Part shown: one piece after another, positions 1 to 64,000 of the stretch
Numbering within the stretch: position 1 is the stretch's first letter
Layout: each line of letters opens with the position of its first letter
From: Lacrimispora xylanolytica
Lineage (GTDB): Bacteria; Bacillota; Clostridia; Lachnospirales; Lachnospiraceae
Assembly: GCF_026723765.1 (NCBI RefSeq)
Contig: NZ_CP113524.1
Span: 1,101,001-1,165,000, forward strand
Reading direction: 5' to 3'
DNA: 64,000 nucleotides
The notes under the pieces: generated by a model
Seen by the model: only the letters and a program-made list of their open reading frames with translations
Told to the model about the DNA's origin: nothing
The model's database searches: none
Program-made: the position numbers and the translations under genes

Positions 1-32
1 GGTTTAGCTGAGTGTAAAAAGGGGGAAGCTGT

Positions 33-962
33 TTGGCAAAACAAAGGGAGAAGGTAGAGTATCGATATTATGAAATTCCGGAGGGGGAAGCCGTACTGGC
101 ACTATTGGGAGAGGACTGGATCAGGGAATACGGAAAGCAGATTAAATTTCTCCATTTTCACAATTTATTAGAGATTGGATATTGTCACTGGGGAAGCGGA
201 GAGGTTGTACTGGGACAGGAGCATATTCCTTTTTCCGGGGGATCATTTATGGTGGTTCCTCCCCGGCTTCCCCATACCACGAGCAGCGATCATGGGACAA
301 AGGGATTTTGGGAATGGATGTATGTTGACCTGGATAAGCTGGTCTCTGACTTAAGTCAATATGATTCTATGATGAAGAAAACCATGTTAAAGCGAATCAA
401 GAAAACCGGGTACCTGTTAACAGAAAAGGAGAATCCGGTTCTGGCGAAGCTGATACTTGGGATCATGGAGGAGGCACGGAATAAAAAGCCATACTATAAG
501 GACAGCATAAGAGGACTTCTTGGTGCCTGTGTGGTGGAGTTTTTAAGGCTTTCCGATGATGAGGAGAAGATCATGAGATCCAGGTCCAACACCACCCTCA
601 TTGCCGGTGCTCTGGAATTTGTCTCAAACCACTACATGGAGGAAATCAGAATCAGCGATCTGGCAGATGCCTGCAGCATCAGTGAAAGCCATTTCCGCCG
701 TGTGTTTGAGGAAGGGATGAACATGAAGCCAGTGGATTACATCAACTTAATCCGAATCCAGAATGCCTGTGAGCTGTTAAAAAGAACGGAAAAGAATATG
801 GAAGAGGTATCGGCTCTATCTGGATTTGCCTCTATTTCCGCCTTTAACAGGAATTTTAGAAAAGTCATGAATATATCCCCTTATCAGTGGAAGAAATCTT
901 CAGAAAATTATGAGAGCAGATTGCTGTACTGTAAGATCAGTGCACAAAAAGGCTGGGATTAA
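33..962 (+). CDS. AraC-family transcriptional regulator
   Basis: 309 aa. The N-terminal half (about residues 15-150) looks like an AraC-type cupin sensing domain. The C-terminal ~100 residues carry two helix-turn-helix motifs, including the ISDLADACSISESHFRRVF stretch and the ASISAFNRNFRK..SPYQWKK ending typical of AraC/XylS proteins. The start is TTG, four bases after GGGGGAAG. It stands upstream of a cupin gene, a sugar ABC importer and a GH42 beta-galactosidase in the same direction, so it is probably the local activator responding to a sugar. That role is inferred from context. A terminator follows directly, so it is its own transcription unit. Confidence 0.88.
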   Translation: MAKQREKVEYRYYEIPEGEAVLALLGEDWIREYGKQIKFLHFHNLLEIGYCHWGSGEVVLGQEHIPFSGGSFMVVPPRLPHTTSSDHGTKGFWEWMYVDLDKLVSDLSQYDSMMKKTMLKRIKKTGYLLTEKENPVLAKLILGIMEEARNKKPYYKDSIRGLLGACVVEFLRLSDDEEKIMRSRSNTTLIAGALEFVSNHYMEEIRISDLADACSISESHFRRVFEEGMNMKPVDYINLIRIQNACELLKRTEKNMEEVSALSGFASISAFNRNFRKVMNISPYQWKKSSENYESRLLYCKISAQKGWD

Positions 963-993
963 AAGCGCAAATGATTGAATTTGCGCTTTTTTT
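961..993 (+). terminator. Rho-independent terminator after AraC gene
   Basis: AAAAGCGCAAA and TTTGCGCTTTT form an uninterrupted 11-bp stem with an 8-nt loop, running into T residues. It begins inside the stop codon of the AraC gene. Confidence 0.85.
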
Positions 994-1027
994 AATTGAA
1001 TCTAAAAGCTTTATGAGCAAAAATATT

Positions 1028-1040
1028 GGTATAATATACC
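1028..1040 (+). promoter_or_regulatory. Palindrome containing a TATAAT, candidate promoter/operator
   Basis: GGTATA-A-TATACC is a perfect 6+1+6 inverted repeat that contains TATAAT (1030-1035), 50 bases upstream of the cupin gene. No good -35 lies at the right distance. A separate TTGACA at 1054-1059 lacks a clear -10. Function is inferred only from position and symmetry. Confidence 0.3.
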
Positions 1041-1091
1041 TAATAGTTACAAGTTGACAACATGAGCTTATTTTTACTGGATTGGAAATGA

Positions 1092-1490
1092 ATGGGGGAA
1101 TATGATTTGGACAAGCTAGAACTATACCGCCCGGAAGATTCCATTTACGTAGAAAAGGGAAATGGAACAAGGGTCAATTATTTTATTTTTGATGAATTTG
1201 AGATTCATGAGAATGTGATTTCTCCGAAATCTGCACAGGAGTGGCATATGCATCGGGCGATCGAGGAGGTACTTGTTGTTACCTCTGGAGAATTGACCGT
1301 CAGGTGGAAGGAGGAAGGAGGCATCTACCGGGAGACCGCATCTAAGGGTATGGTCATTCGTGTGGGTAATTCCGTTCATACCATTGAGAACCGAACCAAT
1401 GAGGAGGCTGCCTTTCTGGTATTTCGTATGGTACCGGATGGGAAGGACAAACGAAATGTGATCAAGCATGATAAAGTGATTTTCCCCTGA
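1092..1490 (+). CDS. Small cupin-domain protein
   Basis: 132 aa, one cupin_2-like barrel. Motif 1 is around HMHRAIEEVLVVTSGELTV (His pair plus Glu) and motif 2 is around GNSVHTIENRTNEEAAFLVF. Such stand-alone cupins bind small ligands or metals and occur beside carbohydrate operons; the substrate here is unknown. The start is uncertain: the ATG at 1092 has a weak ribosome site, while an in-frame TTG at 1107 sits six bases after GGGGGA. It lies between the AraC gene and the importer operon. Confidence 0.7.
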   Translation: MGEYDLDKLELYRPEDSIYVEKGNGTRVNYFIFDEFEIHENVISPKSAQEWHMHRAIEEVLVVTSGELTVRWKEEGGIYRETASKGMVIRVGNSVHTIENRTNEEAAFLVFRMVPDGKDKRNVIKHDKVIFP

Positions 1491-1578
1491 ATGTATTCAG
1501 GGTGCGGGTTGAAAAAGATGCTTGGATGAGATTCATCCGATCTTTGAAATTATATTAATTTAAAGGAGGAGTTTCGCT
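1485..1578 (+). promoter_or_regulatory. Short hairpins upstream of sugar-importer operon
   Basis: CCCTGAAT-GT-ATTCAGGG (1485-1502) overlaps the cupin stop codon and has no T-run, so it is a poor terminator. A second perfect palindrome, GGATGA-GAT-TCATCC (1524-1538), lies 40 bases before the binding-protein start and could be an operator. I see no convincing -35/-10 pair. AAAGGAGGAG at 1562-1571 is the ribosome site. Confidence 0.3.
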
Positions 1579-2898
1579 ATGAAGAAAAAAATCGCATCTC
1601 TATTATTGGCAGGAGCTATGGTAGCATCCTTAACTGCCTGCGGCACAGGGGGTGGCAGCACTGGCACTACAGGGGATACAAAAGGGGAGGGAGCTAAGGC
1701 TTCCAATGAACTGACTGTCTGGTGCTGGGATCCAGCCTTTAACATCTATGCCATGAATGAGGCAGCCAAGGTTTACCAGAAGGACCACCCGGATTTCAAG
1801 CTTAATGTGGTGGAAACCCCATGGGCAGATGTTCAGACAAAACTGACCACAGCCGCCACCTCTGGAAATGAGGATTCTCTTCCTGATATCATTCTTCTTC
1901 AGGATAATGCCTTCCAGAAAAATGTAATCAGTTATCCGGATACATTCAAAGACTTAACAAGCAGCGGTATTGACTTTTCCAAATTTCCAAAAGCAAAAAC
2001 GGCTTATTCAGTGGTAGAAGGAAAGAATTACGGTGTGCCATTTGACAATGGAGCTGTTGTTGCCTGCTACCGGACAGATGTTTTAAAAGAAGCAGGATAC
2101 ACAGTAGATGATTTTAAAGATATCACATGGAGCAAGTATCAGGAAATGGGAGAAAAGATTCTTGCTAAGACAGGCAAACCTCTCTTATCCTGTCAGGCTG
2201 GAGAATCCGACTTAATTGTGATGATGCTTCAATCTGCTGGCGGAAGTCTGTTTGATAAAGACGGAAAGCCCAGCATGGTTGGCAATGACAAACTTAAGAA
2301 AGTAATGGAAACCTATGCTTCTTTAGTAAAGAGCGGTGTTCTTGTGGAAGTCAATGACTGGGATCAGTATGTAGGAACCTTAACAAACAGTACGGTAGGC
2401 GGGACCATCAACGGATGCTGGATCATGGCAAGCATTCAGACCGCAGAAGACCAGTCCGGCAAGTGGGCAATCACCAATATGCCTAAATTAGAAGGGGTTG
2501 AAGGCGCTACCAATTATTCCAATAACGGCGGATCCAGCTGGGCAGTAACGTCTGCAAGCAAAAATCCGGAACTGGCCTATGATTTCTTAAGCAAGACCTT
2601 TGCAGGAAGCACAGAGCTTTATGAAACCATTCTTCCAAAGTCTGGAGCTATGGCAACATACCTTCCGGCAGCAGAGAGTAAAGTTTATGGAGAGCCTCAG
2701 AAATTCTTTGGAGATGCTCCGGTCTACTCTATGATTACTGATTTTGCTTCCAAGGTGCCATCCAATAATACGGGAGTTTACTACTATGAAGCACGTGATG
2801 CAGTGGCAACTGCCATTACAAAGGTAGTAGCAGGCGGAGACATCGACGCAGAGATCAAGAATGCAGAGGATACGGTTAATTTTGCAATGGGCAAGTAA
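1579..2898 (+). CDS. Sugar ABC transporter substrate-binding lipoprotein
   Basis: 439 aa. It starts with a lipoprotein signal (MKKK, hydrophobic stretch, lipobox LTAC with Cys21) and a Gly/Ser/Thr-rich linker. The body reads as a family-1 extracellular solute-binding protein (MalE/UgpB type): ELTVWCWDPAFN near the mature N-terminus, EDSLPDIILLQD, and GVPFDNGAVVACYRTDVLKEAGY. The first gene of a binding protein-permease-permease set, it delivers a sugar or oligosaccharide to the permeases. The downstream GH42 enzyme suggests a beta-galactoside. AAAGGAGGAG precedes the ATG at good spacing. Confidence 0.93.
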   Translation: MKKKIASLLLAGAMVASLTACGTGGGSTGTTGDTKGEGAKASNELTVWCWDPAFNIYAMNEAAKVYQKDHPDFKLNVVETPWADVQTKLTTAATSGNEDSLPDIILLQDNAFQKNVISYPDTFKDLTSSGIDFSKFPKAKTAYSVVEGKNYGVPFDNGAVVACYRTDVLKEAGYTVDDFKDITWSKYQEMGEKILAKTGKPLLSCQAGESDLIVMMLQSAGGSLFDKDGKPSMVGNDKLKKVMETYASLVKSGVLVEVNDWDQYVGTLTNSTVGGTINGCWIMASIQTAEDQSGKWAITNMPKLEGVEGATNYSNNGGSSWAVTSASKNPELAYDFLSKTFAGSTELYETILPKSGAMATYLPAAESKVYGEPQKFFGDAPVYSMITDFASKVPSNNTGVYYYEARDAVATAITKVVAGGDIDAEIKNAEDTVNFAMGK

Positions 2899-2923
2899 GA
2901 GACGCTAGGAGGTGGCATTTCCA

Positions 2924-3817
2924 GTGATTCATTCTAAGAATAAGCTTTCATTGGGTCAGAAACAGAGCAGGGCAGGCTGGGCATTTTTAACTCCTGCGGT
3001 TCTTTTAATTGCAATCATGAGCTTTCTGCCCATGATTCAGGCCCTCTTCCTTTCGTTCCAGACAGGAATCGGCAACAAGATGAAATGGACGGGTGTGACC
3101 AATTACATCCGAATGTTCAAGGATCCGGTTTTTGTACAGGCGCTGAAAAACAATTTTATCTATCTGATTATTCAGGTGCCTGTTATGTTGATTTTAGCGC
3201 TGGTGCTGGCTTCCCTGTTAAATCATAAGGATCTTCGGTTTAAAGGGCTCTTCCGCACCGCCATATTTCTGCCATGTGCCACCTCACTGGTATCCTATGC
3301 TGTAATCTTCCGTTCCTTATTCGCTGTGGATGGCCTGGTGAACAATATCTTAATGAAATTGGGATTCCTGTCCACAGGCTATAACTTTTTAGGACATCCA
3401 AACAGTGCCAGAGTCGTAATCATTCTGGCACTGATCTGGAGATGGACTGGCTATAACATGGTATTTTACTTATCCGGCCTTCAAAATATTGAATATTCTG
3501 TTTATGAAGCGGCTAAAATCGATGGAGCATCCCCCATTCAGTCATTCTTTCGGATTACGGTGCCTCTTTTGCGGCCAACCATTCTTCTGACTGCAATCAT
3601 GTCCACCAACGGAACTCTGCAGCTGTTTGATGAATCCGTGAACTTGACCAATGGCGGACCGGCAAACGCTACCATCACCATGTCACACTATATTTATAAT
3701 GTTTCATTTAAGTATGTACCTAATTTCGGATATGCGGCATCCATGTCCTATCTGATTCTCTTTTTGGTGGCAGTGCTTGCATTCGTTCAGTTAAAGGTAG
3801 GTGATAAACGTGACTAA
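2924..3817 (+). CDS. Sugar ABC transporter permease, MalF/UgpA type
   Basis: 297 aa inner-membrane permease with six predicted membrane segments. It has the EAA signature around YEAAKIDGASPIQSFFRITVPLL, the contact site for the ATPase. I chose GTG 2924 because AGGAGGTGG lies at 2908-2916, seven bases upstream; the in-frame GTG at 2912 falls inside that ribosome site. It overlaps the next permease gene by eight bases, indicating translational coupling. No ATPase gene is nearby, so a shared MsmX-like ATPase elsewhere is likely, as is common for this importer class. Confidence 0.92.
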   Translation: MIHSKNKLSLGQKQSRAGWAFLTPAVLLIAIMSFLPMIQALFLSFQTGIGNKMKWTGVTNYIRMFKDPVFVQALKNNFIYLIIQVPVMLILALVLASLLNHKDLRFKGLFRTAIFLPCATSLVSYAVIFRSLFAVDGLVNNILMKLGFLSTGYNFLGHPNSARVVIILALIWRWTGYNMVFYLSGLQNIEYSVYEAAKIDGASPIQSFFRITVPLLRPTILLTAIMSTNGTLQLFDESVNLTNGGPANATITMSHYIYNVSFKYVPNFGYAASMSYLILFLVAVLAFVQLKVGDKRD

Positions 3818-4616
3818 GGGAAAAAAGCTCTTCGCTTATACATTTTTAATCCTTGTTTCTTTAATTTCTGTATTTCCGCTTTACTGGATGATGGTGGCGG
3901 CCACCAACCGGAGCGTGGATGTCACCAGAGGGACGCTTGTTTTTGGCACGGCTCTCATGGATAACTGGATCAAGCTGTTTGGCTCCCAGAACGTAGGCAC
4001 AGCACTTTTTAACTCCTTTAAATATTCCATTATCATGACACTCATCTCCCTGCTTATCTGCTCCATAGCAGGATACGGCTTTGAGGTCTTTCATGATAAG
4101 GCAAAGGACAGGGTCATGAGTGTGATCTTGCTGGCTATGATGGTTCCCTTTGCAGCCACCATGATACCTCTTTACCAGATGTTTTCAAAGGCAAGGCTGT
4201 TAAACAGCACCCTGGGATTCATACTGCCTACCATATCTACGCCATTTTTAATCATGCTGTTTCGTCAGAGCGCCAGATCCTTTCCATCGGACATTATGGA
4301 GGCGGCCCGCTTAGACGGATTGACGGAATTACAGATTTTTTACCGTATGTTCTTACCTACCATGCGGTCGACCTACGCAGCGGCTATGACCATTACGTTT
4401 ATGAACGCATGGAACAGCTATCTCTGGCCAAAGGTAATCATGTCAGATGCCAAAAGCATTACCATGCCTATGCTGGTAGCAAACTTAACAGAAGGATATG
4501 TGACGGATTACGGAACCCTTATGCTGGCGGTCTTAATCTGTACCATTCCAACGGTCATTATCTTCTTCCTTCTTCAGAAGAGTTTTGCAGAGGGAATTAC
4601 AGGTGCAGTAAAATAA
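3810..4616 (+). CDS. Sugar ABC transporter permease, MalG/UgpE type
   Basis: 268 aa, the second permease of the importer. It has six hydrophobic segments and an EAA loop at MEAARLDGLTELQIFYRMFLP. The GTG at 3810 follows AGGTAGGTG with normal spacing and is preferred to GTG 3801, which lies inside that ribosome site. It pairs with the upstream permease to form the channel. Confidence 0.92.
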   Translation: MTKGKKLFAYTFLILVSLISVFPLYWMMVAATNRSVDVTRGTLVFGTALMDNWIKLFGSQNVGTALFNSFKYSIIMTLISLLICSIAGYGFEVFHDKAKDRVMSVILLAMMVPFAATMIPLYQMFSKARLLNSTLGFILPTISTPFLIMLFRQSARSFPSDIMEAARLDGLTELQIFYRMFLPTMRSTYAAAMTITFMNAWNSYLWPKVIMSDAKSITMPMLVANLTEGYVTDYGTLMLAVLICTIPTVIIFFLLQKSFAEGITGAVK

Positions 4617-4630
4617 AAATATGATTACAG

Positions 4631-4677
4631 GCACCGCGGCCGGTTTTTCCTGTGGGGAAATGGTAGCGGTGCTTTTT
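4631..4677 (+). terminator. Intra-operon terminator-like hairpin before GH42 gene
   Basis: GCACCGC (4631-4637) pairs with GCGGTGC (4666-4672), followed by TTTTT. An inner TTTCC/GGAAA arm stacks on it. It lies between the permease stop and the ribosome site of the beta-galactosidase, so it could lower expression of the enzyme relative to the transporter or protect the upstream mRNA. Confidence 0.6.
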
Positions 4678-4695
4678 AGAAAGGAACTTCTGCTT

Positions 4696-6726
4696 ATGAA
4701 TAACTTGGGATTATGGCATGGAGGAGATTACTATCCGGAGCAATGGCTGGACCAGCCTGAAATACTGAATAAGGATATAGAGCTGTTTTTACAGGCCGGT
4801 ATCAATACGGTTACTCTTGGTGTATTTGCCTGGTCGTTTCTGGAGCCGGAGGAAGGGAAGTTTGATTTTACCTGGCTTCTTAAACGGGTGGACCAGCTTT
4901 ATGAAAATGGAATTTCTGTCATCATGGCGACTCCCTCAGGAGCCCGGCCGAAATGGATGTCAGACCGTTATCCTAACGTACTTAGAGTGAATGAAACAAG
5001 GCAGCGCCAGCTGTTTGGAGGAAGACATAATCATTGCTACACCTCTTCGGTATACCGGGAAAAGGTAGCACGGATCAACCAGAAGCTTGCTCAGACCTTC
5101 AAAGCCCATCCTGGAGTCATTATGTGGCACATTTCCAATGAGTACGGGGGAGAATGTCATTGCCCTCTGTGTCAGGATGCCTTTCGAGGATGGCTTAAGA
5201 AACGATACGATTCCATTGAGGAGCTGAACCGGAAATGGTGCAATGCATTCTGGAGCCATAAATATCTTTCCTTTGACCAGATTGAAAGCCCCTCAACCAT
5301 CGGGGAGAATATGGTTCATGGTCTGAACCTGGACTGGAAACGGTTTGTAACAGAGCAGACATCAGATTTTGCGGCCTGTGAAATCAAAGCCCTCAGAGAG
5401 GCAGGTGCCATGCAACCGGTCACAGCTAACTTCATGTATGATTTTAAGGGACTGAATTACAAACGCTTCTCTCAGGAGATTGATGTGGTATCCTGGGATT
5501 CCTATCCGCTCTGGCATAAGAGGGCGGAGATTCTTACCGCCAGAGACAATGGGCTTCAGCACGATTTCATGAGAAGCTTAAAAAAGAAGCCGTTTCTCTT
5601 AATGGAATCCAGTCCCAGCAGCACCAACTGGCAGGGGGTCAGCAAGCTGAAAAAGCCCGGCATGCTAAAGCTGGATTCTCTTCACGCGGTGGCTCATGGC
5701 TCAGACAGCGTACTGTATTTTCAGATGCGGCAAAGCAATGGAAGCTCTGAAAAGTTTCATGGAGCAGTCATTGACCACTATGGCGGCGAGGATACCCGGG
5801 TATTCCAGGAAGTGTGTGAGATAGGAGAAGCCCTTAACTCCTTAAAGGAAGTGTCCGGAACCAGTGTCCGTTCTAAGGTAGCATTGATTTACGATACGGA
5901 GAGCCGTTGGGCCATGGAGGATGCCCAGGGCCCCAGGAATAACAGTCTTTATCATCACGAGGCTTGTGTAAAAATCTACAGTGCGATAAAAAAACTGGGC
6001 TTTAATGTAGATGTGATATCCATGGAAGATGATTTCACAGGATATGAGTTTATAGCTGCCCCTATGCTATATATGTTCCGCAGTCAGGTGGAAGAAAAGC
6101 TCCGGACCTTTGTAGAGGAAGGTGGAAAACTTATGGTAACCTATTGGTCCGGAATTGTGGATGAGTGGGATCATTGTTTTCTGGGAGGTGTTCCCTACGG
6201 TCTTATGGATGTCCTGGGACTTCGAAGTACTGAGATTGACGGACTATACGATGGAGAGGTCAATCACCTGGTTTCCGTTTCTGGAACATGGGAAGAGAAG
6301 GAGTATGAGTGCCGCAACCTATGCGATCTTATAAAAGTCCAGGGGGCGGAAGCGCTTTTTGTATACAGGGATGATTTTTATCAGGGATATCCGGCACTGA
6401 CCAGAAATCAGTATGGGAAGGGCCTTGCTTATTATGTATGTGCAGATGTAGAAGCGAAATTTTATGATGACTTCTTTAGAAGGGTCATGAAGGAAAGTAA
6501 GATTGAACCACTGGTAAGAGGAGAGATTCCAGAGGGCTTAGAAGTGTGCTCCAGAGAGTCTGATGAGTTTGAATATCTGTTTATCCAGAATTTTAACAGG
6601 GAACCCGTAACGCTTTCTTCTGAGCTGATGGATGATCTTGAGGCTGGGACTTTCCTGTATGGAGATAAATCTGATCATGGTGAAATTGGCGGATTTCAGA
6701 CATTGGTGGTAAAAAGAGAAAAGTAA
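4696..6726 (+). CDS. GH42 beta-galactosidase
   Basis: 676 aa, close to the usual GH42 length. An N-terminal TIM barrel opens with GLWHGGDYYPEQW. The likely acid/base is Glu149 in the HISNEYG motif, and the likely nucleophile is Glu304 in PFLLMESSPS. Four cysteines (Cys114, Cys154, Cys156, Cys159) match the zinc cluster of many GH42 enzymes. A trimerisation domain and small C-terminal domain follow. There is no signal peptide, so it acts in the cytoplasm on imported galactosides. ATG 4696 is chosen because AAGGAA lies nine bases upstream; the longer reading from 4621 would translate the hairpin region. Confidence 0.93.
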   Translation: MNNLGLWHGGDYYPEQWLDQPEILNKDIELFLQAGINTVTLGVFAWSFLEPEEGKFDFTWLLKRVDQLYENGISVIMATPSGARPKWMSDRYPNVLRVNETRQRQLFGGRHNHCYTSSVYREKVARINQKLAQTFKAHPGVIMWHISNEYGGECHCPLCQDAFRGWLKKRYDSIEELNRKWCNAFWSHKYLSFDQIESPSTIGENMVHGLNLDWKRFVTEQTSDFAACEIKALREAGAMQPVTANFMYDFKGLNYKRFSQEIDVVSWDSYPLWHKRAEILTARDNGLQHDFMRSLKKKPFLLMESSPSSTNWQGVSKLKKPGMLKLDSLHAVAHGSDSVLYFQMRQSNGSSEKFHGAVIDHYGGEDTRVFQEVCEIGEALNSLKEVSGTSVRSKVALIYDTESRWAMEDAQGPRNNSLYHHEACVKIYSAIKKLGFNVDVISMEDDFTGYEFIAAPMLYMFRSQVEEKLRTFVEEGGKLMVTYWSGIVDEWDHCFLGGVPYGLMDVLGLRSTEIDGLYDGEVNHLVSVSGTWEEKEYECRNLCDLIKVQGAEALFVYRDDFYQGYPALTRNQYGKGLAYYVCADVEAKFYDDFFRRVMKESKIEPLVRGEIPEGLEVCSRESDEFEYLFIQNFNREPVTLSSELMDDLEAGTFLYGDKSDHGEIGGFQTLVVKREK

Positions 6727-6782
6727 CTGCATTGATATTTGATAAAAACTGTGCAAATAAACACATAATTTTGGGAAAATAA

Positions 6783-6811
6783 TTGTTTTGTTGTTGGTAA
6801 AGTTATATAAT
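6783..6811 (+). promoter_or_regulatory. Promoter for hppA
   Basis: TTGTTT (6783-6788), 17 bases, TATAAT (6806-6811). The inferred transcript has a leader of about 350 nt before hppA. Confidence 0.55.
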
Positions 6812-7169
6812 GACTATAATGTTTTAAAAAATGGCACCTGTTATTAAGATGTTTTAAAATCAATGCCTAAAGGCTTGAAATATACTAAGGAGGTGATAAC
6901 CAGAAAAATAGAACGCTTAGAAGCCACATGGCTTTTAGGTTTAAAGCAGTCTGAAGGTTCCCCCATGCTTTTATACTGCGGTAACTCATTCTTTTATTCT
7001 GGGCTTCCTGCGCACAAATAAAGGGCCTGTTCATGTAGAGATATTGGTAGCCCGTTCATTTTCACTTAATGGAGGTGATGGGTAAAATAAAAATAATTGG
7101 AAAAAAGGTATATAGTTATATAGTACACAATAAAAAATAATAAGAGAAGAAAGTTGGGGTTTATAGTGT
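6812..7169 (+). other. Long hppA leader, possible structured RNA
   Basis: About 360 bases without a credible gene. It holds small hairpins (AAGCC-ACAT-GGCTT near 6921-6934; GCAGT/ACTGC around 6950-6980). It also has two long matches to the anti-Shine-Dalgarno sequence, AAGGAGGTGAT at 6888-6898 and GGAGGTGATG at 7071-7080, with no well-spaced start codon. A GTG-led reading from 6893 gives 41 codons but its start lies inside the ribosome site. I recognise no known riboswitch. Confidence 0.4.
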
Positions 7170-9257
7170 ATGAGTAATTTAGACTTATTTTTAATTATTT
7201 CCATTTTGGTATCTGCACTTGCTTTTGGGTTTGCGGCCTGGCTGTTTCGATGGGTCAAGGCTCAGCCGTCTTCCAATGAAAGAGTGGAAGAGATCGGCAG
7301 CTACATAAGGAAGGGTGCAAATACATTTCTTCGAAAAGAATATCTTGTTTTGGCAAAATTCTGTGGGGCAGCTGCGATTGCTATTTTTATATTTCTACCG
7401 GCTCCTATCTGGAAAGGTGGATCAATCTTACCGAATCTGATTATTGTGATCGCCTATTTATGCGGTACTGTTTTTTCCGCGTTTGCCGGTAAAATTGGAA
7501 TTACAGTGGCAACCATGGCAAATATAAAGACAGCGGAGTCAGCCAGAAATGGCGGCTTAAGACCTTCCTTTTTATCTGCATTCCGTGGCGGTGCCGTTAT
7601 GGGAATGGCGGTAGTAGGAAGCTCTCTTTTAGGTGTTGCCTTAGTCATGGCAATTACCCACGATGCTACCGCACTTCTTGGCTTTAGCTTTGGGGCAAGT
7701 TCGCTGGCTCTCTTTGCCAAGGCAGGCGGAGGAATTTTTACGAAAACAGCAGATATCAGTGCTGACCTTGTCGGTAAGGTGGAGCTTGGAATTCCAGAGG
7801 ATGACCCAAGAAATCCAGCGGTTATTGCAGACAACGTGGGCGACAATGTAGGTGATGTGGCAGGAATGGGAGCGGATTTATTCGATTCTAACGTGGCTTC
7901 CATGGCTTCTGCTCTGGTTATGGCAATCGCTCTTGGCAATAAGATGGGAGTCGATTACGCAGCTATGGTATTTTGCTATGCAGCCCTTGGACTGTTATCC
8001 TCAATCTTTGGAGTTATGGCCGCACGTATGGGGAAAAAAGGCGATCCTACCATGGCACTCAATATGAGTACGTATCTTACGACAGGCATCTTTGCAGTTC
8101 TGACCGCAGGCGCGACCGCTTTCTTTTCCTTTGACTGGCGTATCTGGGGAGCAACGGCAATTGGTCTGCTTGTGGGCGTTATTATAGGTATTACCAGTGA
8201 TTACTTTACCAATGACAACAAAAAACCTGTCCGAAATGTGGCAAAGGCATCAGAATCCGGCCCGGCATTTACTATTTTGTCCGGTGTATCCTATGGATTT
8301 TTAAGTGTACTTCCTTCCATGGTCGGTATTGGAATTTCAGCAATGATTTCCTACCACCTTTGTGCATCCATTTCACCCGATGATCCCATTGCAGGAATGT
8401 TTGGTATTTCCATGGCAGCAGTTGGTATGCTTTCCATCGTTGGTATGATCATATCCAATGATGCATACGGGCCTATTGCGGATAATGCCAGAGGTCTTGT
8501 GGAAATGGGTGATTTAGGAGAGGAAGCTTTAGAAATCACAGACTCTCTCGACAGCGCAGGTAATACAGTAAAGGCAGTTACCAAGGGCTTTGCCATTGCA
8601 GCAGCAGGTCTTACGATTATATCTCTGCTTGGTGCGTTTATGAGTGAGGTCAATGAGGCAGCAGGCTCAGTCGTTTTAAAGGGCTTTGATATTATTAATC
8701 CATCCGTATTCTTTGGAATGTTAGTGGGAGCAGCGATACCAGCCATCTTTTCAGCCATGCTGATGCTTGGCGTTGACAGAAATGCACAGCGTATGGTGTC
8801 TGAAATCCATCGCCAGTTCAGAGAAATCAAAGGCTTAAAAGAAGGAAAACCAGGAGTGATGCCGGAATACGATAAATGTATTGATATCGCGACCCATGGT
8901 GCGTTAAAAGAGCTGATTCCAGCTGGATTTGTCAGCATCATTGTTACGATTGCTGTTGGATTTATTGGTGGCGTGGAAGCAACAGGCGGATATCTCACCG
9001 GTAATATTATCAGCGGTCTTCTCTTAGCCCTGTTCATGAGCAACTCTGGCGGACTCTGGGATAATGCAAAGAAATACATTGAAGCAGGCGGCAATGGCGG
9101 AAAAGGAAGCGATGCTCATAAAGCAGCAGTCGTTGGAGATACCGTAGGAGACCCCTTTAAGGATACCGCGGGTCCATCCATTAACACACAGATTACTGTG
9201 GTTTCTCTGGTAGCTTCGTTAATGGCTTCTCTGTTCCTGTCATTTTCCCTGTTTTAA
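7170..9257 (+). CDS. hppA: Membrane H+-translocating pyrophosphatase
   Basis: 695 aa, about 16 membrane segments. It hydrolyses pyrophosphate and pumps ions out of the cytoplasm. The catalytic acidic motif DNVGDNVGDVAGMGAD lies at residues 221-236, preceded by GGGIFTKTADISADLVGKVE. At the cation-control site the sequence is GNTVKAVTKG with Lys468 and Thr471, the pattern of the potassium-independent, proton-pumping subfamily. Potassium-dependent and sodium-pumping relatives usually have Ala and Gly there. It is monocistronic and closed by a strong terminator. The family call is firm; ion specificity is inferred from these residues. Confidence 0.95.
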   Translation: MSNLDLFLIISILVSALAFGFAAWLFRWVKAQPSSNERVEEIGSYIRKGANTFLRKEYLVLAKFCGAAAIAIFIFLPAPIWKGGSILPNLIIVIAYLCGTVFSAFAGKIGITVATMANIKTAESARNGGLRPSFLSAFRGGAVMGMAVVGSSLLGVALVMAITHDATALLGFSFGASSLALFAKAGGGIFTKTADISADLVGKVELGIPEDDPRNPAVIADNVGDNVGDVAGMGADLFDSNVASMASALVMAIALGNKMGVDYAAMVFCYAALGLLSSIFGVMAARMGKKGDPTMALNMSTYLTTGIFAVLTAGATAFFSFDWRIWGATAIGLLVGVIIGITSDYFTNDNKKPVRNVAKASESGPAFTILSGVSYGFLSVLPSMVGIGISAMISYHLCASISPDDPIAGMFGISMAAVGMLSIVGMIISNDAYGPIADNARGLVEMGDLGEEALEITDSLDSAGNTVKAVTKGFAIAAAGLTIISLLGAFMSEVNEAAGSVVLKGFDIINPSVFFGMLVGAAIPAIFSAMLMLGVDRNAQRMVSEIHRQFREIKGLKEGKPGVMPEYDKCIDIATHGALKELIPAGFVSIIVTIAVGFIGGVEATGGYLTGNIISGLLLALFMSNSGGLWDNAKKYIEAGGNGGKGSDAHKAAVVGDTVGDPFKDTAGPSINTQITVVSLVASLMASLFLSFSLF

Positions 9258-9281
9258 AGTGAAATGAATTAGTTTATTAGG

Positions 9282-9312
9282 AAGGAACGCAGCTTGGCTG
9301 CGTTCCTTTTTT
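9282..9312 (+). terminator. Rho-independent terminator after hppA
   Basis: AAGGAACGCAGC-TTG-GCTGCGTTCCTT, a perfect 12-bp stem followed by a T-run. It resembles the hairpin at 10946-10980 on the other side of the xylanase gene. Confidence 0.92.
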
Positions 9313-9698
9313 ACCTTTATCGGAGAGGCCAAATTGGAGAATCTTCAATAAATGCATTTTATATGTGATAAATAGAAAAAAATCGAATTTTAGATGTAAT
9401 TTTTGTGGTTTTATAAGAAAATATGACGAACAGTATCGGATTTTTTACATTTTTACTGGGAAAGATGCATAACGTGTTACATTAGTATTGTCTTTATGAC
9501 CACATAGCTAGAGATAGAAGAAATATGATTCTATTTTTAGCTATGAATCAAGGAAAAGGAGTTTTTTGTTCTGGTAACGTAAAAAGGGAGAATGGAAGGG
9601 GGGGGGAACTTGGTTCGATGTTGGTACCACGATATCTGTTTTTTACGACCGGCAAGGATTCCTTTCAGTTAACCAATTATACATAAGGGGGTAATACA
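9313..9698 (+). other. Xylanase upstream region with one strong RNA hairpin
   Basis: About 385 bases without a gene. The clearest element is a 15-bp hairpin at 9505-9543: TAGCTA, GAGA, TAGAA pair with TTCTA, TTTT, TAGCTA using two G-U pairs. A weak promoter candidate TTTACA-18-CATAAC lies upstream near 9446-9475. AAGGGGG just before the ATG is the xylanase ribosome site. I found no convincing CcpA site. Confidence 0.35.
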
Positions 9699-10856
9699 AT
9701 GAAAAAGTCAGTGAAAAAGATTTTGACAGTGATTTCTGCAATGGCGCTTACCTTATCGTCATTAGGAGTTACTCAGGCAGCAACGGCAGATCAGACTCTG
9801 CTGAATACGTATGGAGCCAAATACGGTCGGGTAGGTACCTGCGTAAATTTATATCAGCTCCAGAACCAACAGACCTTAAATGTCATTAAACAAAGATACA
9901 ACAGTGTCACCCTTGAGAATGAGATGAAGCCGGACGCCATGCTTGGCGGTTCACCGACTCTGATTTCAGTAGCAGAAGCAAAATCACTGGGATACTATAT
10001 TCCTAGTAATTATACAGAGTCTACCGTTCCGAAGATCAATTTTAGCACAGTGGACAAGGTTTTAAAGATTTGTTATGAAAATAATTTAGGACTGCGTGGT
10101 CATACTCTTGTATGGCACGGCCAGACACCAAACTGGTTTTTTAAAACCAATTACAATGGCGGAACCGGCTTTGTAAGCCAGTCTGTAATGAATGCACGTA
10201 TGGAATTCTATATTAAGACTGTGATGAATCACGTTTACACAAGCCAGTACGGCAGCGTTGTTTACGCATGGGATGTGGTAAATGAGTATCTTCACTCCCC
10301 AGGTGGCACCGGTTGGGTCAGCATCTATGGCGGCGTAACAACCAGTCCTCAGTTTGTAAAAGATGCATTCCGTTATGCCAATGAAACATTAAGCTATTTC
10401 AAACTTACCGATAAAGTCAGCTTATTCTATAATGATTATAATGAGTATATGGAAGCTGACAATATTGTAAAAATGATTAATTTCATCAATGCAGAGAAGA
10501 AAATCTGTAATGGTGTTGGTGGTCAGGCTCACTTAGAAACATCTTTCCCAAGTGCATCTTACTTTAAGCAGGCATATACGAAATTTGCTAATGCAGGCTT
10601 AGAAATTCAGATTACTGAATTTGATGCCGGAGCAAGTTCTGAGCAGGCGCAGGCTACATATGTATACGATATCATGAAATCCGTAAACGAAATTAAAAAA
10701 TCGGGCGGTAAAATTACAGGCTTTACCTGGTGGGGACTTTCTGATGACGTTTCCTGGAGACGTGATAAGAATCCATTGCTCCACTCTAACTTAAATACTC
10801 CTAAGGCTTCCTATTACAGAACACTGGATGCCTTTACCGATGTATTTGGCAGATAA
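9699..10856 (+). CDS. Secreted GH10 endo-1,4-beta-xylanase
   Basis: 385 aa. A Sec signal peptide (lysines, hydrophobic core, cleavage probably after TQA near residue 27) leads directly into a single GH10 barrel with no carbohydrate-binding module. Likely catalytic residues are the acid/base Glu196 in WDVVNEYLH and the nucleophile Glu307 in IQITEFDAG. NEMKPDAM and HTLVWHGQTPNW are the classic GH10 substrate-cleft motifs. It would cut xylan outside the cell. The gene stands alone between two related terminator hairpins, with no neighbouring xylan transporter. Confidence 0.95.
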   Translation: MKKSVKKILTVISAMALTLSSLGVTQAATADQTLLNTYGAKYGRVGTCVNLYQLQNQQTLNVIKQRYNSVTLENEMKPDAMLGGSPTLISVAEAKSLGYYIPSNYTESTVPKINFSTVDKVLKICYENNLGLRGHTLVWHGQTPNWFFKTNYNGGTGFVSQSVMNARMEFYIKTVMNHVYTSQYGSVVYAWDVVNEYLHSPGGTGWVSIYGGVTTSPQFVKDAFRYANETLSYFKLTDKVSLFYNDYNEYMEADNIVKMINFINAEKKICNGVGGQAHLETSFPSASYFKQAYTKFANAGLEIQITEFDAGASSEQAQATYVYDIMKSVNEIKKSGGKITGFTWWGLSDDVSWRRDKNPLLHSNLNTPKASYYRTLDAFTDVFGR

Positions 10857-10945
10857 TTGAGTAAGTATTCATTTCGTTATTAAAGTTTTACGGGGGAAAT
10901 AAACGCTGGTAGGGACAGCGAGTATAAAAAAGCTTTTATTATAAC

Positions 10946-10980
10946 AGGAAAGGAGCGCAGCAAAGCTGCGCTCCTTTCCT
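10946..10980. terminator. Bidirectional hairpin between convergent genes
   Basis: AGGAAAGGAGCGCAGC-AAA-GCTGCGCTCCTTTCCT, a perfect 16-bp stem. It has little T-tract on either side, but its stability and its place between the convergent xylanase and iron-binding genes argue for termination. The stop codon of the iron gene touches its base. Confidence 0.75.
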
Positions 10981-11962
10981 AATTTAAGGCCAGCAAGGCT
11001 TCCACCAGAAGCTTCATCTGCTTGCCGGAAGTATATAAGTCTCTTGAAAAATAATTGGAGAAATCTATATTTATAACATGACCGTTCTTAACTGCAGGGA
11101 TGCTGTTCCACACGGCATTCTGAGACAAGTCTTCGGAACCGTCCCATACGGAATTAAGTATGTAATCGCCGCAGTATTCCGGTAATACTTCCATTGATAT
11201 CTCCAGATATTTATCACCTTTTTGGAATACCTCCTGCAATTTATCGGGAGCTTTAAAGCCTAGATAATTATAGACAATATCAGCACCTCTTCCATATTTG
11301 TCACCGAATAAATAAGTTCCTTCCATAACAGTTATGGTCTTATTATCAATTCCGACATTTTTCAGCTGGGCTTTATATGTTTCTGCCTGAGTCTCGAATT
11401 CGGAAAGTGCCTTTTTCGCATCTGCTTCTTTTCCAATCACCTTACCGGTAAAAATAATTCGTTCGGATAAGCTTTTTGTATAAGCTTCTGTTGCAACCGT
11501 AGGAGCAATTGCGGTGAGCTTTTTATATTCCTCCTTTTTTGGTGTATCGGCAATCAGAATAAGGTCTGGCTCTAATGCCATAATGCCTTCATAATCTTCG
11601 CTTGTAATTTTAGTATAAGTGTCAGCTGTTAAAAGACCGTCAAATAAATCGACTTCATTATCACCTGCAATTGGTTTCACTCCCATGGATACCAGGTCGC
11701 CGGGATTGCCAAGGGCTACAATTCTTACAGGATTTACCGGTACCTCAACATCACCCATAATAGTACTTACCGTATGAGTGCTGGCATCTGATGTATTATT
11801 TGGGTTAGAAGCTGCAGCCTGACCATTGGCTGAATCATTGATCTCTGCGATATTCCCTGAGGGTTCAGTGTTCTCCTTATCGGTCTTTTGGCAGGCTGTG
11901 AATGCAACCGTCACACACAAACAAAGGAAGGGAATCAGCTTCCTTTTTGTTATTAATTTCAT
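10979..11962 (-). CDS. Iron-siderophore ABC transporter substrate-binding lipoprotein
   Basis: 327 aa. It has a lipoprotein signal with lipobox FTAC (Cys24) and a polar linker, then a class III (TroA/FepB/FhuD-like) binding fold: VEVPVNPVRIVALGNPGDLVSMGVKPIAG at the domain start and MALEPDLILIADTPKK in the middle. It should capture an iron-siderophore complex. No permease or ATPase is next to it, so it either works with an importer encoded elsewhere or is an orphan. Its upstream region has a good promoter with a DtxR-type palindrome, consistent with iron repression. Confidence 0.88.
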   Translation of the reverse strand: MKLITKRKLIPFLCLCVTVAFTACQKTDKENTEPSGNIAEINDSANGQAAASNPNNTSDASTHTVSTIMGDVEVPVNPVRIVALGNPGDLVSMGVKPIAGDNEVDLFDGLLTADTYTKITSEDYEGIMALEPDLILIADTPKKEEYKKLTAIAPTVATEAYTKSLSERIIFTGKVIGKEADAKKALSEFETQAETYKAQLKNVGIDNKTITVMEGTYLFGDKYGRGADIVYNYLGFKAPDKLQEVFQKGDKYLEISMEVLPEYCGDYILNSVWDGSEDLSQNAVWNSIPAVKNGHVINIDFSNYFSRDLYTSGKQMKLLVEALLALN

Positions 11963-12098
11963 AGCATTATCTCCTTATTTTCTTAAACGCTTATTCCGTT
12001 TGCAACAGATAAAACTGAGATAAAGCAATCATATAGCTGCAAAAGGAGTAATCTTAATGGAACCTATTCTTATATGCAAGTTTAGATTTGAAACAATT

Positions 12099-12116
12099 AG
12101 TTAGTTTGTGCTAACT
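12099..12116 (-). promoter_or_regulatory. DtxR-type operator upstream of siderophore-binding gene
   Basis: AGTTAG-TTTGTG-CTAACT, a perfect 6+6+6 inverted repeat just downstream of the -10 element of the leftward promoter. The same GTTAG-N6-CTAA(C/T) pattern overlaps the feo promoters at 47572 and 48107 and recurs at 51094. It probably binds the DtxR-like repressor encoded at 47098-47460. Confidence 0.65.
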
Positions 12117-12125
12117 GGCTTCATA

Positions 12126-12154
12126 ATGCTATCATAGTATTTTTTCCATGTCAA
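12126..12154 (-). promoter_or_regulatory. Promoter for siderophore-binding gene
   Basis: On the minus strand: TTGACA (12149-12154), 17 bases, TAGCAT (12126-12131). The inferred leader is about 155 nt. The operator at 12099-12116 would cover the transcription start. Confidence 0.6.
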
Positions 12155-12229
12155 TATATAGGATATTAATTCATAAGAACTTATAAATAAGATTAGACGC
12201 TGATATTTGATCAATTGCTTCTAAAATAG

Positions 12230-12258
12230 TTGAAATCTACTGCAAATAATGATATGCT
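12230..12258 (+). promoter_or_regulatory. Promoter for ABC-F gene
   Basis: TTGAAA (12230-12235), 17 bases, TATGCT (12253-12258). It gives a leader of roughly 155 nt that contains the attenuator hairpin. Confidence 0.6.
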
Positions 12259-12335
12259 ACGAAGGTTGACGAGAAATAATCGTCTAAAACAGATATAACT
12301 TGATAAAAATTATAAATGATAGGATCGTAGAAGGA

Positions 12336-12361
12336 AGAGCTTATTTTGGTAAGCTCTTTTT
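12336..12361 (+). terminator. Attenuator-like terminator in ABC-F leader
   Basis: AGAGCTTA-TTTTGG-TAAGCTCT with a T-run, ending about 60 bases before the ABC-F start and downstream of its promoter. It therefore terminates its own leader transcript unless bypassed. A second stem, GACGA/TCGTC, precedes it near 12268-12285. ABC-F resistance genes are often controlled by ribosome-mediated attenuation of this kind. A four-codon reading frame (ATG 12316) lies just upstream but lacks a ribosome site. Confidence 0.65.
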
Positions 12362-12420
12362 AATCCTTTTCTATTTCACTCAAAAACCGAAGTGTGCAGG
12401 ACACATGGACAGGAGTAAAG

Positions 12421-14160
12421 ATGATAAAGTTAGAAAATTTTTCCTTTTCTTTTCCCGAAAAGGAGCTTTATAAAGATATTTCATTTACCTTGGAGGAAGG
12501 GCAGCATTGTGCTTTTATAGGAGCCAGCGGAAGCGGTAAAAGTACCTTGACGGACATCATCATGGACCCGGAACGGTTTATGTATGATGGAAAGCTGGAA
12601 ATTACCAACGGTTTAAGAATCGGCTATGTCAGCCAGTTCTCACAGCTTGATAAAACAAGAGATATTACAGTATTCGATTACATCGGGGAAGAATTTATTC
12701 GTCTGCAGAGTGAAATTGACGCGATCTGCGTGGAGATGGGAACCTCAGAAGACATTGAGCCCTTACTGAAAAAATATCAGGAGTCTCTTGATGCATTGGA
12801 AGCCATTGGTGGAGATGATTTTGAAAACAACATCAGAAAAAAGCTTAATCTGGCAGACCTAAGCAGACTTGAAACATCACTGGTCTCAAGCTTAAGCGGT
12901 GGTGAATATAAGCTTATTCAGGTCATTAAGGAAATGCTTACAAATCCTCATCTCATTATCATGGACGAGCCGGATGCATTTTTAGACTTTGAAAACTTAA
13001 ATTCCCTTAAAGACTTAATCAATGCTCACAAAGGCATGATGCTAATCATAACCCACAACCGGTATTTACTGGACCACTGCTTTGATAAAATCATTCATCT
13101 GGAAAATAAAGAGCTTCAGGAGTTTAATGGAAGGTATATTGATTATAAGCTTTCCCTCCTGCAAACAAAGATTGAGCTGCAGGAGCTGGCTGCGGCTGAT
13201 ACGGAAGAGATTGAACGAGTAAAGGGAATTGTTAATAAACTTAGAAATGTAGCAACAGCTCATACAGAAGCAGCCAGAGGGAAATCACTCCACGCAAGAG
13301 TAAAGATACTGGAACGTCTGGAAGCCAGAAGAATTAAAGCTCCCTTTGTGGAAATCCATCAGCCGGAAATCCGATTACCGGAATTAGGTGAGGTGACGGA
13401 TACAGCGGTATTAAAGGTGGATCATTACCATGTGGCCTTTCAGGAGGTTCTATTGGAAGATGCCAGCTTTTTCATTGGTTCATCTGACAAAGTCGCACTC
13501 ATAGGTCCTAACGGTACCGGAAAAACCACCCTTCTTCGGGATATCTATAAGAACCAGCTGGATACCATTGAGATAGGGGAACATGTGACACTGGCATTTT
13601 TATCTCAGATTCAGGGAGAGATGCTGAAGGAAGATAATACGGTACAGGATGAATTCTTTGAGGCAGGATTTAAGACCTATGATGAAATCAGGGAGCATTT
13701 GCTGGACTATGGCTTTCGCGATGAAGTATTAAGTCAAAAAATCAGCAATTTATCCGGAGGGGAAAAGAACCTGCTCCAATTGGCGAAAATCTCAGTGACA
13801 AAAGCCAATTTACTCCTTCTTGATGAGCCTACCAGCCATTTGGATACTTATTCACAGATTGCCCTGGAAAAGGCGGTAAAGGAATATAAGGGTGCCGTGC
13901 TTATGGTATCTCACGATTTTAAGACCATAGCCAATTGTGCGGATTATGTTTTAATGATTGAAGATAAGACCATACGGAAGATGAGCATCCGAAAATTTCG
14001 TAAGATGATCTATGCCAAACATTTCAGCAAGGATTATCTGGAGATAGAAGATAAGAAAAAGACAATCGAGACAAGAATAGAATCTGCTTTAAAAAGTGAG
14101 GATTTTGAGCTGGCGAAGGTGTTATCGGAAGAGCTGGAAGAGATCATAAAGCTTCTTTAA
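12421..14160 (+). CDS. ABC-F family ATPase, ribosome-associated type
   Basis: 579 aa soluble protein with two ATP-binding cassettes and no membrane segments. Domain 1 has Walker A GASGSGKST, signature LSGGE and an unusual Walker B ending DEPDAFLD. Domain 2 has GPNGTGKTT, LSGGEKN and DEPTSHLD. The charged linker between them (about 240-310) is the region that reaches into the ribosome in this family. ABC-F proteins rescue stalled ribosomes or displace antibiotics; which drug or role applies cannot be read here. ATG 12421 follows ACAGGAG at good spacing; GTG 12394 is a weaker alternative. The leader attenuator supports an inducible resistance-type gene. Confidence 0.9.
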   Translation: MIKLENFSFSFPEKELYKDISFTLEEGQHCAFIGASGSGKSTLTDIIMDPERFMYDGKLEITNGLRIGYVSQFSQLDKTRDITVFDYIGEEFIRLQSEIDAICVEMGTSEDIEPLLKKYQESLDALEAIGGDDFENNIRKKLNLADLSRLETSLVSSLSGGEYKLIQVIKEMLTNPHLIIMDEPDAFLDFENLNSLKDLINAHKGMMLIITHNRYLLDHCFDKIIHLENKELQEFNGRYIDYKLSLLQTKIELQELAAADTEEIERVKGIVNKLRNVATAHTEAARGKSLHARVKILERLEARRIKAPFVEIHQPEIRLPELGEVTDTAVLKVDHYHVAFQEVLLEDASFFIGSSDKVALIGPNGTGKTTLLRDIYKNQLDTIEIGEHVTLAFLSQIQGEMLKEDNTVQDEFFEAGFKTYDEIREHLLDYGFRDEVLSQKISNLSGGEKNLLQLAKISVTKANLLLLDEPTSHLDTYSQIALEKAVKEYKGAVLMVSHDFKTIANCADYVLMIEDKTIRKMSIRKFRKMIYAKHFSKDYLEIEDKKKTIETRIESALKSEDFELAKVLSEELEEIIKLL

Positions 14161-14168
14161 TGAAATAT

Positions 14169-14220
14169 AGGGTGTTGTAAAATGAAAGCATTATGTTTTC
14201 CATTTTACAGCACCCTTTTA
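14169..14220. terminator. Bidirectional terminator between ABC-F and CLC genes
   Basis: AGGGTGTTGTAAAATG (14169-14184) pairs with CATTTTACAGCACCCT (14201-14216), a 16-bp stem with one mismatch. It is followed by TTTT and preceded by A residues on the other strand, between convergent genes. Confidence 0.85.
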
Positions 14221-15426
14221 ATCTCCATCTTTTCTTTTCTGCAAAGGATAGATGGACAGGTTAAAGTTACAGCTATAGGCCAGTGCACAAACGATGGCAA
14301 AGTAAGGGAAATATTCCCAACCAAAAATCTCAGCTCCCATGATCATAGGGGCAAGAAGGGTATTGGTGGCGCTCCCAAAGACTGCGGCGTAGCCCAGTGC
14401 CGCCAAAAACACAGGAGAAAGATCGAGGAGAGAAGAGAGGACGACCCCAAGAGATGCTCCGATGGAAAAAAGGGGAGTCACCTCACCGCCCTGAAAGCCT
14501 GCGGCTAGTGTGAGCACAGTAAACAAAAGCTTAAAAGCAAAATCCCAGGTATATATGCCATGGTCAAAGCTCATGGCGATTAAGTTCGTACCAAGACCGG
14601 AATACCGTCCTTCCCAGCAAAGAAGGGAGAAAAGGCTGATGGTAGTACCCATGATAAAAATCCGCAAGTAAGGCTTTTTAAACCATTTTAAAAGGGATTC
14701 CTTTGTCTTATGAAGACAGAAGGAAAAAAAGCTTCCTGTAAGGCCAAATATAACACCTGCAAGGATTAGCTTCACAACCAGTTCCCAGGAAATGAGTATC
14801 TGATCCTTTAAAAGAAAGGTGAACTTTTCAAGGCCCAATAAGCCGGAAACATAGCTTGCTGTAAAGGAAGCAAAAAGTGCCGGCAGGACTGCTTTTTCCT
14901 CCAGAACTCCCACGGTAAGGACCTCAAGAGCGAAAAATGCAGCAGCTATGGGAGTGCGGAACAAACCGCCAAAGCCAGCCGCCATACCAGCGATTAATAG
15001 AATTTTGCCGCTATCTTTGATGGGAAGCCGTCTGCCGAACCAATGGGCGATGGTGCCACCAATCTGCACTGCAACTCCTTCCCTTCCTGCGCTTCCTCCA
15101 AACAGATGTGTAATCCATGTACTTAAGATGGAAAAGGGAATCAGCCGGAGAGGGATATCCGGACTTATTCCGTGGCCCGTTTCAAAGATCAGGGCCATAC
15201 CTTTTATGCTTCGCCCGCCCGCTTTCTTATAAAACCACAGGATTAAGACGCCTGCAACGCCAAGAAAAGGAAGAAGCCAGAAAACATGGTGTGACCGGAT
15301 CTCTGTCAGCCAAAGCAGGGTACGTCCGAATACGGTGTCAACAAGGCCTGCTAAAATTCCAATAGGAACAGCAATTAAGGTGAGTAAAATAAGGTCACGG
15401 TATAAAAGAAATACTTTCTTTAACAT
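14218..15426 (-). CDS. CLC-family fluoride/proton antiporter (CLC-F type)
   Basis: 402 aa membrane protein with about ten hydrophobic segments. The CLC signatures are altered in the way described for the fluoride-exporting CLC-F clade: GREGV with gating Glu116 instead of GKEGP, and GGEVTP at 313-318 instead of GxFxP. It should expel fluoride in exchange for protons. ATG 15426 follows TTGGAGGTATT at good spacing. A longer in-frame reading to 15519 would translate the riboswitch and is rejected. The fluoride riboswitch directly upstream strongly supports this over a chloride channel. Confidence 0.9.
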   Translation of the reverse strand: MLKKVFLLYRDLILLTLIAVPIGILAGLVDTVFGRTLLWLTEIRSHHVFWLLPFLGVAGVLILWFYKKAGGRSIKGMALIFETGHGISPDIPLRLIPFSILSTWITHLFGGSAGREGVAVQIGGTIAHWFGRRLPIKDSGKILLIAGMAAGFGGLFRTPIAAAFFALEVLTVGVLEEKAVLPALFASFTASYVSGLLGLEKFTFLLKDQILISWELVVKLILAGVIFGLTGSFFSFCLHKTKESLLKWFKKPYLRIFIMGTTISLFSLLCWEGRYSGLGTNLIAMSFDHGIYTWDFAFKLLFTVLTLAAGFQGGEVTPLFSIGASLGVVLSSLLDLSPVFLAALGYAAVFGSATNTLLAPMIMGAEIFGWEYFPYFAIVCALAYSCNFNLSIYPLQKRKDGD

Positions 15427-15440
15427 AATACCTCCAACAT

Positions 15441-15480
15441 AAAAAGCTGATAATTCCTGCACCGAGCAGAAGTCATCAGC
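15441..15480 (-). terminator. Expression-platform terminator of fluoride riboswitch
   Basis: On the minus strand the 3' part of the aptamer, GCTGAT (15475-15480), can pair with ATCAGC (15446-15451), followed by TTTTT. An inner TTC-TGC/GCA-G-GAA arm extends the stem. Aptamer folding and terminator folding compete for GCTGAT, so fluoride binding should allow read-through. Confidence 0.75.
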
Positions 15481-15526
15481 CAAACAGCAATTTAGGCCGC
15501 AGCCAGGGGAGAATTTCATTCCCTGT
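15463..15526 (-). ncRNA. Fluoride riboswitch (crcB motif)
   Basis: Read on the minus strand it starts near CAGGGAATGAAATTCTCCC, which matches the GG-x-GAUG-xxx-UUC-x-CC part of the crcB motif. It then has a CTGC element and ends with GGCTGATGACTTCTGC, very close to the conserved GGCUGAUGRCYUCUAC. It lies between a good promoter and a CLC-F gene, and an overlapping terminator completes the switch. Assigned by eye; a covariance-model search would settle it. Confidence 0.85.
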
Positions 15527-15531
15527 GAAAG

Positions 15532-15560
15532 ACTATAGCATGGTTAAGACTATTTTTCAA
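15532..15560 (-). promoter_or_regulatory. Promoter for riboswitch-CLC-F unit
   Basis: Minus strand TTGAAA (15555-15560), 17 bases, TATAGT (15532-15537), with transcription starting right at the riboswitch 5' end. Confidence 0.75.
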
Positions 15561-15667
15561 GGAGGAGTTGTCATAGACAGATATTGAAACCATTTTTGTG
15601 AAGATGAAATAAAAAGGTTTTAAAAGTTATATATATTTCACAAAAAATAATATTTTTTAAAAATGTA

Positions 15668-15696
15668 TTGTATTTTAGAAAAACAAGTGCTATAAT
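15668..15696 (+). promoter_or_regulatory. Promoter for importer/oxoprolinase operon
   Basis: TTGTAT (15668-15673), 17 bases, TATAAT (15691-15696). The inferred leader to the first gene is about 200 nt and holds two repeated hairpin modules. Confidence 0.75.
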
Positions 15697-15714
15697 TCAC
15701 CCAACATATCAAAC

Positions 15715-15762
15715 AAGAGAACGAAGGAGTCTCAACCGTTTTATTACGGTTGCGGCTCTTTT
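15715..15762 (+). ncRNA. Leader RNA module A (unrecognised)
   Basis: Outer stem AAGAG (15715-15719)/CTCTT (15756-15760); 5' internal loop AACGAAGGAGTCT; inner stem CAACCG (15733-15738)/CGGTTG (15747-15752); 3' bulge CGG. T-rich sequence follows. Module B at 15794 has the same plan and the same GAGAACGA-GGAG loop. An alternative pairing of GAG (15727-15729) with CTC is possible, as in a switch. It is not a T-box (no GGTGGTACCGCG) and not a motif I know. Confidence 0.55.
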
Positions 15763-15793
15763 CGCTTTTTCGGGTCCTTTTACTATGGGATTC

Positions 15794-15851
15794 AAAAGGA
15801 GAACGAGGAGGTTTTCCCCAGCATCACCGTGGGAAAAAGCTCCTTTTTTTT
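15794..15851 (+). ncRNA. Leader RNA module B with terminator (unrecognised)
   Basis: Outer stem AAAAGGAG (15794-15801)/CTCCTTTT (15840-15847); 5' internal loop AACGAGGAGG; inner stem TTTTCCC (15812-15818)/GGGAAAA (15831-15837); 3' bulge AG. The second GGAG (15807-15810) can also pair with CTCC, giving an alternative terminator with an eight-T tail. It repeats the architecture of module A and ends about 50 bases before the binding-protein gene. Confidence 0.6.
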
Positions 15852-15899
15852 GTTTCTATAATGTTTGCATAACTAAAAAAGCATGAGGAGGAACCGAAT

Positions 15900-17120
15900 A
15901 TGAAAAAAAGATTATTTTCTCTCGTCCTTACGGCGGCCATGTCCGCCAGTCTCCTGGCAGGCTGCAGTTCATCTGCTCAGCAAGGCGCTGCTGGGGGCAG
16001 CACTTCGGGGGAAACAACAGCCGCTGCAAACGGCGCACCGGCAAAAGAGGGAAAGACCATTAAGGTAGGCGTCATTGGTCCCTTAACCGGAGGCTCCGCC
16101 ATTTATGGAGAGGGGGCACAAAATGCCATTACCATGGCGGCGGAAGAAATTAACTTAAGCGATTCGGAATACAAAATTGAAATCGTAAACGGCGGTAAAG
16201 TAGTAGATGATGCAAGTGATGCAAAGCAGGCCATTAACGCGTATAACAGCCTGTTAAAGGAAAGTCCCGACGCCGTTGTCGGCAGCTTCTTTTCCTCGGT
16301 TACCCTTCCCATTGCAGAACAGGCAACCAAGGACAATATGCTCCTCCTTGCAACAGGGGCGACGAATAAAGATGTAACCTTAAAAGGCCCCACTATTTTC
16401 AGAGACTGCTTCATTGATCCTTATCAGGGAAAGATGGCAGCACAGTTTGCCAAGGAAAAGGGCTGGAAAAAGGCTGCGATTATCTATGCAAAGGATGACG
16501 ATTACTCCAACGGCTTAAAGGATGCCTTTATTGAAAATGCAAAAGAAGCAGGCATTGAGGTGGTCTATACCGGGGAATGTACCACAAAGGATACAGACTT
16601 CTCTTCCCAGACCTCTCAGGTGGTGGCAAAGGGAGCTGACTTCCTTTTTTATCCAGCCTTTTTAGATACAGTTCCTCTTTTGGTAGGAGCAGCCAGGGAT
16701 GCAGGATTTGACGGAGCCATCATGGGAGGCGACGGCTGGGATGGAGCAGATACCAAGGGCTTTGAAGATAAGTTCAGCAACTGCTATTTCACCAACCATT
16801 ACTCCTCGGAGGATACTGCCCCTGCGGTTACCAACTTTGTAAGCAAATATACAGAGAAATACGGCAAGGAAAGCTTAAATGCCTGTGCAGCTCTCTACTA
16901 TGACGCCATCTATATGCTTGCCGAAGCAGCTAAAAATGGTGGTGCTTCTGACACCTCATCTCTCGTAAAGGGAATGACCGGAATGACCTTTACCGGAGTA
17001 GGTGGAACCTTTACTCTTGACAAAAACGGAGACCCGGAGAAATCCGTTGCCATCAATACCTTTGATAACGGTAAGGTAAAATGGCTTATGACCCTGTCAC
17101 CAGAAGGCACTAAGAACTAG
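15900..17120 (+). CDS. HAAT-family amino-acid ABC transporter binding lipoprotein
   Basis: 406 aa. Lipoprotein signal with lipobox LAGC (Cys22), Ser/Ala/Gly linker, then a type I periplasmic-binding fold of the LivJ kind: IKVGVIGPLTGGSAIYGEG near the start and a two-lobed body. Annotated relatives are called branched-chain amino-acid binding proteins, but the family also carries other amino acids and amides. Downstream genes for D-amino-acid and 5-oxoproline metabolism suggest a different ligand, for example D-glutamate or pyroglutamate; that is inference. First gene of a long same-strand operon. Confidence 0.9.
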   Translation: MKKRLFSLVLTAAMSASLLAGCSSSAQQGAAGGSTSGETTAAANGAPAKEGKTIKVGVIGPLTGGSAIYGEGAQNAITMAAEEINLSDSEYKIEIVNGGKVVDDASDAKQAINAYNSLLKESPDAVVGSFFSSVTLPIAEQATKDNMLLLATGATNKDVTLKGPTIFRDCFIDPYQGKMAAQFAKEKGWKKAAIIYAKDDDYSNGLKDAFIENAKEAGIEVVYTGECTTKDTDFSSQTSQVVAKGADFLFYPAFLDTVPLLVGAARDAGFDGAIMGGDGWDGADTKGFEDKFSNCYFTNHYSSEDTAPAVTNFVSKYTEKYGKESLNACAALYYDAIYMLAEAAKNGGASDTSSLVKGMTGMTFTGVGGTFTLDKNGDPEKSVAINTFDNGKVKWLMTLSPEGTKN

Positions 17121-17142
17121 GAAGCATAGATATGAACAGGAG

Positions 17143-17183
17143 ATGTGCATAAAGGCCGGACATCGGCCCTTTTGCACATTTTC
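17143..17183 (+). promoter_or_regulatory. Intercistronic hairpin after binding-protein gene
   Basis: ATGTGCA-T-AAAGGCCG pairs with CGGCC-C-TTTTGCACAT, followed by TTTTCC. It resembles the partial terminators or stabilisers commonly found between a binding protein and its permeases, which keep the binding protein in excess. Confidence 0.6.
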
Positions 17184-17209
17184 CATTTCAAGGAGAAAGG
17201 AATCCGCCT

Positions 17210-18100
17210 ATGACATTTTCATTATTCTTTCAAAGCGTCATCAACGGGCTGAATCAGGGAGCTATTTATGCTTTGATCGCTCTGGGTTATACCATGGTCT
17301 ATGGAATTATCCGAATGATAAACTTTGCCCACGGCGATTTTATCATGATTGGGGCATACACCTTATTTTATACCATACCTTTGATGGTAAATGCCGGAAT
17401 GCCCGCCTGGCTTTCCGTTCTGGCCGCAATTATCGTTTGTGCTCTCGTAGGTGTGGTGGTTGAGGTAGTGGCTTATAAGCCTGTCCGTCAGGCCGGTTCC
17501 ATGTCAGCTCTTATTACGGCCCTTGCCATGAGTCTGTTCCTTGAGAATCTGGCAATGGTGCTCTTTGGCGCAAAGCCCCAGAACGTACAGAAGATCTTTG
17601 ATCTGCCGACTATCAACGTACTGGGAGCAGCCCTTCCTCTTAATGTAGTTCTCACCATTTTCATAGGCGTCATCATGATGGCAGGACTCCAGCTCTTTAT
17701 CAAGAAGACGAAAATGGGAAAGGCCATGCGCTCTGTTCCCCAGGACCGGGATGCCTCTGTGCTTGTGGGAATCAATGTAAATAAGGTAATTACCGTTACC
17801 TTTGCCATTGGCTCTGCACTGGCGGCTGTGGCAGCCCTTATGTACTGCACCAAATATCCAAGAGTGACCAATGATATGGGTTCCATGATGGGGCTTAAGG
17901 CTTTTATTGCTGCGGTCCTTGGGGGAATTGGAATTATACCTGGAGCCATGCTTGGAGGCATATTAGTGGGGCTAATTGAGATCTTTGTTAAGCTGATTGC
18001 TCCAGGCTGGTATGAAGCCATTACTTATGCCATACTGATCGTCATCCTTTTGGTAAAACCGTCCGGCATTCTTGGTAAGAATATGGGCGAGAAGGTATAA
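17210..18100 (+). CDS. LivH-type ABC transporter permease
   Basis: 296 aa, about eight hydrophobic segments. LivH-family hallmarks include ALGYTMVYGIIRMINFAHGDF near the N-terminus and GGIGIIPGAMLGG near the C-terminus. It forms the channel with the LivM-type protein next door. AAGGAGAAAGG precedes the ATG. Confidence 0.93.
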   Translation: MTFSLFFQSVINGLNQGAIYALIALGYTMVYGIIRMINFAHGDFIMIGAYTLFYTIPLMVNAGMPAWLSVLAAIIVCALVGVVVEVVAYKPVRQAGSMSALITALAMSLFLENLAMVLFGAKPQNVQKIFDLPTINVLGAALPLNVVLTIFIGVIMMAGLQLFIKKTKMGKAMRSVPQDRDASVLVGINVNKVITVTFAIGSALAAVAALMYCTKYPRVTNDMGSMMGLKAFIAAVLGGIGIIPGAMLGGILVGLIEIFVKLIAPGWYEAITYAILIVILLVKPSGILGKNMGEKV

Positions 18101-18110
18101 GGAGGAGAGC

Positions 18111-19100
18111 ATGGAAAAACAGATTAAAAGATCTTATTTGTTAAATATTTTAGGCGTATTATTTGTCTTTTTATTATTTGTCCTTCTCTTTGAGACCAGA
18201 GTATTTGGTGCCTCCACCCAGTATATAAAGGGAATATGCACGACGGCTTGTTATACAATTATAATGGTAGCCTCCTTAAATTTAGTGGTAGGGTTTATGG
18301 GAGAATTTTCTCTGGGGCATGCAGGCTTTGTGTCTGTGGGGGCCTATACCTCAGCCATTGTATCCTCAGCTCTAGCCGGAAAAGGCCTGCCGGATTTTTT
18401 CCTGTTTCTTGTTGCCCTTCTGGCAGGAGGGGCCGCCGCCGGAGTTACGGGAATTCTGGTCGGCATACCAGCCCTTCGCTTAAGGGGGGATTACCTTGCC
18501 ATTGTAACCGTGGCATTTGCTGAAATCATCCGGGTGTGCTTTTGCAACTTCGCCATTACAGGAGGCGGCAAGACCATGAGCGGGATTTTAAAGCTGTCTG
18601 ATTTTTACTGGTGCTACTGGATTATGGCAGGCTGTGTTGCAATCATGTATATGTATGTAAGAAGCCGGTTTGGAAGGACGGTAAAAGCCATACGGGAGGA
18701 CTATATCGCAGCAGCAGCTTCGGGAATCAATGTGACCTATTATAAGGTAATGACCTTTACTGTGGCTGCTTTTTTTGCCGGAGTGGGGGGCGGAATCTAT
18801 GCTCATTATATGACTGCCATGATTCCTACCAATTTTAATTTCATGTATTCTGCAGAACTGCTATCCGAAGTCATCATCGGAGGAACCGGCTCCCTGACCG
18901 GCTCCATTATAGGTGCGGCCTTCCTTTCCTCCCTGCCGGAAATGACCCGTCAGTTCTCCCAATACCGAATGCTGGTTTATTCTGTCATTCTTGTATTGGT
19001 CATGATCTTTAAGCCGGGAGGGATATTCGGAACCTGGGAATTTTCCTTAACCCGCATCATCAAACGGCTTTTAGGAACAAAAAGGAATGGAGGTGTGTAA
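18111..19100 (+). CDS. LivM-type ABC transporter permease
   Basis: 329 aa, about nine hydrophobic segments. LivM-family motifs: LVVGFMGEFSLGHAGFVSVGAY and LRLRGDYLAIVTVAFAEIIR. ATG 18111 follows GGAGGAG seven bases upstream; longer readings from 18072 overlap the previous gene and lack a ribosome site. It lies 10 bases after the LivH-type gene. Confidence 0.93.
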   Translation: MEKQIKRSYLLNILGVLFVFLLFVLLFETRVFGASTQYIKGICTTACYTIIMVASLNLVVGFMGEFSLGHAGFVSVGAYTSAIVSSALAGKGLPDFFLFLVALLAGGAAAGVTGILVGIPALRLRGDYLAIVTVAFAEIIRVCFCNFAITGGGKTMSGILKLSDFYWCYWIMAGCVAIMYMYVRSRFGRTVKAIREDYIAAAASGINVTYYKVMTFTVAAFFAGVGGGIYAHYMTAMIPTNFNFMYSAELLSEVIIGGTGSLTGSIIGAAFLSSLPEMTRQFSQYRMLVYSVILVLVMIFKPGGIFGTWEFSLTRIIKRLLGTKRNGGV

Positions 19101-19102
19101 CC

Positions 19103-19909
19103 ATGGCAGAAGAGGCAAAAAAGCACCCAGTGTTAAAGGTTCTAAATCTTGGAATCCAGTTCGGCGGGTTAAAGGCAGTTGACAGCTTTGACTTAGAGAT
19201 TGGAGAATCTGAGCTTATTGGACTCATTGGGCCAAATGGAGCGGGGAAGACCACTGTATTTAACTTAATTACCGGAGTATATAAACCAACGGAAGGCTCC
19301 TTTTATTTAAATGGGCAGCGCATGAATGGAAAAAGCACCTATCAGATCGTAGAAGCAGGAATTGCAAGAACATTTCAAAATATCCGATTATTCAAGAAAA
19401 TGTCGGTTATTGATAACGTGAAAGCTGCCATGAACGCCAGGCTATCTTATGGTCTTTTTCATGCTATATTCCGCACTCCCGGGTATTGGAAGCAGGAGGC
19501 GACCCTTACGAGCCATGCGAAGGAGCTTTTAAAGGTGGTTCACTTAGAAGGCAGAGAGGAGCTGGAGGCCGGAAACTTACCCTATGGGGAGCAGAGAAGG
19601 CTTGAAATTGCCAGGGCTCTTGCAACGGATATGAAGCTTCTTTTGCTGGATGAACCAGCGGCGGGTATGAATCCTACAGAAACGGAGGAGCTGCTTGAAA
19701 TCATCAATTATATCCGAAAGGAATTTAAAATCTCGGTTCTTCTCATTGAACATGATATGAGCCTGGTCATGAAGGTCTGCGAACGAATTAAGGTGCTTGA
19801 TTTTGGAACCACCATAGCCTCTGGTACTCCAAAGGAAATAGCAAACAACCAGAGAGTCATTGAGGCTTATCTGGGAAAAGAGGAAGAGGAGGTGGGGGAA
19901 GATGCTTGA
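19103..19909 (+). CDS. LivG-type ABC transporter ATPase
   Basis: 268 aa. Walker A GPNGAGKTT, the family's usual degenerate signature LPYGEQRRLEIARAL, Walker B LLLLDEPAAGMN, and a C-terminal stretch typical of LivG. It powers import with the LivF-type partner. It overlaps the next gene by eight bases. Confidence 0.93.
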   Translation: MAEEAKKHPVLKVLNLGIQFGGLKAVDSFDLEIGESELIGLIGPNGAGKTTVFNLITGVYKPTEGSFYLNGQRMNGKSTYQIVEAGIARTFQNIRLFKKMSVIDNVKAAMNARLSYGLFHAIFRTPGYWKQEATLTSHAKELLKVVHLEGREELEAGNLPYGEQRRLEIARALATDMKLLLLDEPAAGMNPTETEELLEIINYIRKEFKISVLLIEHDMSLVMKVCERIKVLDFGTTIASGTPKEIANNQRVIEAYLGKEEEEVGEDA

Positions 19910-20600
19910 GGTCCGCAGCTTATCCGTATCCTACGGAGCGATTAAAGCCATCCATAACGTATCCTTACACGTTAACCAGGGTGAGATTGTTTCCTTAATC
20001 GGTGCAAATGGAGCCGGGAAAACCACCATTTTAAGGACTATATCCGGTCTTAAAAAGGCTGATGAAGGAGAAATCCAATTTGAAGGAACTGATTTAAGAA
20101 AAACAGAGCCCAGCAGCATCATCCGCTTAAAGCTTGCTCATGTGCCAGAGGGCAGACACATCTTTCCACAGATGACCGTGGAAGAAAATCTGGAAATGGG
20201 AGCATTTGCAGATCAGAAGGATATGGAAGCCACCATGACAGACGTCTATGACAGGTTTTCCAGATTAAAGGAAAGAAGACGGCAGCTTGCAGGAACCTTA
20301 TCAGGAGGAGAGCAGCAGATGCTGGCTGTTGGCCGCGCCTTAATGGCAAGGCCGAAGATGATCCTCATGGATGAGCCCTCTATGGGGTTATCCCCTCTTC
20401 TGGTCAAGGAGATATTCTCCATTATAAAAGAAGTAAATAAGAATGGGATCACCATATTACTGGTGGAGCAGAATGCCAGAATGGCGTTGTCCATTTCAAA
20501 TCGTGCCTATGTCATGGAAACAGGAAAAATCTCCATGGAGGGAGATGCAGGAGAGCTATTACGGGATGTGCGGGTGAAGAAAGCATACCTGGGACAGTAG
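19902..20600 (+). CDS. LivF-type ABC transporter ATPase
   Basis: 232 aa. Walker A GANGAGKTT, signature LSGGEQQMLAVGRAL, Walker B LMDEPSMGLSP. ATG 19902 follows GGTGGGGGAAG and overlaps the end of the LivG-type gene, which indicates translational coupling. Last transporter gene; a 138-base gap follows before the metabolic genes. Confidence 0.93.
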   Translation: MLEVRSLSVSYGAIKAIHNVSLHVNQGEIVSLIGANGAGKTTILRTISGLKKADEGEIQFEGTDLRKTEPSSIIRLKLAHVPEGRHIFPQMTVEENLEMGAFADQKDMEATMTDVYDRFSRLKERRRQLAGTLSGGEQQMLAVGRALMARPKMILMDEPSMGLSPLLVKEIFSIIKEVNKNGITILLVEQNARMALSISNRAYVMETGKISMEGDAGELLRDVRVKKAYLGQ

Positions 20601-20738
20601 GAGGAAAACATTTCTATCCCGTGCTTCTAAAAGGGTGTATAATGGGGAGGGAATTATGACCTGTGTCTCAATACGGAGCGCCTGGGGCTAAAGCATAAGA
20701 TTAAGATTTGGTGTCATTACGGAAAAGAAGGTGAATCA

Positions 20739-21596
20739 ATGAAAGAACTTGCATACTATGATGGAACAATCGGAACGCCAGAGGAACTTACCGTGCCATT
20801 TAACGACAGGGTTCATTTCTTTGGAGACGGAGTCTATGATGCTTCCGTGGGAGGCAACCACAAGGTTTATCTCTTAGAGGATCATCTGGACCGTTTTTAT
20901 TCCAGCGCAAAGGCTCTGGATATTAAGATTCCCATGGAGAAGAAGGAACTGGGTGAGCTTTTGACCAGGCTGCTTTCCATGGTGGAGGGAGAAACGCATT
21001 TCGTATACTGGCAGGTGACCAGGGGAGCAGGTGCCAGGAATCATACCTATGGAGACGATATGACCGGTAAGCTGTGGGTCATGATCCGCCCCAATAAGCT
21101 AAATGATCCTGATGTCCCCATTAAGCTCATTACCAGAGAGGATACCAGATTTTACCACTGCAACATCAAGACCTTAAATCTCATTCCTTCTGTGATAGCC
21201 TCACAGAAGGCAAAGGAAGCAGGAACCGATGAAACCATTTTCCACCGGGGAGATATTGTGACGGAATGCGCTCACAGCAATGTTTCTATCTTAAAAGGCG
21301 GAGTTTTCTACTCTCATCCCAATGACACCATGATTCTCCGCGGAATTTCTAAGACCCATATGATATCTGCCTGCTATCGGCTGGGAATAGCGGTAATCGA
21401 ACGCCCATTTACCTTATCAGAGCTTATGGACGCAGACGAGATCATTGTGACCTCATCCTCTAATTTCTGTCTCCATGCCAATCAGATCGACGGCAAACCG
21501 GTAGGAGGAAAGGACCCTGTTTCCTTATCCCGGATCCAGAATGAGGTCATCAGCGAATACCTTTCTTATACAGGAAAGAATAGCCTGTTTGACTGA
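20739..21596 (+). CDS. Class IV aminotransferase, D-amino-acid transaminase type
   Basis: 285 aa, PLP fold type IV. The likely Schiff-base lysine is Lys144 in IKTLNL, and Glu176 in TECAHSNV is the cofactor-nitrogen partner. VTRGAGARNH has the Arg-x-His arrangement used by bacterial D-amino-acid transaminases to hold the substrate carboxylate. FGDGVYD near residue 30 is also typical. It most likely interconverts D-alanine, D-glutamate and their 2-oxo acids. This fits the D-glutamate cyclase-like genes that follow. A branched-chain aminotransferase is the main alternative and fits less well. Confidence 0.85.
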   Translation: MKELAYYDGTIGTPEELTVPFNDRVHFFGDGVYDASVGGNHKVYLLEDHLDRFYSSAKALDIKIPMEKKELGELLTRLLSMVEGETHFVYWQVTRGAGARNHTYGDDMTGKLWVMIRPNKLNDPDVPIKLITREDTRFYHCNIKTLNLIPSVIASQKAKEAGTDETIFHRGDIVTECAHSNVSILKGGVFYSHPNDTMILRGISKTHMISACYRLGIAVIERPFTLSELMDADEIIVTSSSNFCLHANQIDGKPVGGKDPVSLSRIQNEVISEYLSYTGKNSLFD

Positions 21597-21631
21597 TTTT
21601 TATCACACGTTGGAATCACATACGGGAGGGT

Positions 21632-22699
21632 ATGATGGAACGAGCAGAGCTGGAAAAAAGAAACGTCGGAGAAAATCTGGATTCTTTAATGAACTTAGAT
21701 CCCAGGGGATACGGAGTATGCAGGATTCTCTATGCAGGAAGCCGTGCTTACATGGGAGAGCCCCTTGCCATGAATGCGGCGGAAAGCTTGTGCAACACGG
21801 TGAAGGAAGATGATTTTGTCTATATTCTCACAGGATTTGTACTTCTTCCCCATAAGCAGCCAGAAATGGATGGAATGGTAAGCGCCATTCTTTTGGCAAG
21901 ATCCCTGGTTCTGGCATTTGGGGCTAAGCCTGTCATTCTCTGCCCTGGGGATTGCGTGGAACCGGTGAAAAAGTGCGCCGGAGTGGTAGGCCTTCATATT
22001 TATGAAGACTTAAAGGTGGTAAGAGAGCTTCCCTACAGTATGGGAGTAGCAGCCTTTACGAAAAATTCCAAACGGGCAGAAATAGACGGAGAGTGGCTTA
22101 TGAAAGAAGCCATGCCCACAGCCGTTATTTCCGTGGAAGCGCCTGGAGCCAATCATCTGGGAGTCTACCATAACGCAGCAGGACGGGATGTGACAGCCCT
22201 GGAAGCCAAAAGCGATATCCTGTGGGATATGCTTCGGGCCGCCGGAGTCTTAAACATTGCAATCGGTGATCTGGGAAATGAAATCGGCATGGGTGCCATC
22301 GCAAGCCACATTACCCAATACGTCCCCTTTACCGGGCCAGAAGAATGCACTTGCGGCTGCAAGGGAGGAATTCTTTCTGCCAGCAGTACCGACCATATCA
22401 TAACAGCCACCTGCTCGGACTGGGGCTGTTACGCCATGATGGCTGCCATTGCCTATCTAAAGCGGGATATGGAGATTCTTCACCGGGAGGAGATGGAAGC
22501 AGAGGTGATGCGGGTGGCTTCAAGGAGCGGTCTGGTGGACATGACAGGTTCTCTTTTACCGGGAATTGATGGCTTTAATACCCGAATGAATACAGGTATC
22601 CTAAGTCTGATGCGACAGTGTACAGCCTATGCCGTACGATATTCCGGCAATTCAGAGCACTGGTTTGCTCCCGTCATTGCCAAAGGATTCTTTCGGTAG
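21632..22699 (+). CDS. DUF4392 protein, D-glutamate cyclase C-terminal-domain homologue
   Basis: 355 aa, soluble. The sequence matches DUF4392, the C-terminal half of animal D-glutamate cyclase (DGLUCY), which turns D-glutamate into 5-oxo-D-proline. Recognisable stretches are VYILTGFVLLPHKQPEMDG, SVEAPGANHLGVYHNAAGRD and GDLGNEIGMG. A Cys-x-Cys-x-Cys patch (ECTCGCKGG) may bind metal. The other half of the animal enzyme (DUF1445) is encoded three genes downstream. It follows the transaminase by 35 bases and has GGGAGGG before the ATG. Confidence 0.82.
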   Translation: MMERAELEKRNVGENLDSLMNLDPRGYGVCRILYAGSRAYMGEPLAMNAAESLCNTVKEDDFVYILTGFVLLPHKQPEMDGMVSAILLARSLVLAFGAKPVILCPGDCVEPVKKCAGVVGLHIYEDLKVVRELPYSMGVAAFTKNSKRAEIDGEWLMKEAMPTAVISVEAPGANHLGVYHNAAGRDVTALEAKSDILWDMLRAAGVLNIAIGDLGNEIGMGAIASHITQYVPFTGPEECTCGCKGGILSASSTDHIITATCSDWGCYAMMAAIAYLKRDMEILHREEMEAEVMRVASRSGLVDMTGSLLPGIDGFNTRMNTGILSLMRQCTAYAVRYSGNSEHWFAPVIAKGFFR

Positions 22700-22780
22700 C
22701 AGGAAAATTACCGCTAAGGCGAAAGCGGGATAGGTTGAGAGCCAGTAAGCAATCCATGTTACAGAAAGGAGAGGAACATT

Positions 22781-23467
22781 ATGATACTTAAGGCAGTTGG
22801 AGACCGCGGGGTACTTGCAGAGCTGGGAAATTCCATTGATGAAGCAACAAACCGCAGGGTCATGGAACTGAATCGGAAGGTCTTATCCTCCAAGGCGGAA
22901 GGAATCATAGAGACAGTCCCTGCCTTTTCATCTCTTCTTGTTTATTACAATCCCCTGATTACTGATTATGAACAGGTATCTAAATACCTGTTAGCCTTGC
23001 AGGAAGCGGAAGAGAAGGAAGAAACGAATTCAGGGAAATTAATTGAAATACCCGTCTGCTACGGAGGGATTTACGGACCAGACCTTTCCTTTGTATCAAA
23101 GCATACCGGCTTAAGAGAAGACCAGGTAGTTCACATTCATTGCGGCAGGGACTATCGCATCTATATGCTTGGCTTTCTGCCTGGATTTCCCTATCTTGGA
23201 GGCATGGATCCCCGGATAAATACCCCAAGACTTTCCACGCCAAGAACGGTCATTCCGTCTGGGTCAGTAGGAATCGGAGGAGAACAGACAGGTATATACC
23301 CGATGGAGTCTCCCGGCGGCTGGCGGTTGATTGGGCGGACTCCTCTTCGGCTTTTTGAGCTTCAGATGGGAGAGGATAAGCTTTATAAGGCCGGTGACTC
23401 CATTCGGTTTGTTCCAATCGATCAAAAGGAATATGATGCAATCAGCCGGACACAGGAAATGAGGTGA
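22781..23467 (+). CDS. pxpB: 5-oxoprolinase subunit PxpB (KipI family)
   Basis: 228 aa. KipI/carboxyltransferase domain C-D family: MILKAVGDRGVLAELG at the start, HIHCGRDYRIYMLGFLPGF in the middle, and GSVGIGGEQTGIYP with PGGWRLIGRTP near the end. With PxpC and PxpA it forms the ATP-dependent 5-oxoprolinase that opens pyroglutamate to glutamate. Four bases separate it from pxpC. Confidence 0.93.
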   Translation: MILKAVGDRGVLAELGNSIDEATNRRVMELNRKVLSSKAEGIIETVPAFSSLLVYYNPLITDYEQVSKYLLALQEAEEKEETNSGKLIEIPVCYGGIYGPDLSFVSKHTGLREDQVVHIHCGRDYRIYMLGFLPGFPYLGGMDPRINTPRLSTPRTVIPSGSVGIGGEQTGIYPMESPGGWRLIGRTPLRLFELQMGEDKLYKAGDSIRFVPIDQKEYDAISRTQEMR

Positions 23468-23471
23468 CTAA

Positions 23472-24500
23472 ATGGCATTAGAAATCTTACAGCCGGGAGC
23501 ATTGTCAACGGTACAGGATATGGGAAGAAGAGGATATCAAAGCCAGGGCTTTCAGGAAAGCGGAGCCTGCGATAAATATTCCATGAGAGTATCCAATCTC
23601 CTGGCCGGTAATTTAGATGGAGAATGTGGGGCCGCTGTGGTGGAATTTACGTTAAGGGGAGGAGAAATTCGTTTCACCTCCCCTGAGGTGTTCTCTTTGA
23701 CCGGCGCAGACATGGAGCCTTTCTTAAATGGAACCCCGGTTCCTATGTATGAACCAATTTACGCGGAGGAAGGGGATGTGCTCACCTTATCCCTTGGGAG
23801 AAAGGGCTTAAGGGCTTACCTGGCTGTGTATGGAGGAATCGATGTTCCTCTCGTTATGGGAAGCCGTTCCACCAATTTAAAATGCAGGCTTGGAGGCGTA
23901 AAGGGTAGGCCATTAAAGCAGGGAGATATTCTTCCAACCAGAAAATCCACAGAAGAGGTCAGAGATTTTTGGAAAAGCATTCAGGGAAATGTACATGGGT
24001 CCTCGCCTTTTGTAAAACAGCCATTGCTTCAAAGACCGTCTACTCCCAAACGCTATTATGGGACAGCGGAATATGTACTTTTACGGGCAGTAGAAGGGCC
24101 ACAGATTCAGGCATTTACGGAGGAGGGAGTGAGGACCTTTCTTCGTAACCCTTACCGGCTTTCCAGCGACTGTGACCGCATGGCCTTGAGGCTTGAAGGT
24201 CCTGTAATTGATATGATACAGGGAGCGGATATCATATCTGACGGAATTGTGGAAGGCTCGGTACAGGTTTCAGCCTCCGGTCTTCCCATGGTAATGATGG
24301 CAGACCACCAGACAACAGGAGGCTATGCCAAGATAGCAACAGTAATTTCCACGGACATTCCAGCCCTGGCTCAGTTACGTCCCGGAGAATGGGTGACGTT
24401 TCAGTTTGTAACCCCACAGGAGGCAGTAAATATCTGCCGGAGAGAGGAACAAAGGCTTTTAGCTGCCTGTAAGGGTTTCCTGTCAGCGGCTGGAAATTAA
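23472..24500 (+). CDS. pxpC: 5-oxoprolinase subunit PxpC (KipA family)
   Basis: 342 aa, biotin-dependent-carboxylase-like KipA/PxpC family. Typical start LEILQPGALSTVQDMGRRGYQSQGF; further on GLRAYLAVYGGIDVPLVMGSRST and LPMVMMADHQTTGGYAKIATV. It is the partner of PxpB in the 5-oxoprolinase complex. Confidence 0.93.
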   Translation: MALEILQPGALSTVQDMGRRGYQSQGFQESGACDKYSMRVSNLLAGNLDGECGAAVVEFTLRGGEIRFTSPEVFSLTGADMEPFLNGTPVPMYEPIYAEEGDVLTLSLGRKGLRAYLAVYGGIDVPLVMGSRSTNLKCRLGGVKGRPLKQGDILPTRKSTEEVRDFWKSIQGNVHGSSPFVKQPLLQRPSTPKRYYGTAEYVLLRAVEGPQIQAFTEEGVRTFLRNPYRLSSDCDRMALRLEGPVIDMIQGADIISDGIVEGSVQVSASGLPMVMMADHQTTGGYAKIATVISTDIPALAQLRPGEWVTFQFVTPQEAVNICRREEQRLLAACKGFLSAAGN

Positions 24501-24534
24501 GATGGAACGAATCAGTATGAAAGGAAGAAACGAT

Positions 24535-25341
24535 ATGGATTATGCAGAAAGTAAGCCATGGCAGGTAAGATCACTGATACGGGAAGGTTTGATAGATGTT
24601 CCTACCACAGGAATGTGCAACGGGTATGCTCAGGGAAATTTAGTCATACTTCCGGAAGAGCTGTCCTGGGATTTTTTGCTGTTCTGTCAGAGAAATCCCA
24701 GAGCCTGTCCCTTGTTAGAGGTATCGGATGCAGGCAGTAAATCATTTCCCATAACGGCAAAAGGCAGTGATCTTACAAGAGACATTCCAAGATACCGGAT
24801 ATATGAAAATGGAATCTGCACGGGAGAACCGACTGATATCTCCTCGTTGTTTGATGAATACCAGAAAACAAAGGGCAGGCTCATTAGCTTTCTTATCGGA
24901 TGCAGCTTCTCCTTTGAAGCGGAGCTTTTAGAAGCAGGCATACCCGTAAGGCAGATAGAAGAAGGGGTCAATGTTCCCATGTACAATACCAGTATTCCCT
25001 GCACCTCTGCAGGAGTTTTTTCCGGAACCATGGTGGTCAGCATGAGACCCATCCCTCATAGTCAGGTTCCGGCAGCCGTTTCGGTGACCGCTGCCATGCC
25101 TAAGGTACACGGTGCTCCCATACATATCGGATACCCGGAAGCCATTGGGATTAAGGACTTATCAGTCCCCGATTACGGCGATCCCGTAACGGTGAAGGAA
25201 GGGGAAATCCCAGTATTTTGGCCATGCGGCGTTACTCCTCAGGCTGTTTTAATGAACAGCAAACCGACCTTTGCCATAACCCATGCTCCAGGCCATATGT
25301 TTATTACCGATTTAAAGAACACGGTTCTTAAATATAGCTGA
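24535..25341 (+). CDS. DUF1445 (UPF0317) protein, D-glutamate cyclase N-terminal-domain homologue
   Basis: 268 aa. DUF1445 family, annotated as putative hydro-lyase; in animals it forms the N-terminal half of D-glutamate cyclase. Motifs: GYAQGNLVILPEELSWDFLLFCQRNP, IGCSFSFEAELLEAG, and a C-terminal FWPCGVTPQ..FAITHAPGHMFITD. ATG 24535 follows AAAGGAAG by seven bases and is preferred over ATG 24502, which lacks a ribosome site. With the DUF4392 gene it supplies both parts of the cyclase as separate polypeptides, with pxpB and pxpC between them. Confidence 0.85.
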   Translation: MDYAESKPWQVRSLIREGLIDVPTTGMCNGYAQGNLVILPEELSWDFLLFCQRNPRACPLLEVSDAGSKSFPITAKGSDLTRDIPRYRIYENGICTGEPTDISSLFDEYQKTKGRLISFLIGCSFSFEAELLEAGIPVRQIEEGVNVPMYNTSIPCTSAGVFSGTMVVSMRPIPHSQVPAAVSVTAAMPKVHGAPIHIGYPEAIGIKDLSVPDYGDPVTVKEGEIPVFWPCGVTPQAVLMNSKPTFAITHAPGHMFITDLKNTVLKYS

Positions 25342-25367
25342 CACCTGTAAAAGAAAGGAGAAGAAAT

Positions 25368-26123
25368 ATGCCAACCATTGATTTGAACTGCGATCTGGGA
25401 GAAAGCTTCGGAGCCTACAAGATGGGTATGGATGAAGAGATTCTTCCGTTTATTACCTCAGCAAACATTGCTTGCGGATTTCATGGAGGAGATCCGCTGA
25501 TCATGGAACGTACCGTTGCGCTTTGTAAGGTACACGGAGTAAGGCCGGGGGCCCATCCTGGATTTCCGGACTTAAATGGATTCGGCAGAAGAAACATGAA
25601 TCTGTCTCCAAAAGAAGTAAAGGCATGTGTTACCTATCAGATCGGGGCATTAAAAGCATTTTGTGACAGCGCCACCATACGCCTTTATCATGTCAAACCT
25701 CATGGAGCCTTATATAACATGGCAGCCGTGGACTACAAACTGGCCGCCGCCATCTGTGAAGCCATCCATGACGTGGATGACAGTCTGGTGCTCCTGGCCT
25801 TAAGCGGAAGCGAGATGCTCCGGGCAGCCAAAGAATGCGGACTTTTTTATGCCAGTGAGGTATTTGCAGACAGGGCTTATGAAAGAGATGGAACCCTTGT
25901 TTCAAGAAATCAAAAGGGAGCTGTGATCGAAGAGAAAGAGGCAGCGGTAAAACAGGTGGTCCGCATGGCAAAGGAAGGCAGGGTAAGAGCCATTAACGGG
26001 GAAGACATTTCTATAAAGGCGGATTCCGTCTGCGTTCATGGGGATGGCCGCAACGCCCTTTCCTTTGTTAAAAGGATTCGGGAGGAACTTGCCGTAAAGG
26101 GAATTGAAGTAAAAGGGTTTTAA
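25368..26123 (+). CDS. pxpA: 5-oxoprolinase subunit PxpA (LamB/YcsF family)
   Basis: 251 aa. LamB/YcsF family start TIDLNCDLGESFGAYKMG, then ITSANIACGFHGGDP, VKPHGALYNMA and EVFADRAYERDGTLVSR. It is the subunit that acts with PxpBC in ATP-dependent cleavage of 5-oxoproline. Last gene of the operon; no terminator is visible before the two-component genes 215 bases on, so some read-through is possible. Confidence 0.94.
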   Translation: MPTIDLNCDLGESFGAYKMGMDEEILPFITSANIACGFHGGDPLIMERTVALCKVHGVRPGAHPGFPDLNGFGRRNMNLSPKEVKACVTYQIGALKAFCDSATIRLYHVKPHGALYNMAAVDYKLAAAICEAIHDVDDSLVLLALSGSEMLRAAKECGLFYASEVFADRAYERDGTLVSRNQKGAVIEEKEAAVKQVVRMAKEGRVRAINGEDISIKADSVCVHGDGRNALSFVKRIREELAVKGIEVKGF

Positions 26124-26201
26124 ACATATCTCTACCTTCTATATGAATAATTACTTGCAAAAGGTTATTTATTACATATTGGTAATTTCTGTGGTAAATA
26201 T

Positions 26202-26215
26202 GTTAATATATTAAC
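26202..26215 (+). promoter_or_regulatory. Perfect palindrome upstream of two-component genes
   Basis: GTTAATA-TATTAAC, a 14-base perfect palindrome about 120 bases before the response-regulator start. A TTGGTA box lies 17 bases upstream, so it might overlap a -10. A TTGACA at 26283-26288 has no good -10. Role uncertain. Confidence 0.3.
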
Positions 26216-26338
26216 AGAGTCAAAGAAGTTCATCGACAGAAGCTCTGCCTATAGAAGAAATGGCCGGCAGTATGCAAAAAACTTGACAAAATATTGGCAT
26301 AACAGGAACTTTATGTATATGACAGGAGGATATTATGG

Positions 26339-27082
26339 ATGCTTTCAATAGCTATTTGTGACGATGACAGGAAGGATACGGATAAATTAGAAACTTTGGT
26401 GAATGGTTACATGAGCCAGAGCCCATTTTCTTATGACATCAAAAAGTATTGCTCAGGAGAAGAGCTGCTTGAATCCAGTGAGACGTTTGATTTATTATTT
26501 CTTGATATTGCATTAGGCGGAATGAATGGAATAGAGGTAGGAACGAAAATCAGGGAATCTAACAGAGGGTTAAAAATAATTTATACCACCAGCTACAAGC
26601 AGTTTTGCAAACAGGCTGTGAACCGGGCCCATGCATTTGCATATTTAGTAAAGCCTGTTACAAAGGATAAGATAGACCGCCAGCTGGATGAAATCTTATC
26701 CTGCATTCAGGAAGAACACGAAGATAAAGAAACCGTGGCATTTGAGATTATGGAGATAACGGACAAAGGGGAACTGGAAAGCAGAATCAAGGATTTTGAA
26801 GTAGATGATATCTTTTATTTTGAATATTTTAATAGAAAGATTAAAATCAAACTGGAAAAGGAAGAATATTTCTTTAAAGATAAAATGAAAGATCTGGCAG
26901 ACAAGATGCAGTTACACAATTTTGAAACCTGCCACCAGTGTTTTTTAGTTAATTTACGTCATGTGAAAAAGATAAAAGGCTACGAAGTTTTTTTAAATAA
27001 TAATGATATCATACCTGTTTCACAGAAACGATCCGCAGAGTTTAGAAAAAAATTAAATACATTTATACAGAATTCGATTTAG
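26339..27082 (+). CDS. LytTR-family response regulator (AgrA-like)
   Basis: 247 aa. Receiver domain with acidic pocket CDDD at residues 7-10, phospho-acceptor Asp56 in LLFLDIALGG, and YLVKPV. The C-terminal half (about 140-245) is a LytTR DNA-binding domain, with the FYFEYFNRKIKI stretch and the FLVNLRHVKKI motif. The same protein class includes AgrA. Eight bases separate it from the histidine kinase gene. AgrD and AgrB are encoded 5 kb downstream, so it probably answers that peptide; this is inference. Confidence 0.88.
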   Translation: MLSIAICDDDRKDTDKLETLVNGYMSQSPFSYDIKKYCSGEELLESSETFDLLFLDIALGGMNGIEVGTKIRESNRGLKIIYTTSYKQFCKQAVNRAHAFAYLVKPVTKDKIDRQLDEILSCIQEEHEDKETVAFEIMEITDKGELESRIKDFEVDDIFYFEYFNRKIKIKLEKEEYFFKDKMKDLADKMQLHNFETCHQCFLVNLRHVKKIKGYEVFLNNNDIIPVSQKRSAEFRKKLNTFIQNSI

Positions 27083-27090
27083 GAGAAGAG

Positions 27091-28401
27091 ATGGAAAGTT
27101 ACATTATTTTTATATATGGATCCATCATTTCATGTCTGGTCAACATTGTTATTGTATTTCAATTCATAGAAGAAAGAAATGAGCGAATCTATCAAAAGCG
27201 TTGCCTATATTTCTTTGTAAAAACAGGGGTATTTATTGCCCTTGTATGTCTTAACTTATTAAATAATCCCATCATAAATATCTTAAGCTGGATCGTTCTT
27301 CCTGGCACTGTAAATCTTTTGCTGTTTCATCATATCAATAAAAAGGTGATACACCGGTTAGTAGATGTTACCGTACTAATATTAATTCTATCCATATGCG
27401 AGGCAGTTGGTGTTGAAGTTTTAGACTATATCTTTTGGAAGTTTCAAATACATAACGTAGAGCCAATTATGGCCAAAAGCATGGAAATCACCTTTTCCAA
27501 ATTGTTTGTACTGATTTCTTATTATCAGATCATAGCAAAGCTTTGGAAAGAAGAAGCAGGCCGGACGTTTAACAGGACCCAATGTCTCATCGAAATTATT
27601 GTTATCTTATACAGTATAGCCAATTTAGCTGTTATCTTTCTTGTCATATCCAAGGTAAACAGCCAGAAAGACCACATATTGATTCTCGTTAATATGGGGT
27701 GCATTTTGATTGCAGATCTTTATTTTTCTTATTTTGCCAGATTCGTGGAGGAAAACAGCCAGCTAAAGATAAAACTAAAGCTTTTGGAGCAGCAGTCAAC
27801 CCTTCAATATGAGTTCTACGAAGACCAGGAAGAGAAATACAATGAATCCATAAAAATTCTCCATGATGTCAATAAACATTTGAACCTGATTGAATCCCTG
27901 TATGAGGCAAAGGAACATGATACGGCTATAACCTATGCCAGGGAAATCGGTCAGATGCTCATTCCTCTCTCCCTGGAGGATTACACCAACAACCCAATCT
28001 TAAACGTGTTGCTCAATGATAAGAAACGAATAGCTTGCCTTCATTCCATTGAATTTAACTTAGAAATCGGGGCTGTTGATCTTAGCTTTATGGAACCCAT
28101 AGAAGTTACCACTGTTTTTGGAAATCTGCTGGATAATGCAATCGAGGCGTGCGACATGGTCCCGAACAACAGATTCATAGATATGAAGCTGGACAAATAC
28201 AATGAATTCATTGTTATTAACATCACCAACCGTACCATGCCCATTGAAAAGTGGTATCTGGGAAAGCCCGTATCAAGAAAGGGTAAAAATCATGGTATCG
28301 GTCTGCTTAATGTGGAAAATATCATAAAAAAGTATGATGGCAGCATGGTTTTAGAGGAAGTAAATAAAAAATTCAGCTGTAAAATTATTTTTAATTTGTA
28401 A
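27091..28401 (+). CDS. Membrane sensor histidine kinase, GHKL type (AgrC-like)
   Basis: 436 aa. Residues 1-215 hold about six hydrophobic segments, a coiled stretch follows, and His258 in ILHDVNKHL is the likely phosphorylation site. The ATPase domain has the N box GNLLDNAIEAC (344-354) and G box GKNHGIGLLNV (398-408). This is the AgrC/ComD layout for sensing cyclic peptides. A terminator-like hairpin lies downstream. Confidence 0.88.
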   Translation: MESYIIFIYGSIISCLVNIVIVFQFIEERNERIYQKRCLYFFVKTGVFIALVCLNLLNNPIINILSWIVLPGTVNLLLFHHINKKVIHRLVDVTVLILILSICEAVGVEVLDYIFWKFQIHNVEPIMAKSMEITFSKLFVLISYYQIIAKLWKEEAGRTFNRTQCLIEIIVILYSIANLAVIFLVISKVNSQKDHILILVNMGCILIADLYFSYFARFVEENSQLKIKLKLLEQQSTLQYEFYEDQEEKYNESIKILHDVNKHLNLIESLYEAKEHDTAITYAREIGQMLIPLSLEDYTNNPILNVLLNDKKRIACLHSIEFNLEIGAVDLSFMEPIEVTTVFGNLLDNAIEACDMVPNNRFIDMKLDKYNEFIVINITNRTMPIEKWYLGKPVSRKGKNHGIGLLNVENIIKKYDGSMVLEEVNKKFSCKIIFNL

Positions 28402-28476
28402 CACAGGATTTCATTCTTATGAATGATTTTAAAGAGCTTTCAACCTGTCACTATTTGTGGAAGATTCCCTAACGTC

Positions 28477-28508
28477 AGCCCTGATCTCAATAATGACAGG
28501 GCTTATTT
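28477..28508 (+). terminator. Probable terminator after histidine kinase gene
   Basis: AGCCCTG (28477-28483) pairs with CAGGGCT (28497-28503), followed by TATTTGTGTTTT. An imperfect T-tract makes this moderate. Confidence 0.5.
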
Positions 28509-28757
28509 GTGTTTTAAAAATTTGTGAAATTTGATGCAACAAAGATTCAATTTACAATTCTCATAGTGAATGTTCTTAATTATTCTTCCTTTTAGTTCGT
28601 CCATGGGAAAACATAAAAAAGGTTTCCCATTCCCCAGACTGAATCATATGCTTAGGGTTTAATGATAGCTATATAGAATCAAAATCCGGAGCATATCAGG
28701 CCGATTTTTAGTATATGATTCCAATTTATTGTTAAGAACTTAAAATCAAAATTTTAG

Positions 28758-28785
28758 GGAGCAGATGCTTTATATGCTCCTTTTT
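28758..28785 (+). terminator. Terminator-like hairpin in the kinase-thiolase gap
   Basis: GGAGCA-11 nt-TGCTCC-TTTTT. It stands alone within the 590-base gap, upstream of the thiolase promoter. An ATGGGAAA/TTTCCCAT hairpin lies nearer 28604. It may mark the end of an untranslated RNA or insulate the acetone operon. I see no gene in the rest of the gap. Confidence 0.55.
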
Positions 28786-28804
28786 CTGTCAGTCATACAA
28801 CAAA

Positions 28805-28857
28805 AACTGTAAGTTATGCCACTTGTATTGAAATCAAACTTTAAGAGTAGTTAAAAT
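28805..28857 (+). promoter_or_regulatory. Promoter of acetone operon with direct repeats
   Basis: TTGAAA (28828-28833), 18 bases, TAAAAT (28852-28857). Two direct repeats, AACTGTAAG (28805-28813) and AACTTTAAG (28837-28845), lie exactly 32 bases apart, three helical turns, one upstream of the -35 and one in the spacer. LytTR proteins bind direct repeats, so this could be the AgrA-like regulator's site; unproven. Confidence 0.4.
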
Positions 28858-28997
28858 ACGTTTGTAATTCAATCCACAACAGAAGGGAGCAAAAATAACT
28901 ATTCTACATCACTTATTTTTGAATCGAAGTCTCACATTTGAAATCATTGTTTCATCTTGGTAACTGACAAACGAATAAATGAAAGGAATGAATGATT

Positions 28998-30182
28998 ATG
29001 AAAAAAATAGCGTTAGTAAGTCCTTTAAGAACTGCAGTTGGATCCTTTAATGGTACTCTTTCCACCCTAAGTGCCACGGAACTCGGGTCAACCGTTATAA
29101 AAGCGTGTTTGAATCAAAGCAATGTAAATAGTTCTTTCATTAATGAAGTTTATATGGGCAATGTCCTTCAGGCTGGCAATGGTCAGAACCCGGCCCGTCA
29201 GGCTGCAATAAAAGCAGGAATCCCAGTGAATGTACCGGCATCAACCATCAATACCGTGTGCGGCTCCGGCCTTCATGCAGTAGCTCTTGCTTACAATTCC
29301 ATCCTGGCAGAACAGGGGAGCATAATGTTGGCAGGTGGAATGGAGAATATGAGCAATGCTCCCTACCTTTTGAGAAATGCAAGAAACGGATACCGTCTTG
29401 GAAGCGGTGAACTGGTAGATAGCCTGGTGGGAGATGGCCTCACCTGTGCCATTAACGATTATCATATGGGTCTTACCGCGGAAAATGTGGCTGAAAAATA
29501 TCACGTAACAAGACAGGAACAGGATGAATTTGCTTATGAGAGCAATAAAAAAGCAGCAGAAGCACAGAAGAATCACGTATTTGATGGAGAAATCGTACCA
29601 GTAACCGTCAAAAAGAAGAAGGAAGAAATCCTCTTTAACGAAGATGAGCACGTGAGAGCGGATACCACAAAAGAAAAGCTATCCACCTTAAGAACTGTAT
29701 TCCGGCCAGATGGAACTGTCACAGCTGGTAATGCCTCCCCCATCAGTGATGGCGCAGCAGCCATGCTTGTAGCATCAGACGAGGCATGCAGGGAGCATGG
29801 GTTAAAACCGGCAGCTTATATTAAGGGGTATTCCCTGGTGGGGCTTGATCCTGCATACATGGGAATGGGACCATTAAAGGCAGTAGACACCTTACTGAAA
29901 AAACAGGGACTTACCGTAGGGGATATTGACCTTTTTGAAATCAATGAAGCATTTGCTTCTCAGTCTGTGGCTGCCACAAGAGAACTGGAAATACCCGCAT
30001 CAAAAATCAATGTCAATGGAGGAGCCATTGCAATCGGCCATCCCTTAGGGGCCAGCGGAGCCAGAATACTGGTCACTCTCATTCATGAAATGACGCGCAG
30101 ATCCGCTCATTATGGAGTTGCTTCCTTATGTATCGGAGGAGGCATGGGAATTGCCATGCTGGTAGAAAACGCCGCCATTTAA
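28998..30182 (+). CDS. Acetyl-CoA C-acetyltransferase (thiolase)
   Basis: 394 aa. Nucleophile Cys88 in NTVCGSGLHAV, the NEAFASQS motif, GHPLGASGARI, and the second catalytic cysteine in CIGGGMGIAM. It condenses two acetyl-CoA to acetoacetyl-CoA. ATG 28998 sits ten bases after AAAGGA; ATG 28992 is also in frame but too close. First gene of an operon with acetoacetate decarboxylase and CoA-transferase, so the product probably goes to acetoacetate and acetone. Confidence 0.93.
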   Translation: MKKIALVSPLRTAVGSFNGTLSTLSATELGSTVIKACLNQSNVNSSFINEVYMGNVLQAGNGQNPARQAAIKAGIPVNVPASTINTVCGSGLHAVALAYNSILAEQGSIMLAGGMENMSNAPYLLRNARNGYRLGSGELVDSLVGDGLTCAINDYHMGLTAENVAEKYHVTRQEQDEFAYESNKKAAEAQKNHVFDGEIVPVTVKKKKEEILFNEDEHVRADTTKEKLSTLRTVFRPDGTVTAGNASPISDGAAAMLVASDEACREHGLKPAAYIKGYSLVGLDPAYMGMGPLKAVDTLLKKQGLTVGDIDLFEINEAFASQSVAATRELEIPASKINVNGGAIAIGHPLGASGARILVTLIHEMTRRSAHYGVASLCIGGGMGIAMLVENAAI

Positions 30183-30212
30183 CATACATAATACAAAGAA
30201 AGGAAGATGTGT

Positions 30213-30959
30213 ATGAAGAAAGAAGATATTTTAGCCTTACAATCCATGCCGGCTGCAAGTGCCAGCTACGGCCGTCCACCCTGCCGGTTCATAAACCGTG
30301 AATTCTTTACCGTTACCTACGAATCCGACCCGGAAACCATACGCCAGGCTGTCCCGGAGCCTCTGGAGCCGGACGGGAGCAATACAGTGGTCTATGAATG
30401 GATTAAAATGCCGGATTCCTCAGGTTTAGGTTCCTACGAAGAAAGCGGAGTCGTCATTCCCTGCCTCTATCACGGAGAACCTTGTAACTTTATTTCTCAG
30501 ATGTATTTAAACAATGGTCCCGCCATTCTTGGAGGCCGGGAAATCTGGGGATTTCCTAAAAAATGGGGTCACCCCTCTCTAAAGGTTGAGGAAACAGAAA
30601 CCCTAACCGGTACTCTGATTTATAATAACGTTTTGGTGGCTATGGGAACTATGCCCTTTAAATATAACACACTTGATCATCAGGCAGTTGCTAAAACCAT
30701 AGGAAAGACCCAGGTGAACTTAAAGCTGATCCCCGACGTGGACGGAAGTCCTAAGATTGCTCAGCTGGTATCCTATGAACTGGAAGACATTACAGTGAAA
30801 GGTGCCTGGTCAGGGCCTGCAAGACTAAGCCTGACGCCTCATGTCAATGCACCGGTCGCAGACCTTCCCATAAAGAAATGCCTGGAAGGAAAGCATTTTA
30901 TCGCAGATTTGACCCTTCCCTATGGAAGCGTTATGTATGATTACTTAGAAGAAAGCTAA
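30213..30959 (+). CDS. adc: Acetoacetate decarboxylase
   Basis: 248 aa. The Schiff-base lysine is in REIWGFPKKWGHP (Lys116 of this start), matching the FPKK motif of clostridial Adc, and YEESG near residue 75 carries the partner glutamates. It converts acetoacetate to acetone and CO2. ATG 30213 is seven bases after AAAGGAAG; ATG 30207 is an alternative. It lies between the thiolase and ctfA genes. Confidence 0.92.
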   Translation: MKKEDILALQSMPAASASYGRPPCRFINREFFTVTYESDPETIRQAVPEPLEPDGSNTVVYEWIKMPDSSGLGSYEESGVVIPCLYHGEPCNFISQMYLNNGPAILGGREIWGFPKKWGHPSLKVEETETLTGTLIYNNVLVAMGTMPFKYNTLDHQAVAKTIGKTQVNLKLIPDVDGSPKIAQLVSYELEDITVKGAWSGPARLSLTPHVNAPVADLPIKKCLEGKHFIADLTLPYGSVMYDYLEES

Positions 30960-30972
30960 GGAGGTATCGATC

Positions 30973-31632
30973 ATGAAAAGTAAATTGATGACAGCCAGAG
31001 AAGCAGTAGAAAAAGTAAAAGACGGAGATGCCATTATGGTGGGTGGATTTTTGGCAGGAGGCCATCCGGAGCATCTGGTGAACACTCTGTTAAACACCAA
31101 TCCAGCCAAGGATTTGACCATCATATCCAATGATACAGGAACCAAAGAATTATCCATCTATCAGCTGGTGAAAAGCGGAAGAGTCAGCCGTATCTTTGCT
31201 TCCTATATCGGCGCCAATCCGGAGACAGGAAGACTTCTTATGACAGGAGAAGCAGAAGTAAAGCTGTTTCCTCAGGGAACCCTGGCAGAGAAAATCCGTT
31301 CCGGCGGTGCAGGGCTTGGAGGTGTTTTAACTCCTGTTGGTGTAGGTACCGTAGTGGAGGAAGGAAAAAAGAAGCTGGAGATTGAGGGAAAAGAATATCT
31401 TCTTGAGATGCCCTTAAAGGCAAATGTGGCCTTTATAAAAGCAGAAAAGGCCGATGAAGAAGGAAACCTAATCATCAGAGGTTCCTCCCGTAATTTTAAT
31501 ATTGTCATGGCTACTGCGGCTGATTATGTAGTTGCTGAAGTAGATGAGGTGGTAAAGACAGGTACGCTGGAGCCGAATCATATCAATGTTCCTGGAATCT
31601 TTGTAAATGCAATCGTAAAGGTGGGATTATAA
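30973..31632 (+). CDS. ctfA: Acetate/butyrate-acetoacetate CoA-transferase subunit A
   Basis: 219 aa. CoA-transferase family I alpha subunit: GDAIMVGGFLAGGHPEHLV near the start and GVLTPVGVGTVVEEGK in the middle. With subunit B it moves CoA from acetoacetyl-CoA to acetate or butyrate, freeing acetoacetate for Adc. Its stop overlaps the start of ctfB by one base. Confidence 0.9.
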   Translation: MKSKLMTAREAVEKVKDGDAIMVGGFLAGGHPEHLVNTLLNTNPAKDLTIISNDTGTKELSIYQLVKSGRVSRIFASYIGANPETGRLLMTGEAEVKLFPQGTLAEKIRSGGAGLGGVLTPVGVGTVVEEGKKKLEIEGKEYLLEMPLKANVAFIKAEKADEEGNLIIRGSSRNFNIVMATAADYVVAEVDEVVKTGTLEPNHINVPGIFVNAIVKVGL

Positions 31633-32288
31633 TGGATAAGAGAGAATTTATTGCGAAACGAGTTGCAAAGGAATTAAAAGATGGTGATGTCGTCAACCTT
31701 GGGATAGGAATGCCTACCATGGTGGCAAATTACATACCGGAAGATGTTCATATCATGCTGGAAGCGGAAAATGGAATCCTTGGCGTTGGACCAAATGCCG
31801 GAGAGGGGAATGAGAGCCCTAACTGTATCGATGCAGGTGGAAATTACGTGACCACGGTAAAGGGGGCCAGCTTCTTTGACAGCTCGTTCTCCTTTAGCAT
31901 CATACGGGGAGGCCACGTGGATGTTACGGTGTTAGGAGCACTGGAGGTTGATTCAGAAGGAAATGTTGCCAACTGGATGATTCCAGGCAAAAAGGTACCG
32001 GGAATGGGCGGAGCCATGGATCTGGTGGTAGGCGCCAAAAAAGTCATTCTGGCTATGGAGCACGTCAATAAGAACGGATCACCGAAGATACTTCGTAAAT
32101 GCAGACTTCCTCTCACTGCAGCTCATGTGGCTAAGACCATTGTGACAGATATGGCAGTTATTGATGTTATACCAGATGAAGGTCTGGTGTTAAAGGAAAT
32201 TGCTCCTGGTATTTCTGTAGAAGATGTAAAAAATCAGACAGAAGCTCCTTTGATCATTTCTCCCAGTCTAAAAGTCATTGAAGTTTAA
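31632..32288 (+). CDS. ctfB: Acetate/butyrate-acetoacetate CoA-transferase subunit B
   Basis: 218 aa. Family I beta subunit with NLGIGMPTMVANYIP and the catalytic glutamate in EAENGILGVGP (Glu46). It is translationally coupled to ctfA by a TAATG overlap. Confidence 0.92.
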   Translation: MDKREFIAKRVAKELKDGDVVNLGIGMPTMVANYIPEDVHIMLEAENGILGVGPNAGEGNESPNCIDAGGNYVTTVKGASFFDSSFSFSIIRGGHVDVTVLGALEVDSEGNVANWMIPGKKVPGMGGAMDLVVGAKKVILAMEHVNKNGSPKILRKCRLPLTAAHVAKTIVTDMAVIDVIPDEGLVLKEIAPGISVEDVKNQTEAPLIISPSLKVIEV

Positions 32289-32323
32289 GATACACGGTCA
32301 AAATCTTAAGATTGTATTAGGTT

Positions 32324-32353
32324 TTGAATAATGCTGGGAAGAAGTCATATATT
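32324..32353 (+). promoter_or_regulatory. Promoter for agrDB
   Basis: TTGAAT (32324-32329), 18 bases, TATATT (32348-32353). A 12-base palindrome AATCTTAAGATT (32302-32313) sits 10 bases upstream of the -35. agrDB may thus be transcribed apart from the acetone genes as well as by read-through; no terminator follows ctfB. Confidence 0.5.
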
Positions 32354-32384
32354 CTTAATAAGAAAAAAGAATGGAGGCGTCAAA

Positions 32385-32531
32385 ATGAAGGATGAGTTAA
32401 AGAAATTGTCACTCAAACTGGCATCAAAAGTAATCTTAAATTCTGCAAAAACAGAAGCAAACAGTTCCTGTTTTTTCATTGGCTACCAGCCAAAACTACC
32501 TGAAAATGCAAAGAAACTAAGAAAATTTTAA
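32385..32531 (+). CDS. agrD: Cyclic lactone autoinducer peptide precursor (AgrD-like)
   Basis: 48 aa. An amphipathic, Lys-rich N-terminal helix (1-20) precedes the core NSSCFFIGYQPKLPE and a charged tail. By alignment with staphylococcal AgrD (…CDFIM-DEPKVPE) the ring would be Cys29-Phe-Phe-Ile-Gly33, with Tyr-Gln-Pro-Lys as the start of the removed tail; ring size is inferred. GGAGG lies 7-8 bases before ATG 32385; a longer in-frame reading from 32331 lacks this. agrB follows 12 bases later. Confidence 0.88.
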   Translation: MKDELKKLSLKLASKVILNSAKTEANSSCFFIGYQPKLPENAKKLRKF

Positions 32532-32543
32532 GGTGATTTCCGG

Positions 32544-33128
32544 ATGATACCATGGGAAATATGGTTTACCAAAAAGCTGGTATTCCATCAGATTATTTCG
32601 GAGGAAGATGGAGAGCTTTATAAATTTGGAATGGAGTGTCTGATCTTAAAGATCGCTCATTGTATTTCATATTTATGGATTGCAATATGCTTTCATTTGG
32701 TCCCGGAGTTAATCCTGATTGGATGCGTATTCATACCATTAAGAAGAAGTGCAGGGGGATATCATGCAAAGACAAAAACAGGATGTTATCTGTTTTCCTG
32801 CTGTTACATTTCAATCATTCTTTTGTTATCTCAGATGGAAATCAATCAGTTCTTGTTGTGGGGATTATTGGCCTTATGCGACGGTATTATTTTTTTCTTA
32901 AGCCCGGCTGATAATGAGAATAAGAGACTGGATGAGGTAGAAAAGATATACTACAGGAAAAAAGCAAGAATTATCCTGATTCTGGCAAATACAGGCTGTA
33001 TGATATTTACTATGATTCATTACATAAACATTGGAGGTCTCATCAGATGGGGAATCTATGCCGCTGCATTCTTACTGGTACTTCAAAAGATAAGAAATCA
33101 AAAACCCTCCTGGGAACAGCTTAAATGA
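32544..33128 (+). CDS. agrB: AgrB-like peptide-processing membrane protease
   Basis: 194 aa, about five or six membrane segments. The catalytic pair His74 and Cys81 sits in RRSAGGYHAKTKTGC, the AgrB signature. It cleaves the AgrD precursor and forms the thiolactone. It is paired with agrD, while the matching AgrC/AgrA-like genes lie 4 kb upstream across the acetone operon. A strong terminator overlaps its 3' end. Confidence 0.92.
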   Translation: MIPWEIWFTKKLVFHQIISEEDGELYKFGMECLILKIAHCISYLWIAICFHLVPELILIGCVFIPLRRSAGGYHAKTKTGCYLFSCCYISIILLLSQMEINQFLLWGLLALCDGIIFFLSPADNENKRLDEVEKIYYRKKARIILILANTGCMIFTMIHYINIGGLIRWGIYAAAFLLVLQKIRNQKPSWEQLK

Positions 33129-33151
33129 GCTGTATCCTGGGAGGGATTTTT
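33104..33151 (+). terminator. Terminator after agrB
   Basis: CCCTCC…GGGA…CAGCT pairs with AGCTG…TCC…GGAGGG, followed by ATTTTTG. It overlaps the last codons of agrB. Confidence 0.85.
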
Positions 33152-33163
33152 GTATGTTAAGAA

Positions 33164-34363
33164 TTATAAGGTCTTTACAATGGCATCAGCAAGAGCTGCG
33201 ATGTCCACAAGCTGATCTTCTTTGACGGAAGATTTGATGGTGACCATATCATCAAGAATGGTCATATTTTTCATGCCGGAGATGATTTCAGCCATCTTTT
33301 TCCCTGCTGTAATACCCCAGGTACCATTCTCCATAAGAGCTACGGTACGGTTCTGCACGTTATGGGCCTTCATATCCATGAGAAGGTGCTCCATGTTGCT
33401 GAAAATACCGCTGTTATAGGTGGCAGAGGCAAATACCAGATGACTGCACCGGAACGCTTCTGAAATGAGAATTGAGGCATGTGTGACGGATACGTCATAA
33501 ACAACAATGTTCTTCACGCCTCTGTCTGCCAGACGGCTTGCAAGGATATTAGCAGCATTCTCTGTGTTGCCGTAAATGGAACCATAAACAATCATAACGG
33601 CCTTATCCTCTGGCTCATAGCTGCTCCAGGTCAAGTACTTATCCACGTACCAGTTGATGTCAGAGCGCCATACCGGACCGTGAAGCGGGCAGAGAATCTG
33701 AATGTCAAGTGGAGCTACCTTCTTTAATAGCGTCATGGCAGACGGACCGTATTTGCCTACGATATTGGAATAATATCTTCTGGAATCATCAAGCCAGTCC
33801 CGCTCAAAATTCAATTCATCTGCAAATAAATTCCCGTTCATCGCGCCAAAGGTACCGAAGGCATCGGCTGAAAAAAGGATCTTATCTGTTGTATCAAAAG
33901 TAACCATAACCTCCGGCCAATGGACCATGGGAGCCAGATAAAAGGTAAAGTTATGCTTACCGGTACTTAAGGTATCTCCTTCCTTTACAATAATTGCTCT
34001 GGAATCAACACCGAATTCATAAAACTGGTTAATGATGGGAACGGTCTTTGCATTGCATACGACCTTTACATCTGGATATCTTCTTACAATCTCTCCTAAG
34101 GTAGCACAGTGATCTGGCTCCATATGATTGACAATAATATAATCCAGATCCCTTCCATCAAGCACAGCTTCCACATTTTCCAAAAATTGTCCGGTAATGG
34201 CACGGTCAACGGTATCAAAAAGAACCGTCTTTTCGTCAAGCAGGACATAAGAATTATAGGAAATCCCTCTTGGAATCGGGTAAGCATTTTCGAACAGAGC
34301 CAGACGGCGGTCACTTCCCCCGACCCAGAATAGATCGTCGTTGATTTTTTTTACACAATACAT
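33164..34363 (-). CDS. fprA: A-type flavoprotein (flavodiiron protein)
   Basis: 399 aa. The metallo-beta-lactamase-like domain carries the diiron ligands His80-x-Glu82-x-Asp84-His85, His148, Asp167 and His228. The C-terminal flavodoxin domain starts with the FMN loop YGSIYGNTENAA (260-271). It reduces oxygen to water and/or NO to N2O using rubredoxin-type electrons, protecting anaerobes. Single gene convergent with agrB; divergent from the AraC-ClpP pair. Confidence 0.95.
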   Translation of the reverse strand: MYCVKKINDDLFWVGGSDRRLALFENAYPIPRGISYNSYVLLDEKTVLFDTVDRAITGQFLENVEAVLDGRDLDYIIVNHMEPDHCATLGEIVRRYPDVKVVCNAKTVPIINQFYEFGVDSRAIIVKEGDTLSTGKHNFTFYLAPMVHWPEVMVTFDTTDKILFSADAFGTFGAMNGNLFADELNFERDWLDDSRRYYSNIVGKYGPSAMTLLKKVAPLDIQILCPLHGPVWRSDINWYVDKYLTWSSYEPEDKAVMIVYGSIYGNTENAANILASRLADRGVKNIVVYDVSVTHASILISEAFRCSHLVFASATYNSGIFSNMEHLLMDMKAHNVQNRTVALMENGTWGITAGKKMAEIISGMKNMTILDDMVTIKSSVKEDQLVDIAALADAIVKTL

Positions 34364-34408
34364 GTTGCAGCCTTCCTTTCTTTCGTTCGATATATCTTGT
34401 CACTTAAA

Positions 34409-34437
34409 AGTATACTATATTTCAAAGGAAATGTCAT
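34409..34437 (-). promoter_or_regulatory. Promoter for flavodiiron gene
   Basis: Minus strand ATGACA (34432-34437), 17 bases, TATACT (34409-34414). Confidence 0.65.
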
Positions 34438-34452
34438 TGTTTTTTCTACAAA

Positions 34453-34471
34453 AATAGTAGGATTTACTATT
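34453..34471. promoter_or_regulatory. Inverted repeat between divergent promoters
   Basis: AATAGTA-GGATT-TACTATT, 7+5+7, sits 15 bases upstream of the flavodiiron -35 and about 100 bases upstream of the AraC promoter. A plausible regulator site for either direction. Confidence 0.35.
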
Positions 34472-34572
34472 ATTAAGACCCTTTTGATGAATTTTCTCTC
34501 TATCCAGTTTAAATGATGGATCATATCCAACTATTTTATGGAAAAAAGCTGAAAATAACCGCATTTTTTATT

Positions 34573-34601
34573 AAGACAAAAAATTTATTGGCTGATATAA
34601 T
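34573..34601 (+). promoter_or_regulatory. Promoter for AraC-clpP pair
   Basis: AAGACA (34573-34578), 17 bases, TATAAT (34596-34601), 25 bases before the AraC start. Confidence 0.5.
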
Positions 34602-34626
34602 GAGAGGCATAAGATGGAGGTGGAAC

Positions 34627-35028
34627 ATGGAAGGTAAGAAAAGGACCGTTAAAAATGTAATTGAATATGTGGAAGCCCAATTGTCTTTGGAGGAAGGACT
34701 GGATCTGGAGACTATTGCAAAGAGAACCGGATATTCCCGGTTTCATCTAAATCGCATGTTTTGTGAAGTGACCGGCTGTACCCTGCACCGCTATATTAAG
34801 GAACGAAGGCTTTCAGAGGCTGCTAAAAAGCTTGTTATGGAAGAAGAAAGATCCATTGCTGATATTGCCCTGGAGGCATCCTATCAGTCCCAGCAGGCAT
34901 TCTCTCTGGCCTTTAAAAAGGAATACGGATGTACGCCAAAGACGTACAGAGAAAAAGGAATCTGCAAGGAACTTAGAACGGTGGAGATCGTTTCCCGACA
35001 AACAGGAACCTGGAGGTGTGCAGCATGA
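34627..35028 (+). CDS. Short AraC-family regulator (HTH domain only)
   Basis: 133 aa, just the double helix-turn-helix domain: [19 protein letters not shown] and [34 protein letters not shown], like SoxS/MarA-type proteins, with no ligand domain. ATG 34627 has GGAGGTGG upstream; the longer reading from 34513 has no ribosome site. Its stop overlaps the clpP start as ATGA, so the two are translationally coupled. Confidence 0.85.
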
Positions 35029-35609
35029 GTTTTGTACCCTATGTCATTGAGAGAACGTCGGCAGGAGAACGGAGCTATGATATCTTTTCCCGCCTGTTAA
35101 AGGAGCGGATCATCTTTTTAGGAGAAGAGGTCAGTGACGAATCGGCCAGACTTATCGTCGCCCAGCTTCTTTTTCTGGAGGCAGAGGATCCATCTAAGGA
35201 TATATCCTTTTATATTAACTGCCCAGGCGGTTCGGTCACAGCAGGCTTTGCCATTTACGATACCATGAGACACATCAAATGTGATGTTTCCACCATTTGT
35301 CTTGGCTTTGCAGCAAGCTACGGTGCATTTCTTCTGGCAGGTGGAACAAAGGGAAAGCGGTTTGCTCTTCCCAATGCTGAAATCATGATTCATCAGGTGG
35401 CGGTACAGAACATCGGAGGAAAAGCAACGGATATCTCTATTTTTACGAGAAAGCTGGAATCAGATAAGCTTAAGCTTAACCGGATCATGGCAGAAAATAC
35501 AGGGCATACCATAGAAGAGATTGACCGGGATACGGACCGGGATCATTATATGACGGCCCAGGAAGCCAAGAATTATGGGATCATAGATGAAATTGTGGAA
35601 CGAAAATAA
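35025..35609 (+). CDS. clpP: ClpP-family protease subunit (likely paralogue)
   Basis: 194 aa. Catalytic Ser98 in [14 protein letters not shown], His123 in IMIHQ, Asp in DRDTDRD. The active-site loop has Tyr where housekeeping ClpP has Met (AASMGA), and no tig-clpP-clpX-lon context is present, so this looks like a secondary ClpP. ATG 35025 follows GGAGGTG and overlaps the AraC stop. It would degrade proteins delivered by a Clp ATPase encoded elsewhere. Confidence 0.9.
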
Positions 35610-35640
35610 GAAGGAGGGATTGAACCTCTTTCTTTTTTTT
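35608..35640 (+). terminator. Terminator after clpP
   Basis: AAGAAGGAGG-GATTGAA-CCTCTTTCTT, a 10-bp stem with one G-U pair, then a long T-run. It overlaps the clpP stop codon. Confidence 0.8.
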
Positions 35641-35673
35641 GCTACAGTAAGACTTATAAAAGGAGGCTTAAAG

Positions 35674-36135
35674 GTGGAAAATAAGGAAAACATACTGGTA
35701 AGCGCATGCCTTTTGGGAGTGAATTGCCGCTACGACGGCGGTAACGGCAAACGAGAAGAAGTGGTATCGCTGATGAAACATTATAATCTGATTCCAGTCT
35801 GTCCGGAGCAGTTAGGAGGCTTAATGACGCCCCGGCTGCCGGCAGAGAGGAAGGCAGATGGGTCTGTTAGCAATGAGCAGGGGCAGGACGTCACAGATTA
35901 TTTTAAACGGGGTGCGAAAGAGACCCTCAGAATCGGAACGCTTTACGGCTGCAAACGGGCCATATTAAAAGAGCGAAGCCCTTCCTGCGGTCATGGGACC
36001 ATTTACGACGGCACGTTTTCCGGAACAAGGACAGGCGGCAGCGGCATGACAGCAGCGCTCTTAGAAGAGAACGGAATTCAGGTAACAGGGGAGAGTAATA
36101 TTCAGGAAGAATTTACAAAGAACACAGAACGTTAG
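35674..36135 (+). CDS. DUF523 protein
   Basis: 153 aa, the usual DUF523 length. Motifs: ILVSACLLGVNCRYDGG near the start, PVCPEQLGGL, and LKERSPSCGHGTIYDG, with conserved cysteines suggesting a metal or Fe-S site. Biochemical function is not established. GTG 35674 follows AGGAGG by seven bases. Confidence 0.88.
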   Translation: MENKENILVSACLLGVNCRYDGGNGKREEVVSLMKHYNLIPVCPEQLGGLMTPRLPAERKADGSVSNEQGQDVTDYFKRGAKETLRIGTLYGCKRAILKERSPSCGHGTIYDGTFSGTRTGGSGMTAALLEENGIQVTGESNIQEEFTKNTER

Positions 36136-36153
36136 GATAAGGAGACGAATAGG

Positions 36154-36741
36154 ATGAAAACAGCAATTACAAGACCAGAAGCACTGAAACTGCTTATGAA
36201 ATATAACAAGGAGCCCTTCCATCTGCTTCACGGACTGACCGTAGAAGGAGTCATGCGGTGGTATGCAAAAGAAATGGGATATTCCGAAGAGGAAGATTTC
36301 TGGGGGCTTGCAGGTCTTCTTCATGATGTGGATTTTGAAGAATTCCCGGAGGAGCACTGCAAAAAGGCTCCGGAGCTTCTCTTTGAAATCGGGGCAGAAG
36401 AAGAGCTTGTCCATGCAATTGTAAGCCATGGCTACGGTATCTGCGTGGATACAAAGCCAGAGCATGAGATGGAAAAGATACTGTTTGCTGCCGATGAACT
36501 CACGGGCCTCATTGGTGCTGCAGCCAGAATGCGCCCCTCAAAGAGTGTCATGGATATGGAGGTATCAAGCTTAAAGAAAAAATTCAAAGATAAAAAGTTT
36601 GCAGCCGGCTGCTCCAGAGATGTGATTACAGACGGCGCACAGGCTCTTGGCTGGACCCTGGAAGATTTGTTTGAGAAGACCATACTTGCCATGCGCTCCT
36701 GCGAGGAACGTGTAAACGCAGAACTGGAACACCTTTCTTAA
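36154..36741 (+). CDS. HD-domain phosphohydrolase-like protein
   Basis: 195 aa. His-Asp motif in LAGLLHDVDFEEFPEEHC with further metal-binding positions HGLTVEG and VSHGYG. Members hydrolyse phosphoesters of nucleotides or nucleic acids; the substrate is unknown. It lies 18 bases after the DUF523 gene, likely co-transcribed. Confidence 0.85.
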   Translation: MKTAITRPEALKLLMKYNKEPFHLLHGLTVEGVMRWYAKEMGYSEEEDFWGLAGLLHDVDFEEFPEEHCKKAPELLFEIGAEEELVHAIVSHGYGICVDTKPEHEMEKILFAADELTGLIGAAARMRPSKSVMDMEVSSLKKKFKDKKFAAGCSRDVITDGAQALGWTLEDLFEKTILAMRSCEERVNAELEHLS

Positions 36742-36808
36742 GAACCAGGACATTGAAGGATTATTTATACATGAAAATGGAAAATTATGCAATATATTTG
36801 AAAAATGC

Positions 36809-36837
36809 TTGACATCAGAAAGCAATTGGGATATTAT
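36809..36837 (+). promoter_or_regulatory. Promoter for aspartate kinase
   Basis: TTGACA (36809-36814), 17 bases, TATTAT (36832-36837). The short leader (about 40 nt) leaves no room for a lysine riboswitch. Confidence 0.8.
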
Positions 36838-36885
36838 TTCCGTTAAATATCCAGATAATAACCTGTATCAGAGGAGAGAGACGCT

Positions 36886-38205
36886 ATGAAAAAAGTTGTG
36901 AAATTCGGAGGCAGCTCTTTGGCCAGCGCGAAGCAGTTTAAAAAGGTTGGAGATATCATTCGGGAAGACAAAAGCAGGCGATATGTGGTACCTTCCGCAC
37001 CTGGAAAGCGTAGTGACAAGGACGAAAAAGTAACTGATATGCTGTATCAGTGTTACGAGGCAGCATTACAGGGAAAAAGCTATAAAAAGATTTTGGAAAA
37101 GATCAGAGAACGGTACGATGAGATCATTGACGGTCTTAATTTAAACCTGAACCTGGATTTTGAATTTTCCACCATTGAAGAGAATTTCCTTAAAAAGGCC
37201 GGAAAGGATTATGCGGCTTCCAGAGGTGAATATTTAAACGGCCTCGTGATGGCAGAGTATTTGGGCTACGAATTTATCGACGCAGCAGACGTTATCTTTT
37301 TTGATGAGGATGGAGCCTTTTTAGCAGACCTTACAGACAAGGAGCTGGGAGAGCGTCTAGGTCATACAGAAAGGGCAGTCATTCCCGGCTTTTACGGAGC
37401 GAAAAAAGATGGGACCATTAAGACCTTTTCCAGAGGCGGCTCTGATATCACAGGTTCTATTGTAGCAAAGGCCATTCATGCAGATATGTATGAGAACTGG
37501 ACCGATGTATCTGGTTTTCTGGTGGCTGATCCAAGAATTATTAAAAATCCTGAGGTCATTGAGACCATTACATACAGAGAACTCAGGGAACTGGCTTACA
37601 TGGGAGCAAGCGTGCTTCATGAGGATGCCATTTTCCCAGTAAGAAAAGAAGGCATCCCCATCAATATCCGAAACACCAATAAACCGGAGGATAAGGGAAC
37701 CTTAATCGTGGAAAGCACCTGCAGAAAGCCCAATTACACCATTACAGGCATTGCAGGTAAAAAAGGGTTCTGCTCCATTAACATTGAAAAGGCCATGATG
37801 AATGCTGAGGTTGGCTTTGGGAGAAAGGTTTTAGAGGTATTTGAGCGGTACGGCGTTTCTTTTGAGCATATGCCTTCTGGAATCGATACCATGACTATCT
37901 TTGTTCATCAGTCCGAATTTGAGGAATTTGAGCAGTCAGTAATCGCAGGAATTCATCGGGCTGTGGAACCGGATTTTGTTGAAATGGAATCAGACCTTGC
38001 TTTAATCGCGGTGGTCGGACGTGGAATGAAAGCGACCAGAGGGACTGCCGGAAGGATTTTCTCAGGACTGGCTCATTCCAGGGTCAACGTAAAGATGATT
38101 GACCAGGGCTCCAGTGAACTGAATATTATTATCGGTGTAAAGAATGCAGATTTTGAGGAAGCCATTAAGGCAATCTACGATATCTTTATTATGACAGAAG
38201 TATAA
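36886..38205 (+). CDS. Aspartate kinase
   Basis: 439 aa, monofunctional. N-terminal kinase domain with VVKFGGSSLASAKQF, FSRGGSDITGSIVAKA and ENWTDVSGFLVADPR; C-terminal pair of ACT domains (about 300-439) for amino-acid feedback. It phosphorylates aspartate at the entry to lysine, threonine and methionine synthesis. Single gene with its own promoter and terminator. Which amino acid inhibits it cannot be read. Confidence 0.94.
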   Translation: MKKVVKFGGSSLASAKQFKKVGDIIREDKSRRYVVPSAPGKRSDKDEKVTDMLYQCYEAALQGKSYKKILEKIRERYDEIIDGLNLNLNLDFEFSTIEENFLKKAGKDYAASRGEYLNGLVMAEYLGYEFIDAADVIFFDEDGAFLADLTDKELGERLGHTERAVIPGFYGAKKDGTIKTFSRGGSDITGSIVAKAIHADMYENWTDVSGFLVADPRIIKNPEVIETITYRELRELAYMGASVLHEDAIFPVRKEGIPINIRNTNKPEDKGTLIVESTCRKPNYTITGIAGKKGFCSINIEKAMMNAEVGFGRKVLEVFERYGVSFEHMPSGIDTMTIFVHQSEFEEFEQSVIAGIHRAVEPDFVEMESDLALIAVVGRGMKATRGTAGRIFSGLAHSRVNVKMIDQGSSELNIIIGVKNADFEEAIKAIYDIFIMTEV

Positions 38206-38210
38206 AAAAG

Positions 38211-38259
38211 GGACAGGAACGAACAGCTATAAAGCTGTGATTCCTGTCTTTCTTTTTTT
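38211..38259 (+). terminator. Terminator after aspartate kinase
   Basis: GACAGGAA with inner ACAGCT/AGCTGT and closing TTCCTGTC, followed by a T-rich tail. Confidence 0.88.
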
Positions 38260-38331
38260 CCAGAAAAGTATTTTTATGTCAGGTCGAATATGATACAATT
38301 ACAGTATTAAATACACATGCGGAGGGTAATT

Positions 38332-39453
38332 ATGCAGTATCGTGAATTTGGAAAAACAGGATTAAAAGTATCAGCACTTGGATTTGGAGCCATGAGACTT
38401 CCCGTATTGGAACATGATCAGGTGGATGAAACACGGGCCATTCAGATGATTCGCCATGCCATTGACGAAGGAGTCAATTACATTGATACCGCATATCCTT
38501 ATCACCAGGGAGAAAGCGAGCGGATTGTTGGAAAGGCTCTTCTTGACGGATACCGGGACAAGACGTATCTGGCTACCAAATGTCCTGTCTGGAAGCTTCA
38601 AAAGGAAGAAGACTTTGAAGCTGTGTTAGACGAGCAGTTAGAGAAGCTTCAGACAGACCACGTTGATTTTTATCTGCTTCATGCCTTAAGCAGAGACCGG
38701 TTTGAAGATACGGTTAAAAAATTCGATCTTGTAAAAAAGATGGAGCGGGCAAGAGAACAGGGAAAGATTAAGTATCTTGGTTTTTCCTTCCATGATTCAT
38801 ATGATGTATTTCAGGATATCCTAGATTATTATGATGGATGGGATTTCTGCCAGATTCAGTATAACTATGTGGATCTGACCCATCAGGCAGGCAAAAAAGG
38901 CTTATTAGAGGCCGCTTCTAAGGGACTTGCCGTGGTTATTATGGAACCGCTTTTAGGCGGTAAGCTGGCAGCACCGGCCGCCCACGTAAAAGAGATTTTC
39001 CCAGAGGATAAAACCTGTGTGGAATATGCTCTGGACTTTTTATGGAATCAGCCGGAAGTCAGCCTGCTCCTAAGCGGAATGAGCGATGAAACCCAGTTAG
39101 AAGAAAATTTGACTTATGCGGATAGAAGTCATGTTCATATGGTGACGGATAAAGAAAAGGTAATGTATGAAAAGGCAAAGGAAGTGTACGATTCCATGGC
39201 ACTGGTAGGCTGCACTGGCTGCCGCTACTGCATTCCCTGCCCCTTTGGACTTCCTATTCCAGACATCTTCACCCTATACAATATGACAGCTGCTCATAAA
39301 GAAAAAGAAGCTGTGGAAGGATACCGGAACATTTCCATAAATGCGGAAAGCTGTAAGGCATGCCACCGCTGTGAAAAAGAGTGCCCGCAGATGATAAAGA
39401 TCAGTCAGGTCATGCCAGAAGTGGCAAAGGTATTTTCCCACATGGAGGCATGA
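38332..39453 (+). CDS. Aldo/keto reductase with C-terminal ferredoxin-like domain
   Basis: 373 aa. N-terminal AKR barrel (FGKTGLKVSALGFGAMRLP; Asp52 and Tyr57 in YIDTAYPYH; Lys83 in LATKCPVWK). The last ~90 residues contain cysteine clusters CTGCRYCIPCPFG and CKACHRCEKECPQ for Fe-S binding. It reduces an unidentified carbonyl, probably with electrons through the cluster. ATG 38332 follows GGAGGG. TTTTTA-17-TACAAT at 38271-38299 is a weak promoter. Confidence 0.9.
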   Translation: MQYREFGKTGLKVSALGFGAMRLPVLEHDQVDETRAIQMIRHAIDEGVNYIDTAYPYHQGESERIVGKALLDGYRDKTYLATKCPVWKLQKEEDFEAVLDEQLEKLQTDHVDFYLLHALSRDRFEDTVKKFDLVKKMERAREQGKIKYLGFSFHDSYDVFQDILDYYDGWDFCQIQYNYVDLTHQAGKKGLLEAASKGLAVVIMEPLLGGKLAAPAAHVKEIFPEDKTCVEYALDFLWNQPEVSLLLSGMSDETQLEENLTYADRSHVHMVTDKEKVMYEKAKEVYDSMALVGCTGCRYCIPCPFGLPIPDIFTLYNMTAAHKEKEAVEGYRNISINAESCKACHRCEKECPQMIKISQVMPEVAKVFSHMEA

Positions 39454-39478
39454 CGGCTTAATCCAGGAGGGATGGCGT

Positions 39479-40978
39479 ATGCTAGAGAAAATTGATTTGT
39501 CTAAAACCATTGATAAACGAGAATATAAGGATAAAATCAAGGAACAAAGTGAACGGTTAGGAGAGCTGCAGCGAAAGCTAAAGGATGCCAACATCCCTGT
39601 TTCCATTGTATTTGAAGGCATGGGAGCATCGGGGAAAGGCACCCAGATCAATCATCTCATCCAGGCCCTTGACCCAAGAGGCTTCGATGTGTATGCCAAT
39701 GACAAATCCAGCAAGGAGGAGCGGATGCGCCCGTTTCTGTGGCGTTTCTGGACCAAGCTTCCGGCCCAGGGAAGAATCGCCCTCTTTGACAGGAGCTGGT
39801 ACCGCCAGGTGACCATGGAGCGGTTTGACGGGAAGATAGAAGCCTGCGCCATAGAGGGAGCATATAAGGATATCCAGTCCTTTGAGCGACAGCTGACCGA
39901 TGATGGTATGGTCATCATCAAGCTGTTTCTCTACATTTCTAAAAAAGAGCAGAAGGACCGGTTTCAGAAGCTGGAAAGCTCAAAAAGTACCAGCTGGAGA
40001 GTTTCTTTAGACGACTGGAGAAGGAATAAGGAGTATGACCGGTTCCTTGGCATCTGTGAAGAGATGCTTGAAAATACGGATATGGACTATGCTCCCTGGA
40101 CCATTATCGAAGCCACGGATAAAGATTATGCAGCCGTAAAAATCATGACCCATGTGGCAGACCGTCTGGAGGAGGCATACCACCTTCGTTTGATCCGCGG
40201 AGAACGAAAGGAAAAGGAAGTTCCTATCCGGACGAAGGAGTATCAAAATGGAGTGCTCTCGGGAGTTGATTTAACAAAGACCTTAACAAAGGAAGAGTAT
40301 AAAAGAGAAATTGACGTTCTTCAGGAGCGCTTAGATGAGCTTCACAGTCAGATCTACCTGTTAAAAATCCCCGTGGTCCTTGGTTTTGAAGGCTGGGATG
40401 CAGCAGGAAAAGGCGGCGCTATCAGGCGCCTCACCAGTCATTTAGACCCAAGAGGCTATAAGGTATATCCCACATCAGCGCCAAACGATTTAGAGCGGGT
40501 CCATCATTACCTTTGGCGGTTCTGGAATCACATGCCAAAATCAGGTCACATCGCCATCTTTGACCGCACCTGGTATGGACGTGTTCTGGTGGAACGGGTG
40601 GAAGGCTTTTGCAGTGAAAATCAGTGGAAGCAGGCTTACCAGGAAATCAATGAGATGGAAAATCACATAGGCAATGCAGGCGCTGTGGTGTTAAAGTTCT
40701 GGATTCACATCGATAAGGATGAGCAGGAGCGGCGCTTTAAGGCCCGCCAGGAAAATCCTCAGAAGCAGTGGAAAATAACGGAAGAAGACTGGAGAAACAG
40801 AGAGAAGTGGGATGAGTATGAGGAGGCAGTCAATGAGATGCTTGTGCGTACCTCAACCACCTATGCTCCCTGGATTGTGGTAGAAGGAAACTGTAAGTAT
40901 TATGCCAGAGTAAAGATCTTAAAAACAGTGGTGGAAGCCCTGGAAGCAAAGATTAAGGAGTCAAAGAAAAATCCGTGA
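39479..40978 (+). CDS. pap: Polyphosphate:AMP phosphotransferase, double PPK2
   Basis: 499 aa made of two tandem PPK2 domains (about 1-230 and 250-495). Each has a Walker A (GMGASGKGTQ at 47-56; GWDAAGKGG in the second) and the LWRFWxxxPxxGxIAIFDRxWY signature. Fused double-domain PPK2 enzymes phosphorylate AMP to ADP with polyphosphate. In that class the C-terminal domain is usually catalytic, and the first domain here deviates from the usual GWDAAGKGG. It follows the aldo/keto reductase by 25 bases. Confidence 0.92.
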   Translation: MLEKIDLSKTIDKREYKDKIKEQSERLGELQRKLKDANIPVSIVFEGMGASGKGTQINHLIQALDPRGFDVYANDKSSKEERMRPFLWRFWTKLPAQGRIALFDRSWYRQVTMERFDGKIEACAIEGAYKDIQSFERQLTDDGMVIIKLFLYISKKEQKDRFQKLESSKSTSWRVSLDDWRRNKEYDRFLGICEEMLENTDMDYAPWTIIEATDKDYAAVKIMTHVADRLEEAYHLRLIRGERKEKEVPIRTKEYQNGVLSGVDLTKTLTKEEYKREIDVLQERLDELHSQIYLLKIPVVLGFEGWDAAGKGGAIRRLTSHLDPRGYKVYPTSAPNDLERVHHYLWRFWNHMPKSGHIAIFDRTWYGRVLVERVEGFCSENQWKQAYQEINEMENHIGNAGAVVLKFWIHIDKDEQERRFKARQENPQKQWKITEEDWRNREKWDEYEEAVNEMLVRTSTTYAPWIVVEGNCKYYARVKILKTVVEALEAKIKESKKNP

Positions 40979-40982
40979 CCGC

Positions 40983-41011
40983 TTGTATTTTCCTCTTTTT
41001 TCGTGTAAAGT
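40983..41011 (+). promoter_or_regulatory. Promoter for flavoprotein-cmk-ispH-rpsA cluster
   Basis: TTGTAT (40983-40988), 17 bases, TAAAGT (41006-41011). Confidence 0.5.
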
Positions 41012-41044
41012 AGAAAAGGAGTGAATGAACCAGGAGGATACGGC

Positions 41045-42301
41045 ATGAATACGGTTTTAATCGTGGGCGGTGGCGCTGCAGGGATGCTGGCTGGTATAGC
41101 AGCAGCCATGAAGGGCAGTACCGTCCACATTTTTGAGAAAAATGAAAAGCTTGGCAAAAAGGTTTTTATCACGGGAAAAGGCCGCTGTAATGTGACCAAT
41201 GCCTGTGATACCGAAGAATTGTTTGGAAACGTTGTGACCAATGCCAAATTTTTATATAGCAGTTTTTACGGTTTTACCAATTTTGATATGATGGATCTTT
41301 TAGAAAAGCTTGGATGTCCGCTTAAAACCGAGCGTGGAAACCGGGTCTTTCCTGCATCAGACAAATCCTCTGATGTTATCCGGGTCTTGAACCAAAGACT
41401 GATGGATTTAGGGGTCACCATTCACTACCGCGCAGAGGTGAAAAAGCTTCTCATAGAAAACGGTTCCATAACCGGACTTCTCTTAAATAGCGGAGGAAAG
41501 AAAGTCCAGTTTACGGGAGATTCCGTGATTGTAGCCTGCGGAGGCTATTCCTATCCCCTGACCGGATCCACTGGAGATGGCTACGAGCTAGCCAAGGAAG
41601 CTGGCCATACGGTTACGCCCATATCTCCAGCCCTCGTTCCATTTGTGGTTGAGGAGCCGGTGGTAAAGGAGCTTCAGGGATTATCCCTTCGCAATGTGGA
41701 GGCCACAGTGTTAAAAGGGAAAAAGACCATTTACCAGGAATTTGGGGAGATGCTCTTTACCCATTACGGCGTCAGCGGCCCTGTATTATTAAGTGCCAGC
41801 AGCTATGCTGCCAAAGAATTAAAAAAAGGTCCGCTTACCTTATCCATTGATTTAAAGCCAGCACTTACCGAAGAGCAGTTAGATACCAGGCTTTTACGGG
41901 ATTTTGAAGAAGCTATCAATAAGCAGTTTAAAAACTCTTTGAATCACCTCTACCCCGCCAAGCTGGTTCCTGTTATGATTGACAGAAGCCAGATACCGCC
42001 GGAGAAAAAGGTCAATGAGATTACAAAGGAAGAACGCCAAAGAATCATTCAGATAACCAAGGCATTTACCCTTACCTTATCCGGGCTTCGTGCCTATAAT
42101 GAGGCAATTATCACCCAGGGCGGTGTTTCCGTAAAGGAGGTAAATCCCTCTACCATGGAATCAAAGCTGGTTCCCGGTCTTTATTTTGCAGGAGAAGTAC
42201 TGGATCTTGATGCAGTGACCGGAGGGTTTAATTTACAGATTGCCTGGTCCACCGGATGGGCAGCAGGGAATGCTGCAGGAGAGGAGAAGTTCGAAGGATG
42301 A
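41045..42301 (+). CDS. BaiN/HI0933-family flavoprotein
   Basis: 418 aa. FAD-binding GGGAAGMLAGIAAA at the N-terminus, KKVFITGKGRCNVTN (the family hallmark), and a C-terminal GLYFAGEVLDLDAVTGGFNLQIAWSTGWAAG. HI0933-family flavoproteins include the clostridial BaiN of bile-acid dehydroxylation, but most members have no assigned substrate. Its stop overlaps the cmk start. ATG 41045 follows CAGGAGGA. Confidence 0.9.
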   Translation: MNTVLIVGGGAAGMLAGIAAAMKGSTVHIFEKNEKLGKKVFITGKGRCNVTNACDTEELFGNVVTNAKFLYSSFYGFTNFDMMDLLEKLGCPLKTERGNRVFPASDKSSDVIRVLNQRLMDLGVTIHYRAEVKKLLIENGSITGLLLNSGGKKVQFTGDSVIVACGGYSYPLTGSTGDGYELAKEAGHTVTPISPALVPFVVEEPVVKELQGLSLRNVEATVLKGKKTIYQEFGEMLFTHYGVSGPVLLSASSYAAKELKKGPLTLSIDLKPALTEEQLDTRLLRDFEEAINKQFKNSLNHLYPAKLVPVMIDRSQIPPEKKVNEITKEERQRIIQITKAFTLTLSGLRAYNEAIITQGGVSVKEVNPSTMESKLVPGLYFAGEVLDLDAVTGGFNLQIAWSTGWAAGNAAGEEKFEG

Positions 42302-42984
42302 AAGAGGTTTATAATATAGCCATAGATGGTCCGGCTGGTGCCGGAAAAAGTACCATTGCAAGGTCAGTAGCAGAAAAGCTTCATTTTGTTTATGTTGATA
42401 CAGGAGCAATGTACCGCGCCATGGCTCTTCATTTTTTAAGAATGGGCATTTCACCGGCAGATGAAGTCGCCATATTTAAGGCAGCAAAAGACGTAAAGGT
42501 GACCATTTCCTACGAAAACGGGGAACAGCAGGTGATTTTAAACGGGGAAAACGTTTCCGGACTGATCCGCACCGGAGAAGTCAGTGACATGGCCTCAGCT
42601 ACCTCCGTTTATCTGCCCGTCAGAGAAAAACTGGTGGAACTTCAAAAAGAGCTTGCCAGAAATGAAAGCGTAATCATGGACGGAAGAGATATAGGAACCT
42701 GCGTGCTCCCAGAGGCAGATTTAAAAATCTATCTCACTGCAAGCAGTAAGGTGAGGGCAAAGAGAAGATTTGCACAGCTAAAGGAAAACCAGGGACAATA
42801 CACGCTGGAAGACATAGAAAAAGATATTATAGAGAGAGACAGCCGGGATATGAACCGGGAAAATTCCCCTTTAAGACAGGCAGAGGATGCCGTTCTTTTG
42901 GATTCCTCTGACATGACAAAAAAAGAGGTGGAGGATCGTATTTTGGAGCTGTTCCTTGAACGAAAAAAAGAAGGGAAGAAGTAG
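42298..42984 (+). CDS. cmk: Cytidylate kinase
   Basis: 228 aa. P-loop GPAGAGKST (11-19), DTGAMYRA, and DGRDIGTCVLPEADLKIYLTAS are cmk signatures. It phosphorylates CMP and dCMP. ATG 42298 overlaps the previous stop as ATGA. Confidence 0.95.
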   Translation: MKEVYNIAIDGPAGAGKSTIARSVAEKLHFVYVDTGAMYRAMALHFLRMGISPADEVAIFKAAKDVKVTISYENGEQQVILNGENVSGLIRTGEVSDMASATSVYLPVREKLVELQKELARNESVIMDGRDIGTCVLPEADLKIYLTASSKVRAKRRFAQLKENQGQYTLEDIEKDIIERDSRDMNRENSPLRQAEDAVLLDSSDMTKKEVEDRILELFLERKKEGKK

Positions 42985-42986
42985 TC

Positions 42987-43838
42987 ATGGAAGTGGTAGT
43001 TGCGAAATCAGCAGGATTCTGCTTCGGCGTAAAGCGCGCCGTTGACCAGGTCTACGAACAGCTAAAACGAAACGATAAGCCCATCTATACCTACGGTCCC
43101 ATCATTCATAACGAAGAAGTGGTCAGGGACTTAGAAGAAAAGGGCGTAAAAGTCATAGAAACAGAAGAAGAGCTTCGTAAGCTGAAAGATGGTGTGGTGG
43201 TCATAAGAAGCCACGGCGTTGGCAGAAAGATTTATGAGATCTTAGAAGAGAATGGCATTGAGGTGATTGATGCCACCTGCCCTTATGTCAGGAAGATACA
43301 TAAGGTCGCTCAGGAGCAGAATAAAGACGGAAGACGCCTGATAATTATTGGAAATGAATCGCATCCGGAAGTAGAGGGTATTAAAGGCTGGGGAAATGCA
43401 AATACTCTAGTGGTGGAAACACCCGAACAAGTGGAAGCTTTACCTCTAACCGAAGGAGAAAGGCTGTGTATTGTATCACAGACGACATTTAATTACAAGA
43501 AATTTCAAGATTTAGTTGAAAAAATTTCTGAAACGCGGTATGATATACTTGTTTTAAATACGATTTGCAATGCAACACAGGAAAGACAAGTGGAAGCAAA
43601 GCGGATAGCTTCAGAAGTGGATGCCATGATTGTCATAGGCGGAAAAAGCAGTTCTAATACCCAGAAGCTGTACGAGATATGCCGAAGGGAATGTAAGAAT
43701 ACTTACTATATCCAGACACTAGGTGATTTAGATCCTGATTGTGTAAATTCTGTGCGCAGCGTAGGTATTACAGCCGGGGCTTCAACCCCGAATCATATTA
43801 TCGAGGAGGTTCATACTAATGTCAGAGTTAAGTTTTGA
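42987..43838 (+). CDS. ispH: 4-hydroxy-3-methylbut-2-enyl diphosphate reductase
   Basis: 283 aa. Cluster cysteines Cys12, Cys98 and Cys194 for the 4Fe-4S centre, with RSHG and NESHPEVEG substrate motifs. Last enzyme of the MEP isoprenoid pathway. In many clostridia it is fused to ribosomal protein S1; here the two are separate genes overlapping by 20 bases in different frames. Confidence 0.95.
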   Translation: MEVVVAKSAGFCFGVKRAVDQVYEQLKRNDKPIYTYGPIIHNEEVVRDLEEKGVKVIETEEELRKLKDGVVVIRSHGVGRKIYEILEENGIEVIDATCPYVRKIHKVAQEQNKDGRRLIIIGNESHPEVEGIKGWGNANTLVVETPEQVEALPLTEGERLCIVSQTTFNYKKFQDLVEKISETRYDILVLNTICNATQERQVEAKRIASEVDAMIVIGGKSSSNTQKLYEICRRECKNTYYIQTLGDLDPDCVNSVRSVGITAGASTPNHIIEEVHTNVRVKF

Positions 43839-44913
43839 ACAAATGTTAGAAGAATCATTAAAAACCATACGTACAGGAGAGATCGTCACTGGTAAAGTCA
43901 TCGACGTAAAAGAAGATGAAATCGTCTTGAATATAGGTTACAAGTCTGATGGCATCATCCCGCGTAGCGAGTACACGGATGACCAGAATTTAAATCTTAC
44001 CACCGTTGTACAGGTTGGAGAAGAGATGGAAGCCAAAGTTACTAAGGTAAACGATGGTGAAGGTCAGGTTGCTTTATCCTACAAGAGACTTGCAGCAGAC
44101 AGAGGCAACAAGAAGCTGGAAGAAGCATTCGAAAACCACGAAGTATTAACTGCAAAAGTTGCACAGGTCCTTGACGGCGGTTTAAGCGTTGTTGTAGAAG
44201 GTGCAAGAGTATTCATTCCTGCAAGCCTTGTTTCTGATACTTATGAGAAGGATTTATCTAAATATGCAGATAAAGAAATCGAATTCATCATTACAGAATT
44301 CAATCCTAAGAGAAGAAGAATCATCGGCGACAGAAAGCAGCTTATGGTTGCTAAGAGAGCAGAATTACAGAAAGAATTATTCAGCAGAATCCATACCGGT
44401 GATATTGTAGAAGGAACCATTAAGAACGTAACTGATTTCGGTGCATTCATCGATCTTGGCGGCGCTGACGGTTTACTCCATATCTCTGAGATGAGCTGGG
44501 GCAGAGTAGAAAGCCCGAAAAAAGCATTCAAGGCTGGAGAGAAAGTTAAAGTTTTAATCAAAGACATTAACGGCGATAAGATCGCATTAAGCTTAAAGTT
44601 CCCTGAGACAAATCCATGGAAAGATGCTTCTGAGAAATATGCAGTAGGCAATGTGGTAACAGGAAGAGTTGCTCGTATGACAGACTTCGGCGCATTCGTT
44701 GAGTTAGAGCCAGGCGTAGATGCACTTCTTCATGTATCTCAGATTTCCAGAGAGCACGTAGAGAAGCCATCTGATGTACTTGCAATTGGTCAGGAAATCG
44801 AAGCAAGAGTCGTTGATTTTAACGAAGATGAGAAAAAGATCAGTTTAAGCATCAAAGCACTTCAGGCACAGGATGAAATTGAAGATGGTCCTGTATATTC
44901 TGACGAAGCTTAA
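43819..44913 (+). CDS. rpsA: 30S ribosomal protein S1, four S1 domains
   Basis: 364 aa. Four S1 RNA-binding repeats begin near residues 17, 100, 190 and 275; the last two are the most canonical (VTDFGAFIDLGGADGLLHISEMSW; MTDFGAFVELEPGVDALLHVSQ). Shorter than the six-repeat enterobacterial S1. GAGGAGGT inside ispH precedes the ATG, so translation starts anew after or during ispH. Confidence 0.94.
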   Translation: MSELSFEQMLEESLKTIRTGEIVTGKVIDVKEDEIVLNIGYKSDGIIPRSEYTDDQNLNLTTVVQVGEEMEAKVTKVNDGEGQVALSYKRLAADRGNKKLEEAFENHEVLTAKVAQVLDGGLSVVVEGARVFIPASLVSDTYEKDLSKYADKEIEFIITEFNPKRRRIIGDRKQLMVAKRAELQKELFSRIHTGDIVEGTIKNVTDFGAFIDLGGADGLLHISEMSWGRVESPKKAFKAGEKVKVLIKDINGDKIALSLKFPETNPWKDASEKYAVGNVVTGRVARMTDFGAFVELEPGVDALLHVSQISREHVEKPSDVLAIGQEIEARVVDFNEDEKKISLSIKALQAQDEIEDGPVYSDEA

Positions 44914-44938
44914 ACATAATAAGATATATGACAGATAA

Positions 44939-44966
44939 GGAAGTGGAGCCATCCACTTCCTTTTTT
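44939..44966 (+). terminator. Terminator after rpsA
   Basis: GGAAGTGGA-GCCA-TCCACTTCC followed by six T. Confidence 0.92.
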
Positions 44967-45003
44967 GAGTCCAATAAAAGGAATGAAAGAGAAAGGGGAA
45001 CTT

Positions 45004-47061
45004 ATGAAAAGAACCATCAGCTTATTCCTGGCACTTGTTCTGGCACTGTCATTTATCTTAAGTGGATGCAGCAAAAAAAAGGAGGCTGACCCGGAGGAAA
45101 CAAAGGCCCAGCCGGTCAATGTCTCCGGAACAGCAGAAAGTGCCCAGTCGGAAGAAGAAAGAAAGGCCCTGGCAACGGATTACTATGATTATGTGAATCA
45201 AAAGGTGCTCAGTGAAAAAGAAATCTCAAAGGATTCCAATCAATGGAGCTATTTTTATGATTTGGATAAGAAGTCCTATGATATTTTAGATGGTGTACTA
45301 AAAAGTGCAGTCAATGACCGGGCAAATGCAAAGATAGGGTCCATCCAGCAGAAAATTGGGGATTTCTATCTGACAGCTCTTGATATGGAAGGAAGAAAAA
45401 ATGCCGGTCTTCAACCATTGAACCCTTATATTGACAGTATCAGAGATGCAAAAAGTGTATCAGAATATATGAAGGCATTGGGAACGGTTTATTCCGACTT
45501 AGGAGTTGGGAGCCTCATTCTTCCCCAGTGGTATGAGGATATGAAGGATTCCAGCCGCTATGCACTCTATCTAAACGGAGCAGATATTGGACCTGGAAAG
45601 GAAACTCTGGAAGATGAGTCCTTATCAGAACTTCTAAAGAATTACCAGGCCTATATAGAAAAGATCATGGAAAGCTCTGGCCTAAGCCAGGAGGATGCGA
45701 AAAAAGCGGGAGCAGATATCCTGGCATTTCAAAAGGATCTGGCTAAGAGTGCCCTTCCTTTAAGCAAACAAGGGGACCCGGAAATCATCTATAACCCTTA
45801 CACACCTGAGATGTTAAAGGAGATGTTCCCAGACGGCACCATAGACATATTCCTGCAGGCAGCCGGACTTTCAAAGCAGCCAGGCCTTGTGGTAACAGAA
45901 CAAGAACAGTTAAAGAAAATCAGCGGATATTTAAACGAAGAGTTTCTGCCTCTTCTTAAAAATTACGCGGTATTTAGCCTCATCAATGATTTTGCCGGGT
46001 ATCTGACTCCTGAGATTCGGGATAACTATATGAACTGGCACAAAATCCAGAATGGTATAAAGGAAACAAAATCCGATGAGAAGCTGGCAAGTGAGATGAC
46101 TCAGGATATGCTTGGTTTTGAATTTGGCCGCCTCTATGTGGAGAAATGCTTTTCAGAAAAAGACAAAGAAGCCATTAAGGCCATGGCAGAAACCATCATT
46201 GATACCTATAAGAAGCAAATCATGGCTCTGGACTGGATGGGGGAAAAGACGAAAGAAGCAGCGGTGAAAAAGCTGGACCATATGACCCTTAAAATAGGCT
46301 ATCCCGACCAATGGCCAGATAATTATAAAAACGCAGAAGTCTTGTCTTCAGAACTGGGAGGAAGTCTTATAGGCAATGTCCTCTCCCTGCTAAAAGCAAG
46401 GAATGAGGTGGAAAAAGAGAAGGTGAAAAAGCCGGTGGATAAAGGGGAATGGGCCATGACACCTCAGACGGTCAACGCCTATTATAACCCCACGGGAAAT
46501 GAAATCGTATTTCCGGCCGCCATATTACAGCCTCCCTTTTATGATTCCAATGCGTTATACGCTTCCAATCTGGGAGGAATTGGTATGGTCATTGCCCATG
46601 AGGTCAGCCACGCCTTTGATTCTTCCGGCTCCCAATACGATGAAAATGGAAATTATCATGTATGGTGGACAGAGGAAGACCGAGCCAAATTTAAAGAGCT
46701 GGCCAGTCAGGTGGAAGCTTATTATGACAGCCAGGAGGGATATGAGGGCCGCCATGTAAACGGTGCCCAGACCTTAAATGAAAACATCGCTGACTTAGGG
46801 GCTCTGGCCAGCATTACAAGCATTGCAGGAGACGACAAAGAAGCCCTGCGCCATCTGTTTCGGCAGTATGCCACCATCTGGGCCTCTAAATACACGCCTG
46901 AGGCCATGATTAAGAGACTTAACACAGATGTCCATTCCCCGGCAAAGGTGAGGGTGAACGCAGTGTTAAGTGCCACAGATGGTTTTTACTTCGCTTATCC
47001 CGAGATCAAGGAGACAGATGGTATGTACGTCCCCCCGGAGAAACGGGTGAAGATCTGGTAG
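45004..47061 (+). CDS. M13-family metallopeptidase lipoprotein
   Basis: 685 aa. Lipoprotein signal ending LSGC, then an M13 (neprilysin/PepO-like) fold. The zinc site is HEVSH at 532-536 with Glu593 and Asp597 in NENIADLGAL; NAYYNPTGNEIVFPAAILQPP is the usual substrate region. It would sit on the outer face of the membrane and cut peptides. ATG 45004 follows AAAGGGG; the longer reading from 44965 would begin inside the terminator. Confidence 0.92.
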   Translation: MKRTISLFLALVLALSFILSGCSKKKEADPEETKAQPVNVSGTAESAQSEEERKALATDYYDYVNQKVLSEKEISKDSNQWSYFYDLDKKSYDILDGVLKSAVNDRANAKIGSIQQKIGDFYLTALDMEGRKNAGLQPLNPYIDSIRDAKSVSEYMKALGTVYSDLGVGSLILPQWYEDMKDSSRYALYLNGADIGPGKETLEDESLSELLKNYQAYIEKIMESSGLSQEDAKKAGADILAFQKDLAKSALPLSKQGDPEIIYNPYTPEMLKEMFPDGTIDIFLQAAGLSKQPGLVVTEQEQLKKISGYLNEEFLPLLKNYAVFSLINDFAGYLTPEIRDNYMNWHKIQNGIKETKSDEKLASEMTQDMLGFEFGRLYVEKCFSEKDKEAIKAMAETIIDTYKKQIMALDWMGEKTKEAAVKKLDHMTLKIGYPDQWPDNYKNAEVLSSELGGSLIGNVLSLLKARNEVEKEKVKKPVDKGEWAMTPQTVNAYYNPTGNEIVFPAAILQPPFYDSNALYASNLGGIGMVIAHEVSHAFDSSGSQYDENGNYHVWWTEEDRAKFKELASQVEAYYDSQEGYEGRHVNGAQTLNENIADLGALASITSIAGDDKEALRHLFRQYATIWASKYTPEAMIKRLNTDVHSPAKVRVNAVLSATDGFYFAYPEIKETDGMYVPPEKRVKIW

Positions 47062-47070
47062 TGAAGCATG

Positions 47071-47098
47071 AAAAAAGGACCGTAACAGGTCCTTTTTT
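47071..47098. terminator. Bidirectional terminator
   Basis: AAAAAAGGACC-GTAACA-GGTCCTTTTTT, symmetrical and between convergent genes. Confidence 0.9.
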
Positions 47099-47460
47099 TA
47101 ATTAATATGTTTTTTCAGTGCGTCAAAGCTTTCCTTGCTGATGACATGCTCGATTCGGCAGGCATCTTCGTCAGCGATTTCTCTGGATACTCCAAGGGTA
47201 ACAAGCCAATTGGATAGAAGTTCATGTCTTTCATAGATCATCTCTGCAATCGCCCTGCCTTCTTCCGTCAGATATATAAATCCTTCTTTTGTAACCGTAA
47301 TGTGATTTCGTTCACGAAGATGTTTCATAGCAACGCTGACACTGGATTTTTTAAAACCAAGCTCTTCCGCTACATCCACAGATCTTACCACAGGTCGTGT
47401 CTTGCTTAATACAAGTATGACTTCCAGGTAGTTTTCTGATGATTCATTGGTATGCATCAT
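47098..47460 (-). CDS. Short DtxR/MntR-family metal-dependent repressor
   Basis: 120 aa: winged helix (about 25-70) plus the metal-binding dimer helices, with no C-terminal SH3 domain. Candidate ligands are Glu13, His79, Cys101, Glu104 and His105. The Cys-x-x-Glu-His pattern resembles iron-sensing DtxR/IdeR rather than manganese-sensing MntR. Divergent from the feo operon, whose promoter carries a DtxR-like palindrome. ATG 47460 follows TGAGGTG; the GTG at 47469 lies inside that site. Confidence 0.88.
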   Translation of the reverse strand: MMHTNESSENYLEVILVLSKTRPVVRSVDVAEELGFKKSSVSVAMKHLRERNHITVTKEGFIYLTEEGRAIAEMIYERHELLSNWLVTLGVSREIADEDACRIEHVISKESFDALKKHIN

Positions 47461-47556
47461 TAGCGTCACCTCAATCTAAAATAGTTATTTTAGTATATCA
47501 TACCGATGACATAACATCAAATAAAAATTTATTGATAAAAAATATTAATAAAGATA

Positions 47557-47585
47557 TTGACAACTTCCCTGGGTTAGCATATACT
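47557..47585 (+). promoter_or_regulatory. feo operon promoter
   Basis: TTGACA (47557-47562), 17 bases, TATACT (47580-47585), a near-consensus vegetative promoter. Confidence 0.85.
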
Positions 47586-47589
47586 AACC
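47572..47589 (+). promoter_or_regulatory. DtxR-type operator over feo promoter
   Basis: GGTTAG-CATATA-CTAACC, perfect 6+6+6 inverted repeat that covers the -10 of the feo promoter. Binding would block polymerase when iron is plentiful. Confidence 0.8.
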
Positions 47590-47643
47590 TACAGGAAATG
47601 GAATTGATTATCAATAAATATAAAAGAAAGAAGATGACGAAGG

Positions 47644-47856
47644 ATGCCCTTGACAATGGTAAAAGCTGGAGAACCAAATGTAATCCGTAAAGTCGGAGGA
47701 AAAGAAGAAACAAGACGGTTTTTAGAGAACCTGGGATTTGTTACAGGTGGAGTTGTGACTGTTGTTTCTGAAATCGGAGGAAATATGATTGTTAATGTAA
47801 AAGATTCCAGAGTGGCAATCGGAAGAGATATGGCCAATAAGATTATTGTAGGCTAG
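47644..47856 (+). CDS. feoA: FeoA domain protein (first copy)
   Basis: 70 aa, SH3-like FeoA fold: RRFLENLGFVTGGVVTVVSEIGGNMIVNVKDSRVAIGRDMANKIIV. FeoA assists the FeoB ferrous iron transporter. First gene after the iron-regulated promoter; a second FeoA gene follows 16 bases later. Confidence 0.9.
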   Translation: MPLTMVKAGEPNVIRKVGGKEETRRFLENLGFVTGGVVTVVSEIGGNMIVNVKDSRVAIGRDMANKIIVG

Positions 47857-47872
47857 AGAAGGAGAAAAGAAG

Positions 47873-48091
47873 ATGACATTAAAGGAAATCCCAGTAGGAA
47901 AAACAGTCAAGGTTACCAAGCTGACAGGTGAGGGCCCTGTGAAACGAAGAATCATGGATATGGGCATCACAAAAGGCGTGGACATTTTTGTAAGGAAGGT
48001 CGCACCTCTTGGGGATCCGGTTGAAGTCACCGTAAGAGGATATGAATTATCCCTTCGCAAGGCTGATGCGGAAATGATTGTTGTGGAATAA
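47873..48091 (+). CDS. feoA: FeoA domain protein (second copy)
   Basis: 72 aa. MTLKEIPVGKTVKVTKLTGEG, RRIMDMGITKGVDIFV and GDPVEVTVRGYELSLRKADA are classic FeoA stretches. Only moderately like the first copy, so the two are old paralogues, a common arrangement in clostridia. Confidence 0.92.
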   Translation: MTLKEIPVGKTVKVTKLTGEGPVKRRIMDMGITKGVDIFVRKVAPLGDPVEVTVRGYELSLRKADAEMIVVE

Positions 48092-48096
48092 TTTTT

Positions 48097-48125
48097 TTTA
48101 CAGATGAGTTAGGTAAAACTAATAC
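48097..48125 (+). promoter_or_regulatory. Internal promoter with DtxR-type operator before feoB
   Basis: TTTACA (48097-48102), 17 bases, TAATAC (48120-48125), with AGTTAG-GTAAAA-CTAATA (48107-48124) in the spacer and -10. It is a degenerate version of the same operator, suggesting feoB has its own iron-controlled start. Confidence 0.5.
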
Positions 48126-48163
48126 CAAACATATTAATGCTGACAGGCAGAAAGAGGTAGAGT

Positions 48164-50347
48164 ATGTCAATTAAGATTGCATTAGCAGGAAATCCAAACT
48201 GCGGAAAGACAACGCTGTTTAATGCGCTTACGGGATCAAATCAGTTTGTGGGGAACTGGCCCGGCGTTACGGTTGAGAAAAAGGAAGGAAAGTTAAAGGG
48301 TCATAAGGATGTTATCATCATGGATCTTCCTGGAATTTATTCCCTTTCTCCCTATACTCTGGAAGAAGTAGTAGCCAGAAACTACTTAATCGGAGAGAGG
48401 CCGGATGCGATTCTTAATATCGTGGACGGAACCAACATCGAACGTAACCTTTACTTATCCACCCAGCTGATGGAACTTGGAATTCCAGTCATTATGGCTA
48501 TCAACATGATGGATATCGTTGAGAAAAACGGAGACAAGATACATATCAGCAAATTAAGCCAGAAGCTGGGCTGTGAAGTTGTAGAAATCTCCGCTTTAAA
48601 GGGAACTGGTATCTCTCAGGCCGCGGAAAAAGCAGTTGCATTAGCCAATGGAAAGAAAAATACAGTTCCGGTACACAAATTTCAGGCGGAGCTTGAAAGC
48701 GTATTGGATTCCATCGAGGAAAAGTTAGGAAACGATGTGCCAGAAGAGCAGAAACGTTTCTTTGCAATTAAGCTTTTAGAAAAAGACAGTAAGATCGAAA
48801 CCCAGTTAAAGCGGGTACCGGATGTATCAGAAGAAATCACCTTAATTGAACGTGAGATGGACGATGATACGGAAAGCATTATTACCAATGAGCGGTATGT
48901 GTACATCTCTTCCATTATCAATGAGTGCTACACAAGAAGCAAACGGGATAAGCTTACAATATCTGATAAGATCGACCGGATTGTTACCAACCGGTTTCTT
49001 GCTCTGCCTATTTTTGCGGCTATCATGTTCCTCGTATACTATGCATCTGTAACTACCGTCGGCGGCTGGGCTACGGACTGGACCAATGATAACCTGTTTG
49101 GTGAAGGCTTTTCCTTCTTTGGCCTTGATGTTCCAGGAATTCCAGTCATAGCAGAAAACATCCTGGTTGCAGTGGGTTGTGCAGACTGGCTTCAGGGATT
49201 GATTTTAGATGGTATTATCGCTGGTGTGGGCGCTGTTCTTGGCTTCGTACCTCAGATGTTAGTACTTTTTATATTCCTTGCTTTTCTTGAGAGCTGCGGA
49301 TATATGGCAAGAGTTGCGTTCATTATGGACCGTATCTTCCGTAAATTCGGTCTTTCTGGAAAATCCTTCATTCCAATGTTGATCGGCAGTGGCTGTGGTG
49401 TTCCTGGTATCATGGCTTCCCGTACCATTGAAAATGATCGTGACCGTAAGATGACTATCATGACAACTACTTTTATTCCATGTAGTGCCAAGCTTCCGAT
49501 TATTGCTCTGATCTCAGGTGCGTTGTTCGGAGGAGCTGCCTGGGTAGCTCCAAGTGCTTACTTTGTTGGAATTGCAGCAATTATCTGTTCCGGTATCATT
49601 TTAAAGAAGACAAAGATTTTCTCCGGCGATCCGGCTCCCTTTGTTATGGAGCTTCCGGCATATCACATGCCTACAGTAGAAAATATTTTAAGAAGCATGT
49701 GGGAACGTGGCTGGTCCTTTATTAAGAAGGCTGGTACCATCATCCTTCTTGCAACCATCGTAGTATGGTTTACCTCATACTTTGGCTGGGTGGACGGACA
49801 GTTCAGACTTCTTGATACCCTTGAACTTGATCACAGCATCCTGGCAGCAGTGGGAAGTACCATCAGCTGGTTATTCGCTCCTCTTGGCTGGGGCAACTGG
49901 AAAGCAGCTGTCGCTGCGATCACAGGCCTGATCGCAAAAGAGAACGTAGTAGGAACCTTTGGTATTCTTTACGGTTTTGCAGAAGTGGCAGAAGACGGAA
50001 GCGAAATCTGGGGAACTCTTGCAGGAAGCATGACTTCTATCGCTGCTTATTCCTTCCTGGTATTTAATCTTCTCTGCGCTCCCTGCTTTGCTGCTATGGG
50101 TGCCATCAAACGAGAGATGAACAGCGCCAGATGGTTCTGGTATGCAGTAGGTTACCAGACGCTCCTCGCTTATGTAGTGGCTCTTTGCGTTTACCAGATT
50201 GGTACACTCATTACCACAGGAAGCTTTGGAGTATTTACAATCGTTGCATTTGCATTGATTGCAGGATTTATCTTCCTTCTGGTAAGACCAGGCAAAGACA
50301 GTAAAGTTTCAAAAGCAAATTTTAAAAGTGTGGCAGGCGCCAAATAA
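48164..50347 (+). CDS. feoB: Ferrous iron transporter FeoB
   Basis: 727 aa. N-terminal GTPase with G1 GNPNCGKTT (9-17), NWPGVTVEKKEG, DLPG and NMMD, then a helical spacer and a C-terminal membrane region with two Gate motifs (GSGCGVPGIMASRTI around 410; the APCFAAMGAIKREM stretch near 650). It imports Fe(II). Full length. Confidence 0.96.
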   Translation: MSIKIALAGNPNCGKTTLFNALTGSNQFVGNWPGVTVEKKEGKLKGHKDVIIMDLPGIYSLSPYTLEEVVARNYLIGERPDAILNIVDGTNIERNLYLSTQLMELGIPVIMAINMMDIVEKNGDKIHISKLSQKLGCEVVEISALKGTGISQAAEKAVALANGKKNTVPVHKFQAELESVLDSIEEKLGNDVPEEQKRFFAIKLLEKDSKIETQLKRVPDVSEEITLIEREMDDDTESIITNERYVYISSIINECYTRSKRDKLTISDKIDRIVTNRFLALPIFAAIMFLVYYASVTTVGGWATDWTNDNLFGEGFSFFGLDVPGIPVIAENILVAVGCADWLQGLILDGIIAGVGAVLGFVPQMLVLFIFLAFLESCGYMARVAFIMDRIFRKFGLSGKSFIPMLIGSGCGVPGIMASRTIENDRDRKMTIMTTTFIPCSAKLPIIALISGALFGGAAWVAPSAYFVGIAAIICSGIILKKTKIFSGDPAPFVMELPAYHMPTVENILRSMWERGWSFIKKAGTIILLATIVVWFTSYFGWVDGQFRLLDTLELDHSILAAVGSTISWLFAPLGWGNWKAAVAAITGLIAKENVVGTFGILYGFAEVAEDGSEIWGTLAGSMTSIAAYSFLVFNLLCAPCFAAMGAIKREMNSARWFWYAVGYQTLLAYVVALCVYQIGTLITTGSFGVFTIVAFALIAGFIFLLVRPGKDSKVSKANFKSVAGAK

Positions 50348-50366
50348 GTCGCGGTACACGTAGAAA

Positions 50367-50390
50367 GAGCCTGCATGAAGATGCAGGCTC
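50367..50390 (+). promoter_or_regulatory. Intercistronic hairpin after feoB
   Basis: GAGCCTGCAT-GAAG-ATGCAGGCTC, perfect 10-bp stem with a tetraloop and no T-run, so an mRNA stabiliser or processing site rather than a terminator. Confidence 0.6.
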
Positions 50391-50410
50391 AACATATGAG
50401 GAGGCTCATT

Positions 50411-50548
50411 ATGGGAACAGTGGTTGTACTCTTAGCCGTTATCGGCGCAGTTTCATTGGCAGTCAGAAGCATGGTCCGTGATAAGAAGAACGGAAAATCC
50501 ATTCAGTGCGGTCAGTCCTGTAAGGACTGCGGAGGACATTGCAGCTAA
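50411..50548 (+). CDS. FeoB-associated Cys-rich membrane protein
   Basis: 45 aa. One N-terminal membrane helix (about 3-19), a basic stretch RDKKNGK, and a tail CGQSCKDCGGHC with four cysteines that may bind Fe(II). This is the small Cys-rich protein often found after feoB in Firmicutes. GAGGAGG lies upstream of the ATG. Easily missed because of its size. Confidence 0.88.
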   Translation: MGTVVVLLAVIGAVSLAVRSMVRDKKNGKSIQCGQSCKDCGGHCS

Positions 50549-50596
50549 TCGATACCAATTAATAACGAATTAATACCAGTAAACGGAGGTGCCAAT

Positions 50597-51088
50597 ATGG
50601 AAAATCGTAATGTAATCAGTGAAAAAAGAAAAGTAACCGACTCCAGAAGCTATCGTACATCTAAAATGCAGAAGGACCTCATTATTGAGCGACTAAAGCA
50701 AAAAGGATGCAGAATAACTAAACAGCGCCTCACGCTGCTGGATATAATTCTGGAACATGAGTGCTCCAGCTGTAAAGAGATTTATTACAAAGCGTCGAGA
50801 GTGGATGAAAGCATTGGAGCTGCAACGGTTTACCGTATGGTAAATGTGCTGGAAGAGATCGGTGCCATCAGCAGAAAGAACATGTATAAGATTGCTTATT
50901 CAGAAACCTGCTCTATGGAAAATGCCTGCACAGTGATTCTTGACGATGAAACCACATATCATTTATCTGCAAAGAACTGGAATCTGGTAGTACGGGCAGG
51001 ACTATCCGCCTGCGGATATTTAAACGATCAGAAGATTTCTTCTATTTCCGTAAAGCCCTGCGAATGTGAACAGGCCGGATGCTACTAA
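50597..51088 (+). CDS. Atypical Fur-family regulator
   Basis: 163 aa. The winged helix matches Fur proteins (KGCRITKQRLTLLDIILEHECSSCKEIYYKA…GAATVYRMVNVLEEIGAI). The C-terminal half lacks the usual His-rich metal sites and the CxxC zinc pair, and instead ends CECEQAGCY. It may sense something other than a metal or use cysteine ligands. Last gene of the feo operon. GGAGGTG precedes the ATG. Confidence 0.82.
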   Translation: MENRNVISEKRKVTDSRSYRTSKMQKDLIIERLKQKGCRITKQRLTLLDIILEHECSSCKEIYYKASRVDESIGAATVYRMVNVLEEIGAISRKNMYKIAYSETCSMENACTVILDDETTYHLSAKNWNLVVRAGLSACGYLNDQKISSISVKPCECEQAGCY

Positions 51089-51116
51089 TTGACGGTTAGC
51101 CTTTGCTAACTAAAAG
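51089..51116 (+). promoter_or_regulatory. DtxR-type palindrome after Fur-family gene
   Basis: GGTTAG-CCTTTG-CTAACT (51094-51111), the same pattern as the feo operator. TTGACG (51089) and a weak TAAAAG (51111) could make a promoter 16 bases apart. No T-run follows, so it is not a terminator. The target is unclear because the next gene has its own promoter at 51194. Confidence 0.45.
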
Positions 51117-51193
51117 ACGAGTAAAACATAGGAATATAGGAACCAGATTGAAAGTGACAGCAGCCATTCAATACCCATTGGGACCCGGCCAGC

Positions 51194-51222
51194 TTGACAT
51201 TCCCGCTGGTTCGATGTATACT
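51194..51222 (+). promoter_or_regulatory. Promoter for thiamine-precursor operon
   Basis: TTGACA (51194-51199), 17 bases, TATACT (51217-51222). Confidence 0.85.
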
Positions 51223-51237
51223 TTCAAAGAAAATTAA

Positions 51238-51328
51238 AAAGGGGTGCTGGATGAAGTCCGGCTGAGATAAAACCGTCTTGTTTTAAACCCTGTAACCTGA
51301 TCTGGATAATGCCAGCGTAGGAAACTTT
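51238..51328 (+). ncRNA. TPP riboswitch (THI element)
   Basis: Conserved blocks in order: GGGGTGC, GGCTGAGA, ACCCTGTAACCTGATCTGG and ATAATGCCAGCGTAGGAA. A terminator follows at 51344. Thiamine diphosphate binding should switch the operon off. Confidence 0.97.
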
Positions 51329-51343
51329 CAGGCTCTGCCTGTT

Positions 51344-51374
51344 AACCCGCCCGGATATCCGGGCGGGTTTTTTC
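51344..51374 (+). terminator. TPP riboswitch expression-platform terminator
   Basis: AACCCGCCCGGAT/ATCCGGGCGGGTT stem followed by six T, directly after the aptamer. Confidence 0.92.
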
Positions 51375-51426
51375 ATACCAGCCCTACTGGGCATAACGCA
51401 CATAACAGGAAAAGGAGAGAACACAT

Positions 51427-51723
51427 ATGAATGCAAGCGTAGCAATTCAAACACTTCCAGAGGCTAAGAATGATGAGGATTTAATCCGTATTGTAGATGA
51501 AGTTATTGATTATATTAAAAGCACGGGACTGACTTATTATGTTGGGCCGTTTGAGACTGCCATTGAAGGAGATTATGATGAACTGATGGATATTGTAAAG
51601 GAATGCCAGCATATCGCCATTCGTGCAGGCGCTCCTTCTGTGGCCGCTTATATTAAAGTTACCTACCGGCCGGAAGGTGAGGTATTGACCATTGATAAGA
51701 AAGTCACAAAGCATCACCAATAA
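51427..51723 (+). CDS. Thiamine-binding protein, MTH1187/YkoF-like
   Basis: 98 aa, ferredoxin-like fold family (DUF77): MNASVAIQTLP, IVDEVIDYIKSTGLTYYVGPFETAIEGD and the IRAGAPSVAAYIKVTYRP ending. Relatives bind thiamine or its pyrimidine part. First gene under the TPP riboswitch. Confidence 0.88.
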   Translation: MNASVAIQTLPEAKNDEDLIRIVDEVIDYIKSTGLTYYVGPFETAIEGDYDELMDIVKECQHIAIRAGAPSVAAYIKVTYRPEGEVLTIDKKVTKHHQ

Positions 51724-52453
51724 GCTTTGGTCCTGTTCCGCGGTATTGGGGCTTTTGCTCCTGTGGCAGGGGATATGTTCCGCCGGTATCATAGAAGCCT
51801 ATCTTCTGCCGTCTCCCGCCAGCGTGGGACGTGCACTGATCACGGAGTTTCCGGCACTGATGGAGCATGGGAAGATAACGCTTAAAGAGGCATTTGCAGG
51901 ACTTTTTCTTGGAGTGGTACTGGGATTTTTTATCGCTGTTATCATGGATCATTTTCATGGACTTTACCGGGCAATTTATCCGGTGATTATACTTACCCAG
52001 ACCATTCCTACGGTGGCCTTAGCCCCTCTCTTAGTATTGTGGTTTGGTTATGAAATGACACCAAAGATCATACTGATTGTGCTGACCACATTTTTTCCTG
52101 TTGCCATCGGACTCCTTTCCGGCTTTCAATCCGTTGATCCGGATGAAGTCACCTTGCTTCGGTCCATGGGCGCAGGAAATGTAAGTATTTTTCGTTATAT
52201 CAAGCTTCCGGGAGCCATGGGGCAGTTCTTTTCCAGCCTGAGGATTTCCGCATCCTATGCAGTAGTAGGTGCGGTCATCTCCGAATGGCTGGGGGGATTT
52301 GGCGGCCTTGGCGTCTATATGACCCGGGTGAAAAAGGCCTTTGCCTTTGATAAAATGTTCGCAGTGATTATTCTCATATCAGTCATCAGCCTTCTTCTCA
52401 TGAAGGGGGTTGACTACCTCTCGAAAAAATGTATGCCATGGGAAGAAATCTAA
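51692..52453 (+). CDS. ABC permease for thiamine precursor (ThiX-like)
   Basis: 253 aa, six membrane segments of the SsuC/TauC/ThiX class; the ATPase-contact loop is around DPDEVTLLRSMGAGNVSIFRYIKLPGA. The TTG start overlaps the previous gene by 32 bases with GGTGAGG upstream; no better start is visible, so the first residues are uncertain. It imports a pyrimidine precursor such as HMP together with the next two genes. Confidence 0.88.
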   Translation: MIRKSQSITNKLWSCSAVLGLLLLWQGICSAGIIEAYLLPSPASVGRALITEFPALMEHGKITLKEAFAGLFLGVVLGFFIAVIMDHFHGLYRAIYPVIILTQTIPTVALAPLLVLWFGYEMTPKIILIVLTTFFPVAIGLLSGFQSVDPDEVTLLRSMGAGNVSIFRYIKLPGAMGQFFSSLRISASYAVVGAVISEWLGGFGGLGVYMTRVKKAFAFDKMFAVIILISVISLLLMKGVDYLSKKCMPWEEI

Positions 52454-52475
52454 CAGAATTAATTTGGAGGAAACA

Positions 52476-53498
52476 ATGAAAAAAATCATAAGAAAAGCAG
52501 GGAAAGCAGTTTTACTTGCAGCGGCACTTACTGCATCCTTAAGTGCCTGTAAGAAGCAGGAAACGCAGACAGGTAATACAGAAGCAGAGAATTTAAAGAA
52601 AGTAACATTTGTTCTTGATTGGACGCCTAACACCAATCATACAGGCCTTTATATTGCACAGGAAAAAGGATATTTTAAAGATGCCGGACTTTCTGTTGAT
52701 ATTGTACAGCCACCGGAAGATGGGGCAGCCGTTTTAGTCGCCTCAGGAAAAGCGGAATTTGGCATGGCATTTCAGGATACCATGGCCCCGGCACTGGTTG
52801 GGGATAATGCCTTACCGATTACAGCTGTGGCAGCTGTGATTCAGCATAATACTTCTGGAATTATCTCCAGAAAAGGGGAAGGCATGGATACTCCCAAAGG
52901 ACTGGAAGGGAAAAAATATGCTACCTGGGATAATCCAGTGGAAAAAGCCATGATAAAAGATGTGGTGGAAGCGGATGGCGGAGATTTCTCCAAAATAGAG
53001 ATGATTCCAAGTACAGTGACCGATGAAGTTTCTGCTTTAAAAACAAAGTCAGTGGATGCCATCTGGATTTTCTATGGCTGGGCAGGCGTTAAGATGGAAG
53101 AAGAAAAACTGGATACCGATTATTTTCAATTTGCAGATTTAAATCCGGTGTTTGATTATTATACACCTGTTATGATAGCCGGTAATGATTTCTTAAAGAA
53201 TGATCCGGAAACGGCAAGAGCGTTTCTTGGTGCCGTTAGCAAAGGGTATGAAGACGCAGCAAAGAACCCGGAGGAAGCAGCAGAAATATTATGTAAGGCA
53301 GCTCCAGAGCTTGATAAAGGCCTTGTCCTGGCAAGCCAGAAATACCTTGCTGATAAATATCAGGCTGGAGTGGATGTATGGGGATATATGGACCCCAAGC
53401 GTTGGAACGGATTTTACAACTGGCTTAACGACAATGGACTTTCTAATCCTGCAATACCGGAAAACACTGGCTTTTCCAACGACTACCTGCCACAGTAA
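52476..53498 (+). CDS. ABC substrate-binding lipoprotein, NMT1/THI5-like (ThiY-like)
   Basis: 340 aa. Lipoprotein signal with lipobox LSAC. The NMT1/THI5 fold opens VTFVLDWTPNTNHTGLYIAQ and continues YFKDAGLSVDIVQPPEDGAAVLVASGKAEFG. ThiY-type proteins bind formyl-aminopyrimidine or HMP. ATG 52476 follows TTGGAGGAA; longer readings overlap the permease gene. Confidence 0.92.
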   Translation: MKKIIRKAGKAVLLAAALTASLSACKKQETQTGNTEAENLKKVTFVLDWTPNTNHTGLYIAQEKGYFKDAGLSVDIVQPPEDGAAVLVASGKAEFGMAFQDTMAPALVGDNALPITAVAAVIQHNTSGIISRKGEGMDTPKGLEGKKYATWDNPVEKAMIKDVVEADGGDFSKIEMIPSTVTDEVSALKTKSVDAIWIFYGWAGVKMEEEKLDTDYFQFADLNPVFDYYTPVMIAGNDFLKNDPETARAFLGAVSKGYEDAAKNPEEAAEILCKAAPELDKGLVLASQKYLADKYQAGVDVWGYMDPKRWNGFYNWLNDNGLSNPAIPENTGFSNDYLPQ

Positions 53499-53513
53499 AA
53501 TCAGGAGGCTTAT

Positions 53514-54266
53514 ATGGTACATTTAAAGGCGGAAGGCATAAAAAAGTCTTTTGAAGGAAGAACGATTTTAGAAGGTGTATCTCTGGAACTTAAGGAAGGG
53601 GAGCTGGTTTCCCTTCTTGGAGCAAGCGGAGGAGGAAAAACCACCCTGTTTCAGATTCTCGCAGGACTCAGCCTGCCGGAGGAGGGCCACGTTTTTATTG
53701 ATGAAAGAGAGGTTACAGGGAAACCAGGTAACGTCAGCTACATGCTTCAAAAGGACCTGCTCCTTCCATATCGAACGGTGGTTGATAACGTGGCTCTTCC
53801 CCTATTGCTTTCCGGAATGAGAAAAAAGGAGGCCAGAGAAAAAGCAGCCGGATACTTTGAGCTGTTTGGCTTAGAAGGAACCGAAAAAAAATATCCCTCC
53901 CAGCTCTCCGGCGGTATGCGGCAAAGAGCAGCTCTTTTAAGGACATATTTATTTAAAAGGCCCATTGCCCTTTTGGATGAACCATTCTCAGCCCTTGATA
54001 TGCTTACCAAGCACGCCATGCATGAATGGTACTTAAAGGTGATGGAGGAGATTAAGCTATCCACTCTTTTTATCACCCACGATATTGACGAAGCCATTCT
54101 TTTATCGGATCGTATCTGCCTTTTGACCGGGTCTCCCGGAAAGATAACCAGAGAGATTCTGATCAAAGAGCCAAAGCCCAGAAGCGTAGAGTTTCACTTG
54201 TCTGAAGAATTCCTGGAATACAAAAGAGAGATCACAAAGCATTTACTAGATGGAAAAATTAGGTAA
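53514..54266 (+). CDS. ABC ATPase for thiamine precursor (ThiZ-like)
   Basis: 250 aa. Walker A GASGGGKTT, signature LSGGMRQRAALLRT, Walker B LLDEPFSALD, H-loop FITHDIDEA. Closest in type to SsuB/TauB/ThiZ ATPases. Completes the riboswitch-controlled importer. Confidence 0.92.
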   Translation: MVHLKAEGIKKSFEGRTILEGVSLELKEGELVSLLGASGGGKTTLFQILAGLSLPEEGHVFIDEREVTGKPGNVSYMLQKDLLLPYRTVVDNVALPLLLSGMRKKEAREKAAGYFELFGLEGTEKKYPSQLSGGMRQRAALLRTYLFKRPIALLDEPFSALDMLTKHAMHEWYLKVMEEIKLSTLFITHDIDEAILLSDRICLLTGSPGKITREILIKEPKPRSVEFHLSEEFLEYKREITKHLLDGKIR

Positions 54267-54354
54267 ATTTGACGCTTGTTATTCCCTTAAAATCGTGTTA
54301 CCCTAGACAGGTATGGAAATGATTTCCATAAAATACAGCAAAGGATTTGAGGAA

Positions 54355-55764
54355 ATGGACAGGAAAAGAAATCATGTACTTACAATGGCTAAAGTCCTGG
54401 TTCTGACAGGGGTATTTATTCTGGCAGGACAGGGGAATGCACTGGCAGATGCCTCCTTAAAGTTTGTGCCTGGAACAAAGATCAACGGAGTCTTTGTGGG
54501 CGGTATGACAGTGGAGGAAGCAAAAGTACAGATAGAAGGCTTTTATGGAAGAGAATATAACTTAACGATTAAGACAAAAGACGGAAAGGCGGAGGTCATC
54601 AAGGGCTCTGACATCGGATATCAGGTGGTGATTACCGATGGATTAAAGAGCATCCTGGATGAGCAGAACGCCTCAGGCCGCGTAGCAGGACCTGCCGAGG
54701 ACAACAGCCGCAGCTTAAAAAGCACGGTGGCCTTTGATGAAGGAAAACTAAAGGAAAAGCTGAATGGCCTTTCTTTTGTAAGCGGACAGGGAGTCGTAAC
54801 TACGGTAAATGCAAGGATATCCGCCTTTCAACAGGGGGAGCCATTCACCATTCTCCCGGAGGTGCAGGGAAACAGCGTGAACATGGGAAAGCTGGAGGAA
54901 GTAGTAAAAGGCGGGCTGAACCAGGAACTTCGGGAAATCAGCTTAGAAGATTCCGGCTGCTATGACGCGGTTACCGTTACAAAGGATGACCCTGGCTTAA
55001 AGGCACAGTGCGAGGCACTTAATAAGGTCAGGGAGATGCAGATTACATATACTTTTGGAAACAGAACCGAGGTTCTTTTAGGAGAGGAGCTGAGCTCCTG
55101 GATTACCGCTGGGGCAGATGGCTCCATTCAGGTGAATCAGGAAAAGGCTGCCGCCTACGTAAAGACCCTGGGAGACAAGTACGACACTGCCGGCAGGGGA
55201 AGAAATTTCCGTACCACAAGCGGAAGGGATTTAAGCTTATCCGGTGCTTATGGCTGGCAGATCAACCAGCCGGCTGAGGTTGGGGAGCTGATCGCTGCCA
55301 TTCGCGGCGGACAAAGTATTACGAAGGAACCCAAGTACTTAAAAGCTGCCGCAGACCGGAACAATGACTGGGGTGGAACCTATGTAGAAGCGGATATGTC
55401 TGCCCAGCATGTTTACATGTACAAGGATGGAGCCCTAGTCTGGGACGCTCCCTGTGTCACTGGAAATGTATCAAAGAATTATACCACACCCGAAGGAATC
55501 TATACCTTATCTTATAAGCAGACGGACCGGATTCTTCGTGGAGATAAAAAGGCGGACGGGACCTATGAATATGAGAGTCATGTAGATTACTGGATGCCAT
55601 TTAACGGTGGAATCGGTTTTCACGATGCCAACTGGAGAAGTAAGTTCGGCGGAGCTATTTATAAAAACAGCGGAAGTCATGGCTGTGTCAATCTGCCTCC
55701 CAAAAAGGCGAAAGACCTTTACAGTCTTGTTTATTCCGGAATACCGGTTATCTGCTTTTATTAA
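54355..55764 (+). CDS. L,D-transpeptidase with VanW/PG-binding_4 domain (1)
   Basis: 469 aa. N-terminal membrane anchor or signal (to about residue 33), two repeats of a PG_binding_4-like domain (GTKINGVFVGGMTVEEAK…), and a C-terminal YkuD catalytic domain with His442 and Cys444 in SGSHGCVNLPP. It cross-links peptidoglycan through 3-3 bridges or attaches proteins. AAGGA nine bases before ATG 54355 favours this start over ATG 54313. A paralogue lies at 61002. Confidence 0.9.
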   Translation: MDRKRNHVLTMAKVLVLTGVFILAGQGNALADASLKFVPGTKINGVFVGGMTVEEAKVQIEGFYGREYNLTIKTKDGKAEVIKGSDIGYQVVITDGLKSILDEQNASGRVAGPAEDNSRSLKSTVAFDEGKLKEKLNGLSFVSGQGVVTTVNARISAFQQGEPFTILPEVQGNSVNMGKLEEVVKGGLNQELREISLEDSGCYDAVTVTKDDPGLKAQCEALNKVREMQITYTFGNRTEVLLGEELSSWITAGADGSIQVNQEKAAAYVKTLGDKYDTAGRGRNFRTTSGRDLSLSGAYGWQINQPAEVGELIAAIRGGQSITKEPKYLKAAADRNNDWGGTYVEADMSAQHVYMYKDGALVWDAPCVTGNVSKNYTTPEGIYTLSYKQTDRILRGDKKADGTYEYESHVDYWMPFNGGIGFHDANWRSKFGGAIYKNSGSHGCVNLPPKKAKDLYSLVYSGIPVICFY

Positions 55765-55771
55765 GAAAAAG

Positions 55772-55823
55772 AAAGGGATTGTCTTGTCACCTGGCAACAG
55801 ATTGACAAGACAATCCCTTTGTG
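55772..55823 (+). terminator. Terminator after L,D-transpeptidase 1
   Basis: AAAGGGATTGTCTTGTCA pairs perfectly with TGACAAGACAATCCCTTT around a 13-nt loop: an 18-bp stem, short T-tract. Confidence 0.82.
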
Positions 55824-55864
55824 TTACATTGATGACATTAAATGGCAGAAAGGAGAAGACATTG

Positions 55865-56620
55865 ATGTCAGAAATCATGCCGCATTTAAAGCTTTCCAAG
55901 GAACAGGCAGCCCCCTTTGCTCTTTTACCCGGAGACCCAAAACGGCTTGACCGGATTGCCCCCTATTTGGAGGATGTAAGGGAGCTGGCGTTTAACCGGG
56001 AATTTCGAAGCTTAAAGGGAAGCTTTCGGGGAGTTGAGGTGATGGCTGTATCCACTGGAATCGGTGGCGCTTCGGCGGCCATAGCGGTAGAAGAGCTTCA
56101 CCGCATCGGAGTCAGGGCCATGATACGGATTGGAAGCTGTGGTGCTCTTAAAAAAGGCATTTCTCTGGGAGATTTAATCATAGCAAGTGGTGCCGTTCGT
56201 AACGACGGGACCTCCTCATCCTATGTAGATTCCGCTTACCCGGCAGTCCCTGACCCCCAGCTTTTTATGGCCTTAATGGAAAGCGCCAGAGAATCGAGAG
56301 TTCCCTGTCATGCAGGGATCATAAGAAGTCATGACAGCTTTTATATTGACGAAGAAAAGGAAATATGTGAGTACTGGTCAAAAAAGGGTGTCCTTGGCTC
56401 TGATATGGAAACTGCGGCGCTGTTTGTGACAGGAGGCTTACGGGGAGTAAAAACTGCTTCCATCCTGAATACCGTAGTCCAGTATGAGGAATCCTTAGAA
56501 GAGAACATAAACCTTTATACCGGCGGTGAATCAGCTATGATGAGGGGAGAACAAGCAGAGATTCTTACGGCACTTCAAGCATTTGTTCGGATCAGTCAGA
56601 ACCAGGAAGGGAGAATATGA
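55865..56620 (+). CDS. Nucleoside phosphorylase, uridine phosphorylase type
   Basis: 251 aa. PNP/UDP family: ALLPGDPKRLDRIAPYL, MAVSTGIGGASAAIAVEELHRIG, MIRIGSCGAL and SDMETAALF. It cleaves a nucleoside with phosphate to base plus ribose-1-phosphate. ATG 55865 follows AAAGGAG. Its stop overlaps the ECF S-component start, so it works with that transporter. NiaR downstream hints that the nucleoside could be nicotinamide riboside; uridine is the family default. Confidence 0.87.
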   Translation: MSEIMPHLKLSKEQAAPFALLPGDPKRLDRIAPYLEDVRELAFNREFRSLKGSFRGVEVMAVSTGIGGASAAIAVEELHRIGVRAMIRIGSCGALKKGISLGDLIIASGAVRNDGTSSSYVDSAYPAVPDPQLFMALMESARESRVPCHAGIIRSHDSFYIDEEKEICEYWSKKGVLGSDMETAALFVTGGLRGVKTASILNTVVQYEESLEENINLYTGGESAMMRGEQAEILTALQAFVRISQNQEGRI

Positions 56621-57225
56621 AAATGAAACAGTTATTTAAAACGAAATGGAATGCAGCCTGCTTTGTGCTGATTCCAGCCTGTATTGGTATCAATTATCTG
56701 GGAAAATTATTTGCTTCTGTTTTAAAGCTGCCACTTTGGCTGGATTCCATTGGAACCTGCATTGGCGGAATTCTTGGAGGGCCTGTAATCGGGGGGATCT
56801 GCGGAGCTGCCAACAATCTGATCTTTGGTTTTACCACCGGGGATTCCATTACTCTTGTATATGCCTTAACAAGTCTTGGGATCGGCGCGGCAGCAGGAAT
56901 CATGGCAAGACTGGGCCATATGAAATCATTGGGGGGTGCCTTATTCACAGCCTGCGTCACAGGCTTGACAGCCGTTGTTATTTCCACCCCTTTAAACATT
57001 ATCTTCTGGGGAGGAACCACCGGAAATATCTGGGGAGATGCAGTGTTTGCATGGTCACAGGCTTCTGGGCTTCCAGTTTTCTTAGGCTCATTTTTAGATG
57101 AAGTGGTGGTAGATGTTCCAGACAAGTTTATTACTCTTTTGATCGTGTTTGCCATTGTGAAAGGACTTCCCAGGAAACTTACCTCACTGTATGACATTGA
57201 TGATGAAGTTGTAAGCCTGGATTAG
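56617..57225 (+). CDS. ECF transporter S component (substrate-binding)
   Basis: 202 aa, about six hydrophobic segments. It opens with a short basic N-terminus, and contains LPLWLDSIGTCIGGILGGPVIGG and small-residue helices typical of ECF S components. The substrate is not recognisable from sequence alone. It overlaps the phosphorylase gene (ATGA) and precedes T and A components, so this is a dedicated ECF transporter. Confidence 0.85.
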   Translation: MKMKQLFKTKWNAACFVLIPACIGINYLGKLFASVLKLPLWLDSIGTCIGGILGGPVIGGICGAANNLIFGFTTGDSITLVYALTSLGIGAAAGIMARLGHMKSLGGALFTACVTGLTAVVISTPLNIIFWGGTTGNIWGDAVFAWSQASGLPVFLGSFLDEVVVDVPDKFITLLIVFAIVKGLPRKLTSLYDIDDEVVSLD

Positions 57226-57243
57226 AGAAAAAGGCGGTTAATT

Positions 57244-58017
57244 ATGAAAAGCATCAGTCTTTATGTGGATCAGGATACCTTTTTAACCAGACTCCATTCC
57301 TTTTCCAAGTTATTTTACATTGCAGCAGCCATTGCCATTCCTCTCATCGGAGGCGGTTTCCGTTTATATGTCCTTAGCCTGGGATTAAGCTTTTGTCTGA
57401 TTGCAGCAGGAAAAATCGGAAGAAGAATTCTGCCTCTCATCGCGTTTTCATTTACCATTATTCTTACGGTATTTTTGATTCACGGACTCTTTAATCAGAA
57501 AAATGAACAGATCCTTTTTACTCTGGGACCTCTCGTCTTTTACAGGGAAGGGCTTTTATATGCACTTAAGATAGGGCTTAATATCTTAAATATGCTCCTT
57601 GCCTTTGCGGTCCTTGTGCTGACGACCAGACCAGCAGTCCTTGTGGATGATTTAGAACAGGCTGGATTTTCTCCCAGATTCGGCTATATGATCTGTTCTG
57701 TGTTTCAGATTATCCCTCAGATGATGGGAACCATGAATACCATACTGGATGCCCAAAGAAGCAGGGGCATGGAGACAGAAGGCAATATACTGGTAAGAGC
57801 CAGGGCATTTCTTCCCCTCATTTCTCCAGTGGTAAACAGTTCATTAATCAATACCAGAGAAAGGGCCATTGCCTTAGAAGTCCGTGGATTTGATTCCAAA
57901 GAGAAAAAGACCTTTTTACAGGATCGTAAATTACGGGGAGAAGATAAGAGATTTATAGCCATGATGGCGGTTCTTCTCTTTGCAGCTCTCATATGGAGGA
58001 TACGTGTATGGCTCTGA
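57244..58017 (+). CDS. ECF transporter T component
   Basis: 257 aa, CbiQ/EcfT family: membrane protein with a C-terminal coupling region including DAQRSRGMETEG and RERAIALEVRGFD, the two Ala-Arg-Gly-like motifs that dock to the ATPases. Its end overlaps the next gene. Confidence 0.9.
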   Translation: MKSISLYVDQDTFLTRLHSFSKLFYIAAAIAIPLIGGGFRLYVLSLGLSFCLIAAGKIGRRILPLIAFSFTIILTVFLIHGLFNQKNEQILFTLGPLVFYREGLLYALKIGLNILNMLLAFAVLVLTTRPAVLVDDLEQAGFSPRFGYMICSVFQIIPQMMGTMNTILDAQRSRGMETEGNILVRARAFLPLISPVVNSSLINTRERAIALEVRGFDSKEKKTFLQDRKLRGEDKRFIAMMAVLLFAALIWRIRVWL

Positions 58018-59720
58018 TTGAGGTGAAACAGTTAAAGTACCGCTATCCCCATACGGACAAGCTGGCTCTTGACGGAATTGATTTTACTGTGGAAAAAGGG
58101 CAGTTTATTGGAATCATCGGGGAAAATAAGGCAGGGAAGAGCACTCTATGTCAGGCTTTTGTGGGACTGGTGCCCTCCATGTTTCGGGGAGCCTATGGCG
58201 GAACGCTCATGATTCATGGTATGGAGGCGGCTAAAACACCGGTAGCTAAACTTTGCCGTCATGTGGGGCTGGTGTTTCAAAATCCGTTTAACCAGTTATC
58301 AGGAGCCAAGGAAACGGTGTTTGAGGAGGTTGCCTTTGGCCTTCAAAATCTGGGGATTCCCAGAGAGGAAATCATAAGACGGGTGGAGGATAATCTTTCC
58401 CGCCTGGACATTTTAGACTATAAAAACAGGAACCCATTTGACTTATCCGGAGGTCAGACCCAGAGAGTGGCAATCGCAAGCATACTGGCCATGGAGCCAA
58501 AAGTCATTGTTCTTGACGAACCAACCTCTCAGCTTGACCCTCAGGGAAGCGAAGAGGTCTTTCAGGTGGTAGAGGCCTTAAAACAATCCGGCATCACCAT
58601 ACTGATGGTAGAACACAAGATGGAAAAGCTGGCAGAATACTGTGATAAGATCCTTCTTTTGCACCAGGGAAGACAGATTGCCTATGATACACCGGAACGT
58701 ATTTTTTCCAGAGCGGATTTAGAACAGTATGGAGTGGAACCACCGGTCTATACAAAGGTGTGTGAGAAACTTGAAATCTACAGGGAATCAGGGGATCAAA
58801 AAGAGTATCCGGTTACCTTATCACAAACCGTGGAGAAAAAGGACAGCTTTCCAAAAACTCTTTCCGGCAGAGAAATAGAAAAACAAGGGACTTTATGGGA
58901 AGAAGAGGTCTCAAAGGAACAAGAAGTGCTTTTTGAAATTCAGGATCTGGAGTTTGGCTATACCTCACAAAAGCTGGTGATCCATAGCCTGTCTCTCAAA
59001 TTATCAAAACAGCCCACAGCCATCATCGGTCAAAATGGTGCGGGTAAAACCACCTTAGTGAGGCTTTTGAAAGGATTGCTAAAGCCGGGTGACGGCCAGA
59101 TCCTTTTAAACGGAGAAGATATTTCGGAAAAAACTGTTGCAAAGCTGGCGGGAGTGGTGGGCTATGTGTTCCAGAACCCTGATGATCAGATTTTCAAAAA
59201 CAAGGTAATCGATGAGGTAATGGTAGGGCCTCTTCATATTGGCATGAGCCGGGAAGAAGCTGGAAAAAGGGCCAGAGAGGCCCTTTCCATGGTCGATATG
59301 ACGAAATGGGAGCAGGAAAATCCTTATGATCTGGATCTTTCAGAACGTAAGATGGTGGCCATTGCTTCTGTCATTGCCATGGAGCCAAAGGTGCTGATTT
59401 TAGATGAGCCAACCATTGCTCAGGATATAAAAGGACGTAAGCTTTTGGGCTCAATCATAAAAAAGCTCAGTGACAAGGGAGTATTTGTCCTGGCGATTCT
59501 TCATGATATGGACTTTGTAGCAGAATACTTTGACCGGGTCATTGTCATGGCTCATGGAAAGGTGCTGGCAGACGGACCAAAAGAAGCTGTTTTCTATGAT
59601 AAGGACAGCTTAAGTACGGCAAGACTTGAACAGCCTCATATGACAAGGCTGTGTGAGGCATTGGGATACCAGGGGATATTTTTAACAGCAGACGATATCA
59701 AAGATAAAGGCAGGGATTAA
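58008..59720 (+). CDS. ECF transporter fused double ATPase
   Basis: 570 aa with two ABC ATPase domains in one chain. Domain 1: Walker A GENKAGKST, LSGGQTQRVAIAS, DEPTSQLD. Domain 2 (from about residue 310): GQNGAGKTT and DEPTIAQD, but its signature reads LSERKMVAIAS rather than LSGGQ, so one ATP site is probably weak. ATG 58008 follows GGAGGA. Confidence 0.92.
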   Translation: MALIEVKQLKYRYPHTDKLALDGIDFTVEKGQFIGIIGENKAGKSTLCQAFVGLVPSMFRGAYGGTLMIHGMEAAKTPVAKLCRHVGLVFQNPFNQLSGAKETVFEEVAFGLQNLGIPREEIIRRVEDNLSRLDILDYKNRNPFDLSGGQTQRVAIASILAMEPKVIVLDEPTSQLDPQGSEEVFQVVEALKQSGITILMVEHKMEKLAEYCDKILLLHQGRQIAYDTPERIFSRADLEQYGVEPPVYTKVCEKLEIYRESGDQKEYPVTLSQTVEKKDSFPKTLSGREIEKQGTLWEEEVSKEQEVLFEIQDLEFGYTSQKLVIHSLSLKLSKQPTAIIGQNGAGKTTLVRLLKGLLKPGDGQILLNGEDISEKTVAKLAGVVGYVFQNPDDQIFKNKVIDEVMVGPLHIGMSREEAGKRAREALSMVDMTKWEQENPYDLDLSERKMVAIASVIAMEPKVLILDEPTIAQDIKGRKLLGSIIKKLSDKGVFVLAILHDMDFVAEYFDRVIVMAHGKVLADGPKEAVFYDKDSLSTARLEQPHMTRLCEALGYQGIFLTADDIKDKGRD

Positions 59721-59735
59721 TAAAAATTGGATGGA

Positions 59736-60251
59736 ATGGAACGCAGACAAAAAATAATACAAATCTTAAGCCAGGAGGACATGCCCGTTTCCGGTACAGA
59801 GCTTGCAAAACGGCTGGGAGTGAGCCGGCAGGTCATTGTTCAGGATGTGGCCCTGATGCGGGCGGAGCAGACGGAGATTCTTTCCACGAACAAAGGATAT
59901 GTACTTCGCCGCCAGCCAGGAAAAGAGGAGGAAAGCTTTGTAAGAGTCTTTCGGTCCACACACAGAACAGAAGATACCTTAAGTGAGCTTCAGACCATTG
60001 TGGATTATGGCGGCAGGCTTCTTGACGTGTCCATCGAGCATGAGGTCTACGGTGAGATCCATGTGGATTTAATCATTAATAACCGGTTGGATGCAGAGGA
60101 ATTTGTAGAAGCCCTGGAGACATCGAAGGACCAGCCTTTAAAGGCGCTTACCAATGGCTGCCATTACCACACGGTGGCGGCGGATTCCATAAAGAATTTA
60201 GACAGAATTCAACAGGAATTAAAGAATAAAGGCTTTCTGGTGGAAGAATAA
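59736..60251 (+). CDS. niaR: NiaR-type niacin-responsive repressor (HTH + 3H domain)
   Basis: 171 aa. N-terminal HTH_11 winged helix (RRQKIIQILSQ…GTELAKRLGVSRQVIVQDVALMRA) and a C-terminal 3H domain whose histidines appear in STHRT, EHEVYGEIHVDL and GCHYHTV. This matches NiaR/YrxA, which represses NAD-precursor genes when niacin is bound. It follows the ECF genes closely, so it probably controls them. TTG 59727 is an alternative start. Confidence 0.87.
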   Translation: MERRQKIIQILSQEDMPVSGTELAKRLGVSRQVIVQDVALMRAEQTEILSTNKGYVLRRQPGKEEESFVRVFRSTHRTEDTLSELQTIVDYGGRLLDVSIEHEVYGEIHVDLIINNRLDAEEFVEALETSKDQPLKALTNGCHYHTVAADSIKNLDRIQQELKNKGFLVEE

Positions 60252-60260
60252 GGCACGTAA

Positions 60261-60307
60261 AATACCTGGCTCTTAAAAGAAGTATGAATGAGAGCCAGGT
60301 ATTTTTC
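60261..60307. terminator. Terminator between niaR and hypothetical gene
   Basis: AATACCTGGCTCT pairs with AGAGCCAGGTATT (13 bp), followed by T residues; works for the rightward operon and possibly the convergent gene. Confidence 0.85.
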
Positions 60308-60313
60308 ATATGT

Positions 60314-60805
60314 TTATTCCGAGCAAAAAACTATGACAGACTGTGGCGTGGTCTGAGCCGGTATGCTGCGGGTGGTAAATAAGTAAAGAACAAGAAGGTA
60401 GTGGCCTCCCGGATTGTAAAAAAAGGTTTGCCCATTGGGCAGAAGCACGTTGGTAGAATCGGAGATATTAAGCTTTAAAGTCTCGTCGGTATTAAGCAGG
60501 TCCTCGTTAAAATAATCAAACATAGCCTGAAATCCATCTTCATTTTTTGCAAGCATCACTGCAGTGAATTGTGGCGGATAGATTAAGGGAACAGGAGCGC
60601 TGGTATCATAAATAGCAATGATGGGATCTCCTTCTTTAAAGGTATGCTGGCCCAAGACATAAGTATTGGGATTAACGACAAAATTCACCTGACCGAGGCT
60701 TTGGCTCATAACAGAGATCAGAATAGAACAGCTATGGTCCAGAGCCGAGGTTTTTAATGGAGTAATGGAACTGATGGTTCCATAAACAGGAGTATAACGG
60801 GTCAT
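60314..60805 (-). CDS. Hypothetical protein
   Basis: 163 aa, no signal peptide or membrane segment, no domain I recognise. Distinct stretches include TPVYGTISSITPL, QVNFVVNPNTYVLG, EGDPIIAIYDTSAPVPLIYPPQFTAVM and a C-terminal FYNPGGHYLLVLYLF. It looks like a beta-rich single domain. ATG 60805 is ten bases after AAAGGA; TTG 60811 is possible. Single gene, opposite to its neighbours. Confidence 0.7.
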   Translation of the reverse strand: MTRYTPVYGTISSITPLKTSALDHSCSILISVMSQSLGQVNFVVNPNTYVLGQHTFKEGDPIIAIYDTSAPVPLIYPPQFTAVMLAKNEDGFQAMFDYFNEDLLNTDETLKLNISDSTNVLLPNGQTFFYNPGGHYLLVLYLFTTRSIPAQTTPQSVIVFCSE

Positions 60806-60931
60806 GAACAAGATTTCCTTTGGAACATTCTTAGTTTCATTTTATGAAGAGCAATTCCTCTCTGTGAAAAATCTTAATAACTCTTTCCTGGAAATCGTAA
60901 TAAAAACGTCAAGAAATATACCATAAATATT

Positions 60932-60961
60932 TAGACATATTTCGCGTTTATCCGTTATAAT
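60932..60961 (+). promoter_or_regulatory. Promoter for L,D-transpeptidase 2
   Basis: TAGACA (60932-60937), 18 bases, TATAAT (60956-60961). Confidence 0.6.
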
Positions 60962-61001
60962 TGATTCTGAACGAAAAGGATAGCAAAGAGGTAGGAAATA
61001 A

Positions 61002-62723
61002 ATGGAAAAACATGAACAGCGCAGCAGAAAGAAGAAGTCCTTAGGAGTATCGGGGCTGGCATTAGTTGGAGGCGGAATTATGGCAGCAGCGCTGATTGCT
61101 GCTTTTGCATACATACAGGTTGGCAGATCATATCAAAAGGTGTTTTTCCCTAAAACCGTTATCAATGGAATGGACGTTTCAAAAAAATCAGTGATGGAAG
61201 TCAAAAAGATGATTGCTTTGACCATTGATGATTATAAGCTTACCTTACAGGAACGGGGAGGAACCACGGAAGAGATTAAAGGCATGGATATCGGTCTGGA
61301 AGCCGTATTCGATGGAAAGCTGGAATCTTTGCTGGGAGAACAAAAGCCCCTTTCCTGGGCAAAACACTTAAGGAAGCCCCAGTCATTTGAAATCGGAACC
61401 ATGATTCAGTATGACCAGAATAAATTTGATACTGTGGTAAACGGATTATCCTGCTTAAAGATAGACGAAGAGGATAAGGCTCAGAACGCATCAATTTCTG
61501 ATTACGTCTCTGGTCAGGGTTACCAGATTAAGCCGGCCAAGGATGGCAAAGAATTAAACCCGGAAAAGTTGAAGTCAGAGATATCAAATGCAGTTATGGA
61601 TTTAAAGCCGGAGCTTAATTTAGACGAGGTGGGAGCTTATATCTCTCCTAAGGTGCCGACCAATGATCCAGGGCTTGTAAGCAAGGTTCAGACCATGAAT
61701 AAGTATGTCAACACCACGATTACATATAACTTCGGCGATGAGAAAAAGGTACTAAGCGGAGATACCATCTCCAAATGGGTCAAAACCGATGACAGCGGCC
61801 AGGTTTATTTAGACAGTAAATCCGTCAGTGATTATGTAAAAGAACTGGCAAGTACCTATGATACGGCCTACAAGGCCAAGAATTTCACCACTTCCACCGG
61901 ACAGAATGTGAAAATTACCGGAGGAAGCTATGGCTTTAAAATCAATCAGAGTGCTGAGGCAGACGAGTTGGCAGAGCTGATCCGTACCGGTAACAGTCAG
62001 GTAAGAGAGCCTGTTTATAAACAGAGGGGCGCCAGCAGAGGCGCTAAGGATTATGGGAATACATATGTGGAGATCAACTTGACGGCTCAGCATATCTACT
62101 ATTATAAAGACGGCAAGCTAATTGTGGAATCTGATTTCGTATCAGGCAATGAATCCAAGGGCTGGTCTACTCCAGCAGGAGCTTACGCCCTTACTTATAA
62201 AGAACGCAATGCCACACTTAAGGGAGAGAATTACAGAACTCCTGTGGATTACTGGATGCCATTTAACGGCAATATCGGTCTTCACGATGCCAAATGGCGG
62301 AGCACCTTTGGAGGTTCTATCTATAAGACCAGCGGCTCTCATGGCTGTATCAATCTTCCTCCAGCCGTTGCAAAGACCATTTTTGAGAACATAGGTGCAG
62401 GAATTCCGGTCCTTTGTTATCATCTGCCAGGAACCGAGTCTCTGACTACTTCCAATGGAACCGGAAAAAAGGAAGAGACAAAAGGCGCCCAGCAGCCAAC
62501 GACTCAGGCAGGTACCCAGCCAACCACCCAGGCAGCTACTCAGCCAGCCACACAACCAACCACCGCAGCACCTACGACAGCAGCGCCAACAACAGCAGCT
62601 CCGACTACGGCTCCGGCGGCAACCACCCCAACCACAGTTTCAGCCCATCCTTCCTTTGACCAGGAGGCAGGGCCTGGCGCATCGAAAAGTACGGGAAAGA
62701 ATAAGTCCGGACCTGGGATGTAG
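61002..62723 (+). CDS. L,D-transpeptidase with VanW/PG-binding_4 domain (2)
   Basis: 573 aa. Cytoplasmic Lys/Arg start, one membrane helix (about 17-42), two PG_binding_4-like repeats, YkuD domain with Cys449 in SGSHGCINLPP, then an ~85-residue Thr/Pro/Ala/Gln-rich tail with PTTAA repeats (62560-62630). Same layout as the enzyme at 54355 apart from the tail, which may span the wall. Likely forms 3-3 peptidoglycan cross-links. GAGGTAGG precedes the ATG. Confidence 0.91.
   Translation: MEKHEQRSRKKKSLGVSGLALVGGGIMAAALIAAFAYIQVGRSYQKVFFPKTVINGMDVSKKSVMEVKKMIALTIDDYKLTLQERGGTTEEIKGMDIGLEAVFDGKLESLLGEQKPLSWAKHLRKPQSFEIGTMIQYDQNKFDTVVNGLSCLKIDEEDKAQNASISDYVSGQGYQIKPAKDGKELNPEKLKSEISNAVMDLKPELNLDEVGAYISPKVPTNDPGLVSKVQTMNKYVNTTITYNFGDEKKVLSGDTISKWVKTDDSGQVYLDSKSVSDYVKELASTYDTAYKAKNFTTSTGQNVKITGGSYGFKINQSAEADELAELIRTGNSQVREPVYKQRGASRGAKDYGNTYVEINLTAQHIYYYKDGKLIVESDFVSGNESKGWSTPAGAYALTYKERNATLKGENYRTPVDYWMPFNGNIGLHDAKWRSTFGGSIYKTSGSHGCINLPPAVAKTIFENIGAGIPVLCYHLPGTESLTTSNGTGKKEETKGAQQPTTQAGTQPTTQAATQPATQPTTAAPTTAAPTTAAPTTAPAATTPTTVSAHPSFDQEAGPGASKSTGKNKSGPGM
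62560..62630 (+). repeat. Short in-frame Pro-Thr-Thr-Ala-Ala repeats
   Basis: Tandem near-identical units encoding PTTAA at the end of the L,D-transpeptidase gene; low-complexity DNA liable to change length. Confidence 0.75.
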
Positions 62724-62748
62724 GGGAAAGGAATCTAATAATAAAATC

Positions 62749-62790
62749 AGAGGCAGTCTCCGGATATTTAATAGGAGGCTGCCTCTTTTT
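62749..62790 (+). terminator. Terminator after L,D-transpeptidase 2
   Basis: AGAGGCAG-T-CTCC pairs with GGAG-G-CTGCCTCT, followed by TTTTT. Confidence 0.88.
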
Positions 62791-62850
62791 GCTGTAATAA
62801 AGAATACTGCCTCCTGTCTTCCCTTCGTCTCCTTCCCTTATGAACTTTAC

Positions 62851-62900
62851 TTGACAAGTATATCAGACTGATATAATATAAAATATATCAATCTGATATA
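62851..62900 (+). promoter_or_regulatory. Promoter with two tandem palindromic operators
   Basis: TTGACA (62851-62856), 17 bases, TAATAT (62874-62879). TATATCAG-A-CTGATATA (62859-62875) lies in the spacer and -10; TATATCA-ATC-TGATATA (62884-62900) follows 25 bases on, centre to centre. The layout suits a dimeric repressor of TetR or similar type, probably encoded outside the window. Confidence 0.7.
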
Positions 62901-62913
62901 GTAGGAGGAGCGT

Positions 62914-64000
62914 ATGTCTAATATACTGTTTGTTAATGGCAATCTTCATGGTCATGTAAATCCAACCCTGCCTTTGGTAGAAGAACTTGTGAACCGAGGA
63001 GATAAGGTATGGTACTTTGGAGCTGATTCTTTCCGTAATTCCTTGTCGGAGGCTGGGGCTATCTGCATAAATGGAGGTGAGGAACTGGAGGAATTTTATA
63101 AGGGATACCGTCCCACGGGAAATCACCCGTTTTTCACCATACTGGAATATATGATCCGCCTTGATGAGATACTGATTCCGATGATTTTAGAGGTCTGGAA
63201 GGAGAGGACCTTTGACTGTCTGATATGTGACAGCGTTCTGGGAGCCGGCCAGTTTTTGAGAGGAATTCTTAGCGTGCCTGTGATTGGTTCTGTCTCCTCC
63301 TTTGCCTTAAGCAGCCTTCCCATTCCTGACAGCATGTTAGAGCGGGGGACCCATCCCCAGCTTGATGAGTTTTACCGCAGACTTCATGAGCTTTGCTCTT
63401 CCTATCAATTGCCGGTTCCTGATCCTCTGTCCTTTTTTCAAAATCAGGGGGACTTAAATATGGTTTATACTTCAAAGGCATTTAACCCAGGCAGCCAGCT
63501 CCTTGACGATTCCTACCGGTTTGTAAGCCCAATGCTCCGGGAGGAGGACATGGGAGATTTCCCAATAGAACAGCTTCAGGATAAGAAGGTGATTTACATT
63601 TCCCTTGGGACCATAAACAATCAGATATCGGAATTTTATGAAATGTGCATGGAAGCCTTTAAAGACTTTGATGGTGTAGTGGTTCTTTCTGTGGGAAAAA
63701 AGTGTCAGATATCTGATTTTACTCATATCCCAGCCAATTTCATGGTAAGGCCATATGTGCCTCAGCTGGAGGTCTTAAAGCATGCCAGCTTGTTTCTTAC
63801 CCACAGCGGCTTAAACAGCGTCAAAGAGGCCATTCTAAGCGTTGTACCCATGCTCCTGTTCCCCATGGTCAATGACCAGTTCCTGGTGGCGAAACAGGTG
63901 GAATCCATGGGCTGCGGAATCAGGATGATATGGAAGGAAGCAACTTCTTCCATTATAAAAGAAAAGGCCTGGGAGGTCATGAATGAGCCAAATTATGAGA
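62914..64000 (+). CDS. MGT-family glycosyltransferase (partial, runs off window)
   Basis: At least 362 residues, open at the window end. Opening MSNILFVNGNLHGHVNPTLPLVEEL matches GT1/MGT macrolide-type glycosyltransferases (YjiC/YdhE). IYISLGTINNQ and the donor-site region FLTHSGLNSVKEAILSVVPMLLFPMVNDQ confirm the GT-B fold. It would glycosylate a small lipophilic molecule or lipid. AGGAGG precedes the ATG, and a doubly operated promoter suggests induction by a compound. Confidence 0.88.
   Translation, partial: MSNILFVNGNLHGHVNPTLPLVEELVNRGDKVWYFGADSFRNSLSEAGAICINGGEELEEFYKGYRPTGNHPFFTILEYMIRLDEILIPMILEVWKERTFDCLICDSVLGAGQFLRGILSVPVIGSVSSFALSSLPIPDSMLERGTHPQLDEFYRRLHELCSSYQLPVPDPLSFFQNQGDLNMVYTSKAFNPGSQLLDDSYRFVSPMLREEDMGDFPIEQLQDKKVIYISLGTINNQISEFYEMCMEAFKDFDGVVVLSVGKKCQISDFTHIPANFMVRPYVPQLEVLKHASLFLTHSGLNSVKEAILSVVPMLLFPMVNDQFLVAKQVESMGCGIRMIWKEATSSIIKEKAWEVMNEPNYE

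Follow-up and report, generated by a model that had tools for sequence, protein, structure and literature searches.

A NiaR-linked ECF transporter operon of Lacrimispora xylanolytica, a candidate importer of nicotinamide riboside

Lacrimispora xylanolytica, whose genome is a single contig of 4.5 Mb, encodes an ECF transporter between a nucleoside phosphorylase and a NiaR-type repressor, and the question raised by this locus is which compound the transporter brings into the cell. The window analyzed here is a stretch of 64,000 nucleotides (NZ_CP113524.1, positions 1,101,001 to 1,165,000), in which the operon occupies positions 55865-60251. We read the operon as a self-contained, NiaR-repressed unit that salvages a form of vitamin B3, with nicotinamide riboside (NR) as the likeliest cargo, which the phosphorylase would cleave by phosphorolysis, and give this reading a probability of roughly 0.55. 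That some B3 vitamer is imported under NiaR control is, in our judgment, highly probable.

Operon layout and the NAD metabolism of its hosts

The operon comprises five genes, all on the plus strand, in agreement with the initial annotation. A nucleoside phosphorylase of the PNP/UDP (NP-I) family (55865-56620, 251 aa, PF01048), proposed here to act on NR, is followed by the substrate-binding ECF S subunit (56617-57225, 202 aa, PF12822), a T subunit of the EcfT/CbiQ type (57244-58017, 257 aa, PF02361 at 3.7e-21), a fused EcfA-EcfA' ATPase (57993-59720, 575 aa) with two ABC_tran stretches (PF00005) and scores above the cut-offs of TIGR04520 and TIGR04521, and a NiaR-type repressor (59727-60251), called with a TTG start and with an in-frame ATG at 59736. 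With its own S, T, A and A' encoded together, the transporter falls into Group I of the ECF systems. The genes had been described as largely overlapping, which holds for two of the four junctions (4 nt between phosphorylase and S, 25 nt between T and A as called) and is slightly overstated for the other two, which are gaps (18 nt between S and T, 6 nt between A and NiaR). The range given earlier also leaves out the promoter and the candidate operator pair upstream (55772-55830). An Rfam scan of positions 53000-62800 gave no match.

A set of 80 genome loci holding an orthologue of the S subunit was used for comparison; the nearest named ones are from Clostridium sp. 12(A) and [Clostridium] aerotolerans. 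The order phosphorylase-S-T-AA-NiaR is found in 17 of these loci, much more often than chance would place a single-copy regulator there; the NiaR of the operon is the sole 3H-domain protein of its genome. The system is not widespread, with an S orthologue (at least 59% identity) in about six of 150 sampled Lachnospiraceae-type genomes.

NadA was not found in 18 of 19 genomes tested, so that the usual de novo route to NAD is lacking and the host, a gut-type bacterium, seems unable to make NAD from scratch; PncB was found in 11 of 12 genomes. PnuC above the cut-off is absent from 14 of 15 genomes, that of the window included. A stand-alone ECF S gene preceded by an exact NiaR-type box, which we tentatively take to be niaX-like (profile libraries assign PF12822 only), is present in three of 15 genomes and was not found in the other 12. 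In a search that covered PnuC and the niaX-like protein, the ECF system is the only B3 importer candidate found in most genomes. The window genome has an ordinary PncA-like protein; the operon itself contains no amidase.

NiaR and its candidate operator

The repressor matches HTH_11 and, at 110.8 bits, 3H, and its PDB matches 9ebr, 1j5y and 7cv0 are NiaR or its Thermotoga maritima homologue. The metal/niacin-site residues His79, Glu87, His146 and His148, from the residue list of PMC7713382, are kept, and with them the metal ligands and most niacin contacts; nicotinate is the NiaR effector (PMC7713382). The initial annotation had proposed a search for NiaR sites upstream of 55865, and this search was positive: an inverted pair of candidate NiaR boxes (55772-55820) lies at the promoter. 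One box, TGTCTTGTCA, spans 55780-55789 and the other, its reverse complement TGACAAGACA, 55803-55812; the window has no further exact match. Each box belongs to one arm of an 18-bp inverted repeat, whose arms span 55772-55789 and 55803-55820. A predicted sigma-70-type promoter, TTGACA-17-TACATT (55802-55830, plus strand, 10 of 12 matches, TG preceding the -10), has its -35 hexamer TTGACA inside the right-hand box, so that repressor sitting there would keep RNA polymerase from the promoter.

The box sequence TGT-CTTG-TCA differs by one base from the type I NiaR box, TGT-N4-ACA (PMC7713382). The best half-site copies show one to two mismatches to the operator core of Streptococcus pneumoniae NiaR, which was tested by mutagenesis (PMC5343564), and the copy GGTGTCTTGTCACCT in genome G033 is one position off this core. 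With at most one mismatch, a copy stands upstream of the operon in 33 of the 35 relatives whose locus includes NiaR; both exceptions (L087, L088) are almost identical to the window and have their ORF start called upstream of the box, which makes them start-call artefacts. Inverted pairs occur in 21 of 77 loci versus 0.002 per locus in shuffled sequences, and the placement of a box over the -35, also visible in L098, L103, L106, L119, L121 and L127, was counted in 21 loci; all these counts are inflated by the relatedness of the loci to one another. Boxes are mostly absent from loci without NiaR, and L120, L158 and L163 have NiaR and no box at the operon.

The genome contains 11 exact boxes, which outside credible genes stand only before the operon, the niaX-like gene and one chemoreceptor gene. 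An exact box lies fewer than 100 nt upstream of each of the three niaX-like genes from the 15 genomes searched, and no exact box was found at pncB loci. By this pattern, NiaR would jointly repress the phosphorylase-ECF operon and the niaX-like gene.

An alternative reading of the inverted repeat (55772-55820) is that it terminates transcription of the L,D-transpeptidase-like gene upstream, since its RNA folds as an 18-bp stem (z -6.6). We regard this as highly improbable: no terminator-like site with a T run was found by the search, the 10-bp box is retained elsewhere singly or, as in L127, with its arms separated by 46 bp, it stands behind different upstream genes and before niaX-like genes, and with the -35 in the right arm the stem would not be transcribed from the operon promoter.

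NiaR is not a constant member of the unit. Of 14 tested genomes whose locus has no NiaR, nine do not encode it anywhere; in G119 (same contig as L098) it lies directly behind S-T-AA and is masked in the ORF calls by an ORF on the opposite strand. The S-subunit tree places NiaR in two separated clades, which indicates that it joined the unit at least twice or was repeatedly lost. In Spirochaete, Oribacterium and several other genomes the system is present and NiaR absent, and there the only evidence for a link to NAD is the cysteine hydrolase described below.

Phosphorylase, S subunit and partner enzymes

Membership of the phosphorylase in the NP-I superfamily is clear from PF01048 (117.8 bits, 6e-34, curated Pfam cut-off 25.1 bits), and it stays below the cut-offs of the uridine phosphorylase family TIGR01718 (Udp equivalog; 183.7 versus 280.3 bits) and the DeoD purine nucleoside phosphorylase family TIGR00107 (108.8 versus 232.25 bits). 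The closest solved relative is PDB 4lnh, for which we know of no substrate test. Equivalents of Gly26, Arg30, Arg48, Arg91, Met197 and Glu198 of Escherichia coli Udp, which hold phosphate and ribose, are kept, and the enzyme has these and its family in common with Udp and 4lnh. It differs from them by a deletion that removes the loop with Gln166 and Arg168 (E. coli Udp numbering), the Gln-x-Arg site which grips uracil. The deleted loop and the low family scores point to a base pocket typical of neither uracil nor purine enzymes. NR reactions with phosphorylases are documented, as E. coli DeoD cleaves NR and XapA weakly makes NR from nicotinamide (PMC3923242).

The S subunit barely passes PF12822 (30.9 bits, cut-off 30.7). 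Its nearest named family is the putative ECF S component CD3073 (NF045596), to which it is similar over nearly its full length, although at 86 bits it remains below the equivalog cut-off of 180; that family carries no assigned substrate. The sequence gave no useful match in the PDB. The AlphaFold model (pLDDT 88) has the S-component fold, and VIA-align gives Z 15.1 to ThiT, 14.8 to TmRibU and about 11 to 15 across ThiT, RibU, FolT and the biotin and pantothenate S components; the fold is uninformative on the substrate. Stand-alone paralogues with about 30% identity (L047-L051) adjoin genes for nucleoside hydrolase (IunH), ribokinase, DeoC and phosphorylase. In a set closer to the window S (33-42% identity), the S sequence forms the N-terminal part of large signalling proteins and retains the majority of the conserved polar residues. 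In the S tree the orthologous clade is coherent, and its deepest branch consists of phosphorylase-only loci.

A nicotinamidase-like cysteine hydrolase is encoded in 43 of the 80 loci, within the operon or divergently beside it, either together with the phosphorylase or in its place. This protein of about 185 aa has the isochorismatase fold (model pLDDT 97) with invariant catalytic Asp, Lys and Cys, and its best PDB sequence match is Pyrococcus horikoshii nicotinamidase (E 6e-6); it is without the Asp-x-His...His metal site of nicotinamidases. By structure comparison maleamate amidases, nicotinamidases and others lie within about 2 Z units, which does not decide its substrate. Among 12 genomes, all five without the hydrolase carry a canonical PncA-like DTH...HC protein, whereas four of the seven with it do not, and in G155 the hydrolase is the only isochorismatase-family protein; this distribution suggests that the operon-linked hydrolase replaces PncA.

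A labelled phosphorylase is missing from 35 of the 80 loci, in a few merely because of contig ends or masked ORFs. Many of these loci have the hydrolase alone, an arrangement that would also fit nicotinamide as the cargo. A PfkB kinase gene stands behind NiaR in nine hydrolase-NiaR loci. In three Oribacterium-type loci S is preceded by a uridine-kinase-like gene, which was considered as a NR kinase and dropped, because this kinase is also found repeatedly next to unrelated MoxR/VWA genes, on the opposite strand as well.

Proposed cargo and comparison with known systems

For substrates, reactions and NiaR binding we infer the following scheme. The S subunit would bind NR, which the dedicated T/A-A module would import with ATP; the phosphorylase would convert NR and phosphate to nicotinamide and ribose-1-phosphate; a nicotinamidase, presumably the PncA-like protein in the window genome and the operon-linked cysteine hydrolase in many relatives, would yield nicotinate, which PncB would feed into NAD. 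The product of the last gene, NiaR, would bind niacin, occupy the boxes overlapping the -35 and repress the promoter, closing a feedback loop. Against the scheme speak the further PNP-family enzymes of these genomes and the metal site missing from the hydrolase. The initial claim that the transporter is NAD-related is well supported by the common NiaR-type operator, the loss of NadA and the recurrent nicotinamidase-like partners. Its further claim, a nucleoside cargo split by the phosphorylase, stands in part: the coupled phosphorylase and the nucleoside-enzyme neighbours of the paralogous S proteins argue for it, and the loci without a phosphorylase label argue against it.

These loci bear most directly on the main rival, according to which nicotinamide itself is imported and the phosphorylase serves another purpose, for instance the cleavage of NR formed inside the cell. 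In 15 loci of the order hydrolase-S-T-AA-NiaR without phosphorylase, the S subunit is about 70% identical to that of the window with the same invariant residues, and a lone nicotinamidase-like enzyme would complete the route. We nevertheless consider this rival unlikely, since the phosphorylase gene overlaps that of S and is found in the deepest S clade as well, the paralogous S proteins associate with nucleoside enzymes, and further PNP-family enzymes, which exist also in the phosphorylase-less genomes, could cleave NR there. Nicotinate riboside as the cargo, split by the phosphorylase directly to nicotinate for PncB, would make an amidase unneeded, as in the window operon, and would deliver the NiaR effector; the amidase-like hydrolase of so many relatives would then be idle, which makes this cargo improbable.

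The uridine phosphorylases, as the closest named enzymes, and the nucleoside catabolic genes beside the S relatives would suit a general importer of pyrimidine or purine nucleosides with a uridine-phosphorylase-like enzyme, NiaR being a passenger or a regulator of remote genes. We find this rather doubtful, given the NiaR-type box that the operon promoter has in common with niaX-like genes, the position of NiaR inside the operon in two separated S clades, the missing Gln-x-Arg loop and the recurrence of the nicotinamidase-like partner.

Returning to NR as the cargo, each of the three elements is known by itself: ECF importers, NiaR regulons and phosphorylases that cleave NR. No description of the three combined in a dedicated B3-nucleoside importer turned up in the open literature searched (CD3073; ECF with NR), a scope outside which lie the 2008 NiaR-regulon and 2009 ECF-class papers, which may mention it. 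A survey of gut genomes found NiaP, NiaX and NiaY in only 25% of B3-auxotrophic strains (PMC6593275). The operon is a concrete candidate for part of this gap in B3 transport, and its regulator, candidate binding site and enzymes make the substrate testable; given the small number of genomes with an orthologue, it can account for no more than a portion of the gap. NR is also taken by humans as a supplement, and its uptake and cleavage to nicotinamide by bacteria could change what the host receives. At even odds, we propose a niacin-repressed, ATP-driven ECF importer of NR with a NR phosphorylase specialised away from uracil and purines and a nicotinamidase without metal site as alternative partner; this route would be distinct from PnuC/NadR and would account for some of the B3 uptake still unexplained in gut Firmicutes.

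The regulator shares HTH_11 plus 3H, the metal ligands and a candidate TGT-N4-type box with NiaR (YrxA) of Bacillus subtilis, B. halodurans and T. maritima, but its box reads TCA in place of ACA and its predicted target operon is another. With NiaX of S. pneumoniae (PMC5343564) the system has in common an ECF S component under NiaR regulation (predicted for the window operon), a predicted supply of a B3 vitamer and niaR nearby, whereas the window operon has its own T, A-A and phosphorylase; compared with the niaX-like protein of the same genome, the window S shows no detectable sequence similarity. The PnuC-NadR route likewise serves import and use of NR. There, the transporter is of a non-ECF type (PnuC) and the enzyme is a kinase (NadR), whereas the window operon combines an ECF transporter with a phosphorylase.

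Paralogous S genes beside nucleoside genes and putative NAD genes

In genome G032, a paralog of the gene for the operon's ECF substrate-binding S subunit (33% identity) adjoins putative nadABC genes, identified by eye, which ties the S family to NAD once more; the two lie in locus L045 at 5483-6061 (+) and 7251-10339 (-), respectively. Paralogous S genes of further ECF systems (loci L047 to L051) adjoin genes for IunH nucleoside hydrolase, ribokinase, DeoC or phosphorylase, and these systems are candidate general nucleoside ECF importers.

S-like domains in signalling proteins

An S-component-like membrane domain forms the N-terminus of large proteins, approximately 30 of them, of Lachnospiraceae type. 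Those scanned are of the propeller type (Reg_prop/Y_Y_Y) with C-terminal HD-GYP or hybrid histidine-kinase modules. Examples are encoded at L037:5680-9279 (+), L043:7723-12468 (+) and L044:5016-9866 (-), with further cases in L038-L041. Most of the polar motifs that are conserved in the transporter's S subunit persist in these proteins, and it looks as if an ECF S subunit had been co-opted as a receptor. The gene directly following the fused one in L037 encodes a Bmp/PnrA-like binding protein (Pfam), and the neighbors in L038-L041 resemble it.

Flanking genes, NiaR-type box and PfkB kinase

The operon is bracketed by two mutually related L,D-transpeptidase-like genes, one on each side (54313-55764 and 61002-62723 of the window, read by eye). 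Elsewhere in the same genome, a dCache methyl-accepting chemotaxis gene is immediately preceded on its 5' side by an exact copy of the NiaR-type box, the candidate operator half-site (L248, position 3347), which may reflect niacin-linked chemotaxis or chance. In nine related loci with a nicotinamidase-like cysteine hydrolase and NiaR (L125, L126, L128, L139, L144 and others), a PfkB-family kinase gene comes right after (3' of) NiaR, the nearest models for the kinase being fructoselysine 6-kinase and ribokinase.
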